The notes under the pieces: model-generated
Databases searched by the model: none
Seen by the model: only the letters and a program-made list of their open reading frames with translations
What the model was told of the DNA's origin: nothing
Assembly: GCA_945898275.1 (NCBI GenBank)
Contig: CAMDHZ010000007.1
Span: 1 to 64,000, forward strand
DNA: 64,000 nucleotides
DNA from: Chitinophaga pinensis
Lineage (GTDB): Bacteria; Bacteroidota; Bacteroidia; UKL13-3
Direction of reading: 5' to 3'
Made by a program: the position numbers and the translations under genes
In this document: positions 1 to 64,000 of the stretch, piece after piece
Numbering within the stretch: the stretch's first letter is position 1
How the letters are laid out: the number at the start of each line of letters is the position of its first letter

Positions 1-338
1 AATACAAAACTATTTTATCTCCAGATGATGCACAAAAAATTGGATACATATTTTATAGCCCTGAAAAGTTGGGAAATGTAGTGCTTACTGCCAAAGGAAA
101 TGAAATTAGTCCGTATTTGGGATTTGGATTTGGCAATAATGTTCCAAAATACAGGGTTGGCTTAGCTGTTGACCTTGGTTTGTTTTATCAAGGTAAATCT
201 AAATTTGATGTTGAAGGTAATGGTAGCTTTAAACCCAGTGGAACTTCAGAAAATGAGGCAATTTTAGAAGATGCATTTCGTCAATTTGTTGTTTATCCAT
301 TTGTAAACTTTAGTTTAAGATTTAGAATAATAAAATGA
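1..338 (+). CDS. C-terminal part of an outer-membrane beta-barrel protein (5' truncated by window edge)
   Basis: The reading frame is open from base 3 to the stop at 336-338, so the window starts inside the gene. The visible 111 or so residues read as amphipathic strands: a segment around PYLGFGFGNN, then VGLAVDLGLFYQG, then a short loop, and the end VVYPFVNFSLRFRIIK, which resembles the last strand of outer-membrane barrels. The pattern PYLGxGxG... DLGxxYQG is known from a widespread family of small OmpW-like outer-membrane proteins of unknown function. Substrate and partner are unknown. The stop overlaps the next start in ATGA, so the two genes are probably translated together. An internal TTG at 69 is unlikely to be the true start because the frame continues upstream. 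Confidence 0.6.
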   Translation, partial: YKTILSPDDAQKIGYIFYSPEKLGNVVLTAKGNEISPYLGFGFGNNVPKYRVGLAVDLGLFYQGKSKFDVEGNGSFKPSGTSENEAILEDAFRQFVVYPFVNFSLRFRIIK

Positions 339-2302
339 TTAAACAAATCAATTTTTTGTTTGCAGTTGCAACAACTGTTATACTTTTGGGTTTAAGTTCT
401 TGTAAATTCCCAAACGAAAAGGTAAATGAATTTAAACTCAATATTGATGGATCAATTGTTAATCCGTTAATTCAGGTAAAAATAAACACCGAAGATTCAA
501 TAGCTGCTGAGAAACTTATCCTATATCTTTCTGGTGCTGATGCAAAATGGTTTTATGACTTAGAAGGAAAAACAAACTATAATGCAGAAGGTGGCACATT
601 TTATTTGGTGATGCATCCAGATGCAAATCCAACTCAAAATAAGCCTTACAAAATTACTTTGAATCTCAATAAAGAAGGATACATTCCTATAAAGCAAGAC
701 CTATTTATTACCTCTAATACACAAAAGCTTACCTTTTCTTTAACCCTAAAAAAGTTATCAAATGCTCCATCAGGCTATATTTCAAAGTCAATTTCTTTAA
801 ATTTTCTTGGAAAAAAGAGAACAGATACTGTGGTTTTTAATTTTTCTAGGCCAAATGGAATAAATTTTAATTTTAAAATGCCAACTAAAGGATTGGTATT
901 TCTAAGGAGTAGCAATTTTAAATTTTTACCGCCAACCAGCAATAAATCTCTTTCAGAAGTTCTTCCAGACGATGCCATCTACACTTTAGATTTACCCAGC
1001 AATCCTTATAAAAATATACTTAGTTTGGTTAGAAGCCAAATTATTGGTTCGGCTGATCCTAAAGAAACAACAAGTGAAACACCAATTGCTTCTGGAACAT
1101 ACATTACAAACAGTTTGTTAGGATATTTAAAATCTGATTTAAGTCCGATTGAAAAACCAAGGTTAACTTTTGATACAATTCCTTTAACCAATGTTAGGGT
1201 TCAAATGGTTTCTAGTCCAACCGCTAGACAATTTAATTTTGTTGATGAAAATGGCATTTTTCAGACTAATCTGCACATTTTTGAAGGAGATTTGGTTGCA
1301 ATACCAGAACTCACTTTTTATGATGCAAGAACAGGCACACCTATAACGCCATATTATCCAAAAGGAGATAATGGTATTTTAACAGAAATTGATTTGCCAG
1401 AAAACAACTATAAGATGTTTGTGGAAGGAATTGGGTATAGCGGCGTTATAGATAATCCCTTTTTAGTGAGGAGAGTTGTTAGTTTGAACCCAAATACCTT
1501 TACACCAAATGATTTTGGAGGCTATACATTAAGAATATCTAACAATTTACTGAGGAGTAATTTATTCTTTTATAAGTCCTCCTCACTAGGCTGTGATTCA
1601 AAAATCTTAACTGTTAAATCTCCAAAAATTCCATTAAATTCAGGTTTCAGCGGGAGTATTCAAATCATACAAGGAAATATTACTTTAAGTGCCGAATTGC
1701 TCTTTAATACACCTGAAGTCCAAATTCCGGTTGCTTCTGCAATAGCGGTTACCTCCCAAATCATTGGAAAAGTAAATCATTCATATCAATCTTGCCAAGG
1801 AAGTGGGATGTTATTTAATCAAATCATTGATAATGTTAAGATTTGTGACGAAATTAACTTACAAAGAGATGTAGTAATCCCGTTTGATGGCATAAGCTAT
1901 TTAAGTAGCATTCCAAAACTAGAAACCATAAAAGCCACCGCAAAAATTCAATGTCCTTCAGGTAGTTTTATCACGCCTCCTGCCTTAGATTTCAAATTTT
2001 GGAAATTGGGTTGTGTTCAAAAAGGCTTGATTAGAATTGAAGGCGGACAGTTTTATGCAAATAGTCTTATTGAGAATAATTCAGCTTATGTTCTACAATA
2101 TGATAGAATTTCATCTGCAGGCAAACCAACTACGGTGTATGATACACTATATTTTGACCCTACAATTCCAAATAAATTAATTGTAGATGAGGTTAGAAAT
2201 TATTGGTATGGTTACCTTACTTATAAGGCACAAGAAGGTTACACTTTAGATATTACACTGGATAACAAAAAGTTAAGGTATACAATACCAAATTGTAATT
2301 AA
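335..2302 (+). CDS. large predicted lipoprotein of unknown function
   Basis: This is a 655-residue protein with an N-terminal hydrophobic segment (residues 4-20) ending in a lipobox LSSC at about residue 23, so it is predicted to be a lipoprotein; the residues after the Cys (KFPNEK) give no clear surface-export signal. The body is rich in beta-type sequence and Asn/Ser/Thr, with no domain I recognise. The last third carries most of the cysteines (GCDSK, SCQGSG, KICDE, IQCPSG, LGCVQ and the C-terminal PNCN), which could form disulfides. It overlaps the preceding barrel gene by 4 bp (ATGA), which suggests an outer-membrane barrel plus lipoprotein pair. It ends 2 bp from the stop of the convergent gene. 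Function is not assigned. Confidence 0.75.
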   Translation: MIKQINFLFAVATTVILLGLSSCKFPNEKVNEFKLNIDGSIVNPLIQVKINTEDSIAAEKLILYLSGADAKWFYDLEGKTNYNAEGGTFYLVMHPDANPTQNKPYKITLNLNKEGYIPIKQDLFITSNTQKLTFSLTLKKLSNAPSGYISKSISLNFLGKKRTDTVVFNFSRPNGINFNFKMPTKGLVFLRSSNFKFLPPTSNKSLSEVLPDDAIYTLDLPSNPYKNILSLVRSQIIGSADPKETTSETPIASGTYITNSLLGYLKSDLSPIEKPRLTFDTIPLTNVRVQMVSSPTARQFNFVDENGIFQTNLHIFEGDLVAIPELTFYDARTGTPITPYYPKGDNGILTEIDLPENNYKMFVEGIGYSGVIDNPFLVRRVVSLNPNTFTPNDFGGYTLRISNNLLRSNLFFYKSSSLGCDSKILTVKSPKIPLNSGFSGSIQIIQGNITLSAELLFNTPEVQIPVASAIAVTSQIIGKVNHSYQSCQGSGMLFNQIIDNVKICDEINLQRDVVIPFDGISYLSSIPKLETIKATAKIQCPSGSFITPPALDFKFWKLGCVQKGLIRIEGGQFYANSLIENNSAYVLQYDRISSAGKPTTVYDTLYFDPTIPNKLIVDEVRNYWYGYLTYKAQEGYTLDITLDNKKLRYTIPNCN

Positions 2303-2304
2303 GA

Positions 2305-3237
2305 TTAACTTGCTTTAAAATCTGTTAAAGGTGGCTCACCAAGCAGATACAACAACTTTAGTATATCTTGTTGCCTTTGAGATTTGTTTTGCTTTTCATA
2401 AGCAGAAGCAAGATTTCTTAAGACTCTTTTTATGATATCAAGGTTTGAGCAAGGAACGAGAAAATCTGGTCGAGCATCGATGTTTATTTGAGTTAAAAAA
2501 TGTTGAAGGTTTCCCTTTGTAAAAATTGCTCCACCATTAAACGCATTAATGTAAAACAGCACTTTTCCTTTTTCAGCATTGAGCAATTCTTCAATATCAT
2601 TAAATCGCATTCCAACATTGCTTCGACCTATTTCTTCTGTGTAAGCCAAAACAAAGTGTTGAGGAAGGTTTACGCCATAGATTGGAATATTTAATTTTTG
2701 GGCAATCAGGATATAAACAACTGCCATTAAAATTGGATTTCCTCTTTTACTTTCTAAAACTTGATTGATAAAAGAATTGGATGGGTCATGGTAATTGTCT
2801 ACATTCCCCTTAAACCCATTCACTTCATAAAGCACATAATTAATTATGCGCACTTTTTCATATGGACTGAGTTCGTAGTTCATTTCTAACCAAACATCTA
2901 ATCTCAGTTTTTCTATTATACTTACAATGCTTTGCTTTTCTAATTCTGGAAATCTATATCTAGCAATTAGGTACATTCCTTCCAAAAGGTCATGATCCCC
3001 TGTTTTGAACCAATTATTAAAATGAAAAAAAAGCTCATTGTAATGCAACTGGTGAACAATATTCTCAAGTCGCTGTTGATGCTCAAAATCCTTTAATTCG
3101 CCCCATTCCATCTCTAAAAATGGGATAATTTCAACACCTAATGAAAGCAGTTTAGCGCTGATATGCTCAAAAACTTCTGGGTCATCATCATCCAAAAGAG
3201 TAATCAACGATTTTAATTCAGCTTCCGACATCATCAA
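2305..3237 (-). CDS. SirB1-type transglutaminase-like protein
   Basis: This 310-residue cytoplasmic protein carries the SirB1 N-terminal / Transglut_core2 signature: FINQVLESKRGNPILMAVVY followed by IPIYGVNLPQHFVLAY, matching the family pattern RRGNPI...GVNxPxHF. The Cys usual in active transglutaminases is not in the RGNPI segment, as is normal for this family, whose activity is not established. The N-terminal third is helical and acidic (LLDDDDPEVFEH), perhaps a HEAT-like repeat region. It follows topA by 21 bp on the same strand and is probably cotranscribed; the gap holds one copy of the GGTTCAAACC repeat. Start is the first Met of an MMM run; any of the first three Met codons could be used. 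Confidence 0.75.
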   Translation of the reverse strand: MMMSEAELKSLITLLDDDDPEVFEHISAKLLSLGVEIIPFLEMEWGELKDFEHQQRLENIVHQLHYNELFFHFNNWFKTGDHDLLEGMYLIARYRFPELEKQSIVSIIEKLRLDVWLEMNYELSPYEKVRIINYVLYEVNGFKGNVDNYHDPSNSFINQVLESKRGNPILMAVVYILIAQKLNIPIYGVNLPQHFVLAYTEEIGRSNVGMRFNDIEELLNAEKGKVLFYINAFNGGAIFTKGNLQHFLTQINIDARPDFLVPCSNLDIIKRVLRNLASAYEKQNKSQRQQDILKLLYLLGEPPLTDFKAS

Positions 3238-3243
3238 AATTTG

Positions 3244-3253
3244 GGTTCAAACC
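3244..3253 (-). repeat. iterated palindrome GGTTTGAACC, copy 1
   Basis: Exact copy reading GGTTCAAACC on the plus strand, followed by GAAAA. It lies in the 21-bp gap between topA and the SirB1-type gene, one of only three copies outside genes. Confidence 0.8.
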
Positions 3254-3258
3254 GAAAA

Positions 3259-5637
3259 TTACTTTGCCTTCTTTTTTGCTGCAGTTTTCTTTGAAGCAGT
3301 CTTTTTAGCAGCAACTTTTTTCGCAGGTGCTTTACTTGCAGTACTTTTGCTATTTTTTGCTTCAGCTTGAATTATTTGCATAACTGCATCAAAACTCAAA
3401 TCGTCTGCTTTTTGCCCTTTGGGAATTCTATAATTGTCCTTTCCTTTAGCTATGTAAGGGCCCCATCTGCCATTTAAAATTTTCACCTCTTCATCTTCAG
3501 CATAGATTTTAACCAATTTATTAGCATCTGAAATTCTTTTGGCTTCAATTAATTCTATGGCTCTGGTTAAATCAATTGCAAACACATCGTCTGTTTTGGG
3601 AATGCTTATAAATTTGCTATTATGAACTAAATAAGGTCCAAATCTTCCGATTGACGCTTTGATGTCTTTTTCCTCAAATTCACCAACTACACGTGGAAGT
3701 TTAAATAAATCAATGGCTTCTGGCAATGAAATAGTTTCAATGAGTTGACCACTTCTAAGATTCGCATACCTAGGTTTTGCATTTTCATCGTCTGAATTCT
3801 CGCCAATTTGTGCGTATGGACCATAACGTCCTATTTTGGCATATACATTTTTACCTGACTCAGGGTCTACGCCTAATAGCCTTTCTGCATTTTGTCTTTC
3901 TGCGTTAGCACTAGTATTTGTTACGATGGTATGAAAAGGGCCATAGAACTTTTCAATCATTTTGTTCCAAACCAATTGGCCTCGTGCAATTTTATCAAAC
4001 TCCTCTTCCACGCTTGCAGTAAAACCAAAATCCATGATTTGTTCAAAGTGTTTACTTAAAAAATCTGTTACTATCATCCCAATATCACTTGGGAAAAGTT
4101 TAGATTTTTCACTTGCATACTTTTCAATTCTCACTTCTCTGCCAATATCATTTTTTTCAAGGGTGAGTTGTACAAAATTTCTTTCCTTTCCTTCTCTGTC
4201 TTCTTTAACAACATATCCCCTCTTTTGAATGGTTGAAATAGTTGGTGCATAAGTTGAAGGTCTGCCAATCCCTAGTTCTTCCATGCGTTTTACCAATGAA
4301 GCTTCGGTATATCTTGCAGAAGGTCTGGTAAATTTTTCAGTAGCTTGAACTTGAACCAAATTTAAATTTTCACCAACCTTTAGTGGTGGTAACATTTTAC
4401 TACTTTCTTCATCCTGATCATCATCGGTACTTTCAAGATATACTTTAAGAAAACCATCAAACTTAAGCACTTCCCCTGTAGCCATTAATAATTCTGGGGC
4501 ACCAGAAATAGAAATTGTAGCTACAGTTTTTTCAATTTGTGCCTTGGCCATTTGAGAGGCAATGGCGCGCTTATAAATTAAATCGTAAAGGCGCTTTTCT
4601 TGGTTAGTTCCATCAATCTCAACATTTTCGAAATAGGTTGGACGGATAGCCTCGTGAGCCTCTTGTGCACTATCATTTTTAGTTGTATAGCGGGTTGGTC
4701 TGCTATATTGTGTTCCAAAATTAGTTGAGATATAATCCTTAGCAGCGCCAATGGCAAGTTCAGATAAGTTTACACTATCTGTTCTCATATAGGTAATTAA
4801 TCCGTGCTCATAAAGCTTCTGTGCAATGCTCATGGTTGTACTAACACCATATCCTAACTTTCTACTGGCTTCCTGTTGCAATGTAGAAGTTGTAAACGGT
4901 GGTGCTGGAGATTTCTCGCTTGGCTTTACTTCCAAATTCTGAATAGTAAAAGTTGCGCCTTTGCATTTTTCTAAAAATGCTAAGGCGTCGGCTTCTTTCT
5001 CATATCGTTTACCTAACTCAGCCTCCATTGCCTTTCCAGCAACATTGAAACGCGCAATTACGCGAAAGGCTGAATGATAATTAAATGTATTTATTTCACG
5101 TTCTCTTTCTACGATAAGCTTCACGGCCACAGATTGTACTCTCCCTGCACTTAAATTTGCTTTCACTTTTCGCCAAAGCACAGGAGAAAGTTCAAAACCT
5201 ACCAATCTATCCAAAACCCTCCGAGCTTGCTGGGCATCTACTAAATTCTTATCAATTCCTCTGGGGTTATCAATTGCTTTTAGAATAGCAGGTTTAGTAA
5301 TTTCATGAAATACAATTCGTCTAGTTTTCTTGTCATCTAGGTTAAGCACTTCGCTTAGGTGCCAGCTAATGGCCTCCCCTTCTCGGTCCTCATCGGAAGC
5401 TAACCAAACAAGTTCAGCGTCCTTACTTAACTTTTTTAATTCCGCAACTATACCTTTTTTATCCTCACTTACCTCATAATGTGGTTTAAAGTTATTTGCA
5501 ATATCAATTGCTTCATCTCCTTTCGACAAGTCTCTGATATGTCCAAAACACGACTTCACAGTAAAATCCTTTCCCAAGAATTTTTCAATGGTTTTTGCCT
5601 TGGCAGGCGACTCAACAATAACTAAGTTCTTACTCAT
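3259..5637 (-). CDS. topA: DNA topoisomerase I
   Basis: A type IA topoisomerase of 792 residues that relaxes negatively supercoiled DNA. The TOPRIM domain starts at LVIVESPAKAKTIEKF (catalytic Glu9) and includes DEDREGE at 82-88; the active-site Tyr is Tyr283 in GLITYMRTDS. After the core come several Topo C-terminal repeats (GRYGPYAQIG, GRFGPYLV, GRWGPYIAKG). There are no CxxC zinc ribbons. Instead the protein ends in a low-complexity Lys/Ala tail of about 30 residues, likely DNA binding. ATG at 5637; no Shine-Dalgarno is visible. First gene of a probable two-gene unit with the SirB1-type gene. Confidence 0.97.
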   Translation of the reverse strand: MSKNLVIVESPAKAKTIEKFLGKDFTVKSCFGHIRDLSKGDEAIDIANNFKPHYEVSEDKKGIVAELKKLSKDAELVWLASDEDREGEAISWHLSEVLNLDDKKTRRIVFHEITKPAILKAIDNPRGIDKNLVDAQQARRVLDRLVGFELSPVLWRKVKANLSAGRVQSVAVKLIVEREREINTFNYHSAFRVIARFNVAGKAMEAELGKRYEKEADALAFLEKCKGATFTIQNLEVKPSEKSPAPPFTTSTLQQEASRKLGYGVSTTMSIAQKLYEHGLITYMRTDSVNLSELAIGAAKDYISTNFGTQYSRPTRYTTKNDSAQEAHEAIRPTYFENVEIDGTNQEKRLYDLIYKRAIASQMAKAQIEKTVATISISGAPELLMATGEVLKFDGFLKVYLESTDDDQDEESSKMLPPLKVGENLNLVQVQATEKFTRPSARYTEASLVKRMEELGIGRPSTYAPTISTIQKRGYVVKEDREGKERNFVQLTLEKNDIGREVRIEKYASEKSKLFPSDIGMIVTDFLSKHFEQIMDFGFTASVEEEFDKIARGQLVWNKMIEKFYGPFHTIVTNTSANAERQNAERLLGVDPESGKNVYAKIGRYGPYAQIGENSDDENAKPRYANLRSGQLIETISLPEAIDLFKLPRVVGEFEEKDIKASIGRFGPYLVHNSKFISIPKTDDVFAIDLTRAIELIEAKRISDANKLVKIYAEDEEVKILNGRWGPYIAKGKDNYRIPKGQKADDLSFDAVMQIIQAEAKNSKSTASKAPAKKVAAKKTASKKTAAKKKAK

Positions 5638-5720
5638 TTTACTTTCTTCCTAATCCAACTCAAACACAAATATCCCTTTTTGGGCTTACAATATCTAAAT
5701 TCCATTCATTAAAAAAAACA

Positions 5721-5744
5721 AAAGCCGCATTACTGCGGCTTTTA
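5721..5744 (-). terminator. Rho-independent terminator of the M43 protease gene
   Basis: A 10-bp perfect stem AAAAGCCGCA / TGCGGCTTTT closes a TTAC loop, and the minus strand continues into a T run (the plus strand shows eight A at 5712-5719). It lies 18 bp beyond the protease stop. Confidence 0.85.
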
Positions 5745-5762
5745 AATATAATAAGTAGGAAA

Positions 5763-7598
5763 TTATTCAATCATCAACTTGTGTAGAAATCTTCCACTTT
5801 CTGCCTGCAATTCAATTATATATAAATTTGCAGGTAACCCTTCTAAAGAAGTTTCAACCTCATTTGGGCCAGCATTAAGTCTTTGGTCTAATATTTCTTT
5901 TACGAGTCTTCCTTGCAAATCTTTAAGCAAAATTGTAATAGTTTGCGGTGTTTCCAATTCAAAAACAAAATTACATTTAGAATTTGCTGGGTTGGGGTAG
6001 GCATTAAATTTTAAAGTAGACTTAAGCAAATCTTCCAAACTAGTTGGTTCTGTAATTGCAAAGTCATCAATGTAAATATTGTTTCCTCTTAAAGATTGCA
6101 ATTCAAATCTTATTCTACAATTTGTATACGATTTATAGGCTGACAAATCAATTGAATATTTTTTCCATTGATTTGAAGCTGGCGTAAAAGAACTTGTGGA
6201 AGGGCTTCCAGTTTCCATTTCGGTTGCTGTAATTGTTCTTAATAAGACTTCTGAACGGCCATAACTATTTGAAATAAAAACTCTCAATCTATCCCCACTT
6301 GCAGTTGTTCTTTTTGAATAAGCAATTTGAAAGGTAAGACGAGGAGATGATAAGGCACTTATGTCTAAATCAGGTGAACTAAAAGCATTTCTAACGTTTG
6401 TTCTCCAATTTTGAAGGTTCATCGAAGCCATGCAACCTACTACACCGTCGTTTCCCGAAAATGACGCATTATATTGCCAACCGCTATCTCCAGGGCTCAT
6501 ATAGTTTTCTAATCGCCAACCTGTGCCAGCCAAGGATGAACTAAAATTAAAGGAATATGGAGCTTTTCTTGAAGCCGCAGTTAATGTTCTATAGGTTCCA
6601 TTGCTATTTAGACCAGCTGCGCTAAGGTTATTTGTACTGTAAACATTAGATCGATAGAAAGCCATTTGGCCATCAACCTTAGTTTTTTGACCTGCAGTAA
6701 ACATATCCATACAATTTCCATTTGCATAGTCCATGTAATTTTTAATTAGGTCTGCTTTATCATTTGTTTCTGTGCAAGAATTTCTGCTATTAGGACATCC
6801 ATTTGTAGCACTTGCTACAGGCGGAGTATCACAAACTTCATCACCTTGAGATGCGCATGTTGACGCAGTGGTGCCCACACAGCCATTTTGGAAAGGATGA
6901 TACAAGCCAAGCCAATGTCCGGCTTCATGTGTTACTGTTCTTCCAGCCTGCCCAACACTTGCCACTTCAATTATGCCTAGTTGGTCGGCACGACACATTA
7001 TTCCATCCGTAGAGGTATTTGAATTGATTTGAAAAGGAAATTGAGCGTAGCCAAGAATTGTACTATTAGGATCATTATCTGCAATGTTACTTACCACCCA
7101 AACATTAAAGTACTTTCGAGCATCCCAATAACTAAGGCCTTTGTGACTATTGCCTGCATTGTCTGTTCCAATACTATAAACTCTATTTACGCCATTAGAA
7201 GGCTGTCCATTTGGATCAAACTGTGCCAATCTAAATTCGTATTCCATATCAGCTGCAGATGGGTCTGTGCTGGTTCCTCCATTAGTGCCTGCTAACTTTC
7301 TAAAATCTTCATTTAATATTCTGATAGCATCATTGACCTGAGTTTGAGAAATATTCTCTAATCCATTTTTATGAATTACATGAAATACAACTGGAATATA
7401 TCTAACTACTCCTTTTTTTCTTAATTGAGGTGCGAAGTTTAATCCAATTTGTGTTGCTTCATCCTTAGCCTTAATTAGCTCTGGATTTAATTTTACAGCC
7501 TCTAAATATAACTCATCCGTTTTGCAAGGAACAATAGTTTGACTATAAGACAAAAAGTTCAAAAAAACAAAAGATGCAACAATGATAATTTTTTTCAT
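5763..7598 (-). CDS. secreted M43-family zinc metalloprotease with T9SS sorting domain
   Basis: A 611-residue secreted endopeptidase. From the ATG at 7598 it has a signal peptide (MKKIIIVASFVFLNFLSYSQ). The catalytic core has the extended zinc motif HEAGHWLGLYH at residues 224-234 and a Met-turn NYMDY near 289, typical of the M43 cytophagalysin/ulilysin group. Cysteines around the core probably form disulfides. A beta-sandwich region of about 150 residues follows, and the C terminus (from FNAYPNPANS) is a type A T9SS sorting domain, so it should be exported across the outer membrane. The frame stays open upstream to 7718 inside aroC, but the signal peptide and a TAnnTTTG box at 7637-7644 support the start at 7598. 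Confidence 0.92.
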   Translation of the reverse strand: MKKIIIVASFVFLNFLSYSQTIVPCKTDELYLEAVKLNPELIKAKDEATQIGLNFAPQLRKKGVVRYIPVVFHVIHKNGLENISQTQVNDAIRILNEDFRKLAGTNGGTSTDPSAADMEYEFRLAQFDPNGQPSNGVNRVYSIGTDNAGNSHKGLSYWDARKYFNVWVVSNIADNDPNSTILGYAQFPFQINSNTSTDGIMCRADQLGIIEVASVGQAGRTVTHEAGHWLGLYHPFQNGCVGTTASTCASQGDEVCDTPPVASATNGCPNSRNSCTETNDKADLIKNYMDYANGNCMDMFTAGQKTKVDGQMAFYRSNVYSTNNLSAAGLNSNGTYRTLTAASRKAPYSFNFSSSLAGTGWRLENYMSPGDSGWQYNASFSGNDGVVGCMASMNLQNWRTNVRNAFSSPDLDISALSSPRLTFQIAYSKRTTASGDRLRVFISNSYGRSEVLLRTITATEMETGSPSTSSFTPASNQWKKYSIDLSAYKSYTNCRIRFELQSLRGNNIYIDDFAITEPTSLEDLLKSTLKFNAYPNPANSKCNFVFELETPQTITILLKDLQGRLVKEILDQRLNAGPNEVETSLEGLPANLYIIELQAESGRFLHKLMIE

Positions 7599-7636
7599 TC
7601 GCTTAATTTGGTTCAAATATTTAAATAAAAGACAAA

Positions 7637-7644
7637 CAAAGATA
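7637..7644 (-). promoter_or_regulatory. predicted -7 box (TATCTTTG) of the M43 protease gene
   Basis: On the minus strand this reads TATCTTTG, matching the Bacteroidota consensus TAnnTTTG, about 38 bp before the ATG at 7598. No convincing -33 element is visible; it overlaps the edge of the aroC stop. Confidence 0.45.
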
Positions 7645-8733
7645 CTAAAATAGTTGAATTTGATTAGGTAGGTTTCTAAGATAATGGTCAACCAAAACCA
7701 AAGCAGCCATTGCTTCAACTATCGGAACAGCCCTTGGAACCACGCATGGGTCATGCCTTCCCTTGATTTGCAAACTCACATTTTCTAATTTTTCATTGAG
7801 TGTTTGTTGCACATTTTTTACACTCGCAACTGGTTTAAAAGCAACATTAAAGTAAATCAACTCCCCATTGCTTATGCCTCCTTGAACCCCTCCACTATTG
7901 TTGGTTATGGTCTTTACTTCTGTTTGAACCAAATGAAATGCATCATTTTGAAGGGAACCTTTGGATTTTGCGCCATTAAAACCCTCCCCTATTTCAAAAC
8001 CTTTCACTGCGTTTATACTTAACATTGCTTTCCCTAAATCAGCATGAAGTTTGTCAAAAACAGGTTCTCCCCAACCTACTTTAACACCTTTACAAACACA
8101 AATAATTTTACCCCCTAAACTATCTCCATCTGCTGCAGCGACTTCAATAATACTAAGCATTTGGGGTTCTAAAATTGGATCAGCACATCTTATTAAACTT
8201 TGCTCAGCTGCCTTAAAATCAATTTCATCGGGTTTCAATTTGCTTTCTAATTCTCCTACTGCAGAAACGCTTGCTTGAATGGTTACACCAAGCGCCTTTA
8301 AAATCATTTTTGCAAAACTTCCAGCAATTACCCTTGCTACCGTTTCCCTAGCAGATTGCCTTCCTCCACCTCTAAAATCTCTTATGCCATATTTAGTTTG
8401 ATAAGTATAATCTGCATGAGAAGGTCTGTATACATCGGCCAAATGCGCATAATCCTCAGATTTATGATTTGTATTTCTTACAATGATGGCAATTGGTGTT
8501 CCTAAGGTTTTTCCTTCAAAAACACCACTTAATATTTCATACTCTTCCGACTCGTTTCTGCTAGTTGTGTAAATAGATTGCCCAGGTTTACGTCTCTGCA
8601 AATCTGCTTTTAAAAGTTCAAAATCAACAGGCATGTTTGGCAAACAACCATCAATAACCACACCGATGGCTGGGCCATGACTCTCGCCAAAACTTGTAAT
8701 TTTAAATATTTCCCCAAAGGTATTTCCTGCCAT
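7645..8733 (-). CDS. aroC: chorismate synthase
   Basis: This 362-residue enzyme converts 5-enolpyruvylshikimate-3-phosphate to chorismate using reduced FMN, the last step of the shikimate pathway. Family signatures are visible: GESHGPAIGVVIDG near residue 14, FRGGGRQSARETVARV near 120-135, and RHDPCVVPRAVPIVEAM near the C terminus. Length is typical. It begins 5 bp after the stop of the MukE-like gene and has no room for its own promoter there, so it appears to be expressed as the last gene of the SMC operon, an unusual partner for aroC. Confidence 0.97.
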   Translation of the reverse strand: MAGNTFGEIFKITSFGESHGPAIGVVIDGCLPNMPVDFELLKADLQRRKPGQSIYTTSRNESEEYEILSGVFEGKTLGTPIAIIVRNTNHKSEDYAHLADVYRPSHADYTYQTKYGIRDFRGGGRQSARETVARVIAGSFAKMILKALGVTIQASVSAVGELESKLKPDEIDFKAAEQSLIRCADPILEPQMLSIIEVAAADGDSLGGKIICVCKGVKVGWGEPVFDKLHADLGKAMLSINAVKGFEIGEGFNGAKSKGSLQNDAFHLVQTEVKTITNNSGGVQGGISNGELIYFNVAFKPVASVKNVQQTLNEKLENVSLQIKGRHDPCVVPRAVPIVEAMAALVLVDHYLRNLPNQIQLF

Positions 8734-8738
8734 ATTTA

Positions 8739-9275
8739 TTAAGTTAAAGGAGCAGCATTTGTATTCAATTTCCCTTTGGCAAAATCGGCTGCAAAATCTA
8801 TAAACACTTTGTAAGCAGGAGTAAATGAAAACTTGCCGTCACCATTTCTTTCAACAATATTTCTTCTTGCCAAAGTTCTAATAAAATCTCTACGAGATTC
8901 GCCAGAACGCAATTGATTATTGTTGGCAATTAACTCGGCGTAAGCACTATTTTCAAAATAGTTATCTAATTTTTCATGTTCAAAATCGGCATACTGAATT
9001 TCTTCTAAGAAGTTTTTACTGTCTTTATCCAATTCATAACATAAAATGGCAAAAAACATGCAAATATCTCTGCTTAACATTTCGCCAGTTTCGTAGCTTA
9101 GCAAAAACGCAAAATCACTTTTCAACTCAAGTTCATATCCAAAACTTTCTTTAAAAAACTTCTCGTAAAAAGCTAAATTATCTTTGAGCGAAACAAATTT
9201 TGGGTCGCTTGCCAAAATAAATTTTCCATTCATTAAGTCGCCTACAATTTCTTTATGATATCTAGGATAATCCAT
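8739..9275 (-). CDS. MukE/MksE/JetB-like winged-helix subunit
   Basis: This 178-residue protein has no signal peptide or membrane segment. Its size, its position after a kleisin-like gene and its C-terminal winged-helix-like segment (SRRDFIRTLARRNIVE then GDGKFSFTPAYKVF) fit the KITE-type subunit of MukBEF-like complexes (MukE, MksE, JetB), which binds the kleisin and DNA. The assignment rests mainly on context; sequence similarity in this family is low. It overlaps the upstream kleisin-like gene by 14 bp, so the two are translationally coupled, and aroC follows after 5 bp. Confidence 0.65.
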   Translation of the reverse strand: MDYPRYHKEIVGDLMNGKFILASDPKFVSLKDNLAFYEKFFKESFGYELELKSDFAFLLSYETGEMLSRDICMFFAILCYELDKDSKNFLEEIQYADFEHEKLDNYFENSAYAELIANNNQLRSGESRRDFIRTLARRNIVERNGDGKFSFTPAYKVFIDFAADFAKGKLNTNAAPLT

Positions 9276-10455
9276 ATTTTGTTACTTTTAATTTTGGTAC
9301 ACGTAAGGTCATTTGATTGGTTTGAATAAGTTGTCTATCTGAATCACTTTCAATCTCTACATTTATTCCTTCTTCAAACAAAAGTGTGGTTAAGGCAAAA
9401 AACTTATCCGTTTCGATATACTGAAAATCGGACTTTAGGGTCAAACCGCACCATTCAAAAAAACTGTTGAGCGGCAATTCTGATAAAAGCCTATTTTTAT
9501 ATAAGTCCTTGTTAAAAATCCACTTATCAGTTAATTGTTGTGGGTCTTCTAGAAAAACATTCTCTTCCACGGCAAATTGTTCTAAATATTCCTTTGCATT
9601 TAAATACATGTCATTACTGTATGGATAGGTTCTTTCTACTTTAAAAACCTTTGGCAATGGCGATTTGTAAGGGGATTTTAAAAATTCTATCCAACCAGTT
9701 AATATGGTTGATTCTGTTCTAATACGGTCTATTAATGGCAATAATTCATTTGTAAGAAGTTTATTTTGCTTTAATAAATCATCATTGGTTTGAACCAAAA
9801 ATGTATAGAGCTTTTCGAACTGATGTCTTAAATTTTCCTCTTCGAAATTTAGTCGCCTTACATTGACATATTCAGAAATATCGAATAGTTTATTAGTGAT
9901 TGAATCCTTGTGATTGATATCAAGAATATTGTTAAGAGGCGTAATATAATAGTCTATCCAAAAACTTGCTTTCCTTACCTTTTCTTGATAGTCTAGCTTT
10001 TCAACATTAGATTTAAGTTCACGAGTTTCATTTAATAGCCTGATTGTGTTTTTCTCAACAGCTTCACTAAACTCCTTTATTTCGTTGTATAAATCGCTCA
10101 CGCGTTGCCCCAAAATTAATCTATCTCCACCAATTCCTTCTCTAATTTTCCTAAAAAGCACACCAATTGATTGTTCATACTTTTGAATTGTCTCTGGAAG
10201 TAATGGTCTAAATTCATTTAAGATAAATTCAAAAAGCTTATAATAAGTATCTCTAAACTCGTAATCGTCGCCTAGTTTACGAATAATTTTATAGTCGAGC
10301 AACTGACTTAAAATATCATCACCGTTGGTTTTAAAAATCTCCTGTAAGATTTCCTTTCTGATGATTCCTTCCTTGGTTTGAACATCAAAAATTTTCTTGA
10401 TGATTTCAAAGTAATTGGCAAGAAAATTTAAAATGGTTTTTGGTTCAGCCTTCAT
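9262..10455 (-). CDS. MukF/MksF/JetA-like kleisin subunit
   Basis: A 397-residue cytoplasmic protein. The N terminus (residues about 1-75) looks like a winged helix (IIRKEILQEIFK ... LLDYKIIRKLGDDYEF). The middle, about residues 85-260, is a long helical, heptad-rich region, and the C terminus is more mixed. This layout and the gene order SMC-kleisin-KITE fit the kleisin that bridges the two heads of a MukB-like dimer. The gene starts 11 bp after the SMC gene and overlaps the MukE-like gene. No family name is certain from sequence alone. One exact copy of the GGTTTGAACC repeat lies in it, encoding VQT. Confidence 0.65.
   Translation of the reverse strand: MKAEPKTILNFLANYFEIIKKIFDVQTKEGIIRKEILQEIFKTNGDDILSQLLDYKIIRKLGDDYEFRDTYYKLFEFILNEFRPLLPETIQKYEQSIGVLFRKIREGIGGDRLILGQRVSDLYNEIKEFSEAVEKNTIRLLNETRELKSNVEKLDYQEKVRKASFWIDYYITPLNNILDINHKDSITNKLFDISEYVNVRRLNFEEENLRHQFEKLYTFLVQTNDDLLKQNKLLTNELLPLIDRIRTESTILTGWIEFLKSPYKSPLPKVFKVERTYPYSNDMYLNAKEYLEQFAVEENVFLEDPQQLTDKWIFNKDLYKNRLLSELPLNSFFEWCGLTLKSDFQYIETDKFFALTTLLFEEGINVEIESDSDRQLIQTNQMTLRVPKLKVTKYGLS
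9787..9796 (+). repeat. iterated palindrome GGTTTGAACC, copy 2
   Basis: Exact copy inside the kleisin-like gene; on the coding strand it reads G GTT CAA ACC and encodes Val-Gln-Thr. Flanks T and A fit the longer dyad YGGTTYRAACCR. Confidence 0.8.
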
Positions 10456-10466
10456 TATAAATTTCC

Positions 10467-13115
10467 TTAGTTTGAAGTTGCATTTCTCTCACCATACATA
10501 GCATTAACCTTTTCATTGATATTTATTTTTCCAGCATTTGGATAAATAAAATAATACTTACCAAACCCTGGAACAGCATCTGGGGCTGCAAAAATAGGAA
10601 TGAAGTTATGCTCTTTGCAAAAGCGAACAAGCTCTGGTCTGTTTTGCTTGTCAATAGTTGCAACCTCATCAATAAAGAGTGCAATTCTATTTTCATCATC
10701 AAAAATAGCCAATCGGTTAATGATGGTCATGATGATAATTAGGCGAATCATTTTATCTGTGCCATCCGATTCAATTTGTTCATTCAAATCTACTTGCTTC
10801 GTGTTGCCTTTGCGCGTTAGATTCAAACTGATATCAAATAAATCGTCAAACTCAATTTTCTTGGCATTATCTAAATAGGCATCTAATACTTTTAGATTTT
10901 CTGAATGGTCAAATTCAAACATAAGCTGTCCTCTAACTTGTTGAATTTGGCTTATTTTCTTCACTTCCTCAACCAACTTCTTATTGTCAATCAATTCAAT
11001 TGTGAGTGATTCAATATCAGAAATTCTTGCTTGGGAAAGCTTTGAATTAAACTTATTGTATACAAATTCTTTGAACTCTTCATAGCGTTTAAGTAAAGTG
11101 TAAGCTGGGTTTGCAAATTGAGTTGAAATACTCTCTAACAAACTGGATATCGAACGTTCCTTGTCTTCAAGCAATGAAATTTCTTCTTCTACATAATGAA
11201 TAAAATCCATTTCATCAGCAAATGTTGATTGCAATTTATCCCTTAGTTTCTCAAAAAGTTTGTCTTTAGTAGCTTTTAAATCATGTCGATCAGAAATATT
11301 TATTTGTATTTTTTTATAAAGATTATCTAAATCATCAGAACTTTGAAACTCTTCCCCTGCCAAACCAAATTGTTCAAGGTTTTGTTTATATTCTTGAATC
11401 TCCCTGATTCTTCTTTCTCTCTTGTCTTTGTCTACTATTAATTCTTGAACATCTAACTGCTTTTTGGCAATGTCCTTTGCTAATCTGGCTTGTTCAGTTT
11501 CTATTCTCTGCTTTTCTTCATTAAGAAGTTTTAGATCAACCTTTAATTTGTCAATATTTTTTTGGAGGGTTGGCTTAGACTTAATTTTATTTAATTTAAC
11601 TTTTATGATTTCAATGTCAGCGTTTACTTGGTTCAAGGTTTGATGAAATTTTTCTAAATTATGCGCTACTTCAAATAAAGCCTCTTGACTTTTAAGCTCC
11701 ATTTTAGTGTTTTGTAATTCATCATTTATCTCTTCTATACTTCTAAAATCAACAAGTTCTAGGTTCTTAGACAAATCAATTTCTCCATCAAAAATGCTTA
11801 ATTTATCTGAAACCTTATGAATTGCCTTCAACACCTGATTACCAGGTAAACTCTTCACTTGTTCGCTTAAAATTGCATTTAAAAATTTTCTATTCTCTTT
11901 GTTTCCAGAAATTTTATTAATTAATAAATTACTATAATTTTCTATTTGATTTTCGCTTCGATTGATTTGGGCTTTTAGCTGATTAATTCTTTGGTCGATA
12001 TGTTGACTATTTAGCTTTTGAATTTCAACCATAGTAATCCTTGACTCAATTTCTTTTCGTCTTTTATCTAAGTTTTCCAAAGACTCATTAAGCAACTCAA
12101 TTGGTTCAAAAGAATTGATGATGTTTAGGACTGTTTCCTTTTCATTTAAAGACTCAGCTTTACTATTTATCTCAGTTTCTTTGTTACCAATCTTTCTATC
12201 AAAATCGGCTTTTTGAGGAATCAAGTTTTCGTTTATTTCAGTATTTATTTTAGCAATATTTTGGTTGCGTTCAGCCAATTGACTTTGTAAAGTTGGTAAG
12301 GTAGTGTCATAATTGTGCGAAAAAGCGTAATAGAATTGATTGATAATTCTTGCTTTGGCATTATACTGACTCATAACCTCTCTAAACTCATCAAACTCAT
12401 TCTTAACTGATTTTAGATTCCTTATTTCATTATTGATTTTCCTTAAGTCGATAATATCCTTTTTATTCTTTTGGGAAAAATTTAAACCTTCATTCTCACG
12501 ATTATCAGCAACAATTAAGGCTTCTTTAAGGTTCTTATTGGTAATAAGTTTTGTATTAATTAGGTAGCGATAAATTCTTGAAAAGTTATTGCTTAAACCA
12601 TCAGATTTAACATTATCATCTAGCCAAACTACCCCGTGGTTTCTTTTGCCTCGTTGATATACTGTATTGAAAACTTCACGTTTATCTTTAAATGGAATTA
12701 GCTCCATTCCCTCGCGAGCTAAAGCCTCCTGAACCTCGTCAAACTTTAAAAGTCGCTTATTTTCATCTACAAAAAAATGTTCTTTGTATTCAGAATTAAA
12801 TTGAAAATATTCTAATTCAGAGTCACTATTTCGTTTTACCAAAATACAATAATAAGATTTTTTGAATATCTCAAAAACAATATAACTCTGATTAGGATTT
12901 GGGAAATAATGGTGCAAGGTTTCTTTATCACCCCTTCTTTGTCCACTAAAAGTCATTTTATTTCCATCTATGATAAACAAAAAATTTAACGCATAAATAA
13001 GAGTACTTTTTCCTATATTGTTTGGACCAACCAATTGTAGACTATCACAGTCATTAATCCTAATTTCAGCCTTTCCGTATACTTTAGAATTTAAAATGGT
13101 AAGAGAAGTTAACAT
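10467..13115 (-). CDS. SMC-like ATPase of a MukBEF/MksBEF/JetABC-type complex
   Basis: An 882-residue SMC-family ATPase. Walker A is at residues 30-38 (GPNNIGKST). Heptad-rich coiled coil runs from about 210 to 745, interrupted in the middle as expected for a hinge. The C-terminal head has an ABC-signature-like ESDGTDKM near 782 and Walker B ALFIDEVATID near 812-822, followed by FCKEHNFIPIFAAP, which resembles the end of MksB/JetC proteins. Such ATPases load on DNA with a kleisin and a KITE protein and extrude loops. It heads a minus-strand operon with kleisin, KITE and aroC. It is shorter than E. coli MukB (about 1,480 residues). No JetD/TOPRIM nuclease gene is adjacent. Confidence 0.85.
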   Translation of the reverse strand: MLTSLTILNSKVYGKAEIRINDCDSLQLVGPNNIGKSTLIYALNFLFIIDGNKMTFSGQRRGDKETLHHYFPNPNQSYIVFEIFKKSYYCILVKRNSDSELEYFQFNSEYKEHFFVDENKRLLKFDEVQEALAREGMELIPFKDKREVFNTVYQRGKRNHGVVWLDDNVKSDGLSNNFSRIYRYLINTKLITNKNLKEALIVADNRENEGLNFSQKNKKDIIDLRKINNEIRNLKSVKNEFDEFREVMSQYNAKARIINQFYYAFSHNYDTTLPTLQSQLAERNQNIAKINTEINENLIPQKADFDRKIGNKETEINSKAESLNEKETVLNIINSFEPIELLNESLENLDKRRKEIESRITMVEIQKLNSQHIDQRINQLKAQINRSENQIENYSNLLINKISGNKENRKFLNAILSEQVKSLPGNQVLKAIHKVSDKLSIFDGEIDLSKNLELVDFRSIEEINDELQNTKMELKSQEALFEVAHNLEKFHQTLNQVNADIEIIKVKLNKIKSKPTLQKNIDKLKVDLKLLNEEKQRIETEQARLAKDIAKKQLDVQELIVDKDKRERRIREIQEYKQNLEQFGLAGEEFQSSDDLDNLYKKIQINISDRHDLKATKDKLFEKLRDKLQSTFADEMDFIHYVEEEISLLEDKERSISSLLESISTQFANPAYTLLKRYEEFKEFVYNKFNSKLSQARISDIESLTIELIDNKKLVEEVKKISQIQQVRGQLMFEFDHSENLKVLDAYLDNAKKIEFDDLFDISLNLTRKGNTKQVDLNEQIESDGTDKMIRLIIIMTIINRLAIFDDENRIALFIDEVATIDKQNRPELVRFCKEHNFIPIFAAPDAVPGFGKYYFIYPNAGKININEKVNAMYGERNATSN

Positions 13116-13288
13116 GCTTTATACTTAAAATAGTTAAGCAAGATAAGTAGCATAATTGGCAAGAAACACACATCTAATTCACAGTTTAATATTGACACAA
13201 ATATCTTAAAACCAGATTGTTATATTTTTAAGTACTTCTCAAGCTTTCTAAATATTGGCGTTTAATTATTCATCATTTAATTTGTTTC

Positions 13289-13298
13289 GGTTTGAACC
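13289..13298 (+). repeat. iterated palindrome GGTTTGAACC, copy 3
   Basis: Exact copy with flanks TTTC and AAAA in the divergent intergenic region, 174 bp before the SMC gene start and 184 bp before the ATPase start. Confidence 0.8.
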
Positions 13299-13385
13299 AA
13301 AAGGATCAATTTCAAAAGATTTTTAAAAAAAGCTTCAATTGGAATTTAATTAACATACCCTTGCTTAATACCTTTTTATAATTCT

Positions 13386-13393
13386 TAAATTTG
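13386..13393 (+). promoter_or_regulatory. predicted -7 box (TAAATTTG) of the P-type ATPase gene
   Basis: Exact match to the Bacteroidota TAnnTTTG box. A TTG at 13361-13363, 22 bp upstream, could be the -33 element. The implied leader is about 85 nt. Confidence 0.4.
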
Positions 13394-13481
13394 GTATCAA
13401 AATCAAACCTTTGCGGATAGCTTTAATACTATTAAGTAGGAAAAAATATTCGATTGTTAAAACGGAAAAATAAACATACAA

Positions 13482-16004
13482 ATGAAAGGCTTAAATGAGG
13501 CAGGAGTAAACAAGACTAGAGAAGTATTTGGTCCGAATGAACTTAAAGGCAAGCCAAAGCCTAGTCGAATTACTGTATTTTTTAGTCAGTTTAAAGATAC
13601 AATGATAGTTATTTTGATGGTTGCTGCATTGTTATCTGGCATTATTGGAGACCTTACAGATACTATTATTATTATTATAATTATTGTTTTAAATGCCATT
13701 GTTGGTTTTGTTCAAGAATCAAAAGCAGAAAAGGCTTTAGAGGCGCTCAAGAAAATGAGTACTACACAGGCTAAGGTACTGCGGAATGGGACAGAACAAA
13801 TCATAGATTCGGTTGAAATAGTCCCTGATGATATTGTTTTACTAGAAGCTGGTAATTTAGTACCAGCAGACATTCGACTATTAGAGGCACATTTTTTAAA
13901 AGCAGATGAGTCTTCTTTAACTGGTGAATCAGTTGCAGTTGATAAAAAGGTTAATACTATTAGTTTAAACGAAAAATCTACAGACCCTAGCAATTATATA
14001 TTCAAAGGAACACAAGTTACACATGGAAGAGCTATTGGAATTGTAGTAGCCACCGGCATGAATACCGAGATTGGCAAGATTGCAGGTATGCTAGATGAAA
14101 AGGAAACTGCAACCCCCTTACAAATTAGAATGAAAAAGTTTGGAAAGAATCTCTCCTATCTTGTTTTGCTAATTTGCGTTGTACTTGTGATTAGTGGATT
14201 GTTTAGAGGGGAGGATTTTTTAGATATTTTATTGTTAGCCCTAAGTTTGGCTGTTGCTGCGATTCCAGAAGCCATGCCAGTTTTAATTACCATAGCCTTG
14301 GCGGGTGGTGCAGCTAAATTAGCAAAAAAGAATGCACTAATTAAAAAACTACCAGCCGTAGAAACACTTGGCTCAGTCAACTTTATTTGTAGCGATAAAA
14401 CTGGAACACTCACACTTAATCAAATGGAGGTAGTAAATGAGTATAAGTGTGAATCTTCCTTAGATAAAGATAATGTTGAAACTTTGGCCTTACTTATGTC
14501 CTTAAATCATGATGTTAAAAAAGATAGTAATAACGCATTGATTGGAGAATCAACTGAGGTTTCATTAGTAAAGCAATCACTAAAACAAATAGGTGAAAAG
14601 AAGTATTCAACACTTTACAACCAATACCCACGAGTGGCAGAAATACCTTTTGATTCGGATAGGAAATGCATGACAACAGTTCATCAATTTGAAGAGAAAT
14701 TCCTAGTAATTTCAAAGGGAGCAAGCGAAGTAATTGCAAAAAGTTTAGCTTCCCAAGAAAAGAAAAATTGGTTAAAAGAAAATTCAGAAAATCTAGCTTT
14801 AGAAGGTAAAAGAGTAATTGCTTACTCTTATAAATTCTTGGATAAACTTCCTACAATTTTATCCTCAGACAATCTAGAACATGAACAAATTCTAGTTGGA
14901 TTAGTGGGTATCATTGACCCTCCAAGACCAGAGGCAAAGCAAGCCATAACTGAATGTAAACAAGCTGGCATTATCCCAGTCATGATAACAGGTGACCACC
15001 CATTAACTGCAAAAACCATAGCTAAAGAATTGGGTATTTTGAGCGAAGATGATCTTACATTAACGGGTGAAGAGCTCTCAAAAATAGAAGCAGATAAATT
15101 CCTAGAAATGGTTGAAAAGGTTCGTGTTTACGCGCGAGTAAGCCCTGGACAAAAACTAAGTATTGTAAAAGCCCTTCAAAACAAAGGAAATTTTGTGTCG
15201 ATGACAGGAGATGGCGTAAATGATGCTCCTTCTTTAAAGGCTGCAAATATTGGTGTTGCAATGGGCATTAACGGAACAGATGTGAGTAAAGAAGCTTCTG
15301 ATTTAATCCTACTTGATGATAACTTTGCCAGCATTGTAAATGCGGTAAAAGAAGGTCGGAGGATTTATGATAACATTAGAAAGTTTGTAAAGTATATAAT
15401 GACTTGCAATGGAGCAGAAATATGGGCAATACTCTTGGCTCCACTTTTAGGCTTACCAATTCCTTTGCTGCCGATACATATTCTTTGGATAAACCTAGTT
15501 ACTGATGGCTTGCCAGCTTTAGCCTTAGCCAGTGAAAAAGCAGAACTAAATATTATGAGTAGACCGCCGAGACCTAGCCATGAATCCATATTTGCAAAAG
15601 GATTAGGCTATCATATTTTATGGGTGGGTATGCTTATGGCTGGTGTGACTTTATTTACACAATGGTATTGTATGAAAAGCGATATGGTGCATTGGCAAAC
15701 GATGGTATTTACTGTTTTAGCTTTTTCTCAATTAGGGCATGTTTTGGCAGTTAGAAGTGATCATACATTTCTTTATAAACAAGGAATCGCAAGTAACATG
15801 CCTTTACTATTGTCAGTTTTGGGAACCTTCTTGTTGCAATTAGCTGTTATTTATGTACCAATTTTAAATACACTTTTCAAAACAAGTCCTTTAACATTAA
15901 ACGAGTTAATTTTCACCATTCTTATGGCAATAATCGTGTTTCATGCAGTTGAATTTGAGAAGTTTCTAAAGGTTAAGCTATTTTACCCTATCAATCGCCA
16001 ATAG
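13482..16004 (+). CDS. cation-transporting P-type ATPase, Ca2+-type (P2A-like)
   Basis: An 840-residue inner-membrane cation pump. Landmarks in order: N-terminal cation-ATPase domain with FGPNEL; TM1-2; actuator domain with TGESVAVDK; TM3-4 with PEAMP, the P2 Ca2+/Na+/K+-type site; phosphorylation motif SDKTGTLT with catalytic Asp; nucleotide-binding KGASE; MITGDHP; hinge TGDGVNDAPSLK; then C-terminal TM helices. PEAMP and the overall size suit bacterial SERCA/PMR1-like pumps, so Ca2+ export is the likely role; Na+ or Mn2+ cannot be excluded. It is slightly short at the N terminus compared with 850-900 residues. The 3' end overlaps the convergent TPR gene by 27 bp. Confidence 0.93.
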   Translation: MKGLNEAGVNKTREVFGPNELKGKPKPSRITVFFSQFKDTMIVILMVAALLSGIIGDLTDTIIIIIIIVLNAIVGFVQESKAEKALEALKKMSTTQAKVLRNGTEQIIDSVEIVPDDIVLLEAGNLVPADIRLLEAHFLKADESSLTGESVAVDKKVNTISLNEKSTDPSNYIFKGTQVTHGRAIGIVVATGMNTEIGKIAGMLDEKETATPLQIRMKKFGKNLSYLVLLICVVLVISGLFRGEDFLDILLLALSLAVAAIPEAMPVLITIALAGGAAKLAKKNALIKKLPAVETLGSVNFICSDKTGTLTLNQMEVVNEYKCESSLDKDNVETLALLMSLNHDVKKDSNNALIGESTEVSLVKQSLKQIGEKKYSTLYNQYPRVAEIPFDSDRKCMTTVHQFEEKFLVISKGASEVIAKSLASQEKKNWLKENSENLALEGKRVIAYSYKFLDKLPTILSSDNLEHEQILVGLVGIIDPPRPEAKQAITECKQAGIIPVMITGDHPLTAKTIAKELGILSEDDLTLTGEELSKIEADKFLEMVEKVRVYARVSPGQKLSIVKALQNKGNFVSMTGDGVNDAPSLKAANIGVAMGINGTDVSKEASDLILLDDNFASIVNAVKEGRRIYDNIRKFVKYIMTCNGAEIWAILLAPLLGLPIPLLPIHILWINLVTDGLPALALASEKAELNIMSRPPRPSHESIFAKGLGYHILWVGMLMAGVTLFTQWYCMKSDMVHWQTMVFTVLAFSQLGHVLAVRSDHTFLYKQGIASNMPLLLSVLGTFLLQLAVIYVPILNTLFKTSPLTLNELIFTILMAIIVFHAVEFEKFLKVKLFYPINRQ

Positions 16005-17000
16005 ATATAATTCATTTTGTGGATCCAATTCTAATGCGGTTTGATAATACTTTTTGGCTTTGCCTTTATCTCCTTTTTCTTCTAACAGTAATCCTTTCAT
16101 ATACCAGGCTTTAGCATAATTAGGATTGAGTTTGGTAACAATTTCCCAATTTTCCATTGCTTTTGCTAAATAACCCGATTCATAATTAATGTATCCCACA
16201 TTGTAATAAACAAGAACATTTGTTGGATCCATCTTTATGATTTTCTTGTATTCTACCATGGCTGAGGCATAATTTTCTGTTCTTTGCAAATAAACTGCTT
16301 TAGCAAAATATGGCTCAACTAAGTTCGGTTTGAGTTTAATGGCAGCATCAAAATAACCTAAGGCTAGTTTGCTTTTTTGAGCGGCATATAAATTGGCAAC
16401 GTAAAGTGCAGATTCATAATCTGTAGGGTCTGTTTCTATGGCAGTTTGAAAATGGTAAATAGCACGACTAGTATCTCCAGTCTCCCGATAATTCATACCT
16501 AACATATGATACAAATATGGGTTGGTTTTATCTTCCTTTAAAAGTTTAGTAAAAAGGTCTAATGATTTTTGATGCTCTTTTACTAAAAAAAACAAATCGG
16601 CTAGTTTAAGCATAGCATCTTTGTTTCCCGGGTTCAACAAAATCGCTTTTTCATAAGATTGAGCGGCATTTTTAGTTTGATTCATGGCATATTGGGTTCT
16701 GCCTAATGTAAAAAAATAGACATCTCTGGAAGAATCTAACTGTATTGCCGAGATTAAATCTGCCTCAGCTCTGGCAAGGTATTTACTGTTAATGTAAACT
16801 TCTGCTCTCCTATAGAAATTCTCAGGATTGGTGGGGTCTGCATCGATTTCTTTACTAATTTCTCTTGCCAAGGTTGCATTGGCAGTACTATCATTTGGAT
16901 CAGGTAAATTTGTATTCTTAGGAACATCCTTACAAGACAAAATTAACAAAAGGCTAATAAAAATCATTTTTTGAACGAAGGCATTCAGTTGCATTTTCAT
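15978..17000 (-). CDS. TPR-repeat lipoprotein
   Basis: A 340-residue protein with a signal ending in a lipobox (LLLILSCKD, Cys about residue 23), then eight or so tandem tetratricopeptide repeats from residue 50 to the end (for example DPTNPENFYRRAEVYI, NPGNKDAMLKLADLFF, NPNYAKAWYMKGLLLEEKG). It should sit in a periplasm-facing or surface membrane leaflet as a protein-interaction scaffold; the partner is unknown. ATG at 17000 is used here, with a second Met three codons in. It is divergent from hmgA (45-bp gap) and overlaps the ATPase gene at its 3' end. Confidence 0.85.
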   Translation of the reverse strand: MKMQLNAFVQKMIFISLLLILSCKDVPKNTNLPDPNDSTANATLAREISKEIDADPTNPENFYRRAEVYINSKYLARAEADLISAIQLDSSRDVYFFTLGRTQYAMNQTKNAAQSYEKAILLNPGNKDAMLKLADLFFLVKEHQKSLDLFTKLLKEDKTNPYLYHMLGMNYRETGDTSRAIYHFQTAIETDPTDYESALYVANLYAAQKSKLALGYFDAAIKLKPNLVEPYFAKAVYLQRTENYASAMVEYKKIIKMDPTNVLVYYNVGYINYESGYLAKAMENWEIVTKLNPNYAKAWYMKGLLLEEKGDKGKAKKYYQTALELDPQNELYLLAIDRVK

Positions 17001-17045
17001 ATTTTTGAGGGTTCAAACATAAGTCAACCAAAATTAATACTAAGT

Positions 17046-18203
17046 ATGCCATTTTATTACCGATTAGGAAAAATTCCACAAAAAAGACATACCCAATTCA
17101 GAAAAGAAGATGGAAGCCTTTATTCGGAAGAACTTATTTCTACCGAAGGCTTTAGCAGTTTATATTCTTTAGTTTATCATTCTCATCCACCAACCTTGGT
17201 AAAAGAAGTAGAGGAACCAATAAATGCAGAGCCAATTGCAGCTTTGCCTAAAAACCTTAAAAACAGAAGTTTCTTAACCTTTAAAACAAAACCTACCGAC
17301 GATTTTCTTTCATCAAGGGTGGTAATGCTTTATAACAAAGATGTTTATATAACTTGTGCTGCACCTAAAAAAAGTATGACAGATTACTTTTACAAAAATG
17401 CTGATGCAGATGAAGTAATTTTTATACACGAAGGCAGTGGCGTGTTGAAAACATTATACGGTCAAATCCCATTTGAGTATGGTGATTACTTGGTTATACC
17501 TAGAGGAATTATCTATCAAATGCATTTCAATGATGAAAACAATAGACTTTTCATCACAGAAAGCTTTTCTCCTATTCGACCACCCAAACGATACCTAAAC
17601 ACTTTTGGTCAATTTTTGGAACATTCGCCTTATTGTGAAAGAGATTTAAAATTACCACAAGACCTTAAAACTTATGATGAAAAAGGAGATTTTAAGGTAA
17701 TGATTAAGAAGCAAGACTTAATTTATCCATACATTTATGCTACCCATCCATTTGATGCAATTGGATGGGACGGTTACCAATATCCTTATGGGTTTAGCAT
17801 ACATAATTATGAACCCATTACTGGAAGAGTTCATATGCCACCGCCAATTCATCAGACTTTTGAAGGCCATAATTTTGTAATTTGTTCATTTGTGCCAAGG
17901 CTATACGATTACCATCCACTTTCTATTCCTGCACCTTACAATCACAGCAATGTAGACAGTGATGAGGTTTTATATTATGTTGATGGTGATTTTATGAGTA
18001 GAAAACATGTGGAACGAGGCATGATAAGCTTGCATCCAAAAGGGATTCCTCATGGACCACACCCAGGAACGGTTGAGAAATCTATAGGAAAAACAGAAAC
18101 TAAAGAATTGGCTGTAATGATAGACCCATTTTATCCCTTGATGATTACGCAGGCGGCCTTAGATTGCGAAGACCCTCATTATTACAAAAGTTGGGTTGAA
18201 TAA
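17046..18203 (+). CDS. hmgA: homogentisate 1,2-dioxygenase
   Basis: A 385-residue non-haem iron dioxygenase that opens the ring of homogentisate to maleylacetoacetate in tyrosine catabolism. It is a cupin: N-terminal strands around HEGSGVLKTLYG and EYGDYLVIPRG, and a C-terminal half with PPPIHQTFEGHNFV, SDEVLYYVDGDF and HPKGIPHGPHPG, where the Fe ligands (two His and a Glu) lie. The open frame extends upstream to 16971 across the TPR gene start, but ATG 17046 (MPFYYRLGKIPQKRHTQF) matches the usual N terminus. The preceding enzyme of the pathway, HPPD, is at 40802. Confidence 0.95.
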   Translation: MPFYYRLGKIPQKRHTQFRKEDGSLYSEELISTEGFSSLYSLVYHSHPPTLVKEVEEPINAEPIAALPKNLKNRSFLTFKTKPTDDFLSSRVVMLYNKDVYITCAAPKKSMTDYFYKNADADEVIFIHEGSGVLKTLYGQIPFEYGDYLVIPRGIIYQMHFNDENNRLFITESFSPIRPPKRYLNTFGQFLEHSPYCERDLKLPQDLKTYDEKGDFKVMIKKQDLIYPYIYATHPFDAIGWDGYQYPYGFSIHNYEPITGRVHMPPPIHQTFEGHNFVICSFVPRLYDYHPLSIPAPYNHSNVDSDEVLYYVDGDFMSRKHVERGMISLHPKGIPHGPHPGTVEKSIGKTETKELAVMIDPFYPLMITQAALDCEDPHYYKSWVE

Positions 18204-18204
18204 C

Positions 18205-18219
18205 GGTTTGGGTCAAACC
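18205..18219. repeat. variant inverted repeat GGTTTG-GGT-CAAACC
   Basis: A 6-bp dyad with a 3-nt spacer, flanked by C and A, in the 20-bp gap between the convergent hmgA and small exported protein genes. It shares the arms of the iterated palindrome but has a different spacing. Confidence 0.5.
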
Positions 18220-18223
18220 AAAC

Positions 18224-18709
18224 TTATTCTTCAAACATTTTTATTGCTCGTTGTAAATTAGCATAAAAAGTAGTCGCTACACCCGTTTTATAGTGGCAAT
18301 GGTTGCTTATGGTTCCTGTTTCTTCGCACTTACAAGCAACAATTCTATTGTTTTCTAGAAAAAACCTGCAATTTTCACAAGCAACGGCAGAACACATTTT
18401 AAATACTGCATCTTCATTTAAAATGAAATAAATACCCTCTTGGTTCAAGTCAACTGCAGCTATTCTCTTTCTTCCTTGATAAGCGCAGGTTGCCACTAAG
18501 AAATATGTTTGCTGCATTTGTTCAATATGCAGTTCTGTAACTTTCGTGCCATCTCTAAATGTCCACTCAAAGGCTTTGGTAAGGTTTTTTTCACTTTCGG
18601 TCAATTCATAAACGCCATTGTTAACTTGGCCAATTTGAATTTTAGTAGATTGTGAAAAGCCATTTACCGAAACTAATAAGAAAATTGTTGTTAGTATAAT
18701 TTTTACCAT
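18224..18709 (-). CDS. small exported Cys-rich protein of unknown function
   Basis: From ATG 18709 the product is 161 residues with a signal peptide (MVKIILTTIFLLVSVNGFSQ) and a mature domain of about 140 residues. Several cysteines cluster late in the protein (FKMCSAVACENCRFFL, ACKCEETGTISNHCHY), giving a CxxxxCxxC pattern and then CxC...CxH that could bind metal or form disulfides. I do not recognise a family. The frame extends to 18802 in front of this start, but the extension would bury the signal peptide behind 31 residues and run past the purC start, so I reject it. Confidence 0.7.
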   Translation of the reverse strand: MVKIILTTIFLLVSVNGFSQSTKIQIGQVNNGVYELTESEKNLTKAFEWTFRDGTKVTELHIEQMQQTYFLVATCAYQGRKRIAAVDLNQEGIYFILNEDAVFKMCSAVACENCRFFLENNRIVACKCEETGTISNHCHYKTGVATTFYANLQRAIKMFEE

Positions 18710-18764
18710 TAAAACTAATTTATACACAAATGTAAACAAGCAAAAGCAATTCTGCAATTTGTTA

Positions 18765-18772
18765 TAAATTTG
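18765..18772 (+). promoter_or_regulatory. predicted -7 box (TAAATTTG) of purC
   Basis: Exact TAnnTTTG match ending 8 bp before the ATG of purC, which would give an mRNA with almost no leader. Confidence 0.45.
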
Positions 18773-18780
18773 TGCGCTAT

Positions 18781-19728
18781 ATGAGTGCATTAGTATCAAC
18801 AAGTTTCTCTTTGCCTAAACAAAGAAGTTTTTATAGAGGAAAAGTAAGAGATGTTTATAACATCAATAACCAATATTTAATCATGGTGGCATGTGACCGC
18901 ATTTCGGCCTTTGATGTTGTTTTACCTAAACCTATACCTTTTAAAGGCCAAGTTTTGAACCAAATTGCATCTCACTTTTTAGAATTAACTAAAGAATTAG
19001 TTCCAAATTGGCTTCTCAATTGCCCCGACCCAAATGTTAGCATTGGCTTGTGTTGTGAACCCTTTAAAGTTGAAATGGTTATTAGAGGGTATTTGAGCGG
19101 GCATGCATGGCGAGAATACAAGGCTGGCAAAAGGACTATTTGTGGTGTAACGATGCCAAATGGAATGAAAGAAAATGATAAATTCCCTGAACCTATCATT
19201 ACTCCAACAATAAAAGCAACTTCTGGTCATGATGAAGACATCTCAAGGGAAGAAATTATTAATACAGGGTTAGTATCAGAGCATAATTATTTAATTCTTG
19301 AAAATTATACTAGGAAACTATTTGAATTTGGAAGTGCATATGCTGCCAAACAAGGTTTGATTTTGGTTGATACCAAATATGAATTTGGGAGTTATAGTGG
19401 AGAAGTAATGTTAATGGATGAAATCCATACTCCTGATTCTAGTAGATATTTTTATGCTGACACTTATCAAGACATTCAGTTAAAAGACCAACAACAACGC
19501 CAACTTTCCAAAGAATTTGTAAGACAATGGCTTATTGAAAATGGCTTTCAAGGTTTAGAAGGTCAAGCAGCACCTGTGTTTCCAGATGATTTTATAGCAT
19601 TGGTAACCGAACGATACATTGAACTTTTCGAAAAAATTAGCGGAAAAAAATTTGAAAAGCAAAACTATGAAGGTATTGAACACCGCATTGAATCAAGTGT
19701 TATAGAATATATTAACAAGCTGAGTTGA
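18781..19728 (+). CDS. purC: phosphoribosylaminoimidazole-succinocarboxamide synthase (SAICAR synthetase)
   Basis: A 315-residue ATP-dependent ligase that joins aspartate to CAIR in de novo purine synthesis. Signatures: YRGKVRDVYNI at about 20 (ATP site), CDRISAFDVVLP, SGHDEDISREEI, and LVDTKYEFG with DEIHTPDSSRY for Mg2+ and substrate. Start is ATG 18781; an in-frame GTG at 18772 lies inside the predicted promoter box. The stop overlaps the TTG start of the next gene (TTGA), implying coupling. Confidence 0.95.
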   Translation: MSALVSTSFSLPKQRSFYRGKVRDVYNINNQYLIMVACDRISAFDVVLPKPIPFKGQVLNQIASHFLELTKELVPNWLLNCPDPNVSIGLCCEPFKVEMVIRGYLSGHAWREYKAGKRTICGVTMPNGMKENDKFPEPIITPTIKATSGHDEDISREEIINTGLVSEHNYLILENYTRKLFEFGSAYAAKQGLILVDTKYEFGSYSGEVMLMDEIHTPDSSRYFYADTYQDIQLKDQQQRQLSKEFVRQWLIENGFQGLEGQAAPVFPDDFIALVTERYIELFEKISGKKFEKQNYEGIEHRIESSVIEYINKLS

Positions 19729-20564
19729 ACTTATTTCTATTTTCCATAGGCATTAATACAGCCTATTTTCTAGCAGATTTATTTATCAAATTAGGCAGCT
19801 ATAATTATACCGCTGGTAGATTAGTTTTTTATCGCTCGATACTTACAGTGGCCATGTGCTTTTTATGGTTAATTTTTTCAGGACAAGCAAGTAACCCTCC
19901 CGCATTTAAAGAAATAGCTCAGTTAATTGGATGTGGAATTTTATGTGTAATTGGATTATACTTTTATGTAAAAGCTTTGCAAGGTTTACATTTTGTAAAT
20001 GTTTCAGTAGTTGGTATTTCAGGAGCATTAATTCATTACCTGTTAGGGGTATTTTTGAATCATGAAAGTTTCAACAATTGGTTTTATGTGGCAGCAATAT
20101 TATGTCTTCTAGGAATAAGTATTCAATGGCGTAAACAAACCTTACATAAAGGTTTAATAGATGCTTGCCTTAGTGCATTATTCTGGGGCTTTGGCTATGC
20201 CTTATTGAACATTCCGCTGCAAAATTCAAATGCTATTTGGGGCTCTTTTATTTTAGAAATATGTGCTTTGATACTTTCAGGTTTTTATATACTTCGGTTT
20301 GAACCAAAGAAAAAAATAAGCGAAAATAACCTTAAAGATTATCGACTAATACTTGTGGCATTATTTACAGTTCTAGGATCTGTTTGGATCAATTATGCTT
20401 ATCAAAAGTTTAACTTAAGTGCGTTAGGATTTATGCAGTTGGCATTTTTTCCTTATTCAATGCTCGCAGGTTATTTCCTTTTTAAGGAGCGATTATCAAA
20501 AATAGAATGGATAGGAAACAGCCTTGTATTTCTAGGTTTGATTATTTATTACCTATTTATTTAG
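19725..20564 (+). CDS. EamA/DMT-family transporter
   Basis: A 279-residue integral membrane protein with about ten hydrophobic segments in two repeats, as in the EamA (drug/metabolite transporter) family. Examples are LFLFSIGINTAYFLADLF at the N terminus, LIGCGILCVIGLYFYVKAL, and the C-terminal IGNSLVFLGLIIYYLFI. The substrate is unknown. It starts with TTG at 19725 inside the purC stop, so it depends on purC translation. The 3' end overlaps the convergent NAD(P)-binding gene by 8 bp. One exact palindrome copy lies in the cytoplasmic loop RFEPKKK. Confidence 0.85.
   Translation: MNLFLFSIGINTAYFLADLFIKLGSYNYTAGRLVFYRSILTVAMCFLWLIFSGQASNPPAFKEIAQLIGCGILCVIGLYFYVKALQGLHFVNVSVVGISGALIHYLLGVFLNHESFNNWFYVAAILCLLGISIQWRKQTLHKGLIDACLSALFWGFGYALLNIPLQNSNAIWGSFILEICALILSGFYILRFEPKKKISENNLKDYRLILVALFTVLGSVWINYAYQKFNLSALGFMQLAFFPYSMLAGYFLFKERLSKIEWIGNSLVFLGLIIYYLFI
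20296..20305 (+). repeat. iterated palindrome GGTTTGAACC, copy 4
   Basis: Exact copy inside the EamA gene, flanks CTTC and AAAG; codons C GG TTT GAA CC encode Arg-Phe-Glu-Pro, a frame different from most other copies. Confidence 0.8.
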
Positions 20565-21225
20565 CAGCATCTGCTAACTCAAAAATCTCATTATTTAGGA
20601 TTAGATTGTTGCCAATTTTTTCTGATAATGCAGCATGCATGAGAGCCTTTGCCACAGTTTCACCTTTTATTGCTTTGTATAATTTTAAAGGGCCAATAAA
20701 AATTGGGTTCATAACGCGCATAAGATATTGCGTAATAGTTTCTAATGGTCTCGATTCTAATCTATTCCCTAAAAGCAATGAAGGGCGTAATACAAAAACA
20801 GTTTTAAACCCAATCTTTTCAATGGCAACTTCCAATTCTGCTTTTAACCTGCTGTAAAAAATACTTGACTGAAGATTGGCTCCCATGGAACTTACCAGCA
20901 AAAAACTTTGAGCTCCATTTCTAAATGCAATTTCTGCAATCTGCAATGGAATATCAAAGTCTATACGCCTGTAGTTTTCCTTATCTGGAGTTTTAGCGCT
21001 GGTTGAACCCATGCAACAAAACACATGGTCTGCTACTATCTTATCTTCATAGTTTTTCAATTGGCTAAAGTCTAACATGATTTGAGTAAACTTTTCATGT
21101 TTGATTACCATATCTCTCCTAACCAAAACTATAACCTGAGTGTAATTTGGATTTTTAAGCAACTCAAAAACCAAATTTCTGCCAATTAATCCTGTAGCCC
21201 CAATAACTAATGCAATTTTCCCCAT
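20557..21225 (-). CDS. NAD(P)-binding atypical SDR (NmrA/HTATIP2-like), intact paralogue
   Basis: A 222-residue Rossmann protein. It starts with the dinucleotide motif GATGLIGRNLV, has HVFCCMGSTSAK, the SDR-type Ser in LLVSSMGAN and Tyr-x-x-x-Lys in YSRLK, then RPSLLLG. This matches extended/atypical SDR proteins of the NmrA or HTATIP2 (TIP30) type; substrate unknown. ATG 21225 is chosen because the Rossmann fold starts directly there; the frame extends to 21270 inside the upstream gene. The upstream gene is a paralogue whose stop lies 1 bp before this start. Confidence 0.85.
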   Translation of the reverse strand: MGKIALVIGATGLIGRNLVFELLKNPNYTQVIVLVRRDMVIKHEKFTQIMLDFSQLKNYEDKIVADHVFCCMGSTSAKTPDKENYRRIDFDIPLQIAEIAFRNGAQSFLLVSSMGANLQSSIFYSRLKAELEVAIEKIGFKTVFVLRPSLLLGNRLESRPLETITQYLMRVMNPIFIGPLKLYKAIKGETVAKALMHAALSEKIGNNLILNNEIFELADAAK

Positions 21226-21226
21226 T

Positions 21227-21874
21227 TTAGATATCTTTAGGTAAGAATTCCCTTCTAGAGGAATCATCATTTACGGCAGCAAAGACCATTCTTTCTGCCA
21301 ATATGTTTGCTGGGGTCGTAAATATTTTATCGTAGAAACCTAAGCCTACTTTGTTCAAGACCCCTCCAAAAGTTTTCTTAAAATTATAAGTGCTGTTGTC
21401 AATTCTAACAGAACTGCTAATTCCATTTACCTTAAAAACATATAATTTAGTAAAAGGAAGTTTCTCTATTTCTTGCTGAAGTTGGCCACGCAATTTAAAC
21501 ATTGGGTTAATTGAATGGGTACTTGCTTTGGTATTATTGAGAAGGAAAAAGTTTTTTACTCCTGCCTCATTTGCAAGTTTAGCAATCTCTAAAGGAACAT
21601 CAAACTCAAATTGATCAGCATCTTTTAAGCCAGTAGTATTGATGAATTCTTTGCCTAACAAACAAAACACATCGTCAACTTCTTCAAAAGCAAACTTAGT
21701 ATCCTCAATTCTGGAAAAGTCAACTAAAACACTTTGAATGTGAATATTCTTAAAGCGCCTGCTTTCTCGACGTGTTAGGATAACAACCTTTTTATAATGC
21801 CTATTATTAAGCAAGTTTTCAAGCAGTGCTTGTCCAATAGAGCCTGAAATTCCAACGATTAGAGCATTACGCAT
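21227..21874 (-). CDS. NAD(P)-binding atypical SDR paralogue with altered catalytic residues
   Basis: A 215-residue paralogue of the next gene, recognisable from GISGSIGQALLENLL, KVVILTRRESRRFKN and DVFCLLGKE. The nucleotide motif is kept as GxSGxxG. The SDR Ser position reads FLLNNTKAS rather than FLLVSSMGA, and the Tyr-x-x-x-Lys position reads MFKLRGQ rather than FYSRLKAE, so the usual Ser, Tyr and Lys appear lost. It may bind a nucleotide without being a dehydrogenase. The pair looks like a tandem duplication that diverged, expressed from this gene. Confidence 0.8.
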   Translation of the reverse strand: MRNALIVGISGSIGQALLENLLNNRHYKKVVILTRRESRRFKNIHIQSVLVDFSRIEDTKFAFEEVDDVFCLLGKEFINTTGLKDADQFEFDVPLEIAKLANEAGVKNFFLLNNTKASTHSINPMFKLRGQLQQEIEKLPFTKLYVFKVNGISSSVRIDNSTYNFKKTFGGVLNKVGLGFYDKIFTTPANILAERMVFAAVNDDSSRREFLPKDI

Positions 21875-21984
21875 AGTTACGAATAAAGGGTATTTTTACG
21901 CAAATAGCAAGTTTAAAATTTTGCCTATTCAATAAAAATACTAATTTCTTAATCTGGTTTAAGGTTTAACTTTAGGTTCAAACT

Positions 21985-21992
21985 TAGCTTTG
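21985..21992 (+). promoter_or_regulatory. predicted -7 box (TAGCTTTG) of the YceI gene
   Basis: Exact TAnnTTTG match 17 bp before the ATG. A one-mismatch copy of the iterated palindrome (GGTTCAAACT, 21975-21984) abuts it on the upstream side. Confidence 0.45.
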
Positions 21993-22008
21993 AATAAATT
22001 TTTAAACC

Positions 22009-22539
22009 ATGAGCAATAACAGTAAATGGGTATTAGACCCAACACACAGTGAAATTTTATTTAAGGTAAAACACCTTATGATTACAAATGTAAAAGGTGA
22101 ATTTAGAAAGTTTTCAGCAAGTATTGCTGGGGAAGATTTTCAAAACTCACCAATTGAAGTTAGTATCGATGCCAGCAGCATTTTCACAAATGAAGAAAAT
22201 AGAGATGGCCATTTAAAAGGGGCTGATTTCTTTGATGTTGAAAATCATAAAGAATTAACGTTTAAAAGCACCTCGGTAATTAAAATTGATGCTGAAAACT
22301 ATAAATTAAACGGCATTTTAACCATTAAAGGAATCAATAAAGAAATTTCGTTAGACTTAGAATTTGGGGGTATTAACAAAGATCCTTGGGGTAACCAAAA
22401 AGCTGGTTTTTCAGTGAATGGAAAAATCAATAGAAAAGATTGGGAGCTAAATTGGAATGCACCGCTGGAAACTGGAGGTTTTTTAGTAAGTGAAGAAGTT
22501 ACATTAATGGCTGAAGTTCAGTTTGTAAAGCAAGCATAA
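22009..22539 (+). CDS. YceI-family lipid-binding protein, cytoplasmic form
   Basis: A 176-residue lipocalin-like YceI protein: WVLDPTHSEILFKVKHLMI at the start, VKGEFRKFSASI, HLKGADFFDVENHKELTFKS, LTIKGINKEISLDLEF and GFSVNGKINRKDWELNW. Family members bind isoprenoid chains; the role in Bacteroidota is not fixed. It lacks a signal peptide, so it should be cytoplasmic. Single-gene unit with its own promoter box and a strong terminator at 22559-22598. Confidence 0.9.
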   Translation: MSNNSKWVLDPTHSEILFKVKHLMITNVKGEFRKFSASIAGEDFQNSPIEVSIDASSIFTNEENRDGHLKGADFFDVENHKELTFKSTSVIKIDAENYKLNGILTIKGINKEISLDLEFGGINKDPWGNQKAGFSVNGKINRKDWELNWNAPLETGGFLVSEEVTLMAEVQFVKQA

Positions 22540-22558
22540 TTGGTTTAAGGCTTTTAAA

Positions 22559-22598
22559 AATGCTGTCATAGGTAAATACTATGACAGCATTTTTTTTA
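22559..22598 (+). terminator. Rho-independent terminator after the YceI gene
   Basis: A perfect 13-bp stem (AATGCTGTCATAG / CTATGACAGCATT), loop GTAAATA, then a run of T. Confidence 0.95.
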
Positions 22599-22720
22599 GA
22601 TTTAATCTAGGGTCAAAAAATGTGTGAAATATGCAACAAATTTATTTAATTGAGTAAAGCCCAAGGAGAAATCAAAATCTACATTTGATAACTCGTAAAC
22701 ACTTTACAAATAAATAAATT

Positions 22721-22987
22721 ATGAAAAAGCAACTAACAATTTATCTATATGGAATCTCAATCATACTATGCGGATTGTTTCTATTATTCTCAAAAAACAC
22801 GGCTTTTGAACTTATCAAGAATAGCCTAGGAATTACTTTATTAGCTGGTGCCCTATTGGCTTTTATTTCTGCTTTTGCAAGAGAAAGAAAACAAGTACAA
22901 TTTGCCTATCATGAAATGCATGCCATTGCGATGATGGTTTATGGTATTTTTAATAAAAGAAATTTTAAACTAATTATACGACCCTAA
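22721..22987 (+). CDS. small membrane protein, possibly a truncated HdeD/DUF308-like protein
   Basis: An 88-residue protein with two clear membrane helices (YGISIILCGLFLLFS and LGITLLAGALLAFISAFA) and a third hydrophobic segment around HAIAMMVYGIF that stops abruptly at NKRNFKLIIRP. The alternating helices and the REKQ-type loop recall DUF308-like membrane proteins, which are about twice as long, so this may be the remaining N-terminal half. That family assignment is weak. The stop shares 4 bp (CTAA) with the stop of the convergent histidine kinase gene. It has no clear promoter box. Confidence 0.55.
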   Translation: MKKQLTIYLYGISIILCGLFLLFSKNTAFELIKNSLGITLLAGALLAFISAFARERKQVQFAYHEMHAIAMMVYGIFNKRNFKLIIRP

Positions 22988-24948
22988 TGTTCCATTTTTA
23001 CTTCAAAAAACACCATTGTCCCTTTATTTAGCTCGCTTTCAATTCCTATTTTGCCGCCTGCCTCTTCGATGTATTCTTTACAAAGTAACAAACCTAAACC
23101 TGTACCCTTCTCATTTTTTGTTCCAAAGGTTGTATAATGTTCAAAAGGTGAAAAAACCTTTTTAGTAGCTTCCGCTGACATTCCTAATCCTGTATCTTGT
23201 ACGTTTATCCTTATATAACCAGCCCTTTCAGCGGCTGAAACACTTAAAATAATTTTCCCACCTTCGTAGGTAAATTTGATAGCGTTGCTGATTAAATTTC
23301 TTAGAATTAACTGCAATTGATTCTTGTCAAAATACACAATTACCCGTTCATTAATATGATTTTGCAGACTTATATTCTTCTCTCCCAATTGTATTCTATA
23401 CAATTCCATCATTTCTTGAATAGGTTTTCTTAAATCAAAAATTTCTGGTTCACTTCTAACCCCAGTTAGCTGACTTCTCGACCAATTTAATAAATTCTCT
23501 AAAGTAAGATTTAGGGTATCTACATTCTTGCTTATACTTCCTAATGATTTCTTTAATTCCTCATAGGTTAAATCATCATCAGCAACCCAATTTAAAACAG
23601 TACTTAATGATTTTATTGGTGCCCTTAAATCATGCGCAATAATCGAAAAAACTTTATCCTTAATTAAATTACTTTCATATAATTCGGCTGCTTGTTCTTC
23701 CAATAAAGTGGTTCTTTCAACAATTATGCTAGATTGATTTTGATTAACCTTTGTCAAGGATTCAGTTAATAACTCAACTTCTTTAAAAGATTTGGAAAAT
23801 AAACGCGTAATAGTCAATGCTTGAATAGTGGAAAAAATGAAAATTGAAGCTGGTAGTAAATAAACAAAATTGATTATCCCTTGACTATGCAAAATATCAT
23901 TCAAACCAGCAAAAAACGTAATTAAATATGCACCTCCAACCCAATTTGCAAATGGCCTTTTGTTGACCATTATCTTTATAATTAAATTTAAAAAATAAAG
24001 CAACAGTAAGACACAAACAAATAAGTAAGTTGGAATTAGGTAAGACGTTATGGCAACTGGAAGTAAACTAAAAAACACTGTAAATGTAGATTGTAGCCAT
24101 AAAATTCCTGAAACTACCTTTCGGTTTAAATCCCTTGGATACATACTATAGATATACAGCATACCAAAAAGTAAAATCAAAACTAGAGAAGTAAATTCTA
24201 TCCTAACTACAATTTCCCAAGGAAAATTTGAACTTACTTGTTTGATTAATATAATCCCTGAAGAACTAATTCTTAGTGCCGCAGACAAACATAATAAAGC
24301 AAAATATAAGGAACTTTTTTCCTTAGTTCTAACATAATAAAAGGCAACAAAGTAAAAAAACAAAACAAATAATGAACCACTTAAAAAGGCTGCAGTAATT
24401 ATTTCAATATTAGTTTTTTCATCTACTATAGAAGATTTACCTATATAAGGCATATACCAAATTCCTCCTTGCCTATAATGAAAGTTAGAAACTTGCAAGG
24501 CTATTTCTAAGGTATCGGATGGGGTTTCAAAATGAAAATCCCCTGGGGCAAAATCTGGTTTTGATTCATCTTCAATGATTCCAAACTTTCCTGCCGATGC
24601 TTCTAAACTCCCATTAATATACAATTGATAATTTGTCCCAATGGCATACAATTTAATCGATAAACTTAACTCAGAAAGCTTGTCTTGATGAATTCTACAA
24701 ACATAAGTACCATATCCGATTTCTTTATTCCCAGAACTTCCCCAACTTCCTGGCACCTCACAATCTGCTCCTCCCAAATAATTCGACTGCTTTACCTGGT
24801 CGTAAGTTTTGCCATAAAACAACTTCCAATAAGAACTACCCAAGGGCAAAGGTTCTTTAGAAAAATCAGAAACAATTGCTTTTGAAGGTTGTGAAAACCC
24901 ATAAAAGCAGTTTAATTGTATAAAAATAAATAGAATTAAAATTCTCAA
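22984..24948 (-). CDS. sensor histidine kinase with 7TM-DISM-type sensor
   Basis: A 654-residue membrane kinase. Signal peptide about 1-19 (ends YGFSQ); a periplasmic beta-sandwich sensor to about 180; seven or so TM helices between 183 and 385 (7TMR-DISM-like); a short coiled coil (390-430); HisKA with the phospho-acceptor His439 in SIIAHDLRAP; HATPase with N box LISNAIKFTYEGG, G1 DTGLGMS, F box FSPFEHYTTFG and G2 GTGLGLLLCKEY. It ends after the kinase domain with no receiver. The periplasmic part may sense a sugar-like ligand, as in other DISM receptors. No cognate regulator is adjacent. Confidence 0.92.
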   Translation of the reverse strand: MRILILFIFIQLNCFYGFSQPSKAIVSDFSKEPLPLGSSYWKLFYGKTYDQVKQSNYLGGADCEVPGSWGSSGNKEIGYGTYVCRIHQDKLSELSLSIKLYAIGTNYQLYINGSLEASAGKFGIIEDESKPDFAPGDFHFETPSDTLEIALQVSNFHYRQGGIWYMPYIGKSSIVDEKTNIEIITAAFLSGSLFVLFFYFVAFYYVRTKEKSSLYFALLCLSAALRISSSGIILIKQVSSNFPWEIVVRIEFTSLVLILLFGMLYIYSMYPRDLNRKVVSGILWLQSTFTVFFSLLPVAITSYLIPTYLFVCVLLLLYFLNLIIKIMVNKRPFANWVGGAYLITFFAGLNDILHSQGIINFVYLLPASIFIFSTIQALTITRLFSKSFKEVELLTESLTKVNQNQSSIIVERTTLLEEQAAELYESNLIKDKVFSIIAHDLRAPIKSLSTVLNWVADDDLTYEELKKSLGSISKNVDTLNLTLENLLNWSRSQLTGVRSEPEIFDLRKPIQEMMELYRIQLGEKNISLQNHINERVIVYFDKNQLQLILRNLISNAIKFTYEGGKIILSVSAAERAGYIRINVQDTGLGMSAEATKKVFSPFEHYTTFGTKNEKGTGLGLLLCKEYIEEAGGKIGIESELNKGTMVFFEVKMEH

Positions 24949-25029
24949 AATGAAGTGTCAATTTGTATCAAAGCCATTGCAATTAAATAAAAATTGTCGA
25001 CTTAAACCTTATTTTATTACTTCGTATTT

Positions 25030-25782
25030 GTGTCAAATATGTTTTTTGAAGAGTTTAATGCATTTTGGGATGCCGAAATTGCAACAGGAGATTGTGCTTG
25101 GGTTCATGGCTATTTAGTATTTTCAACAACCCACTATTCGTTCTGCTTGCTTCCGTATTCATCCTATTCAGACCCTAATCGACTAACAAACTGCTACTTA
25201 GTCTTCGAAGATTTATGGCATTCAAAAAACAACTTGGTTAAAAGTAGAATAAAAAGTATTATTGGTTTGAACCAAAAAAAGCACGCACGTCAATCTATAT
25301 TGAATATACTTACTAAGCCTCAAGCAGATGCTTTTTTTGAGAAAAATCACCTTTTAGGCCCTTGTAATAGTGGAGTTAAAATGGGCTTATTTATGCAAGA
25401 TGAATGTTATGCAGCTATGGCTTGGAGCAAACCTCGCGTATTTATTGATAAACAGGTTTATTACCACTCCTATGAAATGGTAAGATTTGCTACAAAAATG
25501 AATTTCACAGTAAACGGGGCATTAAGTAAACTATTTAAAGGATTTATTTTGCATAAACATCCAGTACACTTAATGACTTACACAGACAATGATTGGGGAA
25601 ATGCTGATTCGTTTTCAAAACTTGGCTTTATCAAAGTTGGTTCAAGCCAAAACCTAAATTTTTGGGTTGAACCCAACACCCATGAAAGAAAATACAATCT
25701 CGCTTCAAATGAAAATCCTATAGATTTTATTAAGGGCTTTAATACAGGAAATACAAAATGGATAGCAGACTTTACAATTTAA
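25030..25782 (+). CDS. Mom/GNAT-like protein of unknown function
   Basis: A 250-residue soluble protein. Starts at GTG 25030 or ATG 25039. The C-terminal two thirds read like an acetyltransferase-type fold seen in Mom-like and phage/homing-associated proteins: FFEKNHLLGPCNSGVKMGLF, AAMAWSKPR, YEMVRFATKMNFTVNGALSKLFKGF, HLMTYTDNDWGNADSFSKLGFIKVG. The tract YEMVRF...GALSKLFK...TYTD is the most diagnostic part. Function is unknown. Its 3' end overlaps the miaA start by 25 bp, so its expression is coupled to a tRNA-modifying enzyme. One exact palindrome copy lies in GLNQKK. Confidence 0.6.
   Translation: MSNMFFEEFNAFWDAEIATGDCAWVHGYLVFSTTHYSFCLLPYSSYSDPNRLTNCYLVFEDLWHSKNNLVKSRIKSIIGLNQKKHARQSILNILTKPQADAFFEKNHLLGPCNSGVKMGLFMQDECYAAMAWSKPRVFIDKQVYYHSYEMVRFATKMNFTVNGALSKLFKGFILHKHPVHLMTYTDNDWGNADSFSKLGFIKVGSSQNLNFWVEPNTHERKYNLASNENPIDFIKGFNTGNTKWIADFTI
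25264..25273 (+). repeat. iterated palindrome GGTTTGAACC, copy 5
   Basis: Exact copy in the Mom/GNAT-like gene; codons GGT TTG AAC C encode Gly-Leu-Asn. A one-mismatch copy (GGTTCAAGCC) occurs in the same gene at 25639. Confidence 0.8.
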
Positions 25783-26693
25783 TTCTTGAAGCTAAAGAAA
25801 CTGCTCTGATACTTGTTCTGGGGCCTACCGCTAGCGGAAAAACACGATTTGCCATTAAACTTGCTCAGATTTTAAATGGCGAAATCATTAGTGCTGACTC
25901 ACGCCAAGTTTACAAAAACATGGATATTGGTACTGGAAAAGACTTATTTGAATACAAAAATGCAGCTATCGAATATCACTTAATTGATGCACTTGAAGCA
26001 GGACAAAAGTATAACTTACAGCAATTTCAATTGGATTACAATATTGCTCTCGAAAAAATTAAAAACCAATCTAAAAAGCCAATTCTATGCGGAGGAAGTG
26101 GCTTGTATTTAGAAGCAGCAATTGCCCCAAAGCTAAATACCCAAATTCCAGAAAACCCTAGCTTTAGAGCAACTTTGCAGAGCAGAACACTTGCGGAATT
26201 AAACCAAATTTGGGTCGAACTAAAACAAGATAAAAGACAAAATTACCCAGATTTAAGTACACATAAAAGAGCAATTCGCGCCATAGAAATTGCACAGTTT
26301 TTAATTGATAATCCAGCTTTCAATTTTGCAACAAGAACAATCGATAAATATCTTGTTTTTGGTATTGAACCTACCTTAAATCAAAGACGCAAAAACATTG
26401 AAGTTAGACTTCAATCACGGCTAAAAAATGGAATGATTGAAGAAGTTGAATCCCTTGTAAAAGCAGGTTTAAGTAAAGAGGAATTAATTTATTATGGACT
26501 AGAATACAAATACTTAGCACTGTATTTATATGGGCATTTAACTTTTGAACAAATGTATCAACAACTATTAATTGCAATTCAGCAATTTGCTAAGCGACAG
26601 ATGACCTATTTCAGAAAAATGGAAAAAGAGGGTATCAAAATCAATTGGTTCAAACCGGAAGAAATAAATGAAATCTATGACTACCAAGGATAA
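25758..26693 (+). CDS. miaA: tRNA dimethylallyltransferase
   Basis: A 311-residue enzyme that adds dimethylallyl to N6 of A37 in tRNAs reading UNN codons. The P-loop GPTASGKT lies near residue 22, followed by GEIISADSRQVYKNMDIGTGK and GGSGLYLEA. Start ATG 25758 lies inside the preceding gene (25-bp overlap), and the 3' end overlaps the next gene by 26 bp, so the three genes form one compact unit. An exact palindrome copy near the 3' end encodes WFKPEE. Confidence 0.95.
   Translation: MDSRLYNLILEAKETALILVLGPTASGKTRFAIKLAQILNGEIISADSRQVYKNMDIGTGKDLFEYKNAAIEYHLIDALEAGQKYNLQQFQLDYNIALEKIKNQSKKPILCGGSGLYLEAAIAPKLNTQIPENPSFRATLQSRTLAELNQIWVELKQDKRQNYPDLSTHKRAIRAIEIAQFLIDNPAFNFATRTIDKYLVFGIEPTLNQRRKNIEVRLQSRLKNGMIEEVESLVKAGLSKEELIYYGLEYKYLALYLYGHLTFEQMYQQLLIAIQQFAKRQMTYFRKMEKEGIKINWFKPEEINEIYDYQG
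26647..26656 (-). repeat. iterated palindrome GGTTTGAACC, copy 6
   Basis: Reads GGTTCAAACC on the plus strand, inside miaA; codons T GG TTC AAA CC encode Trp-Phe-Lys-Pro. Confidence 0.8.
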
Positions 26694-27030
26694 CAAAATT
26701 AAACATTTCGAGAACCTGCACATTTTGCTTTGGCTTATTAAAGATAGTTGTTGGATGTTAGAGTTAAAGTTAATTGGCACCCTGGCCTTCTTTCCTACAA
26801 TAGCTATGGCGCTTTATATTTGCTGGCGTTCTTCTTCTAAACCCCTTGATTTTGCAGCTAACTTGGCTGTTACTGCTTGGATTCTAGCAAATGCTAGTTG
26901 GATGTTTTATGATTTTTACCATTGGCCGCTAAAGCCAATATCTCTAGGCTTTTTCTGTATTGGTTTGTTAATAATCTCTTATTATGTAATGAAAGTATTT
27001 ATACCAAAAAAACCTGATTTTAATAATTAG
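26668..27030 (+). CDS. small conserved membrane protein
   Basis: A 120-residue protein with about three or four membrane helices (GTLAFFPTIAMALYICW, AANLAVTAWILANASWMFYDF, SLGFFCIGLLIISYYVMKVF). The N-terminal soluble part contains HILLWLIKDSCWML, a pattern I have seen in Bacteroidota hypothetical proteins, so it is probably a real family of unknown function. ATG 26668 overlaps miaA; ATG 26677 would also serve. Confidence 0.7.
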   Translation: MKSMTTKDNKIKHFENLHILLWLIKDSCWMLELKLIGTLAFFPTIAMALYICWRSSSKPLDFAANLAVTAWILANASWMFYDFYHWPLKPISLGFFCIGLLIISYYVMKVFIPKKPDFNN

Positions 27031-27041
27031 GTACAATACTT

Positions 27042-27049
27042 TACATTTG
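27042..27049 (+). promoter_or_regulatory. predicted -7 box (TACATTTG) of the small T9SS cargo gene
   Basis: Exact TAnnTTTG match 17 bp before the ATG at 27066. Confidence 0.4.
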
Positions 27050-27065
27050 AATAAAATTCGACTAA

Positions 27066-27797
27066 ATGAAAAAATTATTTACACTATTATTTGGCTGTGT
27101 TGCAGCATTGCAATTATTGGCTCAACCTTGTACTCCAGATCCAACATTAACCTATCCTGGAATCAAGCCTATTAAATTGCCTGATGGTAAGGTTGGAGAA
27201 TTTTATTCTGAAGTTGTTTCATTAAAAGTTCCATTGGATACAACCGTTCTTTTTAATGGCTCCCCTGTAAGTGCAAGAATAGATTCAGCAAGGGTTATTT
27301 ATATATCTTATTTACCAAAAGGATTTTCGTATGTGTGTGACAATGCAAATCAAACTTGGAAAGGTGGCGCTAAAGGTTGTGCTAAAATTTCTGGAACACC
27401 CGCTGCTTCAGAAGAAAAAAAGCATCTAATTTATGTAAAAACACAAACATGGTTTAAGGTAATTGGCCTTTCAAACCAATTCGACCAAATTGATTCTAGT
27501 TCAATCGACTTCACCATAACCGCCGCTAACTCACTTTTTGAAAGTAATGAATTGGCAAAGTTTACTGTTTATCCTAATCCGGCTAAAGACGAATTAACAC
27601 TTGAGTTGTCTAAATATGATGCTAAAGCAAAATTTGAAGTGTATAATTTGTTGGGTTCAAAACAAAACCTAAACTACCAATTAAATCCAAACACAGGAAC
27701 AGTTAAAATCAATACAAGAGAGCTTTCTCAAGGTGTTTATTTTGTGAAAGGATACCTTAACGGAAAAGAATGGCAAGCTAAATTCATTAAAGAATAA
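27066..27797 (+). CDS. secreted protein with T9SS sorting domain
   Basis: A 243-residue exported protein: signal peptide MKKLFTLLFGCVAALQLLAQ, a mature domain of about 140 residues that includes a Cys pair (FSYVCDNANQ, KGCAKISG), and a C-terminal type A T9SS sorting domain starting at FTVYPNPAKDE and ending WQAKFIKE. The mature part (PTLTYPGIKPIKLPDGKVG ... AKISGTPAASEE) resembles Ig-like surface-protein segments but I do not assign a function. A bidirectional terminator follows. Confidence 0.85.
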   Translation: MKKLFTLLFGCVAALQLLAQPCTPDPTLTYPGIKPIKLPDGKVGEFYSEVVSLKVPLDTTVLFNGSPVSARIDSARVIYISYLPKGFSYVCDNANQTWKGGAKGCAKISGTPAASEEKKHLIYVKTQTWFKVIGLSNQFDQIDSSSIDFTITAANSLFESNELAKFTVYPNPAKDELTLELSKYDAKAKFEVYNLLGSKQNLNYQLNPNTGTVKINTRELSQGVYFVKGYLNGKEWQAKFIKE

Positions 27798-27817
27798 AGC
27801 TAAAGCTATAAGCTATA

Positions 27818-27856
27818 AAAAAAGCGCTGCTTTCAAATTTGGAAGCAGCGCTTTTA
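27818..27856. terminator. bidirectional terminator between the T9SS cargo gene and the suf operon
   Basis: Stem AAAAGCGCTGCTT / AAGCAGCGCTTTT around a short loop, with A runs on the left and T runs on the right, so it can end transcription from both sides; it abuts the DUF59 gene stop at 27860. A small tandem AGCTAAAGCTATAAGCTATA precedes it. Confidence 0.85.
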
Positions 27857-27859
27857 TTT

Positions 27860-28192
27860 TTATAAAAATCCTAGTTGTAATTTAGCAGATTCGCTCATCA
27901 AATCCTGACTCCAGGGTGGATCAAAAGTAACTTTTACTTCTACTTCTTTTACCCCTTCCATGGCACCTAATTTTTGTTTGATTTCCTCTGGCATACTTTG
28001 CGCCGCAGGGCAAAATGGCGAAGTAAGCGACATGATAATTTCTATATTCAATTCATGTGAAACATTTACTTCATAAATTAGGCCTAATTCGTAAATATTC
28101 ACAGGGATTTCTGGGTCGTAAACCGTTTGAAGCACTTGCATGGCTTCGTTTTGAACGTCTACAAAATTTCTTGTATTTTCTGTTGTACTCAT
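27860..28192 (-). CDS. SufT/MIP18-type (DUF59) Fe-S assembly protein
   Basis: A 110-residue DUF59 protein with YDPEIPVNIYELGLIYEV and the Cys-containing LTSPFCPAAQSMP loop, both diagnostic for the SufT/MIP18 family, which helps mature Fe-S proteins. Last gene of the suf operon, 3 bp after sufE. Confidence 0.92.
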   Translation of the reverse strand: MSTTENTRNFVDVQNEAMQVLQTVYDPEIPVNIYELGLIYEVNVSHELNIEIIMSLTSPFCPAAQSMPEEIKQKLGAMEGVKEVEVKVTFDPPWSQDLMSESAKLQLGFL

Positions 28193-28195
28193 TCC

Positions 28196-28618
28196 TTAGT
28201 TATTTTGAGTTAAAGCAAAGGCATACATTTTCATTTGTTTAATCATGCTTGCAAATCCATTACTTCTTTGCGAGCCAATCATATGATTCATGCCAATTTT
28301 TTCAATAAAATATAAATCAGTTTCTACAATTTCAGAAGGCGTTTTACCACTTAGAATCTTCACCAATAAACTTACTAAACCTTTGGTAATTTCTGTATTG
28401 CTATCTGCTTCAAAAAACAATTTACCATCTTGTTTAACAGGATACAACCAAACTTTACTCTGACATCCTTTAACGATAAACTCCTCTGTTTTGTGCTCCA
28501 AAGGCATTTCAGGTAATTTTTTACCTAAGTCCATTAAATAAAAAAGCTTGCTTTCCATGTCTTCTTCAAACAAGGAAAAGTCATCTATGATTTCATTCTG
28601 TATTTCTGTACTTGTCAT
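28196..28618 (-). CDS. sufE: cysteine desulfuration protein SufE
   Basis: A 140-residue sulfur acceptor that takes persulfide from SufS and passes it to SufB. The acceptor Cys is Cys52 in FIVKGCQSKVWL. The C-terminal part (FIEKIGMNHMIGSQRSNGFASM) is typical. It sits 3 bp after sufS. Confidence 0.95.
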   Translation of the reverse strand: MTSTEIQNEIIDDFSLFEEDMESKLFYLMDLGKKLPEMPLEHKTEEFIVKGCQSKVWLYPVKQDGKLFFEADSNTEITKGLVSLLVKILSGKTPSEIVETDLYFIEKIGMNHMIGSQRSNGFASMIKQMKMYAFALTQNN

Positions 28619-28621
28619 TTA

Positions 28622-29851
28622 TTATCTATTCACCATTTTTTTAAGGCTATCCAGCAATACATCAACCTCTTCCATAGTATTATAAACAGCAAAAGAAGCT
28701 CTAACCGTGCCTTCTATGCCAAAAAATTTCATCAAGGGCTGGGTGCAATGATGACCTGTTCTAACAGCAATACCTCTTGCATCCAGCAATAAACCTGTAT
28801 CAAAAGGATGCTTGCCTTCTAATAAAAAAGATTGAACAGCAACTTTTTCTTTTGCTGCACCAAATAGCTTAATTCGGTTTGAACCAAACTCCCTTATTCC
28901 AGCATTAAAATGATTCAACAATTTTGATTCCCATTGAATAATAGCATCTTTCCCAATTCCATTTACAAATTCTAGGGCATATTTAAAAGCAATTACATCA
29001 CCAATGTTTGGCGTTCCTGCCTCGAATTTAAATGGAATTTCATTATAAGTTGTGGATTCAAAACTTACTTCTTTTATCATCTCACCACCACCTTGGTAGG
29101 GAGGCATTTTATCCAGTAATTCGCGCTTCCCATACAATACTCCAACGCCGGTTGGTCCATATAACTTATGACCACTTAGTGTTAAAAAATCAACATCCAG
29201 TTGCTGAACATTAATCGGAAGGTGCGAACCAGCTTGGGCGCCATCTAATAAAACAATTGCACCAACTTTGTGTGCGGAATCAATTATTTCTTTAACTGGA
29301 TTAATAGTGCCTAAAGCATTGCTAGCCCAAACACAAGCAACTATTTTGGTTTGAACCGAAAGAAGTTTATAAAAAGCTTCCAGGTCGAGTTCGCCATTTT
29401 CATGTATCGGAATAACCTTGAGATGAGCGCCTGTTTCTTCACATATCATTTGCCATGGAACAATATTACTGTGGTGTTCCATGTAAGATATTAATACCTC
29501 ATCGCCCGGTTTTAGAAAAGCTTTTCCATAGGTTTGAGCAACTAAATTTATGCTTTCAGTTACTCCTTTGGTGAATATACATTCTGCAGCTTCTTTGGCA
29601 TTAATAAACTGTTGAACTGATTTTCTAGTATCTTCAAAAAAACCAGTTGAACGATCTGCCAAAGCATGCGCACCTCTATGAATATTGGCATTATGAAGTT
29701 TGTAGTAGTCACCTAATGCCTCAATTACTTTAATTGGCTTTTGAGTGGTTGCAGCATTATCAAAGTAAACCAACGGATGACCATTCACTTCCTGATGCAA
29801 AATAGGAAATTGACTTCTTATAAAATTAATATCCAAGGTTGTAACACTCAT
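28622..29851 (-). CDS. sufS: cysteine desulfurase SufS
   Basis: A 409-residue PLP enzyme that removes sulfur from cysteine for Fe-S assembly. VYFDNAATTQKP near the start, the PLP lysine in LSGHKLYGPTGVGVLYG, and the active-site Cys in RTGHHCTQP mark it as a group II (SufS/CsdA) desulfurase. Start ATG 29851 is 44 bp after sufD, with a GGCTAAAGGC-type repeat between. Two exact palindrome copies fall inside it, in different reading frames (GSNR and VQT). Confidence 0.97.
   Translation of the reverse strand: MSVTTLDINFIRSQFPILHQEVNGHPLVYFDNAATTQKPIKVIEALGDYYKLHNANIHRGAHALADRSTGFFEDTRKSVQQFINAKEAAECIFTKGVTESINLVAQTYGKAFLKPGDEVLISYMEHHSNIVPWQMICEETGAHLKVIPIHENGELDLEAFYKLLSVQTKIVACVWASNALGTINPVKEIIDSAHKVGAIVLLDGAQAGSHLPINVQQLDVDFLTLSGHKLYGPTGVGVLYGKRELLDKMPPYQGGGEMIKEVSFESTTYNEIPFKFEAGTPNIGDVIAFKYALEFVNGIGKDAIIQWESKLLNHFNAGIREFGSNRIKLFGAAKEKVAVQSFLLEGKHPFDTGLLLDARGIAVRTGHHCTQPLMKFFGIEGTVRASFAVYNTMEEVDVLLDSLKKMVNR
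28876..28885 (+). repeat. iterated palindrome GGTTTGAACC, copy 7
   Basis: Exact copy in sufS; on the coding strand GGT TCA AAC CGA encodes Gly-Ser-Asn-Arg. Confidence 0.8.
29348..29357 (+). repeat. iterated palindrome GGTTTGAACC, copy 8
   Basis: Exact copy in sufS, 472 bp from copy 7; on the coding strand GTT CAA ACC encodes Val-Gln-Thr, a different frame from copy 7. Confidence 0.8.
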
Positions 29852-29860
29852 ATTTTTAAT

Positions 29861-29892
29861 GGCTAAAGGCTAATAGCCAAAAGCTAAAAGGC
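29861..29892. repeat. GGCTAAAGGC-type intergenic repeat in the suf operon
   Basis: A 32-bp tract of GGCTAAAGGC, TAATAGCC and AAAAGCTAAAAGGC between sufD and sufS. It contains the inverted element GGCTA/TAGCC and shares its wording with the sdhA-sdhB spacer at 62361-62459. Confidence 0.7.
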
Positions 29893-29895
29893 ATT

Positions 29896-31182
29896 TTACA
29901 ATTTCCGCTCAATTTCTTCTTCTAATATCTGAACCAATTCTGGTATCTTTATTTTCTCAGCAATATCGTCTGCAAAAGCATTTAACAATAACTTTCTTGC
30001 TTCATTTTCTGAAATGCCTCTGCTACGTAAATAGAACATTGGTTCTTCATCTAATTGACCAATAGTTGCACCATGTGTGCACTTCACATCATCCGCAAAA
30101 ATTTCCAATTGTGGTTTTGTGTTCACTGTGGCATCATTGCTCAATAATATATTCTGATTGCGTTGATAGGCGTTTGTTTTTTGTGCATCTAGGTGAACCA
30201 TAATTTTACCATTGAACACCGCAACAGATTTATCCTTTAGAATCCCTTTGTACTTTTCATCACTAAAGCAATTGGGTTTGGCATGGTCTACTCTGCTATG
30301 GTTATCAACAAATTGTTGCCCATCAGGAATGTATAAACCATATAATAGACTATTGCAATTTTCTCCATTCATGTTAAAATGGAGATTATTCCTTACCCAT
30401 TGTCCATCTAAAGTTAAAGTAACTTGATTGATATTAGTGTTAGCGTTTTGAACTATCTGTGTGTAATTGTTGTGGTATGAATCTCCTTTTGCTCTTTGCA
30501 CTTTGTAATGTTCTAAAGAAGCATTTTCATCTACAAAAATTTCATTTACAACATTGGTAAAAGAGCTGTTGTCTCCAACTGCAATATAATTTTCAATAAC
30601 AGTAGCAGCAGCAGATTTTTCAATAACTATCAAATTTCTAGGCTGCTGCAAAATATTACTTTCATTCGCATCTGTAATATTGGTTAGCATCAACGGATAT
30701 TTCATTCGCTTACCAGCTGGCACATAAATGAAAGCGCCATCACTCATTAATGCCGAATTCATGGCATTGAGACCTTCTTCTTGCGGTAGATATTTGCCGA
30801 AATGAGTTTCAAAAATAGCTGCATGTTCTTTTCTGGCTTTGGCAAGATTTGTACAAATGATACTAGGTTCATCTTCAAGCCAAACACTTAATTCTGGAAA
30901 AAGACAACCATTCACAAAAACTATTTTATTAGATTCAATTTTGTTTAAGATTCCAGCCTTTACTAAAGCATCTGCATCAAGATTGCTAATACAAGAGGTT
31001 TGAAAGCCTATCTCAGAAATTTTACTCAAATTTGTATACTTCCATTCTTCATTTTTAATGGTAGGTATGCCGTTTTTCTGAAAGGTTTGAAATGCCTTTT
31101 TTCTATATTCAAAGAAATCATCCTTTTGAGCTTGATGCTCATAAAGTTTAAACTCACTTTCTATTTGTTGAACTAAATTCAT
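29896..31182 (-). CDS. sufD: Fe-S cluster assembly protein SufD
   Basis: A 428-residue partner of SufB and SufC in the SufBCD scaffold. The core SufBD domain includes YHNNYTQIVQNANTNIN, DHAKPNCFSDEKYKGILK, VFNGKIMVHLDAQKTNAYQR and the C-terminal HGATIGQLDEEPMFYLRSRG, which are family hallmarks. The N-terminal part (FQKNGIPTIKNEEWKYTNL) is also typical. It lies 26 bp after sufC. Confidence 0.96.
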   Translation of the reverse strand: MNLVQQIESEFKLYEHQAQKDDFFEYRKKAFQTFQKNGIPTIKNEEWKYTNLSKISEIGFQTSCISNLDADALVKAGILNKIESNKIVFVNGCLFPELSVWLEDEPSIICTNLAKARKEHAAIFETHFGKYLPQEEGLNAMNSALMSDGAFIYVPAGKRMKYPLMLTNITDANESNILQQPRNLIVIEKSAAATVIENYIAVGDNSSFTNVVNEIFVDENASLEHYKVQRAKGDSYHNNYTQIVQNANTNINQVTLTLDGQWVRNNLHFNMNGENCNSLLYGLYIPDGQQFVDNHSRVDHAKPNCFSDEKYKGILKDKSVAVFNGKIMVHLDAQKTNAYQRNQNILLSNDATVNTKPQLEIFADDVKCTHGATIGQLDEEPMFYLRSRGISENEARKLLLNAFADDIAEKIKIPELVQILEEEIERKL

Positions 31183-31208
31183 GTATTTTATTTCTGCTTT
31201 GGCTGCTA

Positions 31209-31967
31209 TTAAACAGCTGCTTCAACTTCTTGTTTGATCCAATCGTATCCTTTAACTTCTAACTCTTTTGCAAGAGAAGCATCTCCACTTTTAACAATTC
31301 TTCCTTTGTATAATACATGCACGAAATCAGGCACTATATAATCCAATAAACGTTGGTAATGTGTAATTACTAAAAATGATCTATCAGGATTTCTTAATTT
31401 GTTCACACCAGCTGAAACTAAGCGTAACGCGTCAATATCAAGACCTGAATCTGTTTCATCCAAAATTGCAAGTTTTGGTTCAAGCATGGCCATTTGAAAA
31501 ACTTCATTTCTTTTCTTCTCTCCTCCACTAAAACCTTCGTTAAGTGAGCGAGAAGTAAGAGATTTATCCATTTCCATTTCCTCCATTTTACTGCGCATGA
31601 ATTTAAGGAAATCGGTGGCCTCCATTGGCTCTAAACCTAAGTATTTCCGCTTTTCGTTGATGGCAGTTTTTAAGAAGTTAGTGGTGCTCACACCTGGTAT
31701 TTCTATAGGATATTGAAAGGCCAAAAATAATCCTTCTCTTGCGCGGTCTTCTGGAGACATATCCAATAAATCTTTACCTAAAAAATCAACTACACCTTCT
31801 GTAACTTCATAATCATTTCTGCCTGCTAAAACAGCAGATAAGGTACTTTTCCCTGCACCATTAGGTCCCATAATGGCATGAACTTCACCAGGTTTAATAT
31901 CTAAGTTGATGCCATTCAAAATGGACTTTCCTTCAATGCTTGCTTTTAAATTTTCAATTTTTAACAT
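31209..31967 (-). CDS. sufC: Fe-S cluster assembly ATPase SufC
   Basis: A 252-residue ABC-type ATPase that drives the SufBCD scaffold. Walker A is GPNGAGKST near residue 36, signature is [12 protein letters not shown] near 145, Walker B is [12 protein letters not shown] near 170, followed by the H-loop VITHYQRLL. It is not a transporter: no membrane partner is present and the neighbours are sufB and sufD. Confidence 0.97.
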
Positions 31968-31983
31968 GATTCAATACTATATT

Positions 31984-33432
31984 TTAACCTACACTGCCTT
32001 CTAATGAAACTGCCAATAATTTTTGAGCCTCCACAGCAAACTCCATCGGCAATTGGTTCAAAACTTCTTTACAAAAACCGTTTACAATAAGCGAAATGGC
32101 CTCTTCCAAACCAATTCCTCGCTGACTACAATAGAAAATTTGGTCTTCACCAATTTTGCTGGTACTCGCCTCATGCTCTAAAGTAGCTGTATTGTTATTT
32201 ACCTCGATATAAGGAAAAGTATGTGCGCCACTTCTATCACCAATTAACATGCTATCACATTGGGTATAGTTTCTTGCATGCTCGGCTTTCTTATTAACCT
32301 TAACCAATCCTCTATAGCTGTTATGGGATTTGCCAGCAGAAATACCTTTAGAAACGATTCTACTTTTGGTATGCTTACCAATATGAATCATTTTAGTTCC
32401 AGTATCTGCTACTTGCGCATTATTGGTAACTGCTACTGAAAAAAATTCTCCTGTACTATAATCACCTTTTAGAATGCAAGAAGGATATTTCCAAGTAATG
32501 GCAGAACCTGTTTCTACTTGTGTCCAACTGATTTTGGCATAAGCGCCTTCGCAAATTCCGCGTTTTGTAACAAAATTATAGATGCCTCCCTTTCCTTCTT
32601 TATCTCCAGGATACCAATTTTGAACCGTAGAATACTTAATTTCTGCTTTTTCTAATGCAATCAACTCCACCACGGCTGCATGCAATTGATTTTCGTCACG
32701 CATGGGAGCTGTGCAACCTTCGAGGTAACTAACATAGCTTCCTTCATCAGCTATTATCAGTGTTCTCTCAAACTGACCGGTATTTTCGGCATTGATACGG
32801 AAATAAGTGCTCAATTCCATAGGACAACGCACTCCTTTTGGAATATAGACAAATGAACCATCCGAAAATACAGCACTGTTTAATGCAGCGAAATAATTGT
32901 CTGTGTAAGGAACTACAGAACTTAAATATTTTTTAACTAAATCAGGGTGCTTGTGAACTGCCTCGCTGATGGCACAAAAAATTACACCCTTTTCTTTGAG
33001 TTGTTCTTTAAAGGTTGTGGCAATAGAAACTGAATCAAAAACGGCATCTACCGCAACACCTGTAAGTCTTTTTTGCTCTAATAAACTTATTCCCAATTTT
33101 TCAAAAGTCTTTAACAACTCTGGGTCAACTTGGTCTAGACTATCTAAAGCAATTTTCTGTTTTGGAGCAGCGTAATATATAATGTCTTGATAGTTAATTT
33201 TTGGATAATTGAAGTTTTGCCAATTGGGTTCCTCCATTTTTAGCCAATACCTAAATGCTTTTAAACGATACTCAAGCATCCATTCTGGTTCATTTTTTTT
33301 GGCTGAAATAAATCGAACGATGTCTTCGTTCAATCCTTTCGGTGCTGTATCCATTTCAATATCAGTAACAAAACCGTACTTATATTCCTGGCTAACAACC
33401 TGATCTATAATATCTACTTCTGGTTCAGACAT
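31984..33432 (-). CDS. sufB: Fe-S cluster assembly protein SufB
   Basis: A 482-residue scaffold protein, first gene of the suf operon (sufBCDSE-DUF59). Hallmarks are [67 protein letters not shown] and the C-terminal [20 protein letters not shown]. The assembly cysteine is in the EGCTAP segment. No IscR- or SufR-type regulator gene adjoins it, and no ATG upstream of 33432 is better. Confidence 0.97.
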
Positions 33433-33571
33433 GCAATATTCTCATTTGAGTTGGCGAAATTATGATTTTTGTCAGATTTATTTAAACTAAATCTAAATTA
33501 AAGACAAGATTCTAATTCGAATGTTTTAAAAATTAATTGAAATACTTTTTACCATTGCATTCTTAGTTTTT

Positions 33572-33579
33572 TAACTTTG
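33572..33579 (+). promoter_or_regulatory. predicted -7 box (TAACTTTG) of the alpha/beta hydrolase gene
   Basis: Exact TAnnTTTG match 23 bp before the TTG start at 33603. Confidence 0.4.
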
Positions 33580-33602
33580 AGACCGAAAATTAGAAATCCA
33601 CA

Positions 33603-34370
33603 TTGCAACTCAATCATAAATCATTTGGCCAAGGTCAAACCACTTTAATCATTCTTCACGGTTTCATGGGCTCATTAGATAATTGGCAAACACTTGCTAG
33701 TAAATTTGGTGATTTTGGCAATGTAATTACAATCGACCAAAGAAATCATGGCAAATCACCGCACACTGATGTACATTCCATTCCTTTGATGGTAAACGAT
33801 TTAAAGTTATTCTTGGATCAACACAAACTCGAAACCATCTATTTAATGGGCCATTCTATGGGAGGAAAAGTGGCCATGCAATTTGCCTTAGACTTTCCAG
33901 ATAAAATAGAAAAATTAGTAGTAGTAGATATTGCCCCTCGCAAGTATCATAGAGGACATGATGATGTTTTTGAAGCCATTTATGCCATTGACCTTAGCAA
34001 GATTCAAACAAGAAAAGATGCAGAACTTGCCATGGAACCTCTAATGCCTGATTATGGCACTAGACAGTTTTTACTCAAAAACCTAGACAGGAAGGAAGAT
34101 GGCACCTATCAATGGAAAATGAACTTACCTGTTCTTCATACTTATTATGAGGAAATCATTCAAGAAATCGGTTCAAACCGAAAATTCTTAAACCCCACCT
34201 TAGTGATTAAAGGCGGAAAGTCTAATTATATAAAGCAATCAGACGAAGAAGATTTTTTACAACTGTTTCCTAACTATGAAATCAAAAGCATCCCTAATGC
34301 TGGTCACTGGGTGCATGCCGAGCAAGCAGAATTATTTTATAATGAAGTAGTTAATTTTCTTTATCGTTAA
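33603..34370 (+). CDS. alpha/beta-hydrolase, YbfF-type esterase
   Basis: A 255-residue cytoplasmic alpha/beta-hydrolase starting with TTG. Oxyanion region IILHGFMGSLDNWQ, nucleophile in MGHSMGGK, and catalytic His in NAGHWVHAEQ. The Gly-His-Ser-Met-Gly-Gly motif and short length fit YbfF-like acyl-CoA/ester hydrolases; the substrate is unknown. It overlaps the convergent thioesterase gene by 20 bp, and contains one exact palindrome copy in GSNRKF. Confidence 0.85.
   Translation: MQLNHKSFGQGQTTLIILHGFMGSLDNWQTLASKFGDFGNVITIDQRNHGKSPHTDVHSIPLMVNDLKLFLDQHKLETIYLMGHSMGGKVAMQFALDFPDKIEKLVVVDIAPRKYHRGHDDVFEAIYAIDLSKIQTRKDAELAMEPLMPDYGTRQFLLKNLDRKEDGTYQWKMNLPVLHTYYEEIIQEIGSNRKFLNPTLVIKGGKSNYIKQSDEEDFLQLFPNYEIKSIPNAGHWVHAEQAELFYNEVVNFLYR
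34170..34179 (-). repeat. iterated palindrome GGTTTGAACC, copy 9
   Basis: Reads ATCGGTTCAAACCGAAAA on the plus strand, inside the hydrolase gene; codons GGT TCA AAC CGA encode Gly-Ser-Asn-Arg, as in copy 7 but in an unrelated protein. Confidence 0.8.
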
Positions 34371-34791
34371 TTGCATTTGCAACTTCCTGAAATTCTTTTG
34401 GAACACTTACTGTTTTTCGATCTGTATAATCAAAACAAACCATACCGGTTTTAGCCTCGCAAACCACTATTCCGTTTTGGTTTGTCATCCGATACATTAA
34501 ATCGAAACTTCTTTTGCCAAAATCTCCAGCACCAATTTCTATGCTTAAAACATCCCCATAAAAGCATTCAGCCTTATATACTACTGCAACATCACCCATA
34601 ATAACACCTACCCCTGCAAGGTTTTTTTCAGACCAATTCCATTGATTAAAATAGTGCATCCTTGCCTCTTGCATGTATTCCAAATACACATGATTGGCCA
34701 AATGATTGCCATAATTTAAATCCGAAATGCGGATGGGTATTTGAATGTTAAATAAAATATTTTCTGGTAAGGAAAGTTTAATTCTAGCCAT
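34351..34791 (-). CDS. acyl-CoA thioesterase, 4HBT/YbgC-like
   Basis: A 146-residue hot-dog fold protein. RISDLNYGNHLANHVYLEYMQEAR carries the family Asp (YbgC type) used for thioester hydrolysis, followed by VVYKAECFYGD and CEAKTGMVCFDY. The substrate is unknown. It lies 1 bp after the nitroreductase gene and forms the end of a three-gene minus-strand unit. Confidence 0.85.
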   Translation of the reverse strand: MARIKLSLPENILFNIQIPIRISDLNYGNHLANHVYLEYMQEARMHYFNQWNWSEKNLAGVGVIMGDVAVVYKAECFYGDVLSIEIGAGDFGKRSFDLMYRMTNQNGIVVCEAKTGMVCFDYTDRKTVSVPKEFQEVANAINDKEN

Positions 34792-34792
34792 A

Positions 34793-35452
34793 TTATTCGT
34801 AAAAAACTGAAATTTCGTCTAAGGATTTTTTTGTTAAATCAGGAACTTGTGCATCAGGCTTTGGGTAACCCACAGGCAATACTAGATATGGCCTCTCATT
34901 GATTGGCCTATTCAAAATTTGGCTTAAAAAGTTCATCGGACTTGGGGTATGGGTTAAGGTAACCAAACCTGCGTGGTGAATGGCTTGGATCAAAAAACCA
35001 CAAGCAATTCCAACCGATTCTTGCGAATAGTAGGTGTTGGATTTTATATTATTTTCGAGTTCATATGCCTTTCTAAAAATAATTATTAACCAAGGAGCTT
35101 CTTCAAGAAAGGGTTTATTCCAATCTGTACCTAAGGGCGCCAAATCTTTTAACCACTCCTCTCCCATTCTATTGTTGTAACTTTCAAATTCTTCCTTTTC
35201 AGCCGCAGCCCTAATTTGCATTTTAATTTCTAAATTTGAAACAGCACAAAAGGTCCAAGGTTGTTTATTGGCGCCACTCGGAGCAGTTCCGGCACTTAGA
35301 ATGATTTTTTCGATTAGTTCTTTCGGAACGGCTTCTGTGGAAATGTCTCTAACCGACCTTCTTTTCTTAAGTTCTTGGAAATTGTTCTCAGCCGACATAA
35401 TCATTTCAGTAGCTGCTTTGGGCTTAAAATCTAGAGGTTTGAACCTATACAT
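34793..35452 (-). CDS. nitroreductase-family flavoprotein
   Basis: A 219-residue FMN-binding protein. KKRRSVRDIS, LSAGTAPSGANKQPWTFCAV and SVGIACGFLIQAIHHAGL are the FMN-site signatures of the nitroreductase / iodotyrosine dehalogenase-like group, with PYLVLPVGYPKPDA near the end. The substrate is not predictable. The start at 35452 overlaps the upstream gene by 8 bp; the palindrome copy at 35436-35445 falls exactly on this junction (encoding RFKP). Confidence 0.88.
   Translation of the reverse strand: MYRFKPLDFKPKAATEMIMSAENNFQELKKRRSVRDISTEAVPKELIEKIILSAGTAPSGANKQPWTFCAVSNLEIKMQIRAAAEKEEFESYNNRMGEEWLKDLAPLGTDWNKPFLEEAPWLIIIFRKAYELENNIKSNTYYSQESVGIACGFLIQAIHHAGLVTLTHTPSPMNFLSQILNRPINERPYLVLPVGYPKPDAQVPDLTKKSLDEISVFYE
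35436..35445 (+). repeat. iterated palindrome GGTTTGAACC, copy 10
   Basis: Exact core in the fourth codon of the nitroreductase gene and touching the upstream stop codon; flanks A and T do not extend the dyad. Confidence 0.75.
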
Positions 35453-36248
35453 ACATTTCGCTCATTAAATTATTAAAATACTTTACACTTTTCAATAACC
35501 TACTTCCATACCAACTAAAAAGTTCTCCATCTACCAGTAAGACTTTAGCCTTTGGCAAGAATGATTTCAATTCTTCAATATGTTTTTCATTAAATGGATA
35601 AGGTTCTGATGACAACAAAATAAGTTCAGGATTTAGTTCTAATAAATTTTCATTTGTTAATTGCGGATACCTTGCAAATTCATTAGAGACAACATTAATC
35701 AAACCCATTCTTTTCATCATATCATTAATAAAGGTGTCGTTTCCAGCAGCCATCCAAGGGGCTCTCCAAATAAGGTACAAGCATTTTTTGGTTTCGGTTT
35801 GAACCAATAAATCTTCAAAATCTAAATGGATGTTTTCTGCAATTTTGTTTGCTTCCTCTGTTTTTCCAACCAATACCCCAACTTGCTCAATCATAATCAA
35901 CGCATCCTTTAAATCCTTGATATCGCTCATCCACACTGGAAATTCAAGCATTAGTTCTTCAATTTGCTGTTGTTCGTTTTCCTCTTTGTTACCAATAATT
36001 AAATCTGGCTGAAGGCTTTTTATCAAGTCCATTTTAAGCTTTTTGGTCCCGCCTATTTTTAATTTGCTTTCATGCATTTCTTTGGGATGAATACAAAAAA
36101 TGGTTTGAGCAATTACCTCATTCTTTAAGCCTAAATCGTATAATAATTCGGTTTGGGAAGGCACAAGACTGATGATTCTTTTGGGCGGATAGTTAAAACT
36201 AACCCTCCTACCCATCATGTCTAAAACAGCTTTTTTCTCAGATATCAT
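35445..36248 (-). CDS. periplasmic-binding-type (BtuF/FecB-like) protein without a signal peptide
   Basis: A 267-residue protein of the helical-backbone metal-chelate-binding fold: RRVSFNYPPKRIISLVPSQTELLYDLG, then TIFCIHPKEMHESKLKIGGTKKLKMDLIKSLQPDLIIG and VGVLVGKTEEANKIAENI. This is the ABC transporter solute-binding pattern (vitamin B12 or iron-siderophore), but the N terminus is MISEKKAVLDMMGRRVSF, with no signal peptide or lipobox, and no permease or ATPase gene is adjacent. So it is probably cytoplasmic and the function is open. First gene of the unit with nitroreductase and thioesterase. One exact palindrome copy lies in it (VQT). Confidence 0.75.
   Translation of the reverse strand: MISEKKAVLDMMGRRVSFNYPPKRIISLVPSQTELLYDLGLKNEVIAQTIFCIHPKEMHESKLKIGGTKKLKMDLIKSLQPDLIIGNKEENEQQQIEELMLEFPVWMSDIKDLKDALIMIEQVGVLVGKTEEANKIAENIHLDFEDLLVQTETKKCLYLIWRAPWMAAGNDTFINDMMKRMGLINVVSNEFARYPQLTNENLLELNPELILLSSEPYPFNEKHIEELKSFLPKAKVLLVDGELFSWYGSRLLKSVKYFNNLMSEMYV
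35796..35805 (+). repeat. iterated palindrome GGTTTGAACC, copy 11
   Basis: Exact copy in the binding-protein-like gene, flanks TTTC and AATA; encodes Val-Gln-Thr on the coding strand. It is only 351 bp from copy 10. Confidence 0.8.
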
Positions 36249-36321
36249 GAAGCAAAAAAGCGAAAGAAAACGAAATATCCCAAAGGCTATTATCTTTGCA
36301 AGCGTATATCTAAGAAAATTT

Positions 36322-37032
36322 ATGGGAAGAGTATTCGAAAAACGGAAACATAAGATGTTTGCACGTTATGCAAAAATGAGTCAGGCCTTTACCAAAATTG
36401 GCAAAGAAATTTCTATTGCAGTAAAGATTGGAGGGGCAGACCCAGAGGGTAATTCAAGGTTAAGAGCTATCATTACCAATGCCAAATCCATCAACATGCC
36501 CAAGGCAAATATTGATGCTGCCATTCAAAGAGCCTCAAGTAAAACTGAGAAGGAGATGGAAGAAATTGCCTACGAAGGAAAAGGGCCTCATGGTGTAGCC
36601 ATGATTATTGAAACTGCTACGGATAACCCAACAAGAACCATTGCCAACCTTAGGGCACATATGAATAAAACGGGTGGACAGATGTTGAACTCAGGAAGTC
36701 TTGATTTCTTATTCGAAAGAAAAGGGATTTTTCTTATACCTATGGAAGGCATCGATTTAGAGTCTTTTGAATTAGAAATGATTGACTTTGGAATGGAGGA
36801 TATGGAAGAAGATGGAGAAGGAAATTATATCATCACTGTTCCATTTACTGAGTTTGGTGCAATGCAAAAAGCATTGGAAGACAATAAAATCGAAATTAAG
36901 AATGCCCAATTGCAACGCTTGCCTACAAATGGTGTTGAGTTAAATGAAGAACAATTGGAGGATTTTGGCAAATTGCTAGATAGATTAGACGAAGACGATG
37001 ATGTTGTTAATGTTTGGCATAATTTAAAATAA
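36322..37032 (+). CDS. YebC/PmpR-family protein
   Basis: A 236-residue protein of the YebC family, whose members act as a transcriptional regulator in some bacteria and as a translation factor easing ribosome stalls in others. N terminus MGRVFEKRKHKMFARYAKMS, then GKEISIAVKIGG, DPEGNSRLRAIITNAKSINMPKANIDAAIQRA and GPHGVAMIIETATDNPTRT are family hallmarks. ATG 36322 is chosen over the longer frame from 36217, which would overlap the divergent gene and has no family match before MGRVFEK. Confidence 0.93.
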   Translation: MGRVFEKRKHKMFARYAKMSQAFTKIGKEISIAVKIGGADPEGNSRLRAIITNAKSINMPKANIDAAIQRASSKTEKEMEEIAYEGKGPHGVAMIIETATDNPTRTIANLRAHMNKTGGQMLNSGSLDFLFERKGIFLIPMEGIDLESFELEMIDFGMEDMEEDGEGNYIITVPFTEFGAMQKALEDNKIEIKNAQLQRLPTNGVELNEEQLEDFGKLLDRLDEDDDVVNVWHNLK

Positions 37033-37033
37033 A

Positions 37034-38566
37034 GTGAAAACTAGGTCGTCCCGTAAACCAAAGCTTATCGAAAGGCAAGCTGAGCACTCTGATTTAAAGG
37101 CAATCATAAAATTGTCACAAATCTGCTTCCCAAAAAATGACCCATGGACCTTGCCCATGCTAGAGAGTCAATTTAAGTTGTTTCCAGAAGGAATGCAAGT
37201 AATAGAATATGAGGGAGAAATTGTAGGTTCGGCCAGTAGTTTAATTATAAGTTGGGATGAATATGATGACGACCACAGTTGGAAAGAAATTTGCGACAAT
37301 GGGTTTATCACTAATCATGATGAGGAAGGTGATACTTTATATGGCATTGAGGTTATGGTTCATCCTGATTACCAAGGTTTAAAAATCGGAAGGCGCTTGT
37401 ATGAAATGCGCAAGGTGCTCTGTTTGGAGAAGAACTTAAAACGAATTTTAATTGGCGGTCGAGTTCCAAATTACCATAAATACTCAAATGATTTTGGGAT
37501 ACGAGCCTACATTAAAAGAGTTGTAGATAAAAAAATTAAGGATCCAGTAGTTACCTTTCAACTCTCACAAGGGTTTACCATTCAAAGAATCATAAAAGAT
37601 TACTTGCCAGAAGACTTAGAAAGTGAAGGGTATGCCTTATCGTTGGAATGGATTAATTTGGATTATGTACCAGAAATTAAAGAAAGAAGTGTATTAATGA
37701 AAAAGGTTCGTATTTGTTGCATACAATACGAACTAAGAAAAATAAGAAGTTTTAAAGAATTTGCTCAACAATGCGAGTATTTCACAGATGTGGCTTCAAA
37801 TTACAAATCTGATTTCGCATTATTTCCAGAGCTTTTTACCACTCAACTTTTATCGCTGCATGAATACAAAAGTATGAGTCCGGAGGACAGTATCCGTAAA
37901 ATTGATGAATATACTGATGATTATATCGAGTTGTTTTCTCGCCTTTCCATGGAATACAACATCAATATTATTGCTGGAACGCATTTACAAGTAGAAGGAG
38001 AAAATCTGTATAATATTTCATACTTATTTAAGCGCGATGGCACTTACGAAAAGCAATATAAAATTCATATTACAAGCAACGAAAGTAAGTGGTGGGGCGT
38101 TAAGCCAGGCAATGAAATTAAAACCTTTAACACAGATTGTGGCAGGGTAGCTATTAATATATGTTATGATGTTGAATTTCCAGAAATGGCAAGAATTGCG
38201 TGTAACAAAGGCGCCAAAATTATTTTTGTACCTTTTTCTACTGATGAGAAGCATGGTCATTTAAGAGTGAAAATTTGTGCTCAAGCTAGGGCAGTTGAGA
38301 ATCAAGTTTTTGTTGCAACCGCAGGAACAATTGGAAATATTCCATCTGTAGATAACATGGACATTAATTATGCGCAATCTGGGATTTATACACCTTCAGA
38401 TTTTGCCTTTCCTCCTGATGCTATTGCAGGGGAATGCAGCACTAATATAGAAACAGTTGTTATTGCAGATTTAGATCTTGCAGCCTTAGAGAGGGCAAGA
38501 AATACAGGAACTGTTCTAAATTGGAAAGACAGAAGGAATGATATGTATGATGTTTTAGAAAAGTAA
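37034..38566 (+). CDS. fused GNAT acetyltransferase / carbon-nitrogen hydrolase
   Basis: A 510-residue two-domain protein. Residues about 1-210 are a GNAT acetyltransferase (LYGIEVMVHPDYQGLKIGRRLYEMRKVL is the acetyl-CoA motif). Residues about 222-505 are a nitrilase-superfamily amidase with the Glu-Lys-Cys triad visible: Glu in FPELFTTQ, Lys in YKIHITSNE, Cys in NICYDVEFPE. Such fusions are known in Bacteroidota; the substrate is unknown. Start is GTG 37034, 1 bp after the YebC stop, so it is cotranscribed with that gene. Confidence 0.92.
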   Translation: MKTRSSRKPKLIERQAEHSDLKAIIKLSQICFPKNDPWTLPMLESQFKLFPEGMQVIEYEGEIVGSASSLIISWDEYDDDHSWKEICDNGFITNHDEEGDTLYGIEVMVHPDYQGLKIGRRLYEMRKVLCLEKNLKRILIGGRVPNYHKYSNDFGIRAYIKRVVDKKIKDPVVTFQLSQGFTIQRIIKDYLPEDLESEGYALSLEWINLDYVPEIKERSVLMKKVRICCIQYELRKIRSFKEFAQQCEYFTDVASNYKSDFALFPELFTTQLLSLHEYKSMSPEDSIRKIDEYTDDYIELFSRLSMEYNINIIAGTHLQVEGENLYNISYLFKRDGTYEKQYKIHITSNESKWWGVKPGNEIKTFNTDCGRVAINICYDVEFPEMARIACNKGAKIIFVPFSTDEKHGHLRVKICAQARAVENQVFVATAGTIGNIPSVDNMDINYAQSGIYTPSDFAFPPDAIAGECSTNIETVVIADLDLAALERARNTGTVLNWKDRRNDMYDVLEK

Positions 38567-38571
38567 GTAGG

Positions 38572-39675
38572 TTAATAAATTGGAATTTCAACAACAAAAG
38601 AGCTGCCTTTTCCAAGTTCACTAACCACTGATATTTTACATCCTAAGGCTTCTAGCTTCGATTTAACCAAAAACAAACTCAGTCCTCTTCCTGTAGATTG
38701 TTTATGAAAGCGTTGGTAAAACCCAAATAATCTGTCTTTAAGCCTTGATGTTTCAATGCCTAGACCATTATCGATTACTTCGATGTATAATTTACTTGCA
38801 TTTTCAAACGCCCTAATCTTTAACTCTAAAGGTTGAGAATCTTTGCAATAATGAATTGCATTTTTGATTAATGTATTTAGTGTATACTGTAATATGAATT
38901 TAGGAAAATTGAGAGTCAAGTTTTCATTTATTTCTAAAAGGACATTAGCATTTACTCTATCCAATTCGCTTTTAAACTCATTTATTTCGGTTTGAACCAA
39001 CTCCTCAAGTGCAATATTATCTGATTGAAGAGGGTCTAACTTCCTTGATTCAATTCCAAGTATAAGATCGGTAAGCGTTTGATTTAGATTTTCAGAACTT
39101 ATTCTTAAGCCTTTGATTAAATCTTCATCATGACGTTTTTCTACTTCAAGTAAACTTGTAATGGCAAGAATATTGGTAAGTGGCCCACGCATGTTATGGG
39201 TGGTTATGAAATTGTACTTTTCTAGATTTTCATTCATTCGGCAGAGTTCCAAAATAATTTGATTCTTTTCCTCTATAGCCCTTTTAAGTGGTGTAATATC
39301 TCTAGAGTTAATGATAAAAGCATTTAATTCAGGATTATTTAACTGGTTATTTCCAAAAGCCTCAAGATGCAAATAAGAGCCATCTTCATTTCTAAACCTA
39401 AACTCAACTTTTTCGGCAGCACCCTCTACTTGTGTCGCTCTGCTAAAGGTTTCTGCCACAAATTTCACATCATCTGGATGCACCATTTCTAATATATTCT
39501 TGCCTTTAAGTTGATTTTCTGCATAACTCATTTTCTGTTTTGTAGAACTGCTGTGAAAAGTAATTTCACCAGCTTTATTTACAATGGTAATGATATCACG
39601 ACTATTGAGTAAAATTAACTTAAAGGCCTCTTCTGAAATGATACCTCCATTATTGAGTATATGATTGTTCTCCAT
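38572..39675 (-). CDS. PAS-domain sensor histidine kinase
   Basis: A 367-residue cytoplasmic kinase. One PAS domain (about 15-130, including NGxx IILLNSRDIITIVNKAG and HPDDVKFVAETF with a PAC motif FRFRNEDGSYLHLEAFG), a HisKA helix pair with the acceptor His160 in TTHNMRGPLTN, and an HATPase with N box TLIKNAIHYCKD, G1 DNGLGIE and G2 GRGLSLFLVKSKLEALG. The acceptor is followed by Asn rather than the common Asp. It lies 13 bp after the membrane ATPase gene, same strand. One exact palindrome copy lies in it (VQT). Confidence 0.9.
   Translation of the reverse strand: MENNHILNNGGIISEEAFKLILLNSRDIITIVNKAGEITFHSSSTKQKMSYAENQLKGKNILEMVHPDDVKFVAETFSRATQVEGAAEKVEFRFRNEDGSYLHLEAFGNNQLNNPELNAFIINSRDITPLKRAIEEKNQIILELCRMNENLEKYNFITTHNMRGPLTNILAITSLLEVEKRHDEDLIKGLRISSENLNQTLTDLILGIESRKLDPLQSDNIALEELVQTEINEFKSELDRVNANVLLEINENLTLNFPKFILQYTLNTLIKNAIHYCKDSQPLELKIRAFENASKLYIEVIDNGLGIETSRLKDRLFGFYQRFHKQSTGRGLSLFLVKSKLEALGCKISVVSELGKGSSFVVEIPIY
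38989..38998 (+). repeat. iterated palindrome GGTTTGAACC, copy 12
   Basis: Exact copy with flanks TTTC and AACT in the PAS kinase gene; encodes Val-Gln-Thr on the coding strand. Confidence 0.8.
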
Positions 39676-39688
39676 AATTCCTATGCAA

Positions 39689-40678
39689 CTATAGCGCTAA
39701 TATAATTAAATCTCGATACTCATTTGTTTGTGGCTTAAGATAATTTTCCCATGCCACTAGGTCTCCAGCACCAATTATCCAAATTACGTTTTTACGCCAC
39801 AATAAATCCTTTACATCTAAAATTTGCGCATCTATTTGTGCTACCTTCATAAATTCATACCCAGCAGGGTCGGATGGATTTATATCATCAATAATCATGG
39901 TATCAGCTACTTTCCAATCCCAAAAACTTGGACCAGGAATTTGATTGGGTGCAGATTTTATATCTGAAAGAAATTTTGCAAAGGGCACGAATGCACAGGT
40001 TTTCCAATGAAAAGCTCTTTCAGTGGCCATTCCAATGGCTAATGTTGTTTTGCCAACATTAGCCGGTCCATATACAATGACATGGGTTGGCTTGCCCTTT
40101 ACTTTTAAAAAGCTATCTACCAATTTTACATTTTGCTGATGCATAAGGTGAGGCCATTGTGAAAGCCTACATTGCCATGGAAACCTTGCTTGTTGCAAGT
40201 AAATTTTAACTGGATACCAATAACAAAAGGCTACCAAAAGGTAAATCCCCACAGCTATTAAGGCCCATTTTAAGGAGAAATTTGCATCAAAATATTGATA
40301 AAAACACAATGCACCTAGCCAAAAAAAGCAAATATCAGTAAAGGTATCAAAAAAGATGTTTAACCATTTTGGCTGAAAGGTATACTGACTTTGTGTATTG
40401 AGTTTAACTTTAGCACTATCCTTTTTTAATAATAAAGGTCCTAAAAAATTATAGGCTTCAAAACAAGTCCAAATAATTCCACTAAAGTAAGCTGCACAAT
40501 CAAACCTTTTGTAATGGGTTAATTGGTAAAATAAAACTGCCAATATAACGCCTAAAGAAAAATGCCCTAACTGATTTGCTAGCCAAGCATAGCTCAAACT
40601 AACCCCTCTATATGAATCCTTTCCAATTAAATCATCTTTAAGCTGGGTTAAAATATCTTTTAGGCTTAGTTTTTTCAT
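39689..40678 (-). CDS. membrane-anchored P-loop ATPase (DnaA/DnaC/IstB-like AAA type)
   Basis: A 329-residue protein with two parts. The N-terminal 170 or so residues hold four membrane-like helices (ANQLGHFSLGVILAVLFYQL, DCAAYFSGIIWTCFEAYNFL, FTDICFFWLGALCFYQYF, WALIAVGIYLLVAFCYWY). The C-terminal half is a P-loop ATPase with Walker A YGPANVGKTTLA at about residue 210 and Walker B DTMIIDDINP, then a sensor-like IWIIGAGDL. The pattern resembles DnaA/DnaC-type AAA ATPases. I do not recognise the fusion. ATG 40678 (MKKLSLKDIL) is preferred to 40702. A histidine kinase follows in the same unit. Confidence 0.7.
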   Translation of the reverse strand: MKKLSLKDILTQLKDDLIGKDSYRGVSLSYAWLANQLGHFSLGVILAVLFYQLTHYKRFDCAAYFSGIIWTCFEAYNFLGPLLLKKDSAKVKLNTQSQYTFQPKWLNIFFDTFTDICFFWLGALCFYQYFDANFSLKWALIAVGIYLLVAFCYWYPVKIYLQQARFPWQCRLSQWPHLMHQQNVKLVDSFLKVKGKPTHVIVYGPANVGKTTLAIGMATERAFHWKTCAFVPFAKFLSDIKSAPNQIPGPSFWDWKVADTMIIDDINPSDPAGYEFMKVAQIDAQILDVKDLLWRKNVIWIIGAGDLVAWENYLKPQTNEYRDLIILAL

Positions 40679-40789
40679 GAGGTAAAAATAAATATTGCCC
40701 AAGGTTTTATTTCTTCCATTTAATAAGTAAAACTATACATCTAAACATTCAAATCAACTTTATCCATTATTCAAAATCGGTTTTCTGAT

Positions 40790-40797
40790 TATATTTG
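40790..40797 (+). promoter_or_regulatory. predicted -7 box (TATATTTG) of the HPPD gene
   Basis: Exact TAnnTTTG match; the identical 12-mer TATATTTGCCCT occurs before folC. It ends 4 bp before ATG 40802, which would make the transcript leaderless, or gives a leader of about 20 nt if ATG 40826 is the start. Confidence 0.5.
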
Positions 40798-40801
40798 CCC
40801 T

Positions 40802-41926
40802 ATGGAAAGAAATGAAAAAGAAATAATGTCAGAAACTTCTGATTTTTTACCTTTATTGGGAACAGACTATATAGAACTTTGGGTTGGTAATGCAAAACAA
40901 GCTGCACACTACTATAAAACGGCCTTTGGCTTTCAAAGTCTTGCCTATGCTGGACCAGAAACTGGGGTAAAAGATAGAACTTCATACGTTTTGGTTCAAA
41001 ACAAAATGAGATTGATGTTAACCTCTCCATTACATTCTAACTCAGAAATAGCAGAACACCACAAAAAACACGGAGATGGCGTAAAGGTGCTTGCTTTATG
41101 GGTTGATGATGCTTATGACGCATTCGAGCAAACCACAAAAAGAGGCGGAAAACCCTACCTTCAGCCCACAACCTTAACAGATGCCGATGGAGAAGTTAGA
41201 ATGAGTGGAATTCACACTTATGGTGAAGTGGTTCATTTGTTTATAGAAAGAAAAAATTATACTGGGGCATTCATGCCTGGGTTCAAAAAACTAGAAAGTA
41301 CTTATAATCCAGAACCAGTTGGTTTATTGTATGTTGACCATTGTGTGGGTAATGTTGGTTGGAACCAAATGAATCCTTGGGTAAAGTTTTATGAAGAGGT
41401 TATGGGTTTCAAAAATATTTTATCTTTTGATGACAATGATATCTCTACGGAATATTCAGCCTTAATGAGCAAGGTTATGAGTAATGGAAACGGATATGTT
41501 AAGTTTCCTATCAACGAGCCGGCTGAAGGAAAAAGAAAATCGCAAGTTGAAGAATATTTAGAATTCTATGAAGGGGAAGGAACACAACACATTGCAATTG
41601 CTACTCAAGATATAGTTTCTACAGTTAAACAATTAATGGCTAGAGGAGTAGAGTTTTTAAAAGTACCAAATACGTATTATGATGACTTGTTAGACCGAGT
41701 TGGTCCTATTGAAGAGGATTTAGAACCATTAAGAGAACTAGGAATATTGGTGGATAGAGATGATGAAGGCTATTTGTTACAGTTATTTACCAAACCTGTG
41801 GAAGATAGACCAACCATGTTCTATGAGATTATTCAAAGAAAAGGCGCAAAATCTTTTGGAAAGGGTAATTTCAAAGCACTTTTCGAAGCCATTGAAAGGG
41901 AACAAGAACTTAGAGGAAATCTTTAA
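40802..41926 (+). CDS. hpd: 4-hydroxyphenylpyruvate dioxygenase
   Basis: A 374-residue Fe(II) dioxygenase that makes homogentisate from 4-hydroxyphenylpyruvate. Two vicinal-oxygen-chelate domains: the N-terminal one begins at GTDYIELWVGNAKQAAHYY, the C-terminal one at LLYVDHCVGNVG. The three iron ligands lie in VDHCVGN (His), QHIAIAT (His) and PTMFYEIIQRKGAKSFGKGN (Glu). A second in-frame ATG at 40826 (MSETSDF) is a good alternative start because the promoter box lies so close to 40802. The product is used by hmgA at 17046. Confidence 0.95.
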   Translation: MERNEKEIMSETSDFLPLLGTDYIELWVGNAKQAAHYYKTAFGFQSLAYAGPETGVKDRTSYVLVQNKMRLMLTSPLHSNSEIAEHHKKHGDGVKVLALWVDDAYDAFEQTTKRGGKPYLQPTTLTDADGEVRMSGIHTYGEVVHLFIERKNYTGAFMPGFKKLESTYNPEPVGLLYVDHCVGNVGWNQMNPWVKFYEEVMGFKNILSFDDNDISTEYSALMSKVMSNGNGYVKFPINEPAEGKRKSQVEEYLEFYEGEGTQHIAIATQDIVSTVKQLMARGVEFLKVPNTYYDDLLDRVGPIEEDLEPLRELGILVDRDDEGYLLQLFTKPVEDRPTMFYEIIQRKGAKSFGKGNFKALFEAIEREQELRGNL

Positions 41927-42006
41927 TTTAAGGGCTTTACGCCTTCTTGTTTTTGACAATCTTTACTTCAAGTTTTCTTTAACATAAGGAAACAAACTAT
42001 TTTTAC

Positions 42007-42014
42007 TATTTTCG
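42007..42014 (+). promoter_or_regulatory. predicted -7 box (TATTTTCG) of lepA
   Basis: TAnnTTCG, one base from consensus, ending 5 bp before the lepA ATG at 42020; implies an almost leaderless transcript. Confidence 0.35.
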
Positions 42015-42019
42015 CGCCA

Positions 42020-43807
42020 ATGGACCATATTAGGAATTTTTGCATTATTGCACATATTGATCACGGGAAAAGTACACTTGCAGACAGGTTGCTTGAATAC
42101 ACAAACACAACCTCAAAGCGTGAAATGCAAGCACAGGTTTTAGATGATATGGACCTGGAAAGAGAAAGAGGGATTACCATTAAAAGTCATGCTATCCAAA
42201 TGGATTACAGCTTGGATGGAAAAAAATATACGCTAAATCTGATTGATACGCCGGGTCACGTTGATTTTAGTTATGAGGTTTCAAGATCAATTGCAGCTTG
42301 CGATGGAGCCCTTTTAATTGTTGACTCTAGTCAAGGAATCCAAGCGCAAACCATTTCAAATTTATACCTTGCAATTGACCAAGGATTAGAAATCATTCCA
42401 ATTCTCAATAAAATTGATTTACCTCATTCAATGCCTGAAGAGGTTAGTGACCAAATCATTGATTTAATAGGTTGCGATTATACAGATATCTTAAGAGCTT
42501 CTGGTAAAACAGGTGCAGGTGTTCATGAAATTCTTAAAGCAATTGTTCACCGAGTTCCAGCTCCCAAAGGAAATGCTGAGGCTCCTTTAAAAGCTTTAAT
42601 TTTTGATTCGGTTTTCAACTCTTTTAGAGGCATTATTGCTTATTTTAGGGTGTATGATGGCGTTATTAAAAAGGGAGACAAGGTTAAATTCATGTCTACC
42701 GGCGCAGAATATATTGCAGAAGAAGTTGGCGTATTAAGGTTACAACAAGAACCAAAAGCAGAAATTAGAGCTGGAGATGTTGGTTATATTATTTCTGGAA
42801 TTAAAGAAGCAAGAGAAGTTAAAGTTGGGGATACCTTAACCCACATCGACAGGCCTACAAATGAAGCTGTTAAAGGTTTTGAGGATGTTAAACCTATGGT
42901 TTTTGCTGGTATTTATCCTGTAGATACAGAAGATTTTGAAGAATTAAGAGAAAGCATGTATAAACTGCAATTAAATGATGCTTCTTTAACTTTTGAACCA
43001 GAGTCGTCTGCAGCATTAGGGTTTGGTTTCCGTTGCGGATTTTTAGGAATGCTGCACATGGAAATTATTCAAGAACGTTTGGAACGTGAATTTAAAATGA
43101 CCGTAATTACCACCGTTCCCAATGTAAGTTACCATGCCTACACCAATAAGGACGAAATGATTGTGGTTAACAATCCTAGTGATTTACCAGAACCCAATTA
43201 TATAGATCACGTTGAGGAGCCTTTTATCAATGCTCAAATCATTACCCATTCTGATTATGTAGGCGCCATAATGGGCCTTTGTCTTGGAAAAAGAGGAATT
43301 CTAAAAGAACAAAAATACCTAACCACCAATAGGGTTGAATTAATTTTTGATATGCCTTTAGCAGAGGTTGTGTTCGACTTTTTTGATAAACTTAAAACTA
43401 TCTCAAGAGGATATGCCTCTTTTGATTACCATCCGATTGGTTATGTGGCTTCCGACTTAGTTAAATTAGACATTTTACTTAACAAGGAACAAGTGGATGC
43501 TTTGTCTGCAATTATTCATAGAGATAGAGCCTATGACTTTGGAAAAAGAATTTGTGAGAAATTAAAAGATTTAATACCAAGACACCAGTTCGAAATTCCA
43601 GTTCAAGCCTCAATTGGTGCCAAAGTTATTGCAAGAGAATCTATACGCGCCCTAAGAAAAGACGTTACAGCAAAATGTTATGGAGGAGATATTTCAAGAA
43701 AACGTAAGCTCCTTGAAAAACAAAAAGAAGGTAAAAAACGCATGCGTCAGGTAGGGTCAGTTGAAATTCCTCAATCTGCATTCATGGCTGTATTAAAACT
43801 TGACTAA
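42020..43807 (+). CDS. lepA: elongation factor 4 (LepA)
   Basis: A 595-residue translational GTPase that acts on ribosomes in translation stress or initiation. G1 is [16 protein letters not shown], switch region [13 protein letters not shown]3 [16 protein letters not shown]4 NKIDLPH, and the C-terminal LepA-specific domain ends [19 protein letters not shown]. Length matches the family. It is followed by folD after 12 bp. Confidence 0.97.
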
Positions 43808-43819
43808 ACCTTTGATCCT

Positions 43820-44680
43820 ATGAAAATACTTAGCGGCTTAGATGTTTCAAAAGCACTTAGAATAGAAATAAAAGAAAAAGTAGTCGCTCTTAAAACTTCA
43901 GGCAAAAAAACCCCACACCTCGCTGCAATTCTTGTTGGAAACGATGGTGCAAGCATGACATATGTTGCTGCCAAAGAAAAAGATTGTCAAGAAGTAGGAT
44001 TTAATTCTACCGTTTTAAAATTTGACGCAAGTATATCTGAAGTAGATTTAATAAAGGAAGTAATTAAAATTAATGATAATCCAGATATTGATGGTTTGAT
44101 TGTTCAATTGCCCTTACCAAAACACATCAGCGAAAAAAAGATTACCGAAACTATTAGCTATAAGAAAGATGTAGATGGCTTTCACCCAATGAATGTTGGT
44201 ATGATGTTCAAAGGAATCAAAACTTTTTTGCCAGCTACTCCCTTCGGAATTATTAAGATGTTGGCTTATTATAACATCGAAACTGCTGGTAAACATTGTG
44301 TAATCATTGGTAGAAGTGATATTGTAGGAAAACCAATGAGTGCCTTAATGTTGCAACAAAATTGTACTGTTACCGTTTGCCATAGCAAAACTCCTGATGT
44401 GAGTGTATTCACAAAACAAGCTGATATTATCATCGCTGCAGTTGGTTTACCAAATTATCTAACTGGAGAAATGGTAAAAGAAGACGCGGTAGTTATAGAC
44501 GTTGGCATAACACGTGTGGCCGATGCTAGTAATAAAAATGGCTATAAATTAGTTGGTGATGTTCATTTCGAATCAGTTGCCCCAAAATGCAGTTGGATTA
44601 CACCAGTTCCAGGCGGTGTTGGGCCAATGACAAGAGTTGGTTTATTGCTAAACACTTTAGAAGCTATAAACTCAAAGTAG
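43820..44680 (+). CDS. folD: bifunctional methylenetetrahydrofolate dehydrogenase / cyclohydrolase
   Basis: A 286-residue NADP-dependent enzyme giving 10-formyl-THF from 5,10-methylene-THF. Catalytic Lys in YVAAKEKDCQEVGF, DGLIVQLPLPKH, the nucleotide-site motif GRSDIVGKPMSALMLQQN and PVPGGVGPMTRVGLL. One palindrome copy lies 4 bp after its stop. Confidence 0.97.
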   Translation: MKILSGLDVSKALRIEIKEKVVALKTSGKKTPHLAAILVGNDGASMTYVAAKEKDCQEVGFNSTVLKFDASISEVDLIKEVIKINDNPDIDGLIVQLPLPKHISEKKITETISYKKDVDGFHPMNVGMMFKGIKTFLPATPFGIIKMLAYYNIETAGKHCVIIGRSDIVGKPMSALMLQQNCTVTVCHSKTPDVSVFTKQADIIIAAVGLPNYLTGEMVKEDAVVIDVGITRVADASNKNGYKLVGDVHFESVAPKCSWITPVPGGVGPMTRVGLLLNTLEAINSK

Positions 44681-44683
44681 CTC

Positions 44684-44693
44684 GGTTTGAACC
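44684..44693 (+). repeat. iterated palindrome GGTTTGAACC, copy 13
   Basis: Exact copy, flanks CTC and AAAT, between the convergent folD and fructosamine-kinase-like genes (24-bp gap). No T run or longer stem follows, so it is not a terminator. Confidence 0.8.
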
Positions 44694-44704
44694 AAATAAT
44701 GTAA

Positions 44705-45577
44705 TTACTTGACCCATTTATTCAAAAGCGCTTGAATACTTGGAAAATAAGCTTGTCCATAATTGTTAAAATGCACTAGATGATAATACATTTTACAAAA
44801 ATCTAATCTTATTTCCCAATCTGATTGTAAAGGATAAACTGATTGGTAAGCTTCATAAAATTCCATTGGAAAACTTCCCACCAGTTTAGACATTGCTAAA
44901 TCCATTTCTCTGTGACCAAAATATACAGATGGATTTAGTAAACATGGCGCTCCTTCTGCATTTGAAATAATATGTTCTTTCCAAAAATCACCGTGCAATA
45001 AGGCAGGTGGTTCTTCTGGAAATGCAAATTCTACAAACTCAATAAATCGTTCGAATAAACGCATCGTTTCTTGAGAAAGATGGTACTTATCAGCAACAAC
45101 TTTTATGTTATTTAATAACCTGTATTTAATAAAGAACTCACTCCAATTAGACATTCTATGATTAATTTGAGTGCACTGACGCAGATAATTATCCTCAGAA
45201 TACCCAAAATACCTATTAGTAATTTTGTGTTGCTTTGCCAAACCTTCCCCAAGTAAGGCATAAAAATCTTTGTGAGGAGCTGTTGACTCAATATACTCTA
45301 AAACAAAAAAGGTATTTAAACCCAATTCTTGAACACCTATTGGTTTACAAACATCTAAACATTCAGCACTTTTTAACTCCAATAGGCCATTTTTCTCCTT
45401 TTCAAAATACCTTGGATACTGTTTAATCGCATGGCATTTAACATAAAACACGCCTTTGTCAGACACAACTTTATAGGACTGATTAACCTCACCCCCACTT
45501 AAATGGTGCAAAGAATAAACCTTTACGGTTTGATTCAGTAATTTTTCTAATACTATTTGAAACAGCGTTGCGTCCAT
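44705..45577 (-). CDS. fructosamine-kinase-like protein with altered metal ligands
   Basis: A 290-residue protein of the fructosamine/ketosamine kinase branch of the aminoglycoside-phosphotransferase fold. GGEVNQSYKVVSDKGVFYVK is the N-lobe, and LLHGDFWKEHI...LLNPSVYFGHREMDLAMSKL the catalytic C-lobe. Family members usually read HGDLWSGN and LIDPAVYYGHRE. Here His195-Gly-Asp197 is kept, but the Asn of the HxDxxxxN loop is His202 and the metal-binding Asp of the DP motif is Asn215. Both canonical Mg2+ ligands are therefore substituted, so activity is uncertain. Confidence in the fold is high, in kinase activity low. Confidence 0.85.
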   Translation of the reverse strand: MDATLFQIVLEKLLNQTVKVYSLHHLSGGEVNQSYKVVSDKGVFYVKCHAIKQYPRYFEKEKNGLLELKSAECLDVCKPIGVQELGLNTFFVLEYIESTAPHKDFYALLGEGLAKQHKITNRYFGYSEDNYLRQCTQINHRMSNWSEFFIKYRLLNNIKVVADKYHLSQETMRLFERFIEFVEFAFPEEPPALLHGDFWKEHIISNAEGAPCLLNPSVYFGHREMDLAMSKLVGSFPMEFYEAYQSVYPLQSDWEIRLDFCKMYYHLVHFNNYGQAYFPSIQALLNKWVK

Positions 45578-45655
45578 AATTAATCAACCAAATATCAACA
45601 AGGTTTTTAATGCATACAAAAATTCTGACTTTTACAAGCCAAACCAAAAAAAGTT

Positions 45656-47023
45656 ATGGCCAAGATATTAATAATTGACGACGAAAAAGCAATAAGGAAT
45701 ACACTTCGTGAAATTTTAGAATACGAAGGATACCAAATTGAAGAAGCAAGCAACGGCGAAGAAGGCATTCAAAAAATTGAATCTGAGGACTTTGACATGG
45801 TTTTGTGCGATGTAAAAATGCCTAAAATGGACGGCATGGCTGTTCTTAGTAAAGCCAAGGAAATTGACGAAGATTTGCCTATTGTAATGATTTCTGGACA
45901 TGGCAATGTTGAAATGGCTGTTGAGGCAACAAAAAAAGGAGCATATGATTTTATTGTAAAGCCACCAGATTTAAACAAGTTATTGATTATTGTTAGAAAC
46001 AGTATCGATAAAAAGGAATTGGTAGTTGAAACCAAGGTACTAAGAAGAAGGGCTTCAAAAACCAGAGATATCATTGGAGAATCCCCAGCAATTAAGAATA
46101 TCTTAGACACCATAGACAAAGTTGCTCCTACAGATGCTAGGGTGTTAATAACAGGTGATAATGGAACAGGAAAAGAACTTGTTGCAAGGTGGATTCATGA
46201 AAAGAGCATGCGCTCGAAACAAGCTTTGATAGAAGTAAATTGTGCTGCGATTCCAACTGAATTAATAGAAAGTGAATTATTTGGACACGAAAAAGGCGCC
46301 TTTACTTCTGCCATTAAACAACGCATTGGCAAATTTGAACAAGCACACAATGGAACTATTTTTTTAGACGAAGTTGGCGACATGAGTCTTTCAGCACAAG
46401 CCAAAGTGCTTAGAGCGCTGCAAGAGAACAAAATTACTAGAGTTGGCGGAGAAAAGGACATTGAAGTAGATGTGAGGATTATTGCAGCTACAAATAAGAA
46501 CTTACTAAAAGAAATCGAAAAGGGTAATTTTAGAATGGACTTGTACCATAGGATTAGTGTAATTCTAATTCATGTTCCTTCTTTGCACGATAGAAGAGAT
46601 GATATTCCTTTGTTGGCAGATAAGTTTATTAAAGAAATTTGTGAAGATGGCGGTTTACCTAAAAAATCATTTACCCCACAAGCATTAGAGGAATTTAAAA
46701 AATTGAACTTTTCAGGAAACATTAGAGAATTAAGGAATATAGTAGAACGACTTGTAATCTTGGGTCAAACCAGAATCACAGTTGAGGATATTCAAAAATT
46801 TGCTAGTCCAATAAATGCAAGAGACGAAGAAAAATCTATTTATGAAAGGTTTAACACACTGCAAGACTTTAAAGAATATGTAGAGCGCATTTTTATTGAA
46901 GAAAAACTTAAAAAGAATGGATGGAATGTAGCCAAGACAGCTGCAGAAATAGACATTCAAAGAAGTCACCTCTATAATAAAATAGAAAAATACAGCCTAA
47001 AACGAGGAGAGGTAAACGACTAA
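45656..47023 (+). CDS. sigma-54-dependent response regulator (NtrC family)
   Basis: A 455-residue transcription activator. Receiver domain 1-120 with phospho-acceptor Asp52 in LCDVKMPKMDG. AAA+ domain about 140-375 with Walker A TGDNGTGKELV, the sigma-54 contact GAFTSA in GHEKGAFTSAIKQ, Walker B GTIFLDEVGDM, and sensor residues in RELRNIVERL. A Fis-type helix-turn-helix closes the protein (NVAKTAAEIDIQRSHLYNKIEKY). No cognate kinase is adjacent. The stop shares 4 bp (CTAA) with the stop of the convergent gene. Confidence 0.95.
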   Translation: MAKILIIDDEKAIRNTLREILEYEGYQIEEASNGEEGIQKIESEDFDMVLCDVKMPKMDGMAVLSKAKEIDEDLPIVMISGHGNVEMAVEATKKGAYDFIVKPPDLNKLLIIVRNSIDKKELVVETKVLRRRASKTRDIIGESPAIKNILDTIDKVAPTDARVLITGDNGTGKELVARWIHEKSMRSKQALIEVNCAAIPTELIESELFGHEKGAFTSAIKQRIGKFEQAHNGTIFLDEVGDMSLSAQAKVLRALQENKITRVGGEKDIEVDVRIIAATNKNLLKEIEKGNFRMDLYHRISVILIHVPSLHDRRDDIPLLADKFIKEICEDGGLPKKSFTPQALEEFKKLNFSGNIRELRNIVERLVILGQTRITVEDIQKFASPINARDEEKSIYERFNTLQDFKEYVERIFIEEKLKKNGWNVAKTAAEIDIQRSHLYNKIEKYSLKRGEVND

Positions 47024-47802
47024 TAAAATTCAACAATAATATTAGAACCCTTTCTTAATCCGAGTAATTGTGCACCTCTGCCTCTGTATATAGCAATTTC
47101 AAGTAAATTCATTTCATTGAAGAGCAATAGGTCATCGCCTTCTTGCCCTTCATGATAATGAGTACTTATCTTGTCTATGTAATGCCTATTAATGTAAAAA
47201 ACTTTGAAGTTTCTGCCAGCCCTTTTTTCTTCAAATAACTGTTTTGTGATATTGGTTATACCATTTTGATAATTGTCTACCAATAAAATTGTTCCAATTA
47301 TTTTTCCATCAGGTTCTATTACAGGAGCTAAAGATTTTTTTACGTTTTGAACCAACCCGGGTTCAGCAATTTCCTCGAAACTGTTTGTTTCTAGAAATTT
47401 TGCGATAAAGGGTAAGAAAACATTCTTTTCTGCAAATAATTCATTTTCAGAATAAAATTTCTGAGAAATTTTCCAAACCTCCTCTGGTGTTTCATCAAAA
47501 AGAATGCTGAATAATCCATTGTCGGCTCCAATAAAATACTTATCATTAAATTTAACCACCAAAAACTGTTTATGTAAAACTATGTTAGAATCTATACCTA
47601 GTATATTCCAAGTTCCTGAAGGATATTCGTGAAAAACCTGTCTTAAATAAAATGCGGCTCCAGTGATATCAAAAGTTTCTAATTGATGGGTTAAAGGGAC
47701 AAATTTCGAAGTTGGTAAAAGCATGGCAGCTCTACCCTCTATTGCAGCAGCATAATGACTTGCTAAGCCATAATCAGAAATAATGGTAATAACTGAACTC
47801 AA
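47020..47802 (-). CDS. SAM hydroxide adenosyltransferase family protein (DUF62)
   Basis: A 260-residue protein of the SAM-hydrolase/fluorinase-like family: VITIISDYGLASHYAAAIEGRA at the start, PLTHQLETFDITGAAFYLRQVFHEYPSGTWNILGIDS and YFIGADNGLFSILFDE. Members split SAM into adenosine and methionine using an activated water. The common DPGVG segment reads GIDSNIVLHKQ here; the Asp is kept but the neighbouring Arg is not obvious, as I recall for Bacteroidota members. Divergent from the PhoH gene (42 bp between starts). Confidence 0.85.
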   Translation of the reverse strand: MSSVITIISDYGLASHYAAAIEGRAAMLLPTSKFVPLTHQLETFDITGAAFYLRQVFHEYPSGTWNILGIDSNIVLHKQFLVVKFNDKYFIGADNGLFSILFDETPEEVWKISQKFYSENELFAEKNVFLPFIAKFLETNSFEEIAEPGLVQNVKKSLAPVIEPDGKIIGTILLVDNYQNGITNITKQLFEEKRAGRNFKVFYINRHYIDKISTHYHEGQEGDDLLLFNEMNLLEIAIYRGRGAQLLGLRKGSNIIVEFY

Positions 47803-47809
47803 TTTTTTA

Positions 47810-47817
47810 TATTTTCG
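47810..47817 (+). promoter_or_regulatory. predicted -7 box (TATTTTCG) of the PhoH gene
   Basis: TAnnTTCG variant 27 bp before the TTG start at 47845. Confidence 0.35.
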
Positions 47818-47844
47818 TACAAATTAACAACAAGCAAACATCAT

Positions 47845-48840
47845 TTGAATACAAAAGAAATTCTTATTGAAGATATTGATGCAGCGGAAGCGCTAGGCGT
47901 AAATAATATCAATTTAAAAACCATTCAGAAACATTTTCAAAAAGTAAAGGTAGTGTCTCGTGGCAACCAACTGATGCTTGCTGGGCCAGAAAGTGATATG
48001 GAATTATTTGAGGAAAAATTCCAGCAAATGATCAATCATATTATTCGTTTTGGTGGCATACAATCTTTGCAATTAGATGGAATTTTAGCAGGCTCGGTTC
48101 AAACCGAAACCGAAAAAGCGGACAATAAAGCCTTGGCTGGCCAAGAAACCGGAGATGTTATAGTTTACGGTAACCATGGAAAAGTGATTAGAGCAAAAAC
48201 TCCAAATCAACGTAAAATGGTAGAGGCCATGAAAACAAATGATATTTTATTTGCGATTGGCCCTGCTGGAACCGGCAAAACATATACTGCCGTTGCTCTT
48301 GCTGTTAAAGCCCTAAAAAACAAAGAAATCAAAAGAATCATTCTGGCCAGACCAGCGGTGGAAGCTGGAGAAAATTTGGGATTCTTACCCGGTGACTTAA
48401 AGGAAAAAATCGACCCCTATCTGCGTCCTTTATATGATGCTTTAGATGATATGCTTCCTGCAGATAAGCTTAAATCTTTGATAGAAACTCGGGTAATTGA
48501 AATTGCTCCAATGGCATTTATGCGAGGAAGAACACTGGATAATGCTTTTGTAATTTTGGATGAAGCACAAAATGCTACTGACTTGCAACTTAAAATGTTT
48601 TTGACTAGGATGGGGCCTCAAGCGAAGTTTGTAATTACCGGTGATTTAACACAAATTGATTTACCAAAGAAAAGCATGAGTGGATTGGTAAAGGCAGTGA
48701 AAATACTTGAAGGTATTCATGGAATTACTTTTGCTTACCTAAGTTTTGAGGATGTGGTTAGGCATAAATTGGTGAGAGAAATTATAAAGGCATATGATAA
48801 AAGCGTTGAAAACTTGTTGGATCAAACCAAAAAACCTTAA
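47845..48840 (+). CDS. PhoH-like ATPase
   Basis: A 331-residue P-loop ATPase of the PhoH/YbeZ family, cytoplasmic, associated with RNA metabolism (YbeZ acts near the ybeY RNase gene in other bacteria). An N-terminal KH-like region precedes the ATPase core. Walker A is GPAGTGKTYTA, then RPAVEAGENLGFLPGDLKEKIDPYLRPLYDAL, Walker B FVILDEAQNAT and FVITGDLTQIDLP. Start is TTG 47845. One exact palindrome copy encodes GSVQTE near residue 85, between the N-terminal part and the ATPase core. Confidence 0.93.
   Translation: MNTKEILIEDIDAAEALGVNNINLKTIQKHFQKVKVVSRGNQLMLAGPESDMELFEEKFQQMINHIIRFGGIQSLQLDGILAGSVQTETEKADNKALAGQETGDVIVYGNHGKVIRAKTPNQRKMVEAMKTNDILFAIGPAGTGKTYTAVALAVKALKNKEIKRIILARPAVEAGENLGFLPGDLKEKIDPYLRPLYDALDDMLPADKLKSLIETRVIEIAPMAFMRGRTLDNAFVILDEAQNATDLQLKMFLTRMGPQAKFVITGDLTQIDLPKKSMSGLVKAVKILEGIHGITFAYLSFEDVVRHKLVREIIKAYDKSVENLLDQTKKP
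48096..48105 (-). repeat. iterated palindrome GGTTTGAACC, copy 14
   Basis: Reads CTCGGTTCAAACCGAAAC on the plus strand in the PhoH gene; encodes Val-Gln-Thr. Confidence 0.8.
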
Positions 48841-48846
48841 TTAATA

Positions 48847-50115
48847 ATGATTGACAAAAAAGCCTTTTTCACTGTATTAACTCAAGTAATTGAAAGTACA
48901 AAATCTGCATGGGCAGCGCTGAGAGCCAATGGAGTTCGTACTTTTTTATCAACTTTGGGCATTACAATTGGCATTTTTTGTATCATCATGGTGCTAAGCA
49001 TTGTTGATTCTTTGGAAAAAAATTTACAAAACAGCGTTGAAAGTTTAGGAAAAGATGTAGCCATTATAGAAAAGTGGCCATGGGAATTTGGTGCCGACTA
49101 TAAATGGTGGAAATACATGAACAGGCCTAATCCAACCTTAGCCGAATTAGATAAGTTAAGTGAAAAGTTAAGTTTAAGTGGTGGTATTTCCCTTAATGTT
49201 GACTTAAGCGCTATAACCTTAAAGTATAAACAAAATAATGCCGAAAATGCCAATGGAATTGCAGTTTCTTATGGATATAAAGAAGTAAAGGATTTTGAAC
49301 TAGCTGATGGCAGGTACTTTACAGAAAATGAATCTAGAGGTGGCGAGCAAGTAGTTCTTATTGGTTCTGAAATTGCTGCAAACCTATTTCCAAGTGTAAG
49401 TCCAATTGACAAACAAATTAGCATAAAAGGAAAGCCATTTAGAGTAATTGGTGTTTTTGTGAAAGAAGGAGAAAGTTTACTTGGCAACAGTACAGATAAT
49501 TTATTTGTTATACCTGTTAAAACCGCAGATAACTTTGTTCGAATAAATAGCAATATGGTTAACAGCAGAATTCAAGTTAAAGCAAAAGAAGGAATATCTG
49601 TTGATCAGCTAGAAAATGAAATTAAGGGAGTAATGCGAATTATCAGAAAATTAAGACCAGGTGAGGAACAGAATTTTGCAATTAATAAAACCACCCTGCT
49701 TTCTAAACCTTTAAAAAGTTTGTTTAGTGTGGTTAGTACAGCAGGTTGGATTATTGGTTTATTTGCTATTTTGGTTGGAGGTTTTGGAATAGCTAATATT
49801 ATGTTTGTGAGTGTAAAAGAACGAACACAGCAAATAGGTATTCAAAAATCACTTGGTGCAAAAAATTATTTTATTTTAATTGAGTTCTTGGTGGAAGCTG
49901 TGATTTTATGCTTGGTGGGTGGTGCCATTGGATTACTTAGTGTTTATTTAATCACTTTGGCAGTTAAAACATGGGTTGGTTTGAACCTATTTTTAAGCGC
50001 TGGAAATATAATTACAGGCATAGCTGTAAGTGTCTCAATTGGATTGATATCAGGATTTATTCCAGCATACAGTGCCTCCAAGTTAGACCCTGTTGAAGCC
50101 ATAAGAGCAAAGTAA
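48847..50115 (+). CDS. FtsX/MacB-type ABC transporter permease
   Basis: A 422-residue inner-membrane protein. One N-terminal TM helix (FLSTLGITIGIFCIIMVLSIVDS), a large periplasmic MacB-PCD domain (about 45-285), and three C-terminal TM helices with the FtsX-domain motif KERTQQIGIQKSLGAKN and the end PAYSASKLDPVEAIRAK. Such permeases export lipoproteins, peptides or drugs together with an ABC ATPase; no ATPase gene is adjacent. It starts 6 bp after the PhoH gene and overlaps the next gene by 1 bp. Confidence 0.9.
   Translation: MIDKKAFFTVLTQVIESTKSAWAALRANGVRTFLSTLGITIGIFCIIMVLSIVDSLEKNLQNSVESLGKDVAIIEKWPWEFGADYKWWKYMNRPNPTLAELDKLSEKLSLSGGISLNVDLSAITLKYKQNNAENANGIAVSYGYKEVKDFELADGRYFTENESRGGEQVVLIGSEIAANLFPSVSPIDKQISIKGKPFRVIGVFVKEGESLLGNSTDNLFVIPVKTADNFVRINSNMVNSRIQVKAKEGISVDQLENEIKGVMRIIRKLRPGEEQNFAINKTTLLSKPLKSLFSVVSTAGWIIGLFAILVGGFGIANIMFVSVKERTQQIGIQKSLGAKNYFILIEFLVEAVILCLVGGAIGLLSVYLITLAVKTWVGLNLFLSAGNIITGIAVSVSIGLISGFIPAYSASKLDPVEAIRAK
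49978..49987 (+). repeat. iterated palindrome GGTTTGAACC, copy 15
   Basis: Exact core in the permease gene, flanks TT and TA; encodes Gly-Leu-Asn. Confidence 0.75.
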
Positions 50116-51353
50116 TGGATAAACAAACTGTTAAAAACATACTATTTCTATTTGGTATAACTGGTTATATCATTGGGTTGTTTCTTATAGATTTAGCAAG
50201 GGTAACAGTAAGTATTAGTATGATTGTCCTTTGTGTGCTTGCTATATCTGAATGGATTACTGCTCCAAGGACATTTAGTATTAATTTAGCTAAACCCTAT
50301 TTGTATTTAACAGCCGTTTTTTTAGTCATCCTACCTTCTGGATTATACTCCGAAAATCAATCCTATTTTTTTGAAAGGGCACAAATTCTTTTGCCTTTTC
50401 TTTTGCTACCTCTCGCTTTTTTTAGTTTACCAAAACTCACAACTTCTCAATTTCAAAATTTCATACTTTTATATATAGGGTTAACCTTTATTGTTTGTCT
50501 TCAAGCGCTTATTTATTACATTCTGCATCAAGAAGAGGTCAATCAGCTTTATTTAGAAAGCAAAGTTATGCCAACCTTGGTAACCCATCATCCAACATTT
50601 AGTATGATGATAGTGATGGCCATCTTTTCATGTTACCATTTGTATGTGAATTGCATCAATTTCAATTCAATTAGTTTAAGAAGAATGGTGTTAATAGTTG
50701 GCTTATTTTTATTTATTTTCCTACATATTTATTCAGTAAGAAGTGGATTATTAGCAATGTACATTTTGATTTTTTGGGAGATTTTTCAATATATCTTCTT
50801 CAAAAAGCAATTTAAAAAGGCAATTCTTGGACTTATTTTTATTGTGGGCATTGGATCAATCACCCTGCTTACCTCGCCAACTGTAAGAAATAAAGTTATC
50901 AATTCAACAAAAGACATAGAAATTATAAAAAATAACGGCAGTGCGAATCATCATAGCATGGCTAATAGACTTATATCCTATAAAAATGCAATTCAAATTG
51001 CCAGTGAAAGTTCTATTTTGTTTGGATGTGGAATAGGAGATATTGAAGATGTAAATAATCAAATTTTCAAATCTAAATATCCTGATATTGATAAGAAAAT
51101 ATTACCCCACAATCAATTTTTATTCTTTTTTGCCTCCATAGGATTAATCGGACTTATACTTTTTATGGTGAGTTTCTATTTTCCATTGAGATTAAAATTT
51201 TTAAGGAACAATCAAATTATTTTTACGCAATATGTTTTATTGAGTACATTTTTTATGGTTGAAGCTCCCTTAGAAACTCAGTTAGGCGTGGGCTTTTCTC
51301 TCCTTTTTCTATTGTTACCAATGCAGGAGATACACAGTAATTTGGACGCTTAA
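50115..51353 (+). CDS. O-antigen-ligase/polymerase-like membrane protein
   Basis: A 412-residue protein with about ten TM helices and a hydrophilic loop of the Wzy_C/O-antigen ligase type. Conserved-looking motifs are the loop SVRSGLLAMYI and KILPHNQFLFFFASIGLIGLI, where PHNxxL is a hallmark. It probably handles undecaprenyl-linked polysaccharide or a glycan polymer; the exact polymer is unknown. It starts at ATG 50115, sharing one base with the permease stop, so the two are coupled. Confidence 0.82.
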   Translation: MDKQTVKNILFLFGITGYIIGLFLIDLARVTVSISMIVLCVLAISEWITAPRTFSINLAKPYLYLTAVFLVILPSGLYSENQSYFFERAQILLPFLLLPLAFFSLPKLTTSQFQNFILLYIGLTFIVCLQALIYYILHQEEVNQLYLESKVMPTLVTHHPTFSMMIVMAIFSCYHLYVNCINFNSISLRRMVLIVGLFLFIFLHIYSVRSGLLAMYILIFWEIFQYIFFKKQFKKAILGLIFIVGIGSITLLTSPTVRNKVINSTKDIEIIKNNGSANHHSMANRLISYKNAIQIASESSILFGCGIGDIEDVNNQIFKSKYPDIDKKILPHNQFLFFFASIGLIGLILFMVSFYFPLRLKFLRNNQIIFTQYVLLSTFFMVEAPLETQLGVGFSLLFLLLPMQEIHSNLDA

Positions 51354-51473
51354 ACACCAAATAATTTTAAGTATTACGTTTTTTTTACTTTGTAACCTTT
51401 TGAAATTAGATTGGAATACTTCATATTTGATATTTAAGAATTAATTAATAATCTTATAATCTGTATCATAAAC

Positions 51474-54095
51474 ATGAGAAAAACCTTTACTTTAATTGCT
51501 CTTTTTTTCTTAGGAACGGCTACTTTGTTTGCCCAGTTTACAAAAGAAAATGCCGAGCGTGAGTTTAAAAACCAGCTCGAAAAAAGTGCATTTAAAAACG
51601 TTGAAGAAGTTGCAATTGAGATAACTTCCACCTATCAATCTAAACACAATAAAATTACTCATTTTTATGGAAATCAAGTCTTAAGCGGACTTACAATTTT
51701 CAATGTAAATTTGGATTTACATTTAAATGAAAAAGGTCAAACTGTCGTAATTCACCACAATTTTATTGAAAATGCGCAACAATCTTTTTCAAATAAAGGA
51801 TTCAAAATTAGTGCAATAGAGGCCCTATCAAAAGCTTTGTTAAATGAAGGCATTGCTTTAAGTGAATCAAATTCATTAAAAGGAATTTCAAATGAAAATG
51901 GCAAGCAAGTATGGTTTGACCCAAGCGTTTCAACTGAAAAAATGTATGTAAAACAAGGTTTATTCTACTCAGAGGGTAAAATACAATCTGCTTATCAGGT
52001 TGAATTTTTCCAAGATGAAACAAATGATTGGTTTAATATAATGGTAGAAGCAAATTCAGGAACCATTTTACAAAAAAGCAGCTATACTGCCCATTGCAAT
52101 CCAGAAGAAATCATAACAAATTTAGAAAGTACCAAGCAGCTCAAAACAAGCGAGGAACGTCCGCAATATTTAGGTAAAAATGGCATTCTTGGAACTTACA
52201 ATTCATTTCCACTTCCGCTTGAAAGTCCAATTCACGGCCCTAGAGAACTATTAACCAATAAGCATTACCTACCTGCCTCTCCATTTGGATGGCATGATAC
52301 TAATGCCGTTGCCGGACCAGAATTTAAAATTACAAGAGGGAACAATGTTTATGCAAAAGAAGATACCTCGGCAAATAATGGGAATGGATATAGCCCTAAT
52401 GGTGGAGATTCCTTAGTATTTGATTACCCATATAGTATTGATGCTAAACCAAGGACAAATTTAAATGCAGCTATAACCAATTTGTTTTACATGAATAATA
52501 TCATTCATGATGTTTTGTTTGCTTATGGCTTTGATGAAGTTTCGGGTAATTTTCAACAAAAAAATTATTCGGGAGTTGGAAGACAATTGGATGCAGTTAT
52601 GGCAGATGCTCAGGATGGAAGTGGAACTTCTAATGCCAATTTCTCAACTCCAGCTGATGGCTCTAGTGGCAGAATGCAAATGTTTTTATGGCCAACCAGT
52701 GGTGCTTCAGCAAACAACAATACCTTAATGGTGCTTCATCCCAATACAATCAAAGGAAAGTTTTTTGGACCTCAAAGTGCTGTTGGACCAAAGTTAAATA
52801 CAACTGGATTGCCAGGCCAGATTGTTTTGGTTAAAGATAGCGGTGCAACCACAAATAATGGTTGTGGGGTTATTGAAAACTTAGCAGATCTTAATGGTAA
52901 AATAGCATTAGTAGATCGTGGTGGACCTTGTGGCACGCAATCCTCATCAGGAAGAACTAAGATTAAAAAACTACAAGCTGCAGGAGCCATAGCAGTTATT
53001 ATGGCCCACAATGTAAGTGGCACTACGCCAACTAGCATTACAGGCACAGATGCAACAATTACCATACCATCCATTAGTGTAAGTTTTGGAACAGGCTCAA
53101 TGCTAAAAACTGCTTTATTAACCGATTCGGTTTACGTAATTTTATTTGATTCATCCGCATTTAACACTGCAAGAATTTATGATAGTGATTTTGATAATGG
53201 GATAATTGCCCACGAGTATGGTCATGGAGTTTCTAACAGATTAACAGGTGGACCAGCAAATTCTAATTGTTTAACCAACCAAGAGCAAGCTGGCGAAGGT
53301 TGGAGCGACTTTTTTGCCCTTGCATTCACTACAAGAGAATGGCATAAAGGGTCTTCTATTTCGAGAGGGATTGGCACTTTTGTTATTGATGAAGATACTA
53401 CAGGTTTAGGTATTAGGCCTTATCGTTATTCGCGCAGTATGACAATAAATCCAGTAAACTATAATAGTATTAAATCTAATGCTATTACTGTGCCGCATGG
53501 CGTTGGGTTTGTTTTTTGCTCTATGCTTTATGATATATTCTGGGACATGATAGATGTATATGGATTTGATCAAGATATTTATGATGGAAACGGCGGAAAC
53601 AATAAAACCATTCAATTGGTAATAGATGGATTGAAATTACAACCCTGTAATCCTGGTTTTGTGGATAGCAGGGATGCAATCTTAAAAGCAGATTCAATTA
53701 ACAATGGCGGAGCTAATATGGATTTATTATGGAAAGCTTTTGCAAGAAGAGGCTTAGGTTTTAGTGCCACACAAGGCTCTTCCAATAGTAGAATTGATGG
53801 TAACCAAGCATTTGATTTACCTCCGGTAGTTGGCTTGCCTTCTCAATTGTTAGAAAGAAATTTCAATATCTACCCTAACCCCGCTAAAAACAACATTACA
53901 GTTGAAGTATTTGGTGGAGCTTCTATTGAAAAAACTGAAATATTTGATTTGAGTGGTAAATTGGTTCAAACCAAAACAGCATCTAAGTCTGTATTCAATA
54001 GCGATGAATTTGTGTTGAACCTAATTTCAGGAGTTTATTTGGTAAAGATTTTCACCAATGAAGGAACATCAACCAAAAAGTTGATTGTTGAATAA
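51474..54095 (+). CDS. secreted M36 (fungalysin) metallopeptidase with PA insertion and T9SS sorting domain
   Basis: An 873-residue secreted protease. Signal peptide to about residue 21 (ends TLFAQ); a fungalysin/thermolysin propeptide (ITHFYGNQVLSGLTIFNVNL and AIEALSKALL); the M36 catalytic domain with FYMNNIIHDVLFAYGFDE and HEYGHGVSNRLTGG (zinc motif HExxH) and Glu in GEGWSDFFAL; a PA domain (about 420-560, GCGVIENLADLNGKIALVDRGG) inserted in it; and a C-terminal type A sorting domain from NFNIYPNPAKN to KLIVE. It is cotranscribed with nothing obvious. An exact palindrome copy falls in the sorting domain (LVQTK). Confidence 0.93.
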   Translation: MRKTFTLIALFFLGTATLFAQFTKENAEREFKNQLEKSAFKNVEEVAIEITSTYQSKHNKITHFYGNQVLSGLTIFNVNLDLHLNEKGQTVVIHHNFIENAQQSFSNKGFKISAIEALSKALLNEGIALSESNSLKGISNENGKQVWFDPSVSTEKMYVKQGLFYSEGKIQSAYQVEFFQDETNDWFNIMVEANSGTILQKSSYTAHCNPEEIITNLESTKQLKTSEERPQYLGKNGILGTYNSFPLPLESPIHGPRELLTNKHYLPASPFGWHDTNAVAGPEFKITRGNNVYAKEDTSANNGNGYSPNGGDSLVFDYPYSIDAKPRTNLNAAITNLFYMNNIIHDVLFAYGFDEVSGNFQQKNYSGVGRQLDAVMADAQDGSGTSNANFSTPADGSSGRMQMFLWPTSGASANNNTLMVLHPNTIKGKFFGPQSAVGPKLNTTGLPGQIVLVKDSGATTNNGCGVIENLADLNGKIALVDRGGPCGTQSSSGRTKIKKLQAAGAIAVIMAHNVSGTTPTSITGTDATITIPSISVSFGTGSMLKTALLTDSVYVILFDSSAFNTARIYDSDFDNGIIAHEYGHGVSNRLTGGPANSNCLTNQEQAGEGWSDFFALAFTTREWHKGSSISRGIGTFVIDEDTTGLGIRPYRYSRSMTINPVNYNSIKSNAITVPHGVGFVFCSMLYDIFWDMIDVYGFDQDIYDGNGGNNKTIQLVIDGLKLQPCNPGFVDSRDAILKADSINNGGANMDLLWKAFARRGLGFSATQGSSNSRIDGNQAFDLPPVVGLPSQLLERNFNIYPNPAKNNITVEVFGGASIEKTEIFDLSGKLVQTKTASKSVFNSDEFVLNLISGVYLVKIFTNEGTSTKKLIVE
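53963..53972 (-). repeat. iterated palindrome GGTTTGAACC, copy 16
   Basis: Reads TTGGTTCAAACCAAAA on the plus strand in the M36 protease gene; encodes Val-Gln-Thr. It is the last exact copy; the remaining 10 kb have only one-mismatch forms. Confidence 0.8.
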
Positions 54096-54117
54096 TCTCA
54101 ATTATTTATAAAAAAAG

Positions 54118-54141
54118 GCAGCCAAAAGCTGCCTTTTTTTA
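54118..54141 (+). terminator. Rho-independent terminator after the M36 protease gene
   Basis: Stem GGCAGC / GCTGCC with CAAAA loop, preceded by seven A and followed by seven T, so it can act on both strands. It lies 22 bp after the protease stop and about 18 bp before chrA. Confidence 0.9.
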
Positions 54142-54158
54142 TTTTTGCACCATTCGAT

Positions 54159-55361
54159 ATGTCAGCACCATTAGTAAGAGGCCAATTTCAACGTTATAAA
54201 AACAGATTGTTTCTGTTTGACATTTTACGTTTGGCACTTACTGCTTTTGGTGGCCCACAGGTACATTATACACAATTTCAAAAACGACTTGTAGAAAAAA
54301 GAAAATATTTAAACGAAGACCAACTAAAAGAAATTAATTCACTTTGTTCAATGCTACCAGGCCCTACTTCAACTCAAACAATTACAGCAGTTGGATATAT
54401 GCGTGGTGGTCCAACACTTGCTTTTTTCACTTTAGGAATTTGGATTTTGCCAGGTAGCTTATTAATGGGTGCTTTTGCAATAATTCTGAGCAACTTAACC
54501 CAAGGTCATCCTAAAATTGAGTTCTTAAGATACCTTCAACCCATGGCTTCAGGCTTTTTGATTTATGCAGCCATAAAGTTTATTCAATTATTTGTAAATA
54601 AAAATTACCATTGGGTGCTACTTATTGTAACAGCAATTGTTGGAATTGTAATTGGCTCCCCATGGCTAATTCCAGTAATGTTATTGATTGGTGGTATAAG
54701 TTCAAGTTATATAAACAATAGAGAACGACTTAAAGCTCCTGAACCATTGAAAAATATTAGGTGGGATAATTTATTAATATTTCTTTCTGTATTCGTTTTG
54801 GCAGCCTTGATTGGAGTAGGAACTCAAAATAGATTCATACTAATTTTCGAAAATTTATACCGTTACGGAAGTATTATTTTTGGAGGAGGTCACGTACTTA
54901 TTCCATTAATGTTTAACCAATTTGTTGGATACAAGCAGTACATTGAGGCCTCTGATTTTTTGGCAGGAGTAGGAATTTTACAAGCAATACCCGGTCCTGT
55001 TTTTTCAATTGCAGGTTTTGCCGGAGCAATGAGTACCAAAGACTTTGGTTTATTAGGTCAAATTATTGGTTGGTTTATGAGCAGTGTGGCTATTTTTCTA
55101 CCCGGTATATTATTGATATTTTTTGTTTACCCTATTTGGGATCAACTAAAAACTTATGCACCTGTAAAAAATGCCATAGAAGGAATAAATGCTGCTTCAG
55201 CTGGTTTGGTTGTTAGTTCCGCCTATCTTTTGTTCTTACCAGTTGAGGTAAATGAAGAAAATATGCTGATATTGCTAGCGACTTTATTCTTGTTACTTTC
55301 CACCAAAGTTCCAAGCCCAATTATTGTTATAAGTTGTATTGTATTAGGAATTTTAATTTGA
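54159..55361 (+). CDS. chrA: chromate transporter-family protein (long-chain, two CHR domains)
   Basis: A 400-residue inner-membrane protein with two CHR halves. The first starts FDILRLALTAFGGPQVHYTQFQKRLV and has SLCSMLPGPTSTQTITAVGYMRGGP; the second has YGSIIFGGGHVLIPLM and ILQAIPGPVFSIAGFAGAM. The GGP/GGGH and PGP motifs repeat as expected for ChrA. It may export chromate or another anion; the physiological substrate is unproven. Its stop (TGA 55359-55361) shares one base with the next start. Confidence 0.9.
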   Translation: MSAPLVRGQFQRYKNRLFLFDILRLALTAFGGPQVHYTQFQKRLVEKRKYLNEDQLKEINSLCSMLPGPTSTQTITAVGYMRGGPTLAFFTLGIWILPGSLLMGAFAIILSNLTQGHPKIEFLRYLQPMASGFLIYAAIKFIQLFVNKNYHWVLLIVTAIVGIVIGSPWLIPVMLLIGGISSSYINNRERLKAPEPLKNIRWDNLLIFLSVFVLAALIGVGTQNRFILIFENLYRYGSIIFGGGHVLIPLMFNQFVGYKQYIEASDFLAGVGILQAIPGPVFSIAGFAGAMSTKDFGLLGQIIGWFMSSVAIFLPGILLIFFVYPIWDQLKTYAPVKNAIEGINAASAGLVVSSAYLLFLPVEVNEENMLILLATLFLLLSTKVPSPIIVISCIVLGILI

Positions 55362-56008
55362 TGAATAAAATATTTTTTTTGATAGCTATTTTTTTTGTGT
55401 TGCTTGGTTCAAGCCAAAACCTACAAGCGCAAACACAAACAAGAAATGATTCTGACTTAGTTCAGTTTACAGGATTTGTTGTTAGCTTAGATAGTTCTAA
55501 AACTATCCCATTTGTGTCAATCAGAATTGAAGGCTCTAGACGTGGAACCTATTCTGATATGCAAGGATACTTTTCATTTGTGGCGAAAAAATCTGATGTG
55601 ATTGTTTTTAGTTCAATTGGTTTTGAACCTAGATATTATACTTTTCCAAACGACATTAAAGGATCGAAATTTAAAACCGTTGTAACTTTAATCGAAGATA
55701 CCTTTATGCTGGCCGAAGCTGTAATAATAAGTCATCCTACACCCGAACAATTAGATTATATGTTTTCTCGGGTTGAACTGCCAGAGAATGGATATAGTTT
55801 GGCGATGCAAAATTTAAGACAAAAACCTTTATCAGAAATGGCAATTAACATGGAGTCTGATGGCAGTGAAAACGCAAGATACAGATTCAATGATTACTCT
55901 AATAAAGCTTATTACAATGGCCAACCTCAACCAATCCCAGTATTAGATGTAGTTGCATGGGGTAAGTTTTTGAAGTCACTAGAAAATGGTGATTTGAAGC
56001 GAAAATAA
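55361..56008 (+). CDS. secreted CarboxypepD_reg-like domain protein
   Basis: A 215-residue exported protein from ATG 55361: signal peptide MNKIFFLIAIFFVLLGSSQ, then a CarboxypepD_reg-like / beta-sandwich domain (about 35-120: GFVVSLDSSKTIPFVSIRI, RRGTYSDMQGYFSFVAKKSDVIVFSSIGF), the module that precedes TonB receptors and peptidases in this phylum. The remaining 90 residues are specific to this protein. No barrel follows, so it may be an adaptor or a periplasmic partner. It is coupled to chrA by a 1-bp overlap, which looks accidental rather than functional. Confidence 0.82.
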   Translation: MNKIFFLIAIFFVLLGSSQNLQAQTQTRNDSDLVQFTGFVVSLDSSKTIPFVSIRIEGSRRGTYSDMQGYFSFVAKKSDVIVFSSIGFEPRYYTFPNDIKGSKFKTVVTLIEDTFMLAEAVIISHPTPEQLDYMFSRVELPENGYSLAMQNLRQKPLSEMAINMESDGSENARYRFNDYSNKAYYNGQPQPIPVLDVVAWGKFLKSLENGDLKRK

Positions 56009-56104
56009 ATTGTACTTAAAAAAAGGCATTTCGCGTTAAGGCTTGTGTAAAGGTGAAGAATCAATTGATTTAACATTTTATGATTTCACTAATTTTACCA
56101 CACT

Positions 56105-56947
56105 ATGGTTGAAAACTATTACATAGAAAGAAAAGACAATAAACACCGTATTTTTGGTGCTATTGGCTCTTTCAGTTTACATGCAATTATTGTTGCAATT
56201 TTACTATACGTAATTATTCAAGCACCCAACCCACCTTGGGAATCAGAAGGTATGATGATGAGTCTTGGGGAAGAAAACATGGGAGGTCCAGCAGAATCTC
56301 CAGTTTCAGACCCTCAACCAAACGAACAATATACGCCAATTTCTGAGCAAACAGAAGAACCTGCGGAAGAGTTAACAGCAGAAGACCCAGAGAGTGAAGC
56401 AATCAAAGAAAAACCAGTTGAAGTAAAACCTGTTAAACCAAAGGAACCAAAACCGGTTGTTGATAATGCACCTAAGCCTCAATTAGAATTACCAAAGAAA
56501 GTAAATCAACAAGCCTTATTTCAAAAAAGAAAAAATGCAGGCGGAGAAGGTGGCTATGGAGATGGGGAAATTCCGGGTAATCAAGGCAAACCAGATGGCA
56601 GCCCAGATGGGAATCCAGATGGAACTGGCACTGGAGACAGTGGATTTGGCTCTGGAAATAGTGGAACAGATGGCGTTAAGTTTGAATTGAACGGTAGACG
56701 TATTAAACAACTCCCTCAGATAGAAGATAATTCTAAATCAACAGGAAAAGTAGTGGTAAGAATAGTGGTAGATAGAGAAGGAAATGTGGTGAAAGCAGTT
56801 CCTGGTCAAGTTGGCAGCACCACAACAGACCCAGCCTTGTTGCAAAAAGCAAAGGAAGGCGCCTTACGCGCAAAATTCTCTTTAAAAGAAGATGCTGCAG
56901 AAGAGCAATTTGGAACCATGACAGTTTACTTCAGGTATAAACAATAG
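56105..56947 (+). CDS. TonB-like energy transducer protein
   Basis: A 280-residue protein with a short cytoplasmic N terminus, one TM helix (AIGSFSLHAIIVAILLYVIIQ, about 18-38), a Pro/Glu/Lys-rich periplasmic linker (AEELTAEDPESEA, KPVKPKEPKP), a Gly/Asn-rich stretch (about 150-190), and a TonB-C-like end (VVRIVVDREGNVVKAVPGQVG... EEQFGTMTVYFRYKQ). It probably links ExbBD energy to outer-membrane receptors, although no exbB or exbD gene is adjacent in the window. Followed by folC, 68 bp away. Confidence 0.85.
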   Translation: MVENYYIERKDNKHRIFGAIGSFSLHAIIVAILLYVIIQAPNPPWESEGMMMSLGEENMGGPAESPVSDPQPNEQYTPISEQTEEPAEELTAEDPESEAIKEKPVEVKPVKPKEPKPVVDNAPKPQLELPKKVNQQALFQKRKNAGGEGGYGDGEIPGNQGKPDGSPDGNPDGTGTGDSGFGSGNSGTDGVKFELNGRRIKQLPQIEDNSKSTGKVVVRIVVDREGNVVKAVPGQVGSTTTDPALLQKAKEGALRAKFSLKEDAAEEQFGTMTVYFRYKQ

Positions 56948-56988
56948 CAAAAATTAATATTTTACAGAAGCAAATTATTTTCTAATCC

Positions 56989-56996
56989 TATATTTG
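56989..56996 (+). promoter_or_regulatory. predicted -7 box (TATATTTG) of folC
   Basis: Exact TAnnTTTG match 20 bp before the TTG start. The 12-mer TATATTTGCCCT is identical to that before the HPPD gene. Confidence 0.45.
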
Positions 56997-57015
56997 CCCT
57001 GTAATCTCAACCTAT

Positions 57016-58302
57016 TTGAACTACCAGGACACACTGGATTATCTTTTTAAACAATTGCCAATGTTTACACGCATTGGTAGTGCTGCCTATAAAAAAGATT
57101 TAACAAACACCTTAGCACTTTGCAATGTGCTTGATAATCCTCAGCTAGGCATCAAGACAATACATGTGGCAGGCACTAATGGAAAAGGTTCTACAAGTCA
57201 CATGTTGGCTTCATTATTGCAAGAAGCTGGGTTCAAAACAGGTTTATATACTTCCCCTCATTTAAAAGATTTTAGGGAGCGCATCAGAATAAATGGCAAA
57301 ATGATTAGTGAAGAAGAAGTCATTGATTTTGTAGATACTTACAAAGAGCCCTTTGAAAACATTTCTCCCTCTTTCTTTGAATGGACCTTTGCCCTTAGTT
57401 TGCATCATTTTAAAAAGCACCAAGTTGATATTGCCGTTATAGAAACAGGATTAGGAGGCAGGCTTGATTCAACAAATATTATACACCCAGAACTTTCTAT
57501 TATAACCAATATTGGCTGGGACCATATGGATATGTTGGGTGATACTTTACCAAAAATTGCTTTTGAAAAGGCAGGTATAATCAAGCCAAATGTACCAGTT
57601 GTAATTGGCGAATTTAACGAAGATACCTTTCCAGTTTTCCAAAAAAAAGCAAAGGAAACTACCAGTAATTTGGTATTGGCGAGCAGCGTGGTAGATTTAC
57701 TCTATTTTAAGAGTGCTTATCGCCTATCCGCCTTTGATGCTTCGTTTAGAGAAGGAATGGTTTGGAAAAACATGGTATGTGACTTGCCTGGAAACTATCA
57801 ACAAAAGAACATCGTTACCGTAATCACTGCCGCCATAGAGTTGATTAAATTAGGTTACAAAATAACTGAAAAGCATATTAGACTTGGCGTAGAGCACGTA
57901 AAATCAAATACTAATTTATTAGGCCGTTGGCATATTTTACAGCAAGCCCCCCTAATTGTAGCCGATACTGGCCATAATGAGGATGGACTAAAATATGTTG
58001 TTGAGCAGATTAAACAACAAAAATACAAACAATTACATTTGGTGATTGGCGTTGTAAAAGACAAAGCGCTAAATAAAGTTTTACCGCTTTTACCTAAGGA
58101 TGGCATTTATTATTTTACTAAAGCAAACCTTCCAAGGGCTTTAGACGAAAAAGAATTACAAGCAGAGGCCTACAAATTTGGGTTAAAAGGAAAGACTTAT
58201 TTATCAGTTGCTGAAGCCGTTTTAGCAGCTAAGGCATCTGCTGATAAGGAGGATTTTATTTTTATTGGCGGTAGTACTTTTATAGTAGCCGAAGCAATTT
58301 AA
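57016..58302 (+). CDS. folC: folylpolyglutamate synthase / dihydrofolate synthase
   Basis: A 428-residue Mur-ligase-fold enzyme that adds glutamate to folates. VAGTNGKGSTSHMLASLL (P-loop), TGLYTSPHLKDFRERIRING, HQVDIAVIETGLGGRLDSTN and ITNIGWDHMDMLG are diagnostic. It starts with TTG. The stop shares 4 bp (TTAA) with the stop of convergent pyrD. Confidence 0.95.
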   Translation: MNYQDTLDYLFKQLPMFTRIGSAAYKKDLTNTLALCNVLDNPQLGIKTIHVAGTNGKGSTSHMLASLLQEAGFKTGLYTSPHLKDFRERIRINGKMISEEEVIDFVDTYKEPFENISPSFFEWTFALSLHHFKKHQVDIAVIETGLGGRLDSTNIIHPELSIITNIGWDHMDMLGDTLPKIAFEKAGIIKPNVPVVIGEFNEDTFPVFQKKAKETTSNLVLASSVVDLLYFKSAYRLSAFDASFREGMVWKNMVCDLPGNYQQKNIVTVITAAIELIKLGYKITEKHIRLGVEHVKSNTNLLGRWHILQQAPLIVADTGHNEDGLKYVVEQIKQQKYKQLHLVIGVVKDKALNKVLPLLPKDGIYYFTKANLPRALDEKELQAEAYKFGLKGKTYLSVAEAVLAAKASADKEDFIFIGGSTFIVAEAI

Positions 58303-59339
58303 TGCAAAGCTTTCTTTCTAATTAATGCGGCGGCTTTTTTAATTAAAATCGGACCTTCATAAACAAAGCCGGTATAGATTTGAACCAAACCCGCTCCAAT
58401 TTGTATTTTTTCGAGCGCTTGTTCAGGTGTATGAATACCACCCACTCCTATGATAGGAATTGAAGCATTTGATTTTTTTATGATGTAACTCAAAACCTCG
58501 TTGGATTTATTAAATAACACTTTTCCACTTACACCTCCAGCCCCTATGGCTTCTACTTCATCTTTGGGTGTAATTAAATTGTCCCTAGAAATTGTGGTAT
58601 TTGAAGAAACAATCCCATCAATTCCGCTTTCTTTTACTATTTCAATCACATCATCTAATTGACCTTCAGTAAGATCAGGTGCAATTTTCAACAAAATTGG
58701 TTTAGTTATAAATCCATTTTTTAACCGTACATTTCTAAGTTGAACCAATTTGTTTAAAATTACTAATAAAGGTCCTTTGTCTTGCAATGCCCTTAAATTC
58801 GGGGTATTTGGGGAGCTAACATTTACCACAAAATAATCCACAACTTCGTATAATTTTTCAAAGCAGATGGCATAGTCATTTACAGCTTCTTCATTTGGTG
58901 TAATTTTATTTTTACCAATATTACCCCCTATAATCAAATCTTTTGGCCTTATTTCTAATCTTTTGGCAATGATTTCTACCCCATCATTGTTAAAACCCAT
59001 TCTATTAATAAGGGACTGGTCTTGTTTTAACCTGAACAACCTCGGTTTTTCATTTCCATCTTGAGGCTTGGGAGTTACAGTTCCAATTTCGATAAAACCA
59101 AATCCTAAAGCAGCCAATTCACTTAAATATTCTGCATTTTTATCCAATCCAGCTGCCAAACCAACCCGATTACTGAATTTTAAACCAAGGAAATCAAAAC
59201 TATTTTCCACCCTAAAAGTTTGGTAACAAATTAACCTAACTAAAGGTAGTTTCATCAACAACCTCAAGGATTTAAATGTAAAATGATGAGCTGTTTCGGC
59301 AGGTAGCAAAAACAAAAAATTGCGAAGTATTTTATACAC
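58299..59339 (-). CDS. pyrD: dihydroorotate dehydrogenase, class 2 (quinone)
   Basis: A 346-residue membrane-associated FMN enzyme that oxidises dihydroorotate in pyrimidine synthesis. NRVGLAAGLDKNAEYL, IEIGTVTPKPQDGNEKPRLFRL, the catalytic Ser in NVSSPNTPNLRALQ and GVGGIHTPEQALEKIQIGA are hallmarks. I choose GTG 59339 (MYKILRNFLFLLPAETAHHF), which matches the class 2 N-terminal helix and has a promoter box just upstream; an ATG at 59429 would add 30 residues with no family match. Confidence 0.93.
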   Translation of the reverse strand: MYKILRNFLFLLPAETAHHFTFKSLRLLMKLPLVRLICYQTFRVENSFDFLGLKFSNRVGLAAGLDKNAEYLSELAALGFGFIEIGTVTPKPQDGNEKPRLFRLKQDQSLINRMGFNNDGVEIIAKRLEIRPKDLIIGGNIGKNKITPNEEAVNDYAICFEKLYEVVDYFVVNVSSPNTPNLRALQDKGPLLVILNKLVQLRNVRLKNGFITKPILLKIAPDLTEGQLDDVIEIVKESGIDGIVSSNTTISRDNLITPKDEVEAIGAGGVSGKVLFNKSNEVLSYIIKKSNASIPIIGVGGIHTPEQALEKIQIGAGLVQIYTGFVYEGPILIKKAAALIRKKALH

Positions 59340-59359
59340 TAACTCTATTATTTTTTTGT

Positions 59360-59367
59360 CAAATTTA
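59360..59367 (-). promoter_or_regulatory. predicted -7 box (TAAATTTG) of pyrD
   Basis: On the minus strand TAAATTTG, an exact consensus match, with TTTG (59391-59394 complement) 23 bp upstream as a possible -33 element. It lies 21 bp before GTG 59339 and supports that start. Confidence 0.45.
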
Positions 59368-59510
59368 ACAATCTCTTCGTGTTTTATAAACAAAAGCAAT
59401 AAAATGTGAGTTCTTTTGATAGAATGCAAAGTACATTATTTAGAACAGTTATAAATATCAAATTGTGCATAAATGACAAGGCTTTGCAGGGTATTAATCC
59501 AATAGAAGTA

Positions 59511-59518
59511 TAAATTCG
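59511..59518 (+). promoter_or_regulatory. predicted -7 box (TAAATTCG) of the sdhCAB operon
   Basis: TAnnTTCG variant with a TTTG (59483-59486) 24 bp upstream; it lies 27 bp before sdhC ATG. Confidence 0.4.
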
Positions 59519-59545
59519 CACTCAAATTTTAAAACTAACAAATCA

Positions 59546-60334
59546 ATGAACTGGGTAACTAAAATGTTTTCCTCAACCATTGGCCAGAAATTCATCATGG
59601 CACTAACGGGGTTATTTCTTTGCACATTTTTAATTGTGCACATGATTGGTAACCTGCAATTATTTAAAGCTGATTATGGTTTAGCTTTCAATACTTATGC
59701 AGTATTTATGACAACCAATCCTCTAATTAAATTTGTTTCATACGGATTGTATGCATTCATCTTATTGCATGCCTTTAAAGGATTTATGCTGATTCGTAAA
59801 AACAATACTGCAAGACCAGTGAAATATGCAGTTCAAAATGTTGCTGCAAATAGTCATTGGACCAGCCGCAACATGGGAATTTTAGGTACTATGTTATTGG
59901 TTTTTATTGCAGTACACATGGGTAATTTTTGGTTCGAATATAAATTTGGCCATGTACCCTACACCAATTACACTGTTAACTTAGAAACAGGAGAGGTTAA
60001 AGCTAGAGCCCTCGAAAGCACTTATGTGCAATACAACAAAATTGAAGAATCTATTACAGCAACAGAAGCTGGGCAGTTTAAAAACATTAATGTAAAAGAT
60101 TTATACAAAGAAGTTGAAGAAGGATTTAAATCTTGGTGGTTAGTTGCCTTTTATTTAATCGCCATGTTGGCGGTTGCCTTTCATTTGTACCATGGATTTC
60201 AAAGTGCATTTCAATCACTTGGCCTAAATCATCCAAAATATAATGGTTTGATCCGATTCATTGGACTTTGGTTCTTTTCAATTTTAATTCCGGCAGGCTT
60301 TGCGGCCATGCCACTATATTTCTTTTTTAAATAA
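59546..60334 (+). CDS. sdhC: succinate dehydrogenase cytochrome b subunit
   Basis: A 262-residue single-polypeptide membrane anchor with five TM helices, as in type B succinate dehydrogenases and fumarate reductases. It starts MNWVTKMFSSTIGQKFIMAL, has His-containing TM segments (TFLIVHMIGNLQLF, IAVHMGNFWF, HLYHGFQSAFQSLG) for the two haems, and is followed by sdhA after 16 bp. Confidence 0.95.
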   Translation: MNWVTKMFSSTIGQKFIMALTGLFLCTFLIVHMIGNLQLFKADYGLAFNTYAVFMTTNPLIKFVSYGLYAFILLHAFKGFMLIRKNNTARPVKYAVQNVAANSHWTSRNMGILGTMLLVFIAVHMGNFWFEYKFGHVPYTNYTVNLETGEVKARALESTYVQYNKIEESITATEAGQFKNINVKDLYKEVEEGFKSWWLVAFYLIAMLAVAFHLYHGFQSAFQSLGLNHPKYNGLIRFIGLWFFSILIPAGFAAMPLYFFFK

Positions 60335-60350
60335 ATAATTTACCAGCTAT

Positions 60351-62354
60351 ATGGCCTCTAAAATAGATTCAAAAATTCCTGAGGGCACATTGGAACAAAA
60401 GTGGACAAAGTACCGCTCAACTGTTCCATTGGTGAACCCTGCCAACAAAAGAAACCTCGAGATTATTATTGTAGGTTCAGGACTTGCAGGTGCCTCTGCG
60501 GCTGCATCCCTTTCAGAACTTGGGTATAAAGTAAAAGTCTTTTGCTTTCAAGATTCTGCCAGAAGAGCTCATAGTATTGCTGCTCAAGGTGGTATTAATG
60601 CGGCTAAGAATTACCAAAATGATGGTGATTCAACTTATCGTTTATTTTACGACACCATCAAAGGTGGTGATTACCGTGCACGCGAAGCTAATGTTTATCG
60701 TTTAGCTGAAGTAAGTGCCAATATTATTGATCAATGTGTTGCTCAAGGTGTTCCTTTTGCTAGGGAATACGGTGGCTTGTTATCTAATAGGTCTTTTGGT
60801 GGAACACAAGTTCAACGTACCTTTTATGCCGCTGGGCAAACTGGTCAGCAATTGCTTCTAGGCGCATATAGTGGATTACAACGTCAAGTAGGTATGGGTA
60901 CTGTTAAAATGTACGCACGTCACGAAATGTTGGATGTTGTTACCATCGATGGCGTTTGCCGCGGTATCATTGCCAGGGACTCTACAACAGGTAATTTAGA
61001 AAGACATTTTGGCCATGCAGTATTATTATGTACTGGTGGATATGGAAATGTGTTCTTTTTGTCAACCAATGCAATGGGCTCTAATGTAACAGCTGCTTGG
61101 AAAGCACATAAAAAAGGTGCATTGTTTGCTAATCCTTGCTTTACACAAATTCACCCAACTTGTATTCCAGTTTCAGGTGACCACCAATCTAAACTTACCT
61201 TGATGAGTGAGTCATTGAGAAATGATGGTCGTATTTGGGTTCCTGCAAAAAAAGAAGATGCACTTGCCCTTCGCGAAGGTAGGATCAAACCGAATGATAT
61301 TAAAGAAGATGATAGAGATTACTATTTAGAGAGAAGATATCCTGCTTTTGGAAATCTTGTTCCTCGAGACGTAGCCTCTAGAGCCGCAAAAGAAAGATGT
61401 GATGCTGGTTATGGAGTAAACAAAACTGGAGAAGCAGTTTTCTTAGATTTCGCCTTTAATACCATGCGTTATGGCCGAACAGAAGTAACCAAACGCGGTA
61501 TCTCTAATGCATCAGATGCGCAAATTATGGAATTAGGAAAAGCTGTAGTGAAAGAAAAATACGGCAATCTTTTTGACATGTATGAGCAAATTACGGGCGT
61601 TAATCCTTATGAGCAACCGATGATGATTTATCCAGCTGTGCATTATACAATGGGCGGATTATGGGTAGATTATAACCTGATGACTAATATTCCAGGTTTA
61701 TATGCTTTGGGAGAAGCCAATTTCTCTGACCATGGCGCTAACCGACTTGGAGCATCAGCATTGATGCAAGGTTTAGCGGATGGATATTTTGTAATTCCAT
61801 ATACAATTGGTTCATACCTGAACAAAGAAATTAGCAATAAAGGAATTTCTACAGACCATGAAGCTTTTGTTGAAGCAGAGAAAAACGTTCAAGACCGTAT
61901 TAATACTCTAATGAATATTAAAGGAAATAAAACAGTTGATTATTTCCATAAAAAATTAGGTAAAATAATTTGGAATGAATGCGGTATGGCTAGAAACGAA
62001 GCTGGATTGAAAAAAGCCATTGCTGAAATTCAAGAAATTAAAAAAGATTTTTGGAGCAATGTTCGTATACCAGGAGAAGCAAATAACCTTAACCCTGAAT
62101 TAGAAAAGGCTGGTCGTGTGGCAGATTTCATTGAGCTAGGTGAGTTAATGTGTGTTGATGCTTTGCAACGTCAAGAAAGCTGTGGAGGTCACTTTAGAGA
62201 AGAGTATCAAACCGAAGAAGGCGAAGCATTGCGTGACGATGAAAACTTTAAATATGTTGCGGCTTGGGAACTCAAAGGTGAGAGCCAGTGGGAACTACAC
62301 AAAGAAGACCTCGTTTACGAAAACATCAAAATTGCACAAAGAAGTTATAAGTAA
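60351..62354 (+). CDS. sdhA: succinate dehydrogenase flavoprotein subunit
   Basis: A 667-residue FAD protein that oxidises succinate. FAD motif [20 protein letters not shown], the covalent-FAD His in [16 protein letters not shown], catalytic residues in PVSGDHQS... and [11 protein letters not shown], and C-terminal [20 protein letters not shown]. The long form without an N-terminal presequence is usual in Bacteroidota. sdhB follows after 113 bp of repeat-containing spacer. Confidence 0.97.
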
Positions 62355-62360
62355 GCTATT

Positions 62361-62459
62361 TGCCCTTGGCTTTTAGCCTTTGGCAATCGAATATTTATTA
62401 ATGTGAATATAAATTTAAAAATTAAGAAAATTAAAGGCTAAAGGCCAAAAGCTAAAAGC
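62361..62459. repeat. inverted GGCTAAAGGC-type repeats between sdhA and sdhB
   Basis: Two copies in opposite orientation: TTGGCTTTTAGCCTTTGGC at about 62366-62384 and GGCTAAAGGCCAAAAGC at 62436-62452. About 16 bp could pair with one mismatch, leaving a loop near 50 nt. The right copy shares GGCTAAAGGC and CCAAAAGCTAAAAG with the suf repeat at 29861-29892. Confidence 0.7.
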
Positions 62460-62467
62460 ATAAAACT

Positions 62468-63229
62468 ATGGAAAAGCATTTAAATTTAAAATTAAAAGTT
62501 TGGCGTCAAAAGAACGCCAGTGATAAAGGCCGTTTCGAAGAATATCCTGTTAATAATATTTCAACAGATATGTCTTTCTTAGAAATGTTTGATGTGCTAA
62601 ATGAAAAGCTCATTAATGATGGAAAAGACCCAGTAGCTTTCGATCACGATTGTCGTGAAGGAATTTGCGGAATGTGCAGTATGTTTATTAACGGTCGCCC
62701 ACACGGACCAAAACAAGGGGTAACCACTTGCCAACTGCATATGCGTAGTTTTAATGATGGAGAAACCATCACAGTTGAACCTTGGAGAGCCGTGCCATTC
62801 CCAGTAATCAAAGACCTAGTTGTAAATCGTTCATCTTTTGATAGAATCATGTCTGCCGGCGGATTCATTTCTGTTAACACAGGTAATGCGCAAGACGCAA
62901 ATGCTATTCCTATTCCTAAAGATGATGCTGACGAAGCCTTTGCCGCAGCTGCATGTATTGGATGTGGGGCATGCGTAGCAGCTTGTAAAAATGCTTCTGC
63001 GATGCTATTTGTTTCTGCCAAGGTTTCACAATTTGCTTTATTACCTCAAGGTCAACCTGAACGCCATCAAAGGGTTCAAGACATGGTAGCTACTATGGAC
63101 GCAGAAGGTTTTGGCGCTTGTACAAATACTGGTGCTTGTAGTGCAGAATGCCCTAAAGGTATTTCTCTTACAACAATTGCTAGAATGAATAGAGATTTCT
63201 TGGTTTCAGAACTTGCTTCTAAAGCCTAA
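62468..63229 (+). CDS. sdhB: succinate dehydrogenase iron-sulfur subunit
   Basis: A 253-residue protein with three Fe-S centres: a [2Fe-2S] ferredoxin-like domain ([15 protein letters not shown]), and two clusters in [14 protein letters not shown] and [15 protein letters not shown]. It passes electrons from SdhA to the quinone. The second cysteine cluster pattern (CIGCGAC) is typical of type B enzymes. It ends before a strong terminator. Confidence 0.97.
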
Positions 63230-63254
63230 GTTTATCAATAAATCGTCATACTTT

Positions 63255-63290
63255 AAAGCCGAAAGCAAATTGCTTTCGGCTTTTCTTTTT
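63255..63290 (+). terminator. Rho-independent terminator after sdhB
   Basis: Stem AAAGCCGAAAGC / GCTTTCGGCTTT, loop AAATT, followed by TCTTTTTTT. It lies 26 bp beyond the sdhB stop. Confidence 0.95.
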
Positions 63291-63329
63291 TTGTGCAACC
63301 TTTATCCCTATTTTAGCGTCTGATAAAAA

Positions 63330-64000
63330 GTGAAGCATTTGCAATTTCAATCCAAAATTTTAAAGGTTATAATTCTTCTTTGTCTTCCATTGCTAGGCCT
63401 TGCAACGCATTACAGAGCAGGAGAAATTACTTATAAACAGTTAAGTCTTTTAACCTATGAAGTAACGGTTATAACCTATACCGATCCAACTAACAACGCT
63501 GCTGATAGAAGTGCAATTGATGTTTTTTGGGGAGATGGCAAAAAAAGCATTGTACCACGTGTAAACGGAAATGGGGAAATCATAAATAACGACCTAACCA
63601 ATAGGGTCAAAAAGAATATTTATACCTATAACCATACTTATAGTGGCCCAGATACATATAGGATTAGTATTGCTGACCCAAACCGTGTAGATGGTATAAA
63701 AAACATCAATAGAGGAAATAGTGTTGACATACAGTTTTATGTTGAATCAATGCTTACCATCAATGATGCTTTAGGAAATAACCAATCTCCAATCCTATTG
63801 CTCCCTCCTATTGATGAAGGTTGTATTGGGAAAACCTATACACATAACCCAGCTGCTTACGACCCAGATGGAGATAGTTTGGCTTTTGTTATTGTACCTT
63901 CCAAAATGGATAGAGGTATTCAAGTACCAAATTTCTCTATACCTTCTCATTCCGATTCCTTTGCTATTTCAATTAATGATGGCCAATTAACTTGGGAAAG
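63330..64000 (+). CDS. N-terminal part of a large secreted surface protein (3' truncated by window edge)
   Basis: The frame opens with GTG 63330, just after an in-frame TAA, and runs to the window edge; ATG searches miss it. The product begins MKHLQFQSKILKVIILLCLP, a signal peptide ending near GLATHYRAGE, then GEITYKQLSLLTYEVTVITYTD, a tract typical of Bacteroidota gliding-motility-associated or PKD-type adhesins. PDGDSLAFVIVPSK and IDEGCIGKTYTHNPAAYD also fit that group. Such proteins are often over 1,000 residues and end in a T9SS domain, which lies beyond the window. Partner unknown. Confidence 0.8.
   Translation, partial: MKHLQFQSKILKVIILLCLPLLGLATHYRAGEITYKQLSLLTYEVTVITYTDPTNNAADRSAIDVFWGDGKKSIVPRVNGNGEIINNDLTNRVKKNIYTYNHTYSGPDTYRISIADPNRVDGIKNINRGNSVDIQFYVESMLTINDALGNNQSPILLLPPIDEGCIGKTYTHNPAAYDPDGDSLAFVIVPSKMDRGIQVPNFSIPSHSDSFAISINDGQLTWE

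Follow-up and report, generated by a model that had tools for sequence, protein, structure and literature searches.

A lipocone-like membrane domain joined to a DnaC/IstB-type AAA+ core, and its PAS-domain partners in Bacteroidota

What is the role of a P-loop ATPase that begins with membrane helices and is encoded beside a PAS histidine kinase? The question is raised by a minus-strand gene (positions 39689..40678) in a 64,000-nucleotide stretch of Chitinophaga pinensis DNA, hereafter the window. The gene encodes a membrane AAA+ protein of 329 amino acids with homologues across its full length; its stop codon lies at 39689-39691 and its ATG at 40678, where the family alignment also begins, and the plus strand of the same interval is riddled with stops. 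The initial annotation, made from the sequence alone, described a DnaA/IstB-like ATPase with four membrane-like helices, knew no named family for this layout and proposed a membrane STAND-like or signalling ATPase. The lack of a named family was borne out: the window protein brings no Pfam or NCBIfam family to its cut-off, and searches of Pfam, NCBIfam, PHROGs and PADLOC gave weak P-loop matches only, the best to a DnaC-like phage family (2.3e-8). No Rfam family reached its gathering threshold within 37000-43000. We favour, tentatively and at somewhat less than an even chance, the reading that the gene provides the membrane arm of an envelope or lipid signalling module, whose ATPase communicates with a PAS-domain partner.

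An AlphaFold model of the protein (pLDDT 90.9, pTM 0.89) and an alignment of 81 family sequences delimit two domains, in agreement with the annotated combination of four helices and a P-loop. The N-terminal domain (residues 1-176, 40151..40678, minus strand) consists of a short helix (residues 6-18) and four transmembrane (TM) helices, placed by the model and by hydropathy at residues 28-53 (40520..40597), 59-84 (40427..40504), 105-130 (40289..40366) and 134-164 (40187..40279). The C-terminal domain (residues 177-329, 39692..40150, minus strand) was assigned by profile and fold comparison to the IstB/DnaC/DnaA type of AAA+ modules. It carries a Walker A motif, GPANVGKT (residues 204-211, 40046..40069), and a Walker B strand, TMIIDDINP (residues 260-268, 39875..39901, with IIDD at 262-265); Walker A reads GK[ST] in 77 of the 81 aligned sequences, and the Walker B pair, D264 and D265, is invariant in all 81. 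Averaged over the 81 sequences, the positive charge is 5.4 on the N-terminus, 0.9 on loop 1, 4.2 on loop 2 and 0.2 on loop 3; the short loop 1 of the window's own protein has 2 K/R. Because positive charge is found family-wide on the N-terminus, loop 2 and the C-tail, the four-helix protein is predicted to be N-in/C-in, with the N-terminus, loop 2 and the ATPase in the cytoplasm.

The N-terminal domain is the better conserved half of the protein. H39 (40562-40564) on TM helix 1, E74 (40457-40459) and N77 (40448-40450) on TM helix 2, and D111 (40346-40348), D115 (40334-40336) and G122 (40313-40315) on TM helix 3 are invariant in 81/81 sequences and lie on successive helices of the model; Q12, D16, G19, K20, D21, R24, G25, N35 and Q36 are also among the invariant columns. 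Burroughs, Nicastro and Aravind 2025 (PMC12419801) describe, in the main text, a lipocone pattern in which H2 carries a His, H3 a Glu with a further polar residue near its end, and H4 an Asp, a second polar residue and a Gly. In the same text DUF2238 is assigned to the Wok family of the lipocone superfamily, and lipocones are proposed to act chemically on lipid head groups. Pfam DUF2238 (PF09997) matches 26 of the 81 family members at E<=0.1 (best 5e-4), with bit scores, 19.5 and 19.2 in genomes G049 and G058, under the Pfam cut-off of 26.4; the window protein is not listed among the PF09997 matches. In a profile-profile comparison, the family N-domain scored 37.3 (E 6.7e-5) against 17 DUF2238 proteins, a weaker score than against a 4-sequence set (47.6, E 6.6e-7), while 100 column shuffles gave a mean of 15.1 and a maximum of 28.4, and the reversed profile 16.2. 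The H, E, D-x-x-x-D and G columns line up with those of DUF2238. Overlooked by the initial annotation, the helices thus resemble a conserved DUF2238 domain, and we call the domain lipocone-like, apparently nearest to DUF2238 as a distant relative. Judged by this conservation, the helices of the membrane ATPase are more than a plain anchor.

Three points qualify the comparison. The lipocone fold is unproved, as the N-domain alone has no Foldseek match among solved structures at E<=0.001 (best VIA Z 7.0). The N-terminal two-TM extension that PMC12419801 describes for Wok is absent, since just the short helix 6-18 precedes TM helix 1 in the model and in hydropathy. Finally, the conserved polar residues are predicted from the charge pattern to lie nearer the cytoplasmic side, whereas the outer leaflet is the predicted site of action of integral-membrane lipocones in the main text of PMC12419801. 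Two other resemblances were rejected: a likeness to the photosystem I L-subunit (Z up to 7.0) is at the level of common arrangements, and kinship with VanZ is unsupported (hhalign 0.6 percent). Across 395 genomes of the phylum, the N-domain profile found 2 fused genes and 8 other places with weaker matches (1e-6 to 9e-4); seven of the eight (all but L218) were read as ORFs and appear to be stand-alone DUF2238-type proteins. In the ATPase genes of L052, L079, L117 and L126, Walker A departs from GK[ST] and the lipocone-type residues are still invariant.

The C-terminal domain is indeed DnaA/IstB-like, as annotated. A profile of the 81 sequences matched DnaI (4.5e-7), DnaC (8.8e-7) and IstB (8.5e-6) in the PDB. 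The domain model aligned with IstB 5bq5 at Z 14.3 (rmsd 3.2 over 147), DnaC 3ec2 at Z 13.4 (rmsd 3.2 over 148) and DnaA 1l8q at Z 13.0 (rmsd 3.3 over 146), and these three top the AAA+ rows of the fold comparison, in which the clade spans Z 11.4-14.3. The window protein itself scores 16.6 bits against IstB (PF01695), under the Pfam cut-off of 24.1. Matches to RecA, p97 and similar PDB sequences were set aside as they cover the P-loop region only. The idea of a DnaA paralogue was also rejected: among the matches listed, those that are not full-length cover the P-loop region only (residues ~193-311), and in the class genomes such matches lie in ORFs of ~411-534 aa, which were read as DnaA without individual testing. 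An arginine finger is a feature of the IstB/DnaC/DnaA clade of AAA+ proteins. At residue 290, 43 of the 81 sequences have R and 14 have K, and the columns inspected around strand 4 hold no invariant Arg; with none near the usual position of the finger, the ATPase may be weak or a nucleotide switch only.

Which gene accompanies the membrane ATPase elsewhere? A set of genome contigs had the gene at 93 places, and the analysis retained the best 80; as the scan required either of two short peptide patterns to be present, it favours close relatives. A convergent (tail-to-tail) gene for a PAS-LuxR protein lies on the 3' side of the ATPase gene at 63 of these 80 loci. Clustering found 62 of these partners (242-279 aa) and tblastn brought the total to 63 by adding that of L076, which lies under an overlapping ORF. 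The spacing is within 60 bp in 60 of the 63, and the PAS-LuxR gene overlaps the ATPase ORF in 23 of 62. Six copies were compared with Pfam: the LuxR HTH was above the cut-off in five and at it in one, and the PAS fold was above it in one, below in four and unlisted in one. Outer neighbours vary, and are housekeeping-like genes where read by eye. Since many loci are related, the locus counts are not independent. In 195 genomes of one family, both genes occur in 7, the ATPase only in 3 (G348, G576 and G487, the last with a weak PAS-LuxR paralogue only), the PAS-LuxR only in 1 (G629) and neither in 184 (Fisher test, 5e-10). Pairwise distances of the two proteins are correlated (Mantel r 0.82 over 62 pairs; maximum of 2000 permutations 0.19), a correlation to which shared descent adds. 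Seventeen of the 80 loci lack an adjacent PAS-LuxR gene, and a search covering part of their genomes found an unlinked one in two (L064, L114). At L095:1801-3466, two tandem PAS-LuxR genes stand by one ATPase gene.

The window itself has another partner. The neighbouring PAS histidine kinase (367 aa, 38572..39675, minus strand) starts 13 bp 3' of the ATPase stop, as the initial annotation had it, lies on the same strand and matches HATPase_c (1.6e-14) and PAS_3 (3.8e-9) in Pfam. A PAS histidine kinase also follows the ATPase gene on the same strand in the rest of the window's clade (L048, L049), in L086 (G044) and in L079 (G445). The best match of the window's kinase in G044 is the kinase adjoining the ATPase (3.8e-73; next best 1.1e-35), and the same holds in G445 (6.4e-73; next best 9.1e-22); in G034 a comparable kinase (2.5e-70) lies away from the ATPase. 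The annotated kinase linkage is thus kept in other genomes, but the usual partner in the loci examined is the tail-to-tail PAS-LuxR gene. On the ATPase tree, kinase-bearing rows are nested among PAS-LuxR rows and 2 changes are needed; a single origin of the kinase linkage is possible, and L086 and L079 are long branches of unsure placement. Because of this nesting, and because a search for a full-length PAS-LuxR found none in G000, G005, G008, G044 and G445, the PAS-LuxR partner was probably swapped for a PAS histidine kinase in the window's clade, L086 and L079. The window's kinase has no response-regulator gene next to it. At L079:4780-6588 the kinase gene is interrupted by a single in-frame TAA and is read as two ORFs, a PAS part with a weak receiver-like N-terminus and then the HATPase. 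At L116 another sensor, a 7TMR-DISM-type kinase, is convergent with the ATPase gene, with a 4 bp overlap.

Alignment of promoters revealed an inverted repeat common to PAS-LuxR genes of Pedobacter and Chitinophaga. Searched as ACTGCG-N6-CGCAGT with up to 2 mismatches, the candidate operator, (A/C)CTGCG-N6-CGCAGTTG, was present upstream of the PAS-LuxR gene in 56 of 62 regions, which include those from which the motif was derived, and absent in L070, L071, L080, L095, L099 and L117. The spacer was always 6 in the 56, with 0 matches at spacers 3-5 and 7-11, and letter-shuffled controls of these regions gave one match, at spacer 5. Held-out PAS genes had the operator in 7 of 9 cases, L176 and the weak paralogue L178 being without it. 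A stricter pattern gave 48 matches in 37 genome entries with PAS-LuxR (30 of the 37 having a match) and 1 match in 16 entries without, where likely duplicates (G514 = G976, G049 = G446) probably bring the 37 and 16 entries down to 36 and 15 genomes; the backward pattern gave 0 in all 53. At the tandem locus L095, the farther PAS-LuxR copy has the operator and the nearer is without. The PAS-LuxR gene at L215:6939-7673 (G629), an orphan regulator in a genome with no ATPase gene at E<=1e-30, also has an operator. Upstream of ATPase genes the operator was found in 0 of 78 (80 regions examined, 78 having 250 nt upstream), also with aligned starts, and it is likewise missing upstream of the window's ATPase and kinase genes. 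The operator thus lends no support to co-regulation.

By position, 19 distinct operator sites in 13 of the 37 entries lie outside PAS-LuxR promoters. The recurrent case is a patatin-like phospholipase gene (PF01734 at 2.3e-20 in the one copy tested), which has the operator 54-66 bp upstream in 3 of 6 Pedobacter genomes searched; the site is conserved there while its flanks have diverged. The three Pedobacter genes are L271:4219-5277, L272:4249-5304 and L274:2909-3964, and the loci L271 and L272 each carry a second operator at the opposite side of the patatin gene.

A lipid-type pocket, an AAA+ core and a PAS output with a phospholipase as candidate target are together best read as a membrane or envelope signalling module. 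The N-terminal four-helix lipocone-type pocket would bind, and possibly modify, a lipid head group, with its conserved polar residues facing the cytoplasmic side, as the positive-inside pattern predicts. The AAA+ module at the cytoplasmic face would bind ATP, its state being coupled to that of the pocket. The PAS partner would be the PAS-LuxR in most Bacteroidota loci examined and the soluble PAS histidine kinase in the window's clade, and the PAS-LuxR would bind AACTGCG-N6-CGCAGTT at its own promoter and at envelope or lipid genes, such as the patatin phospholipase in some Pedobacter. Computation supports the architecture, the invariant residues, the linkage and replacement of the partner, and the operator sequence; from these we infer that PAS-LuxR would occupy the operator, that lipid would be bound or chemically altered, that ATP would be used, that the ATPase would contact the PAS protein and in which direction the signal would run. 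Doubtful, but possible, is the broader claim that these genes form a new class of membrane-to-transcription switch, in which an ATP-driven lipocone with a DnaC/IstB-clade AAA+ module reads or changes a lipid head group and passes its state to an exchangeable PAS output (PAS-LuxR or PAS histidine kinase), which resets envelope lipids through a defined operator.

An unlikely but serious alternative is that the protein is a lipid-headgroup enzyme, in which the AAA+ tail only regulates assembly or activity, and that PAS-LuxR is an ordinary upstream regulator of lipid metabolism receiving no signal from the membrane protein. In its favour, the lipocone active-site positions are all kept in 81/81, stand-alone DUF2238 relatives exist, and the main text of PMC12419801 proposes some Wok proteins as cardiolipin synthases. 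Yet with the operator at 0/78 ATPase genes PAS-LuxR does not obviously control the enzyme, and a histidine kinase can stand in for it as the partner.

The distribution of the family bears on a further alternative. The full-length gene was found in 9 of 98 genomes searched and in 3 of 19 genomes of its own genus (the window's own included in both), a tenth of the 98 (G085) giving a P-loop match alone. It was also found in 6 of 395 class genomes, among the matches listed, and the family of G348 has it in 10 of 195 genomes, with one copy split. Its recurrence at full length, here and at the 93 genome-contig places, speaks against chance. Titles at the genome-contig loci name Pedobacter, Chitinophaga, Polaribacter, Wenyingzhuangia, Tenacibaculum, Aquimarina, Leadbetterella and Bacteroidota MAGs. 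In the searches made, the membrane ATPase family has a patchy distribution, with all its finds in Bacteroidota. Such patchiness would suit an anti-phage or abortive-infection module, with the membrane ATPase as sensor or executor and a patatin effector induced by PAS-LuxR; the L271 patatin gene, the Pedobacter copy tested, best matches a PADLOC phospholipase effector model (2.7e-66), and weak nSTAND3 matches occur in 27 of the 81 members. We nevertheless consider a defence role improbable. Two ATPase relatives, one PAS-LuxR and three window neighbours have no PADLOC match at E<=1e-5, and the window protein's best is 0.013. Outer neighbours are housekeeping-like where read by eye, viral contigs and plasmids gave no match, and phages gave no full-length relative, with 3 records matching the P-loop part only. 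A partner and an operator that are stable over several families are also unlike arms-race genes. At L175:6314-7451 (G491) the membrane ATPase gene is split in two ORFs and its PAS-LuxR partner is intact.

The STAND-like half of the initial proposal fared worse than the signalling half, which is our best reading. That the protein is a membrane-anchored STAND-like or signalling NTPase, with helices that merely anchor it, would fit a P-loop ATPase adjoining a PAS kinase, but it has a slim chance. Across the 81 members, IstB (57 matches, best 8.1e-8) and DnaA (48, 9e-7) match better than nSTAND3 (27, 8e-5), and the helices hold many invariant residues in a lipocone pattern. In STAND NTPases the NTPase core is followed by a C-terminal half of helices or repeats. 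In the model the chain ends at 329, directly past the last AAA+ strand (E323-328); there is thus no STAND-like C-terminal half, and the C-terminal domain, as modelled, is a stripped AAA+ core that terminates with its last strand. It is very improbable that the protein tethers DNA or the replication machinery to the membrane, acting like a DnaC/IstB/DnaA paralogue, for although IstB, DnaC and DnaA are the nearest AAA+ relatives, no further domain follows the core, no invariant arginine is seen near the usual finger position, and the usual neighbour is a PAS regulator and not a helicase or transposase.

Proteins of the IstB/DnaC/DnaI/DnaA clade have DNA- or helicase-binding parts where the window protein has its membrane N-terminus. 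The window protein shares their fold and both Walker motifs, and differs in its membrane-embedded N-terminus and in the arginine noted above. It is like Wok/DUF2238 (PF09997) in its profile-detectable membrane helices with aligned H, E, D..D and G, and unlike it in scoring under the Pfam cut-off, in lacking the two-TM extension and in being fused to AAA+. Soluble PAS histidine kinases are a general type, which the window's partner resembles in combining PAS and HATPase; it differs in that its orthologues follow a membrane ATPase gene in three lineages. Membrane lipocone genes linked to transcription regulators are known, since the main text of PMC12419801 describes VanZ-1 with HAAS/PadR and Skillet with a wHTH; the present family belongs to another lipocone branch, with a fused AAA+ module, a PAS-LuxR or PAS histidine kinase partner, tail-to-tail order and an operator. 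That main text makes no mention of AAA, STAND, PAS, LuxR, DnaC, NTPase, IstB or P-loop. The lipocone-plus-regulator theme is thus already known, and the AAA+ fusion, the partner swap and the operator, none of them found in the literature searched, appear new.

If the preferred reading is right, a DNA-replication-type AAA+ module has come to drive a membrane lipid sensor or enzyme, and the DUF2238/lipocone theme acquires a biology open to experiment, with a linked regulator, a candidate operator of precise sequence and, in the phospholipase, its first predicted target. An ATPase that has, in most of the relatives examined, a tail-to-tail regulator with its own conserved candidate site points to an undescribed membrane-to-gene signalling module, and a transcription factor traded for a histidine kinase next to one and the same membrane protein would let the rewiring of sensors be studied as a natural experiment. 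Relatives occur in genera with named strains (Pedobacter, Chitinophaga and Polaribacter).

Other candidate operator sites, each in a single genome, precede genes for a sugar transferase, an M15 peptidase, a response regulator, a YbjQ protein and RteC; the extra site in G978 falls within a gene, and that in G992 was read from position only. At L268:3284-5671 (G986), the operator lies 23 bp upstream of a NarL-type response regulator, beside which small peptides with double-glycine-leader-like sequences and apparent export genes (read by eye) resemble a bacteriocin cluster. At L261:398-7747 (G969), three operators fall within 7 kb: the first is at the PAS-LuxR promoter and shared with a divergent gene of 437 aa, and the others precede a gene of 343 aa and an M15 D,D-carboxypeptidase, a possible local regulon.
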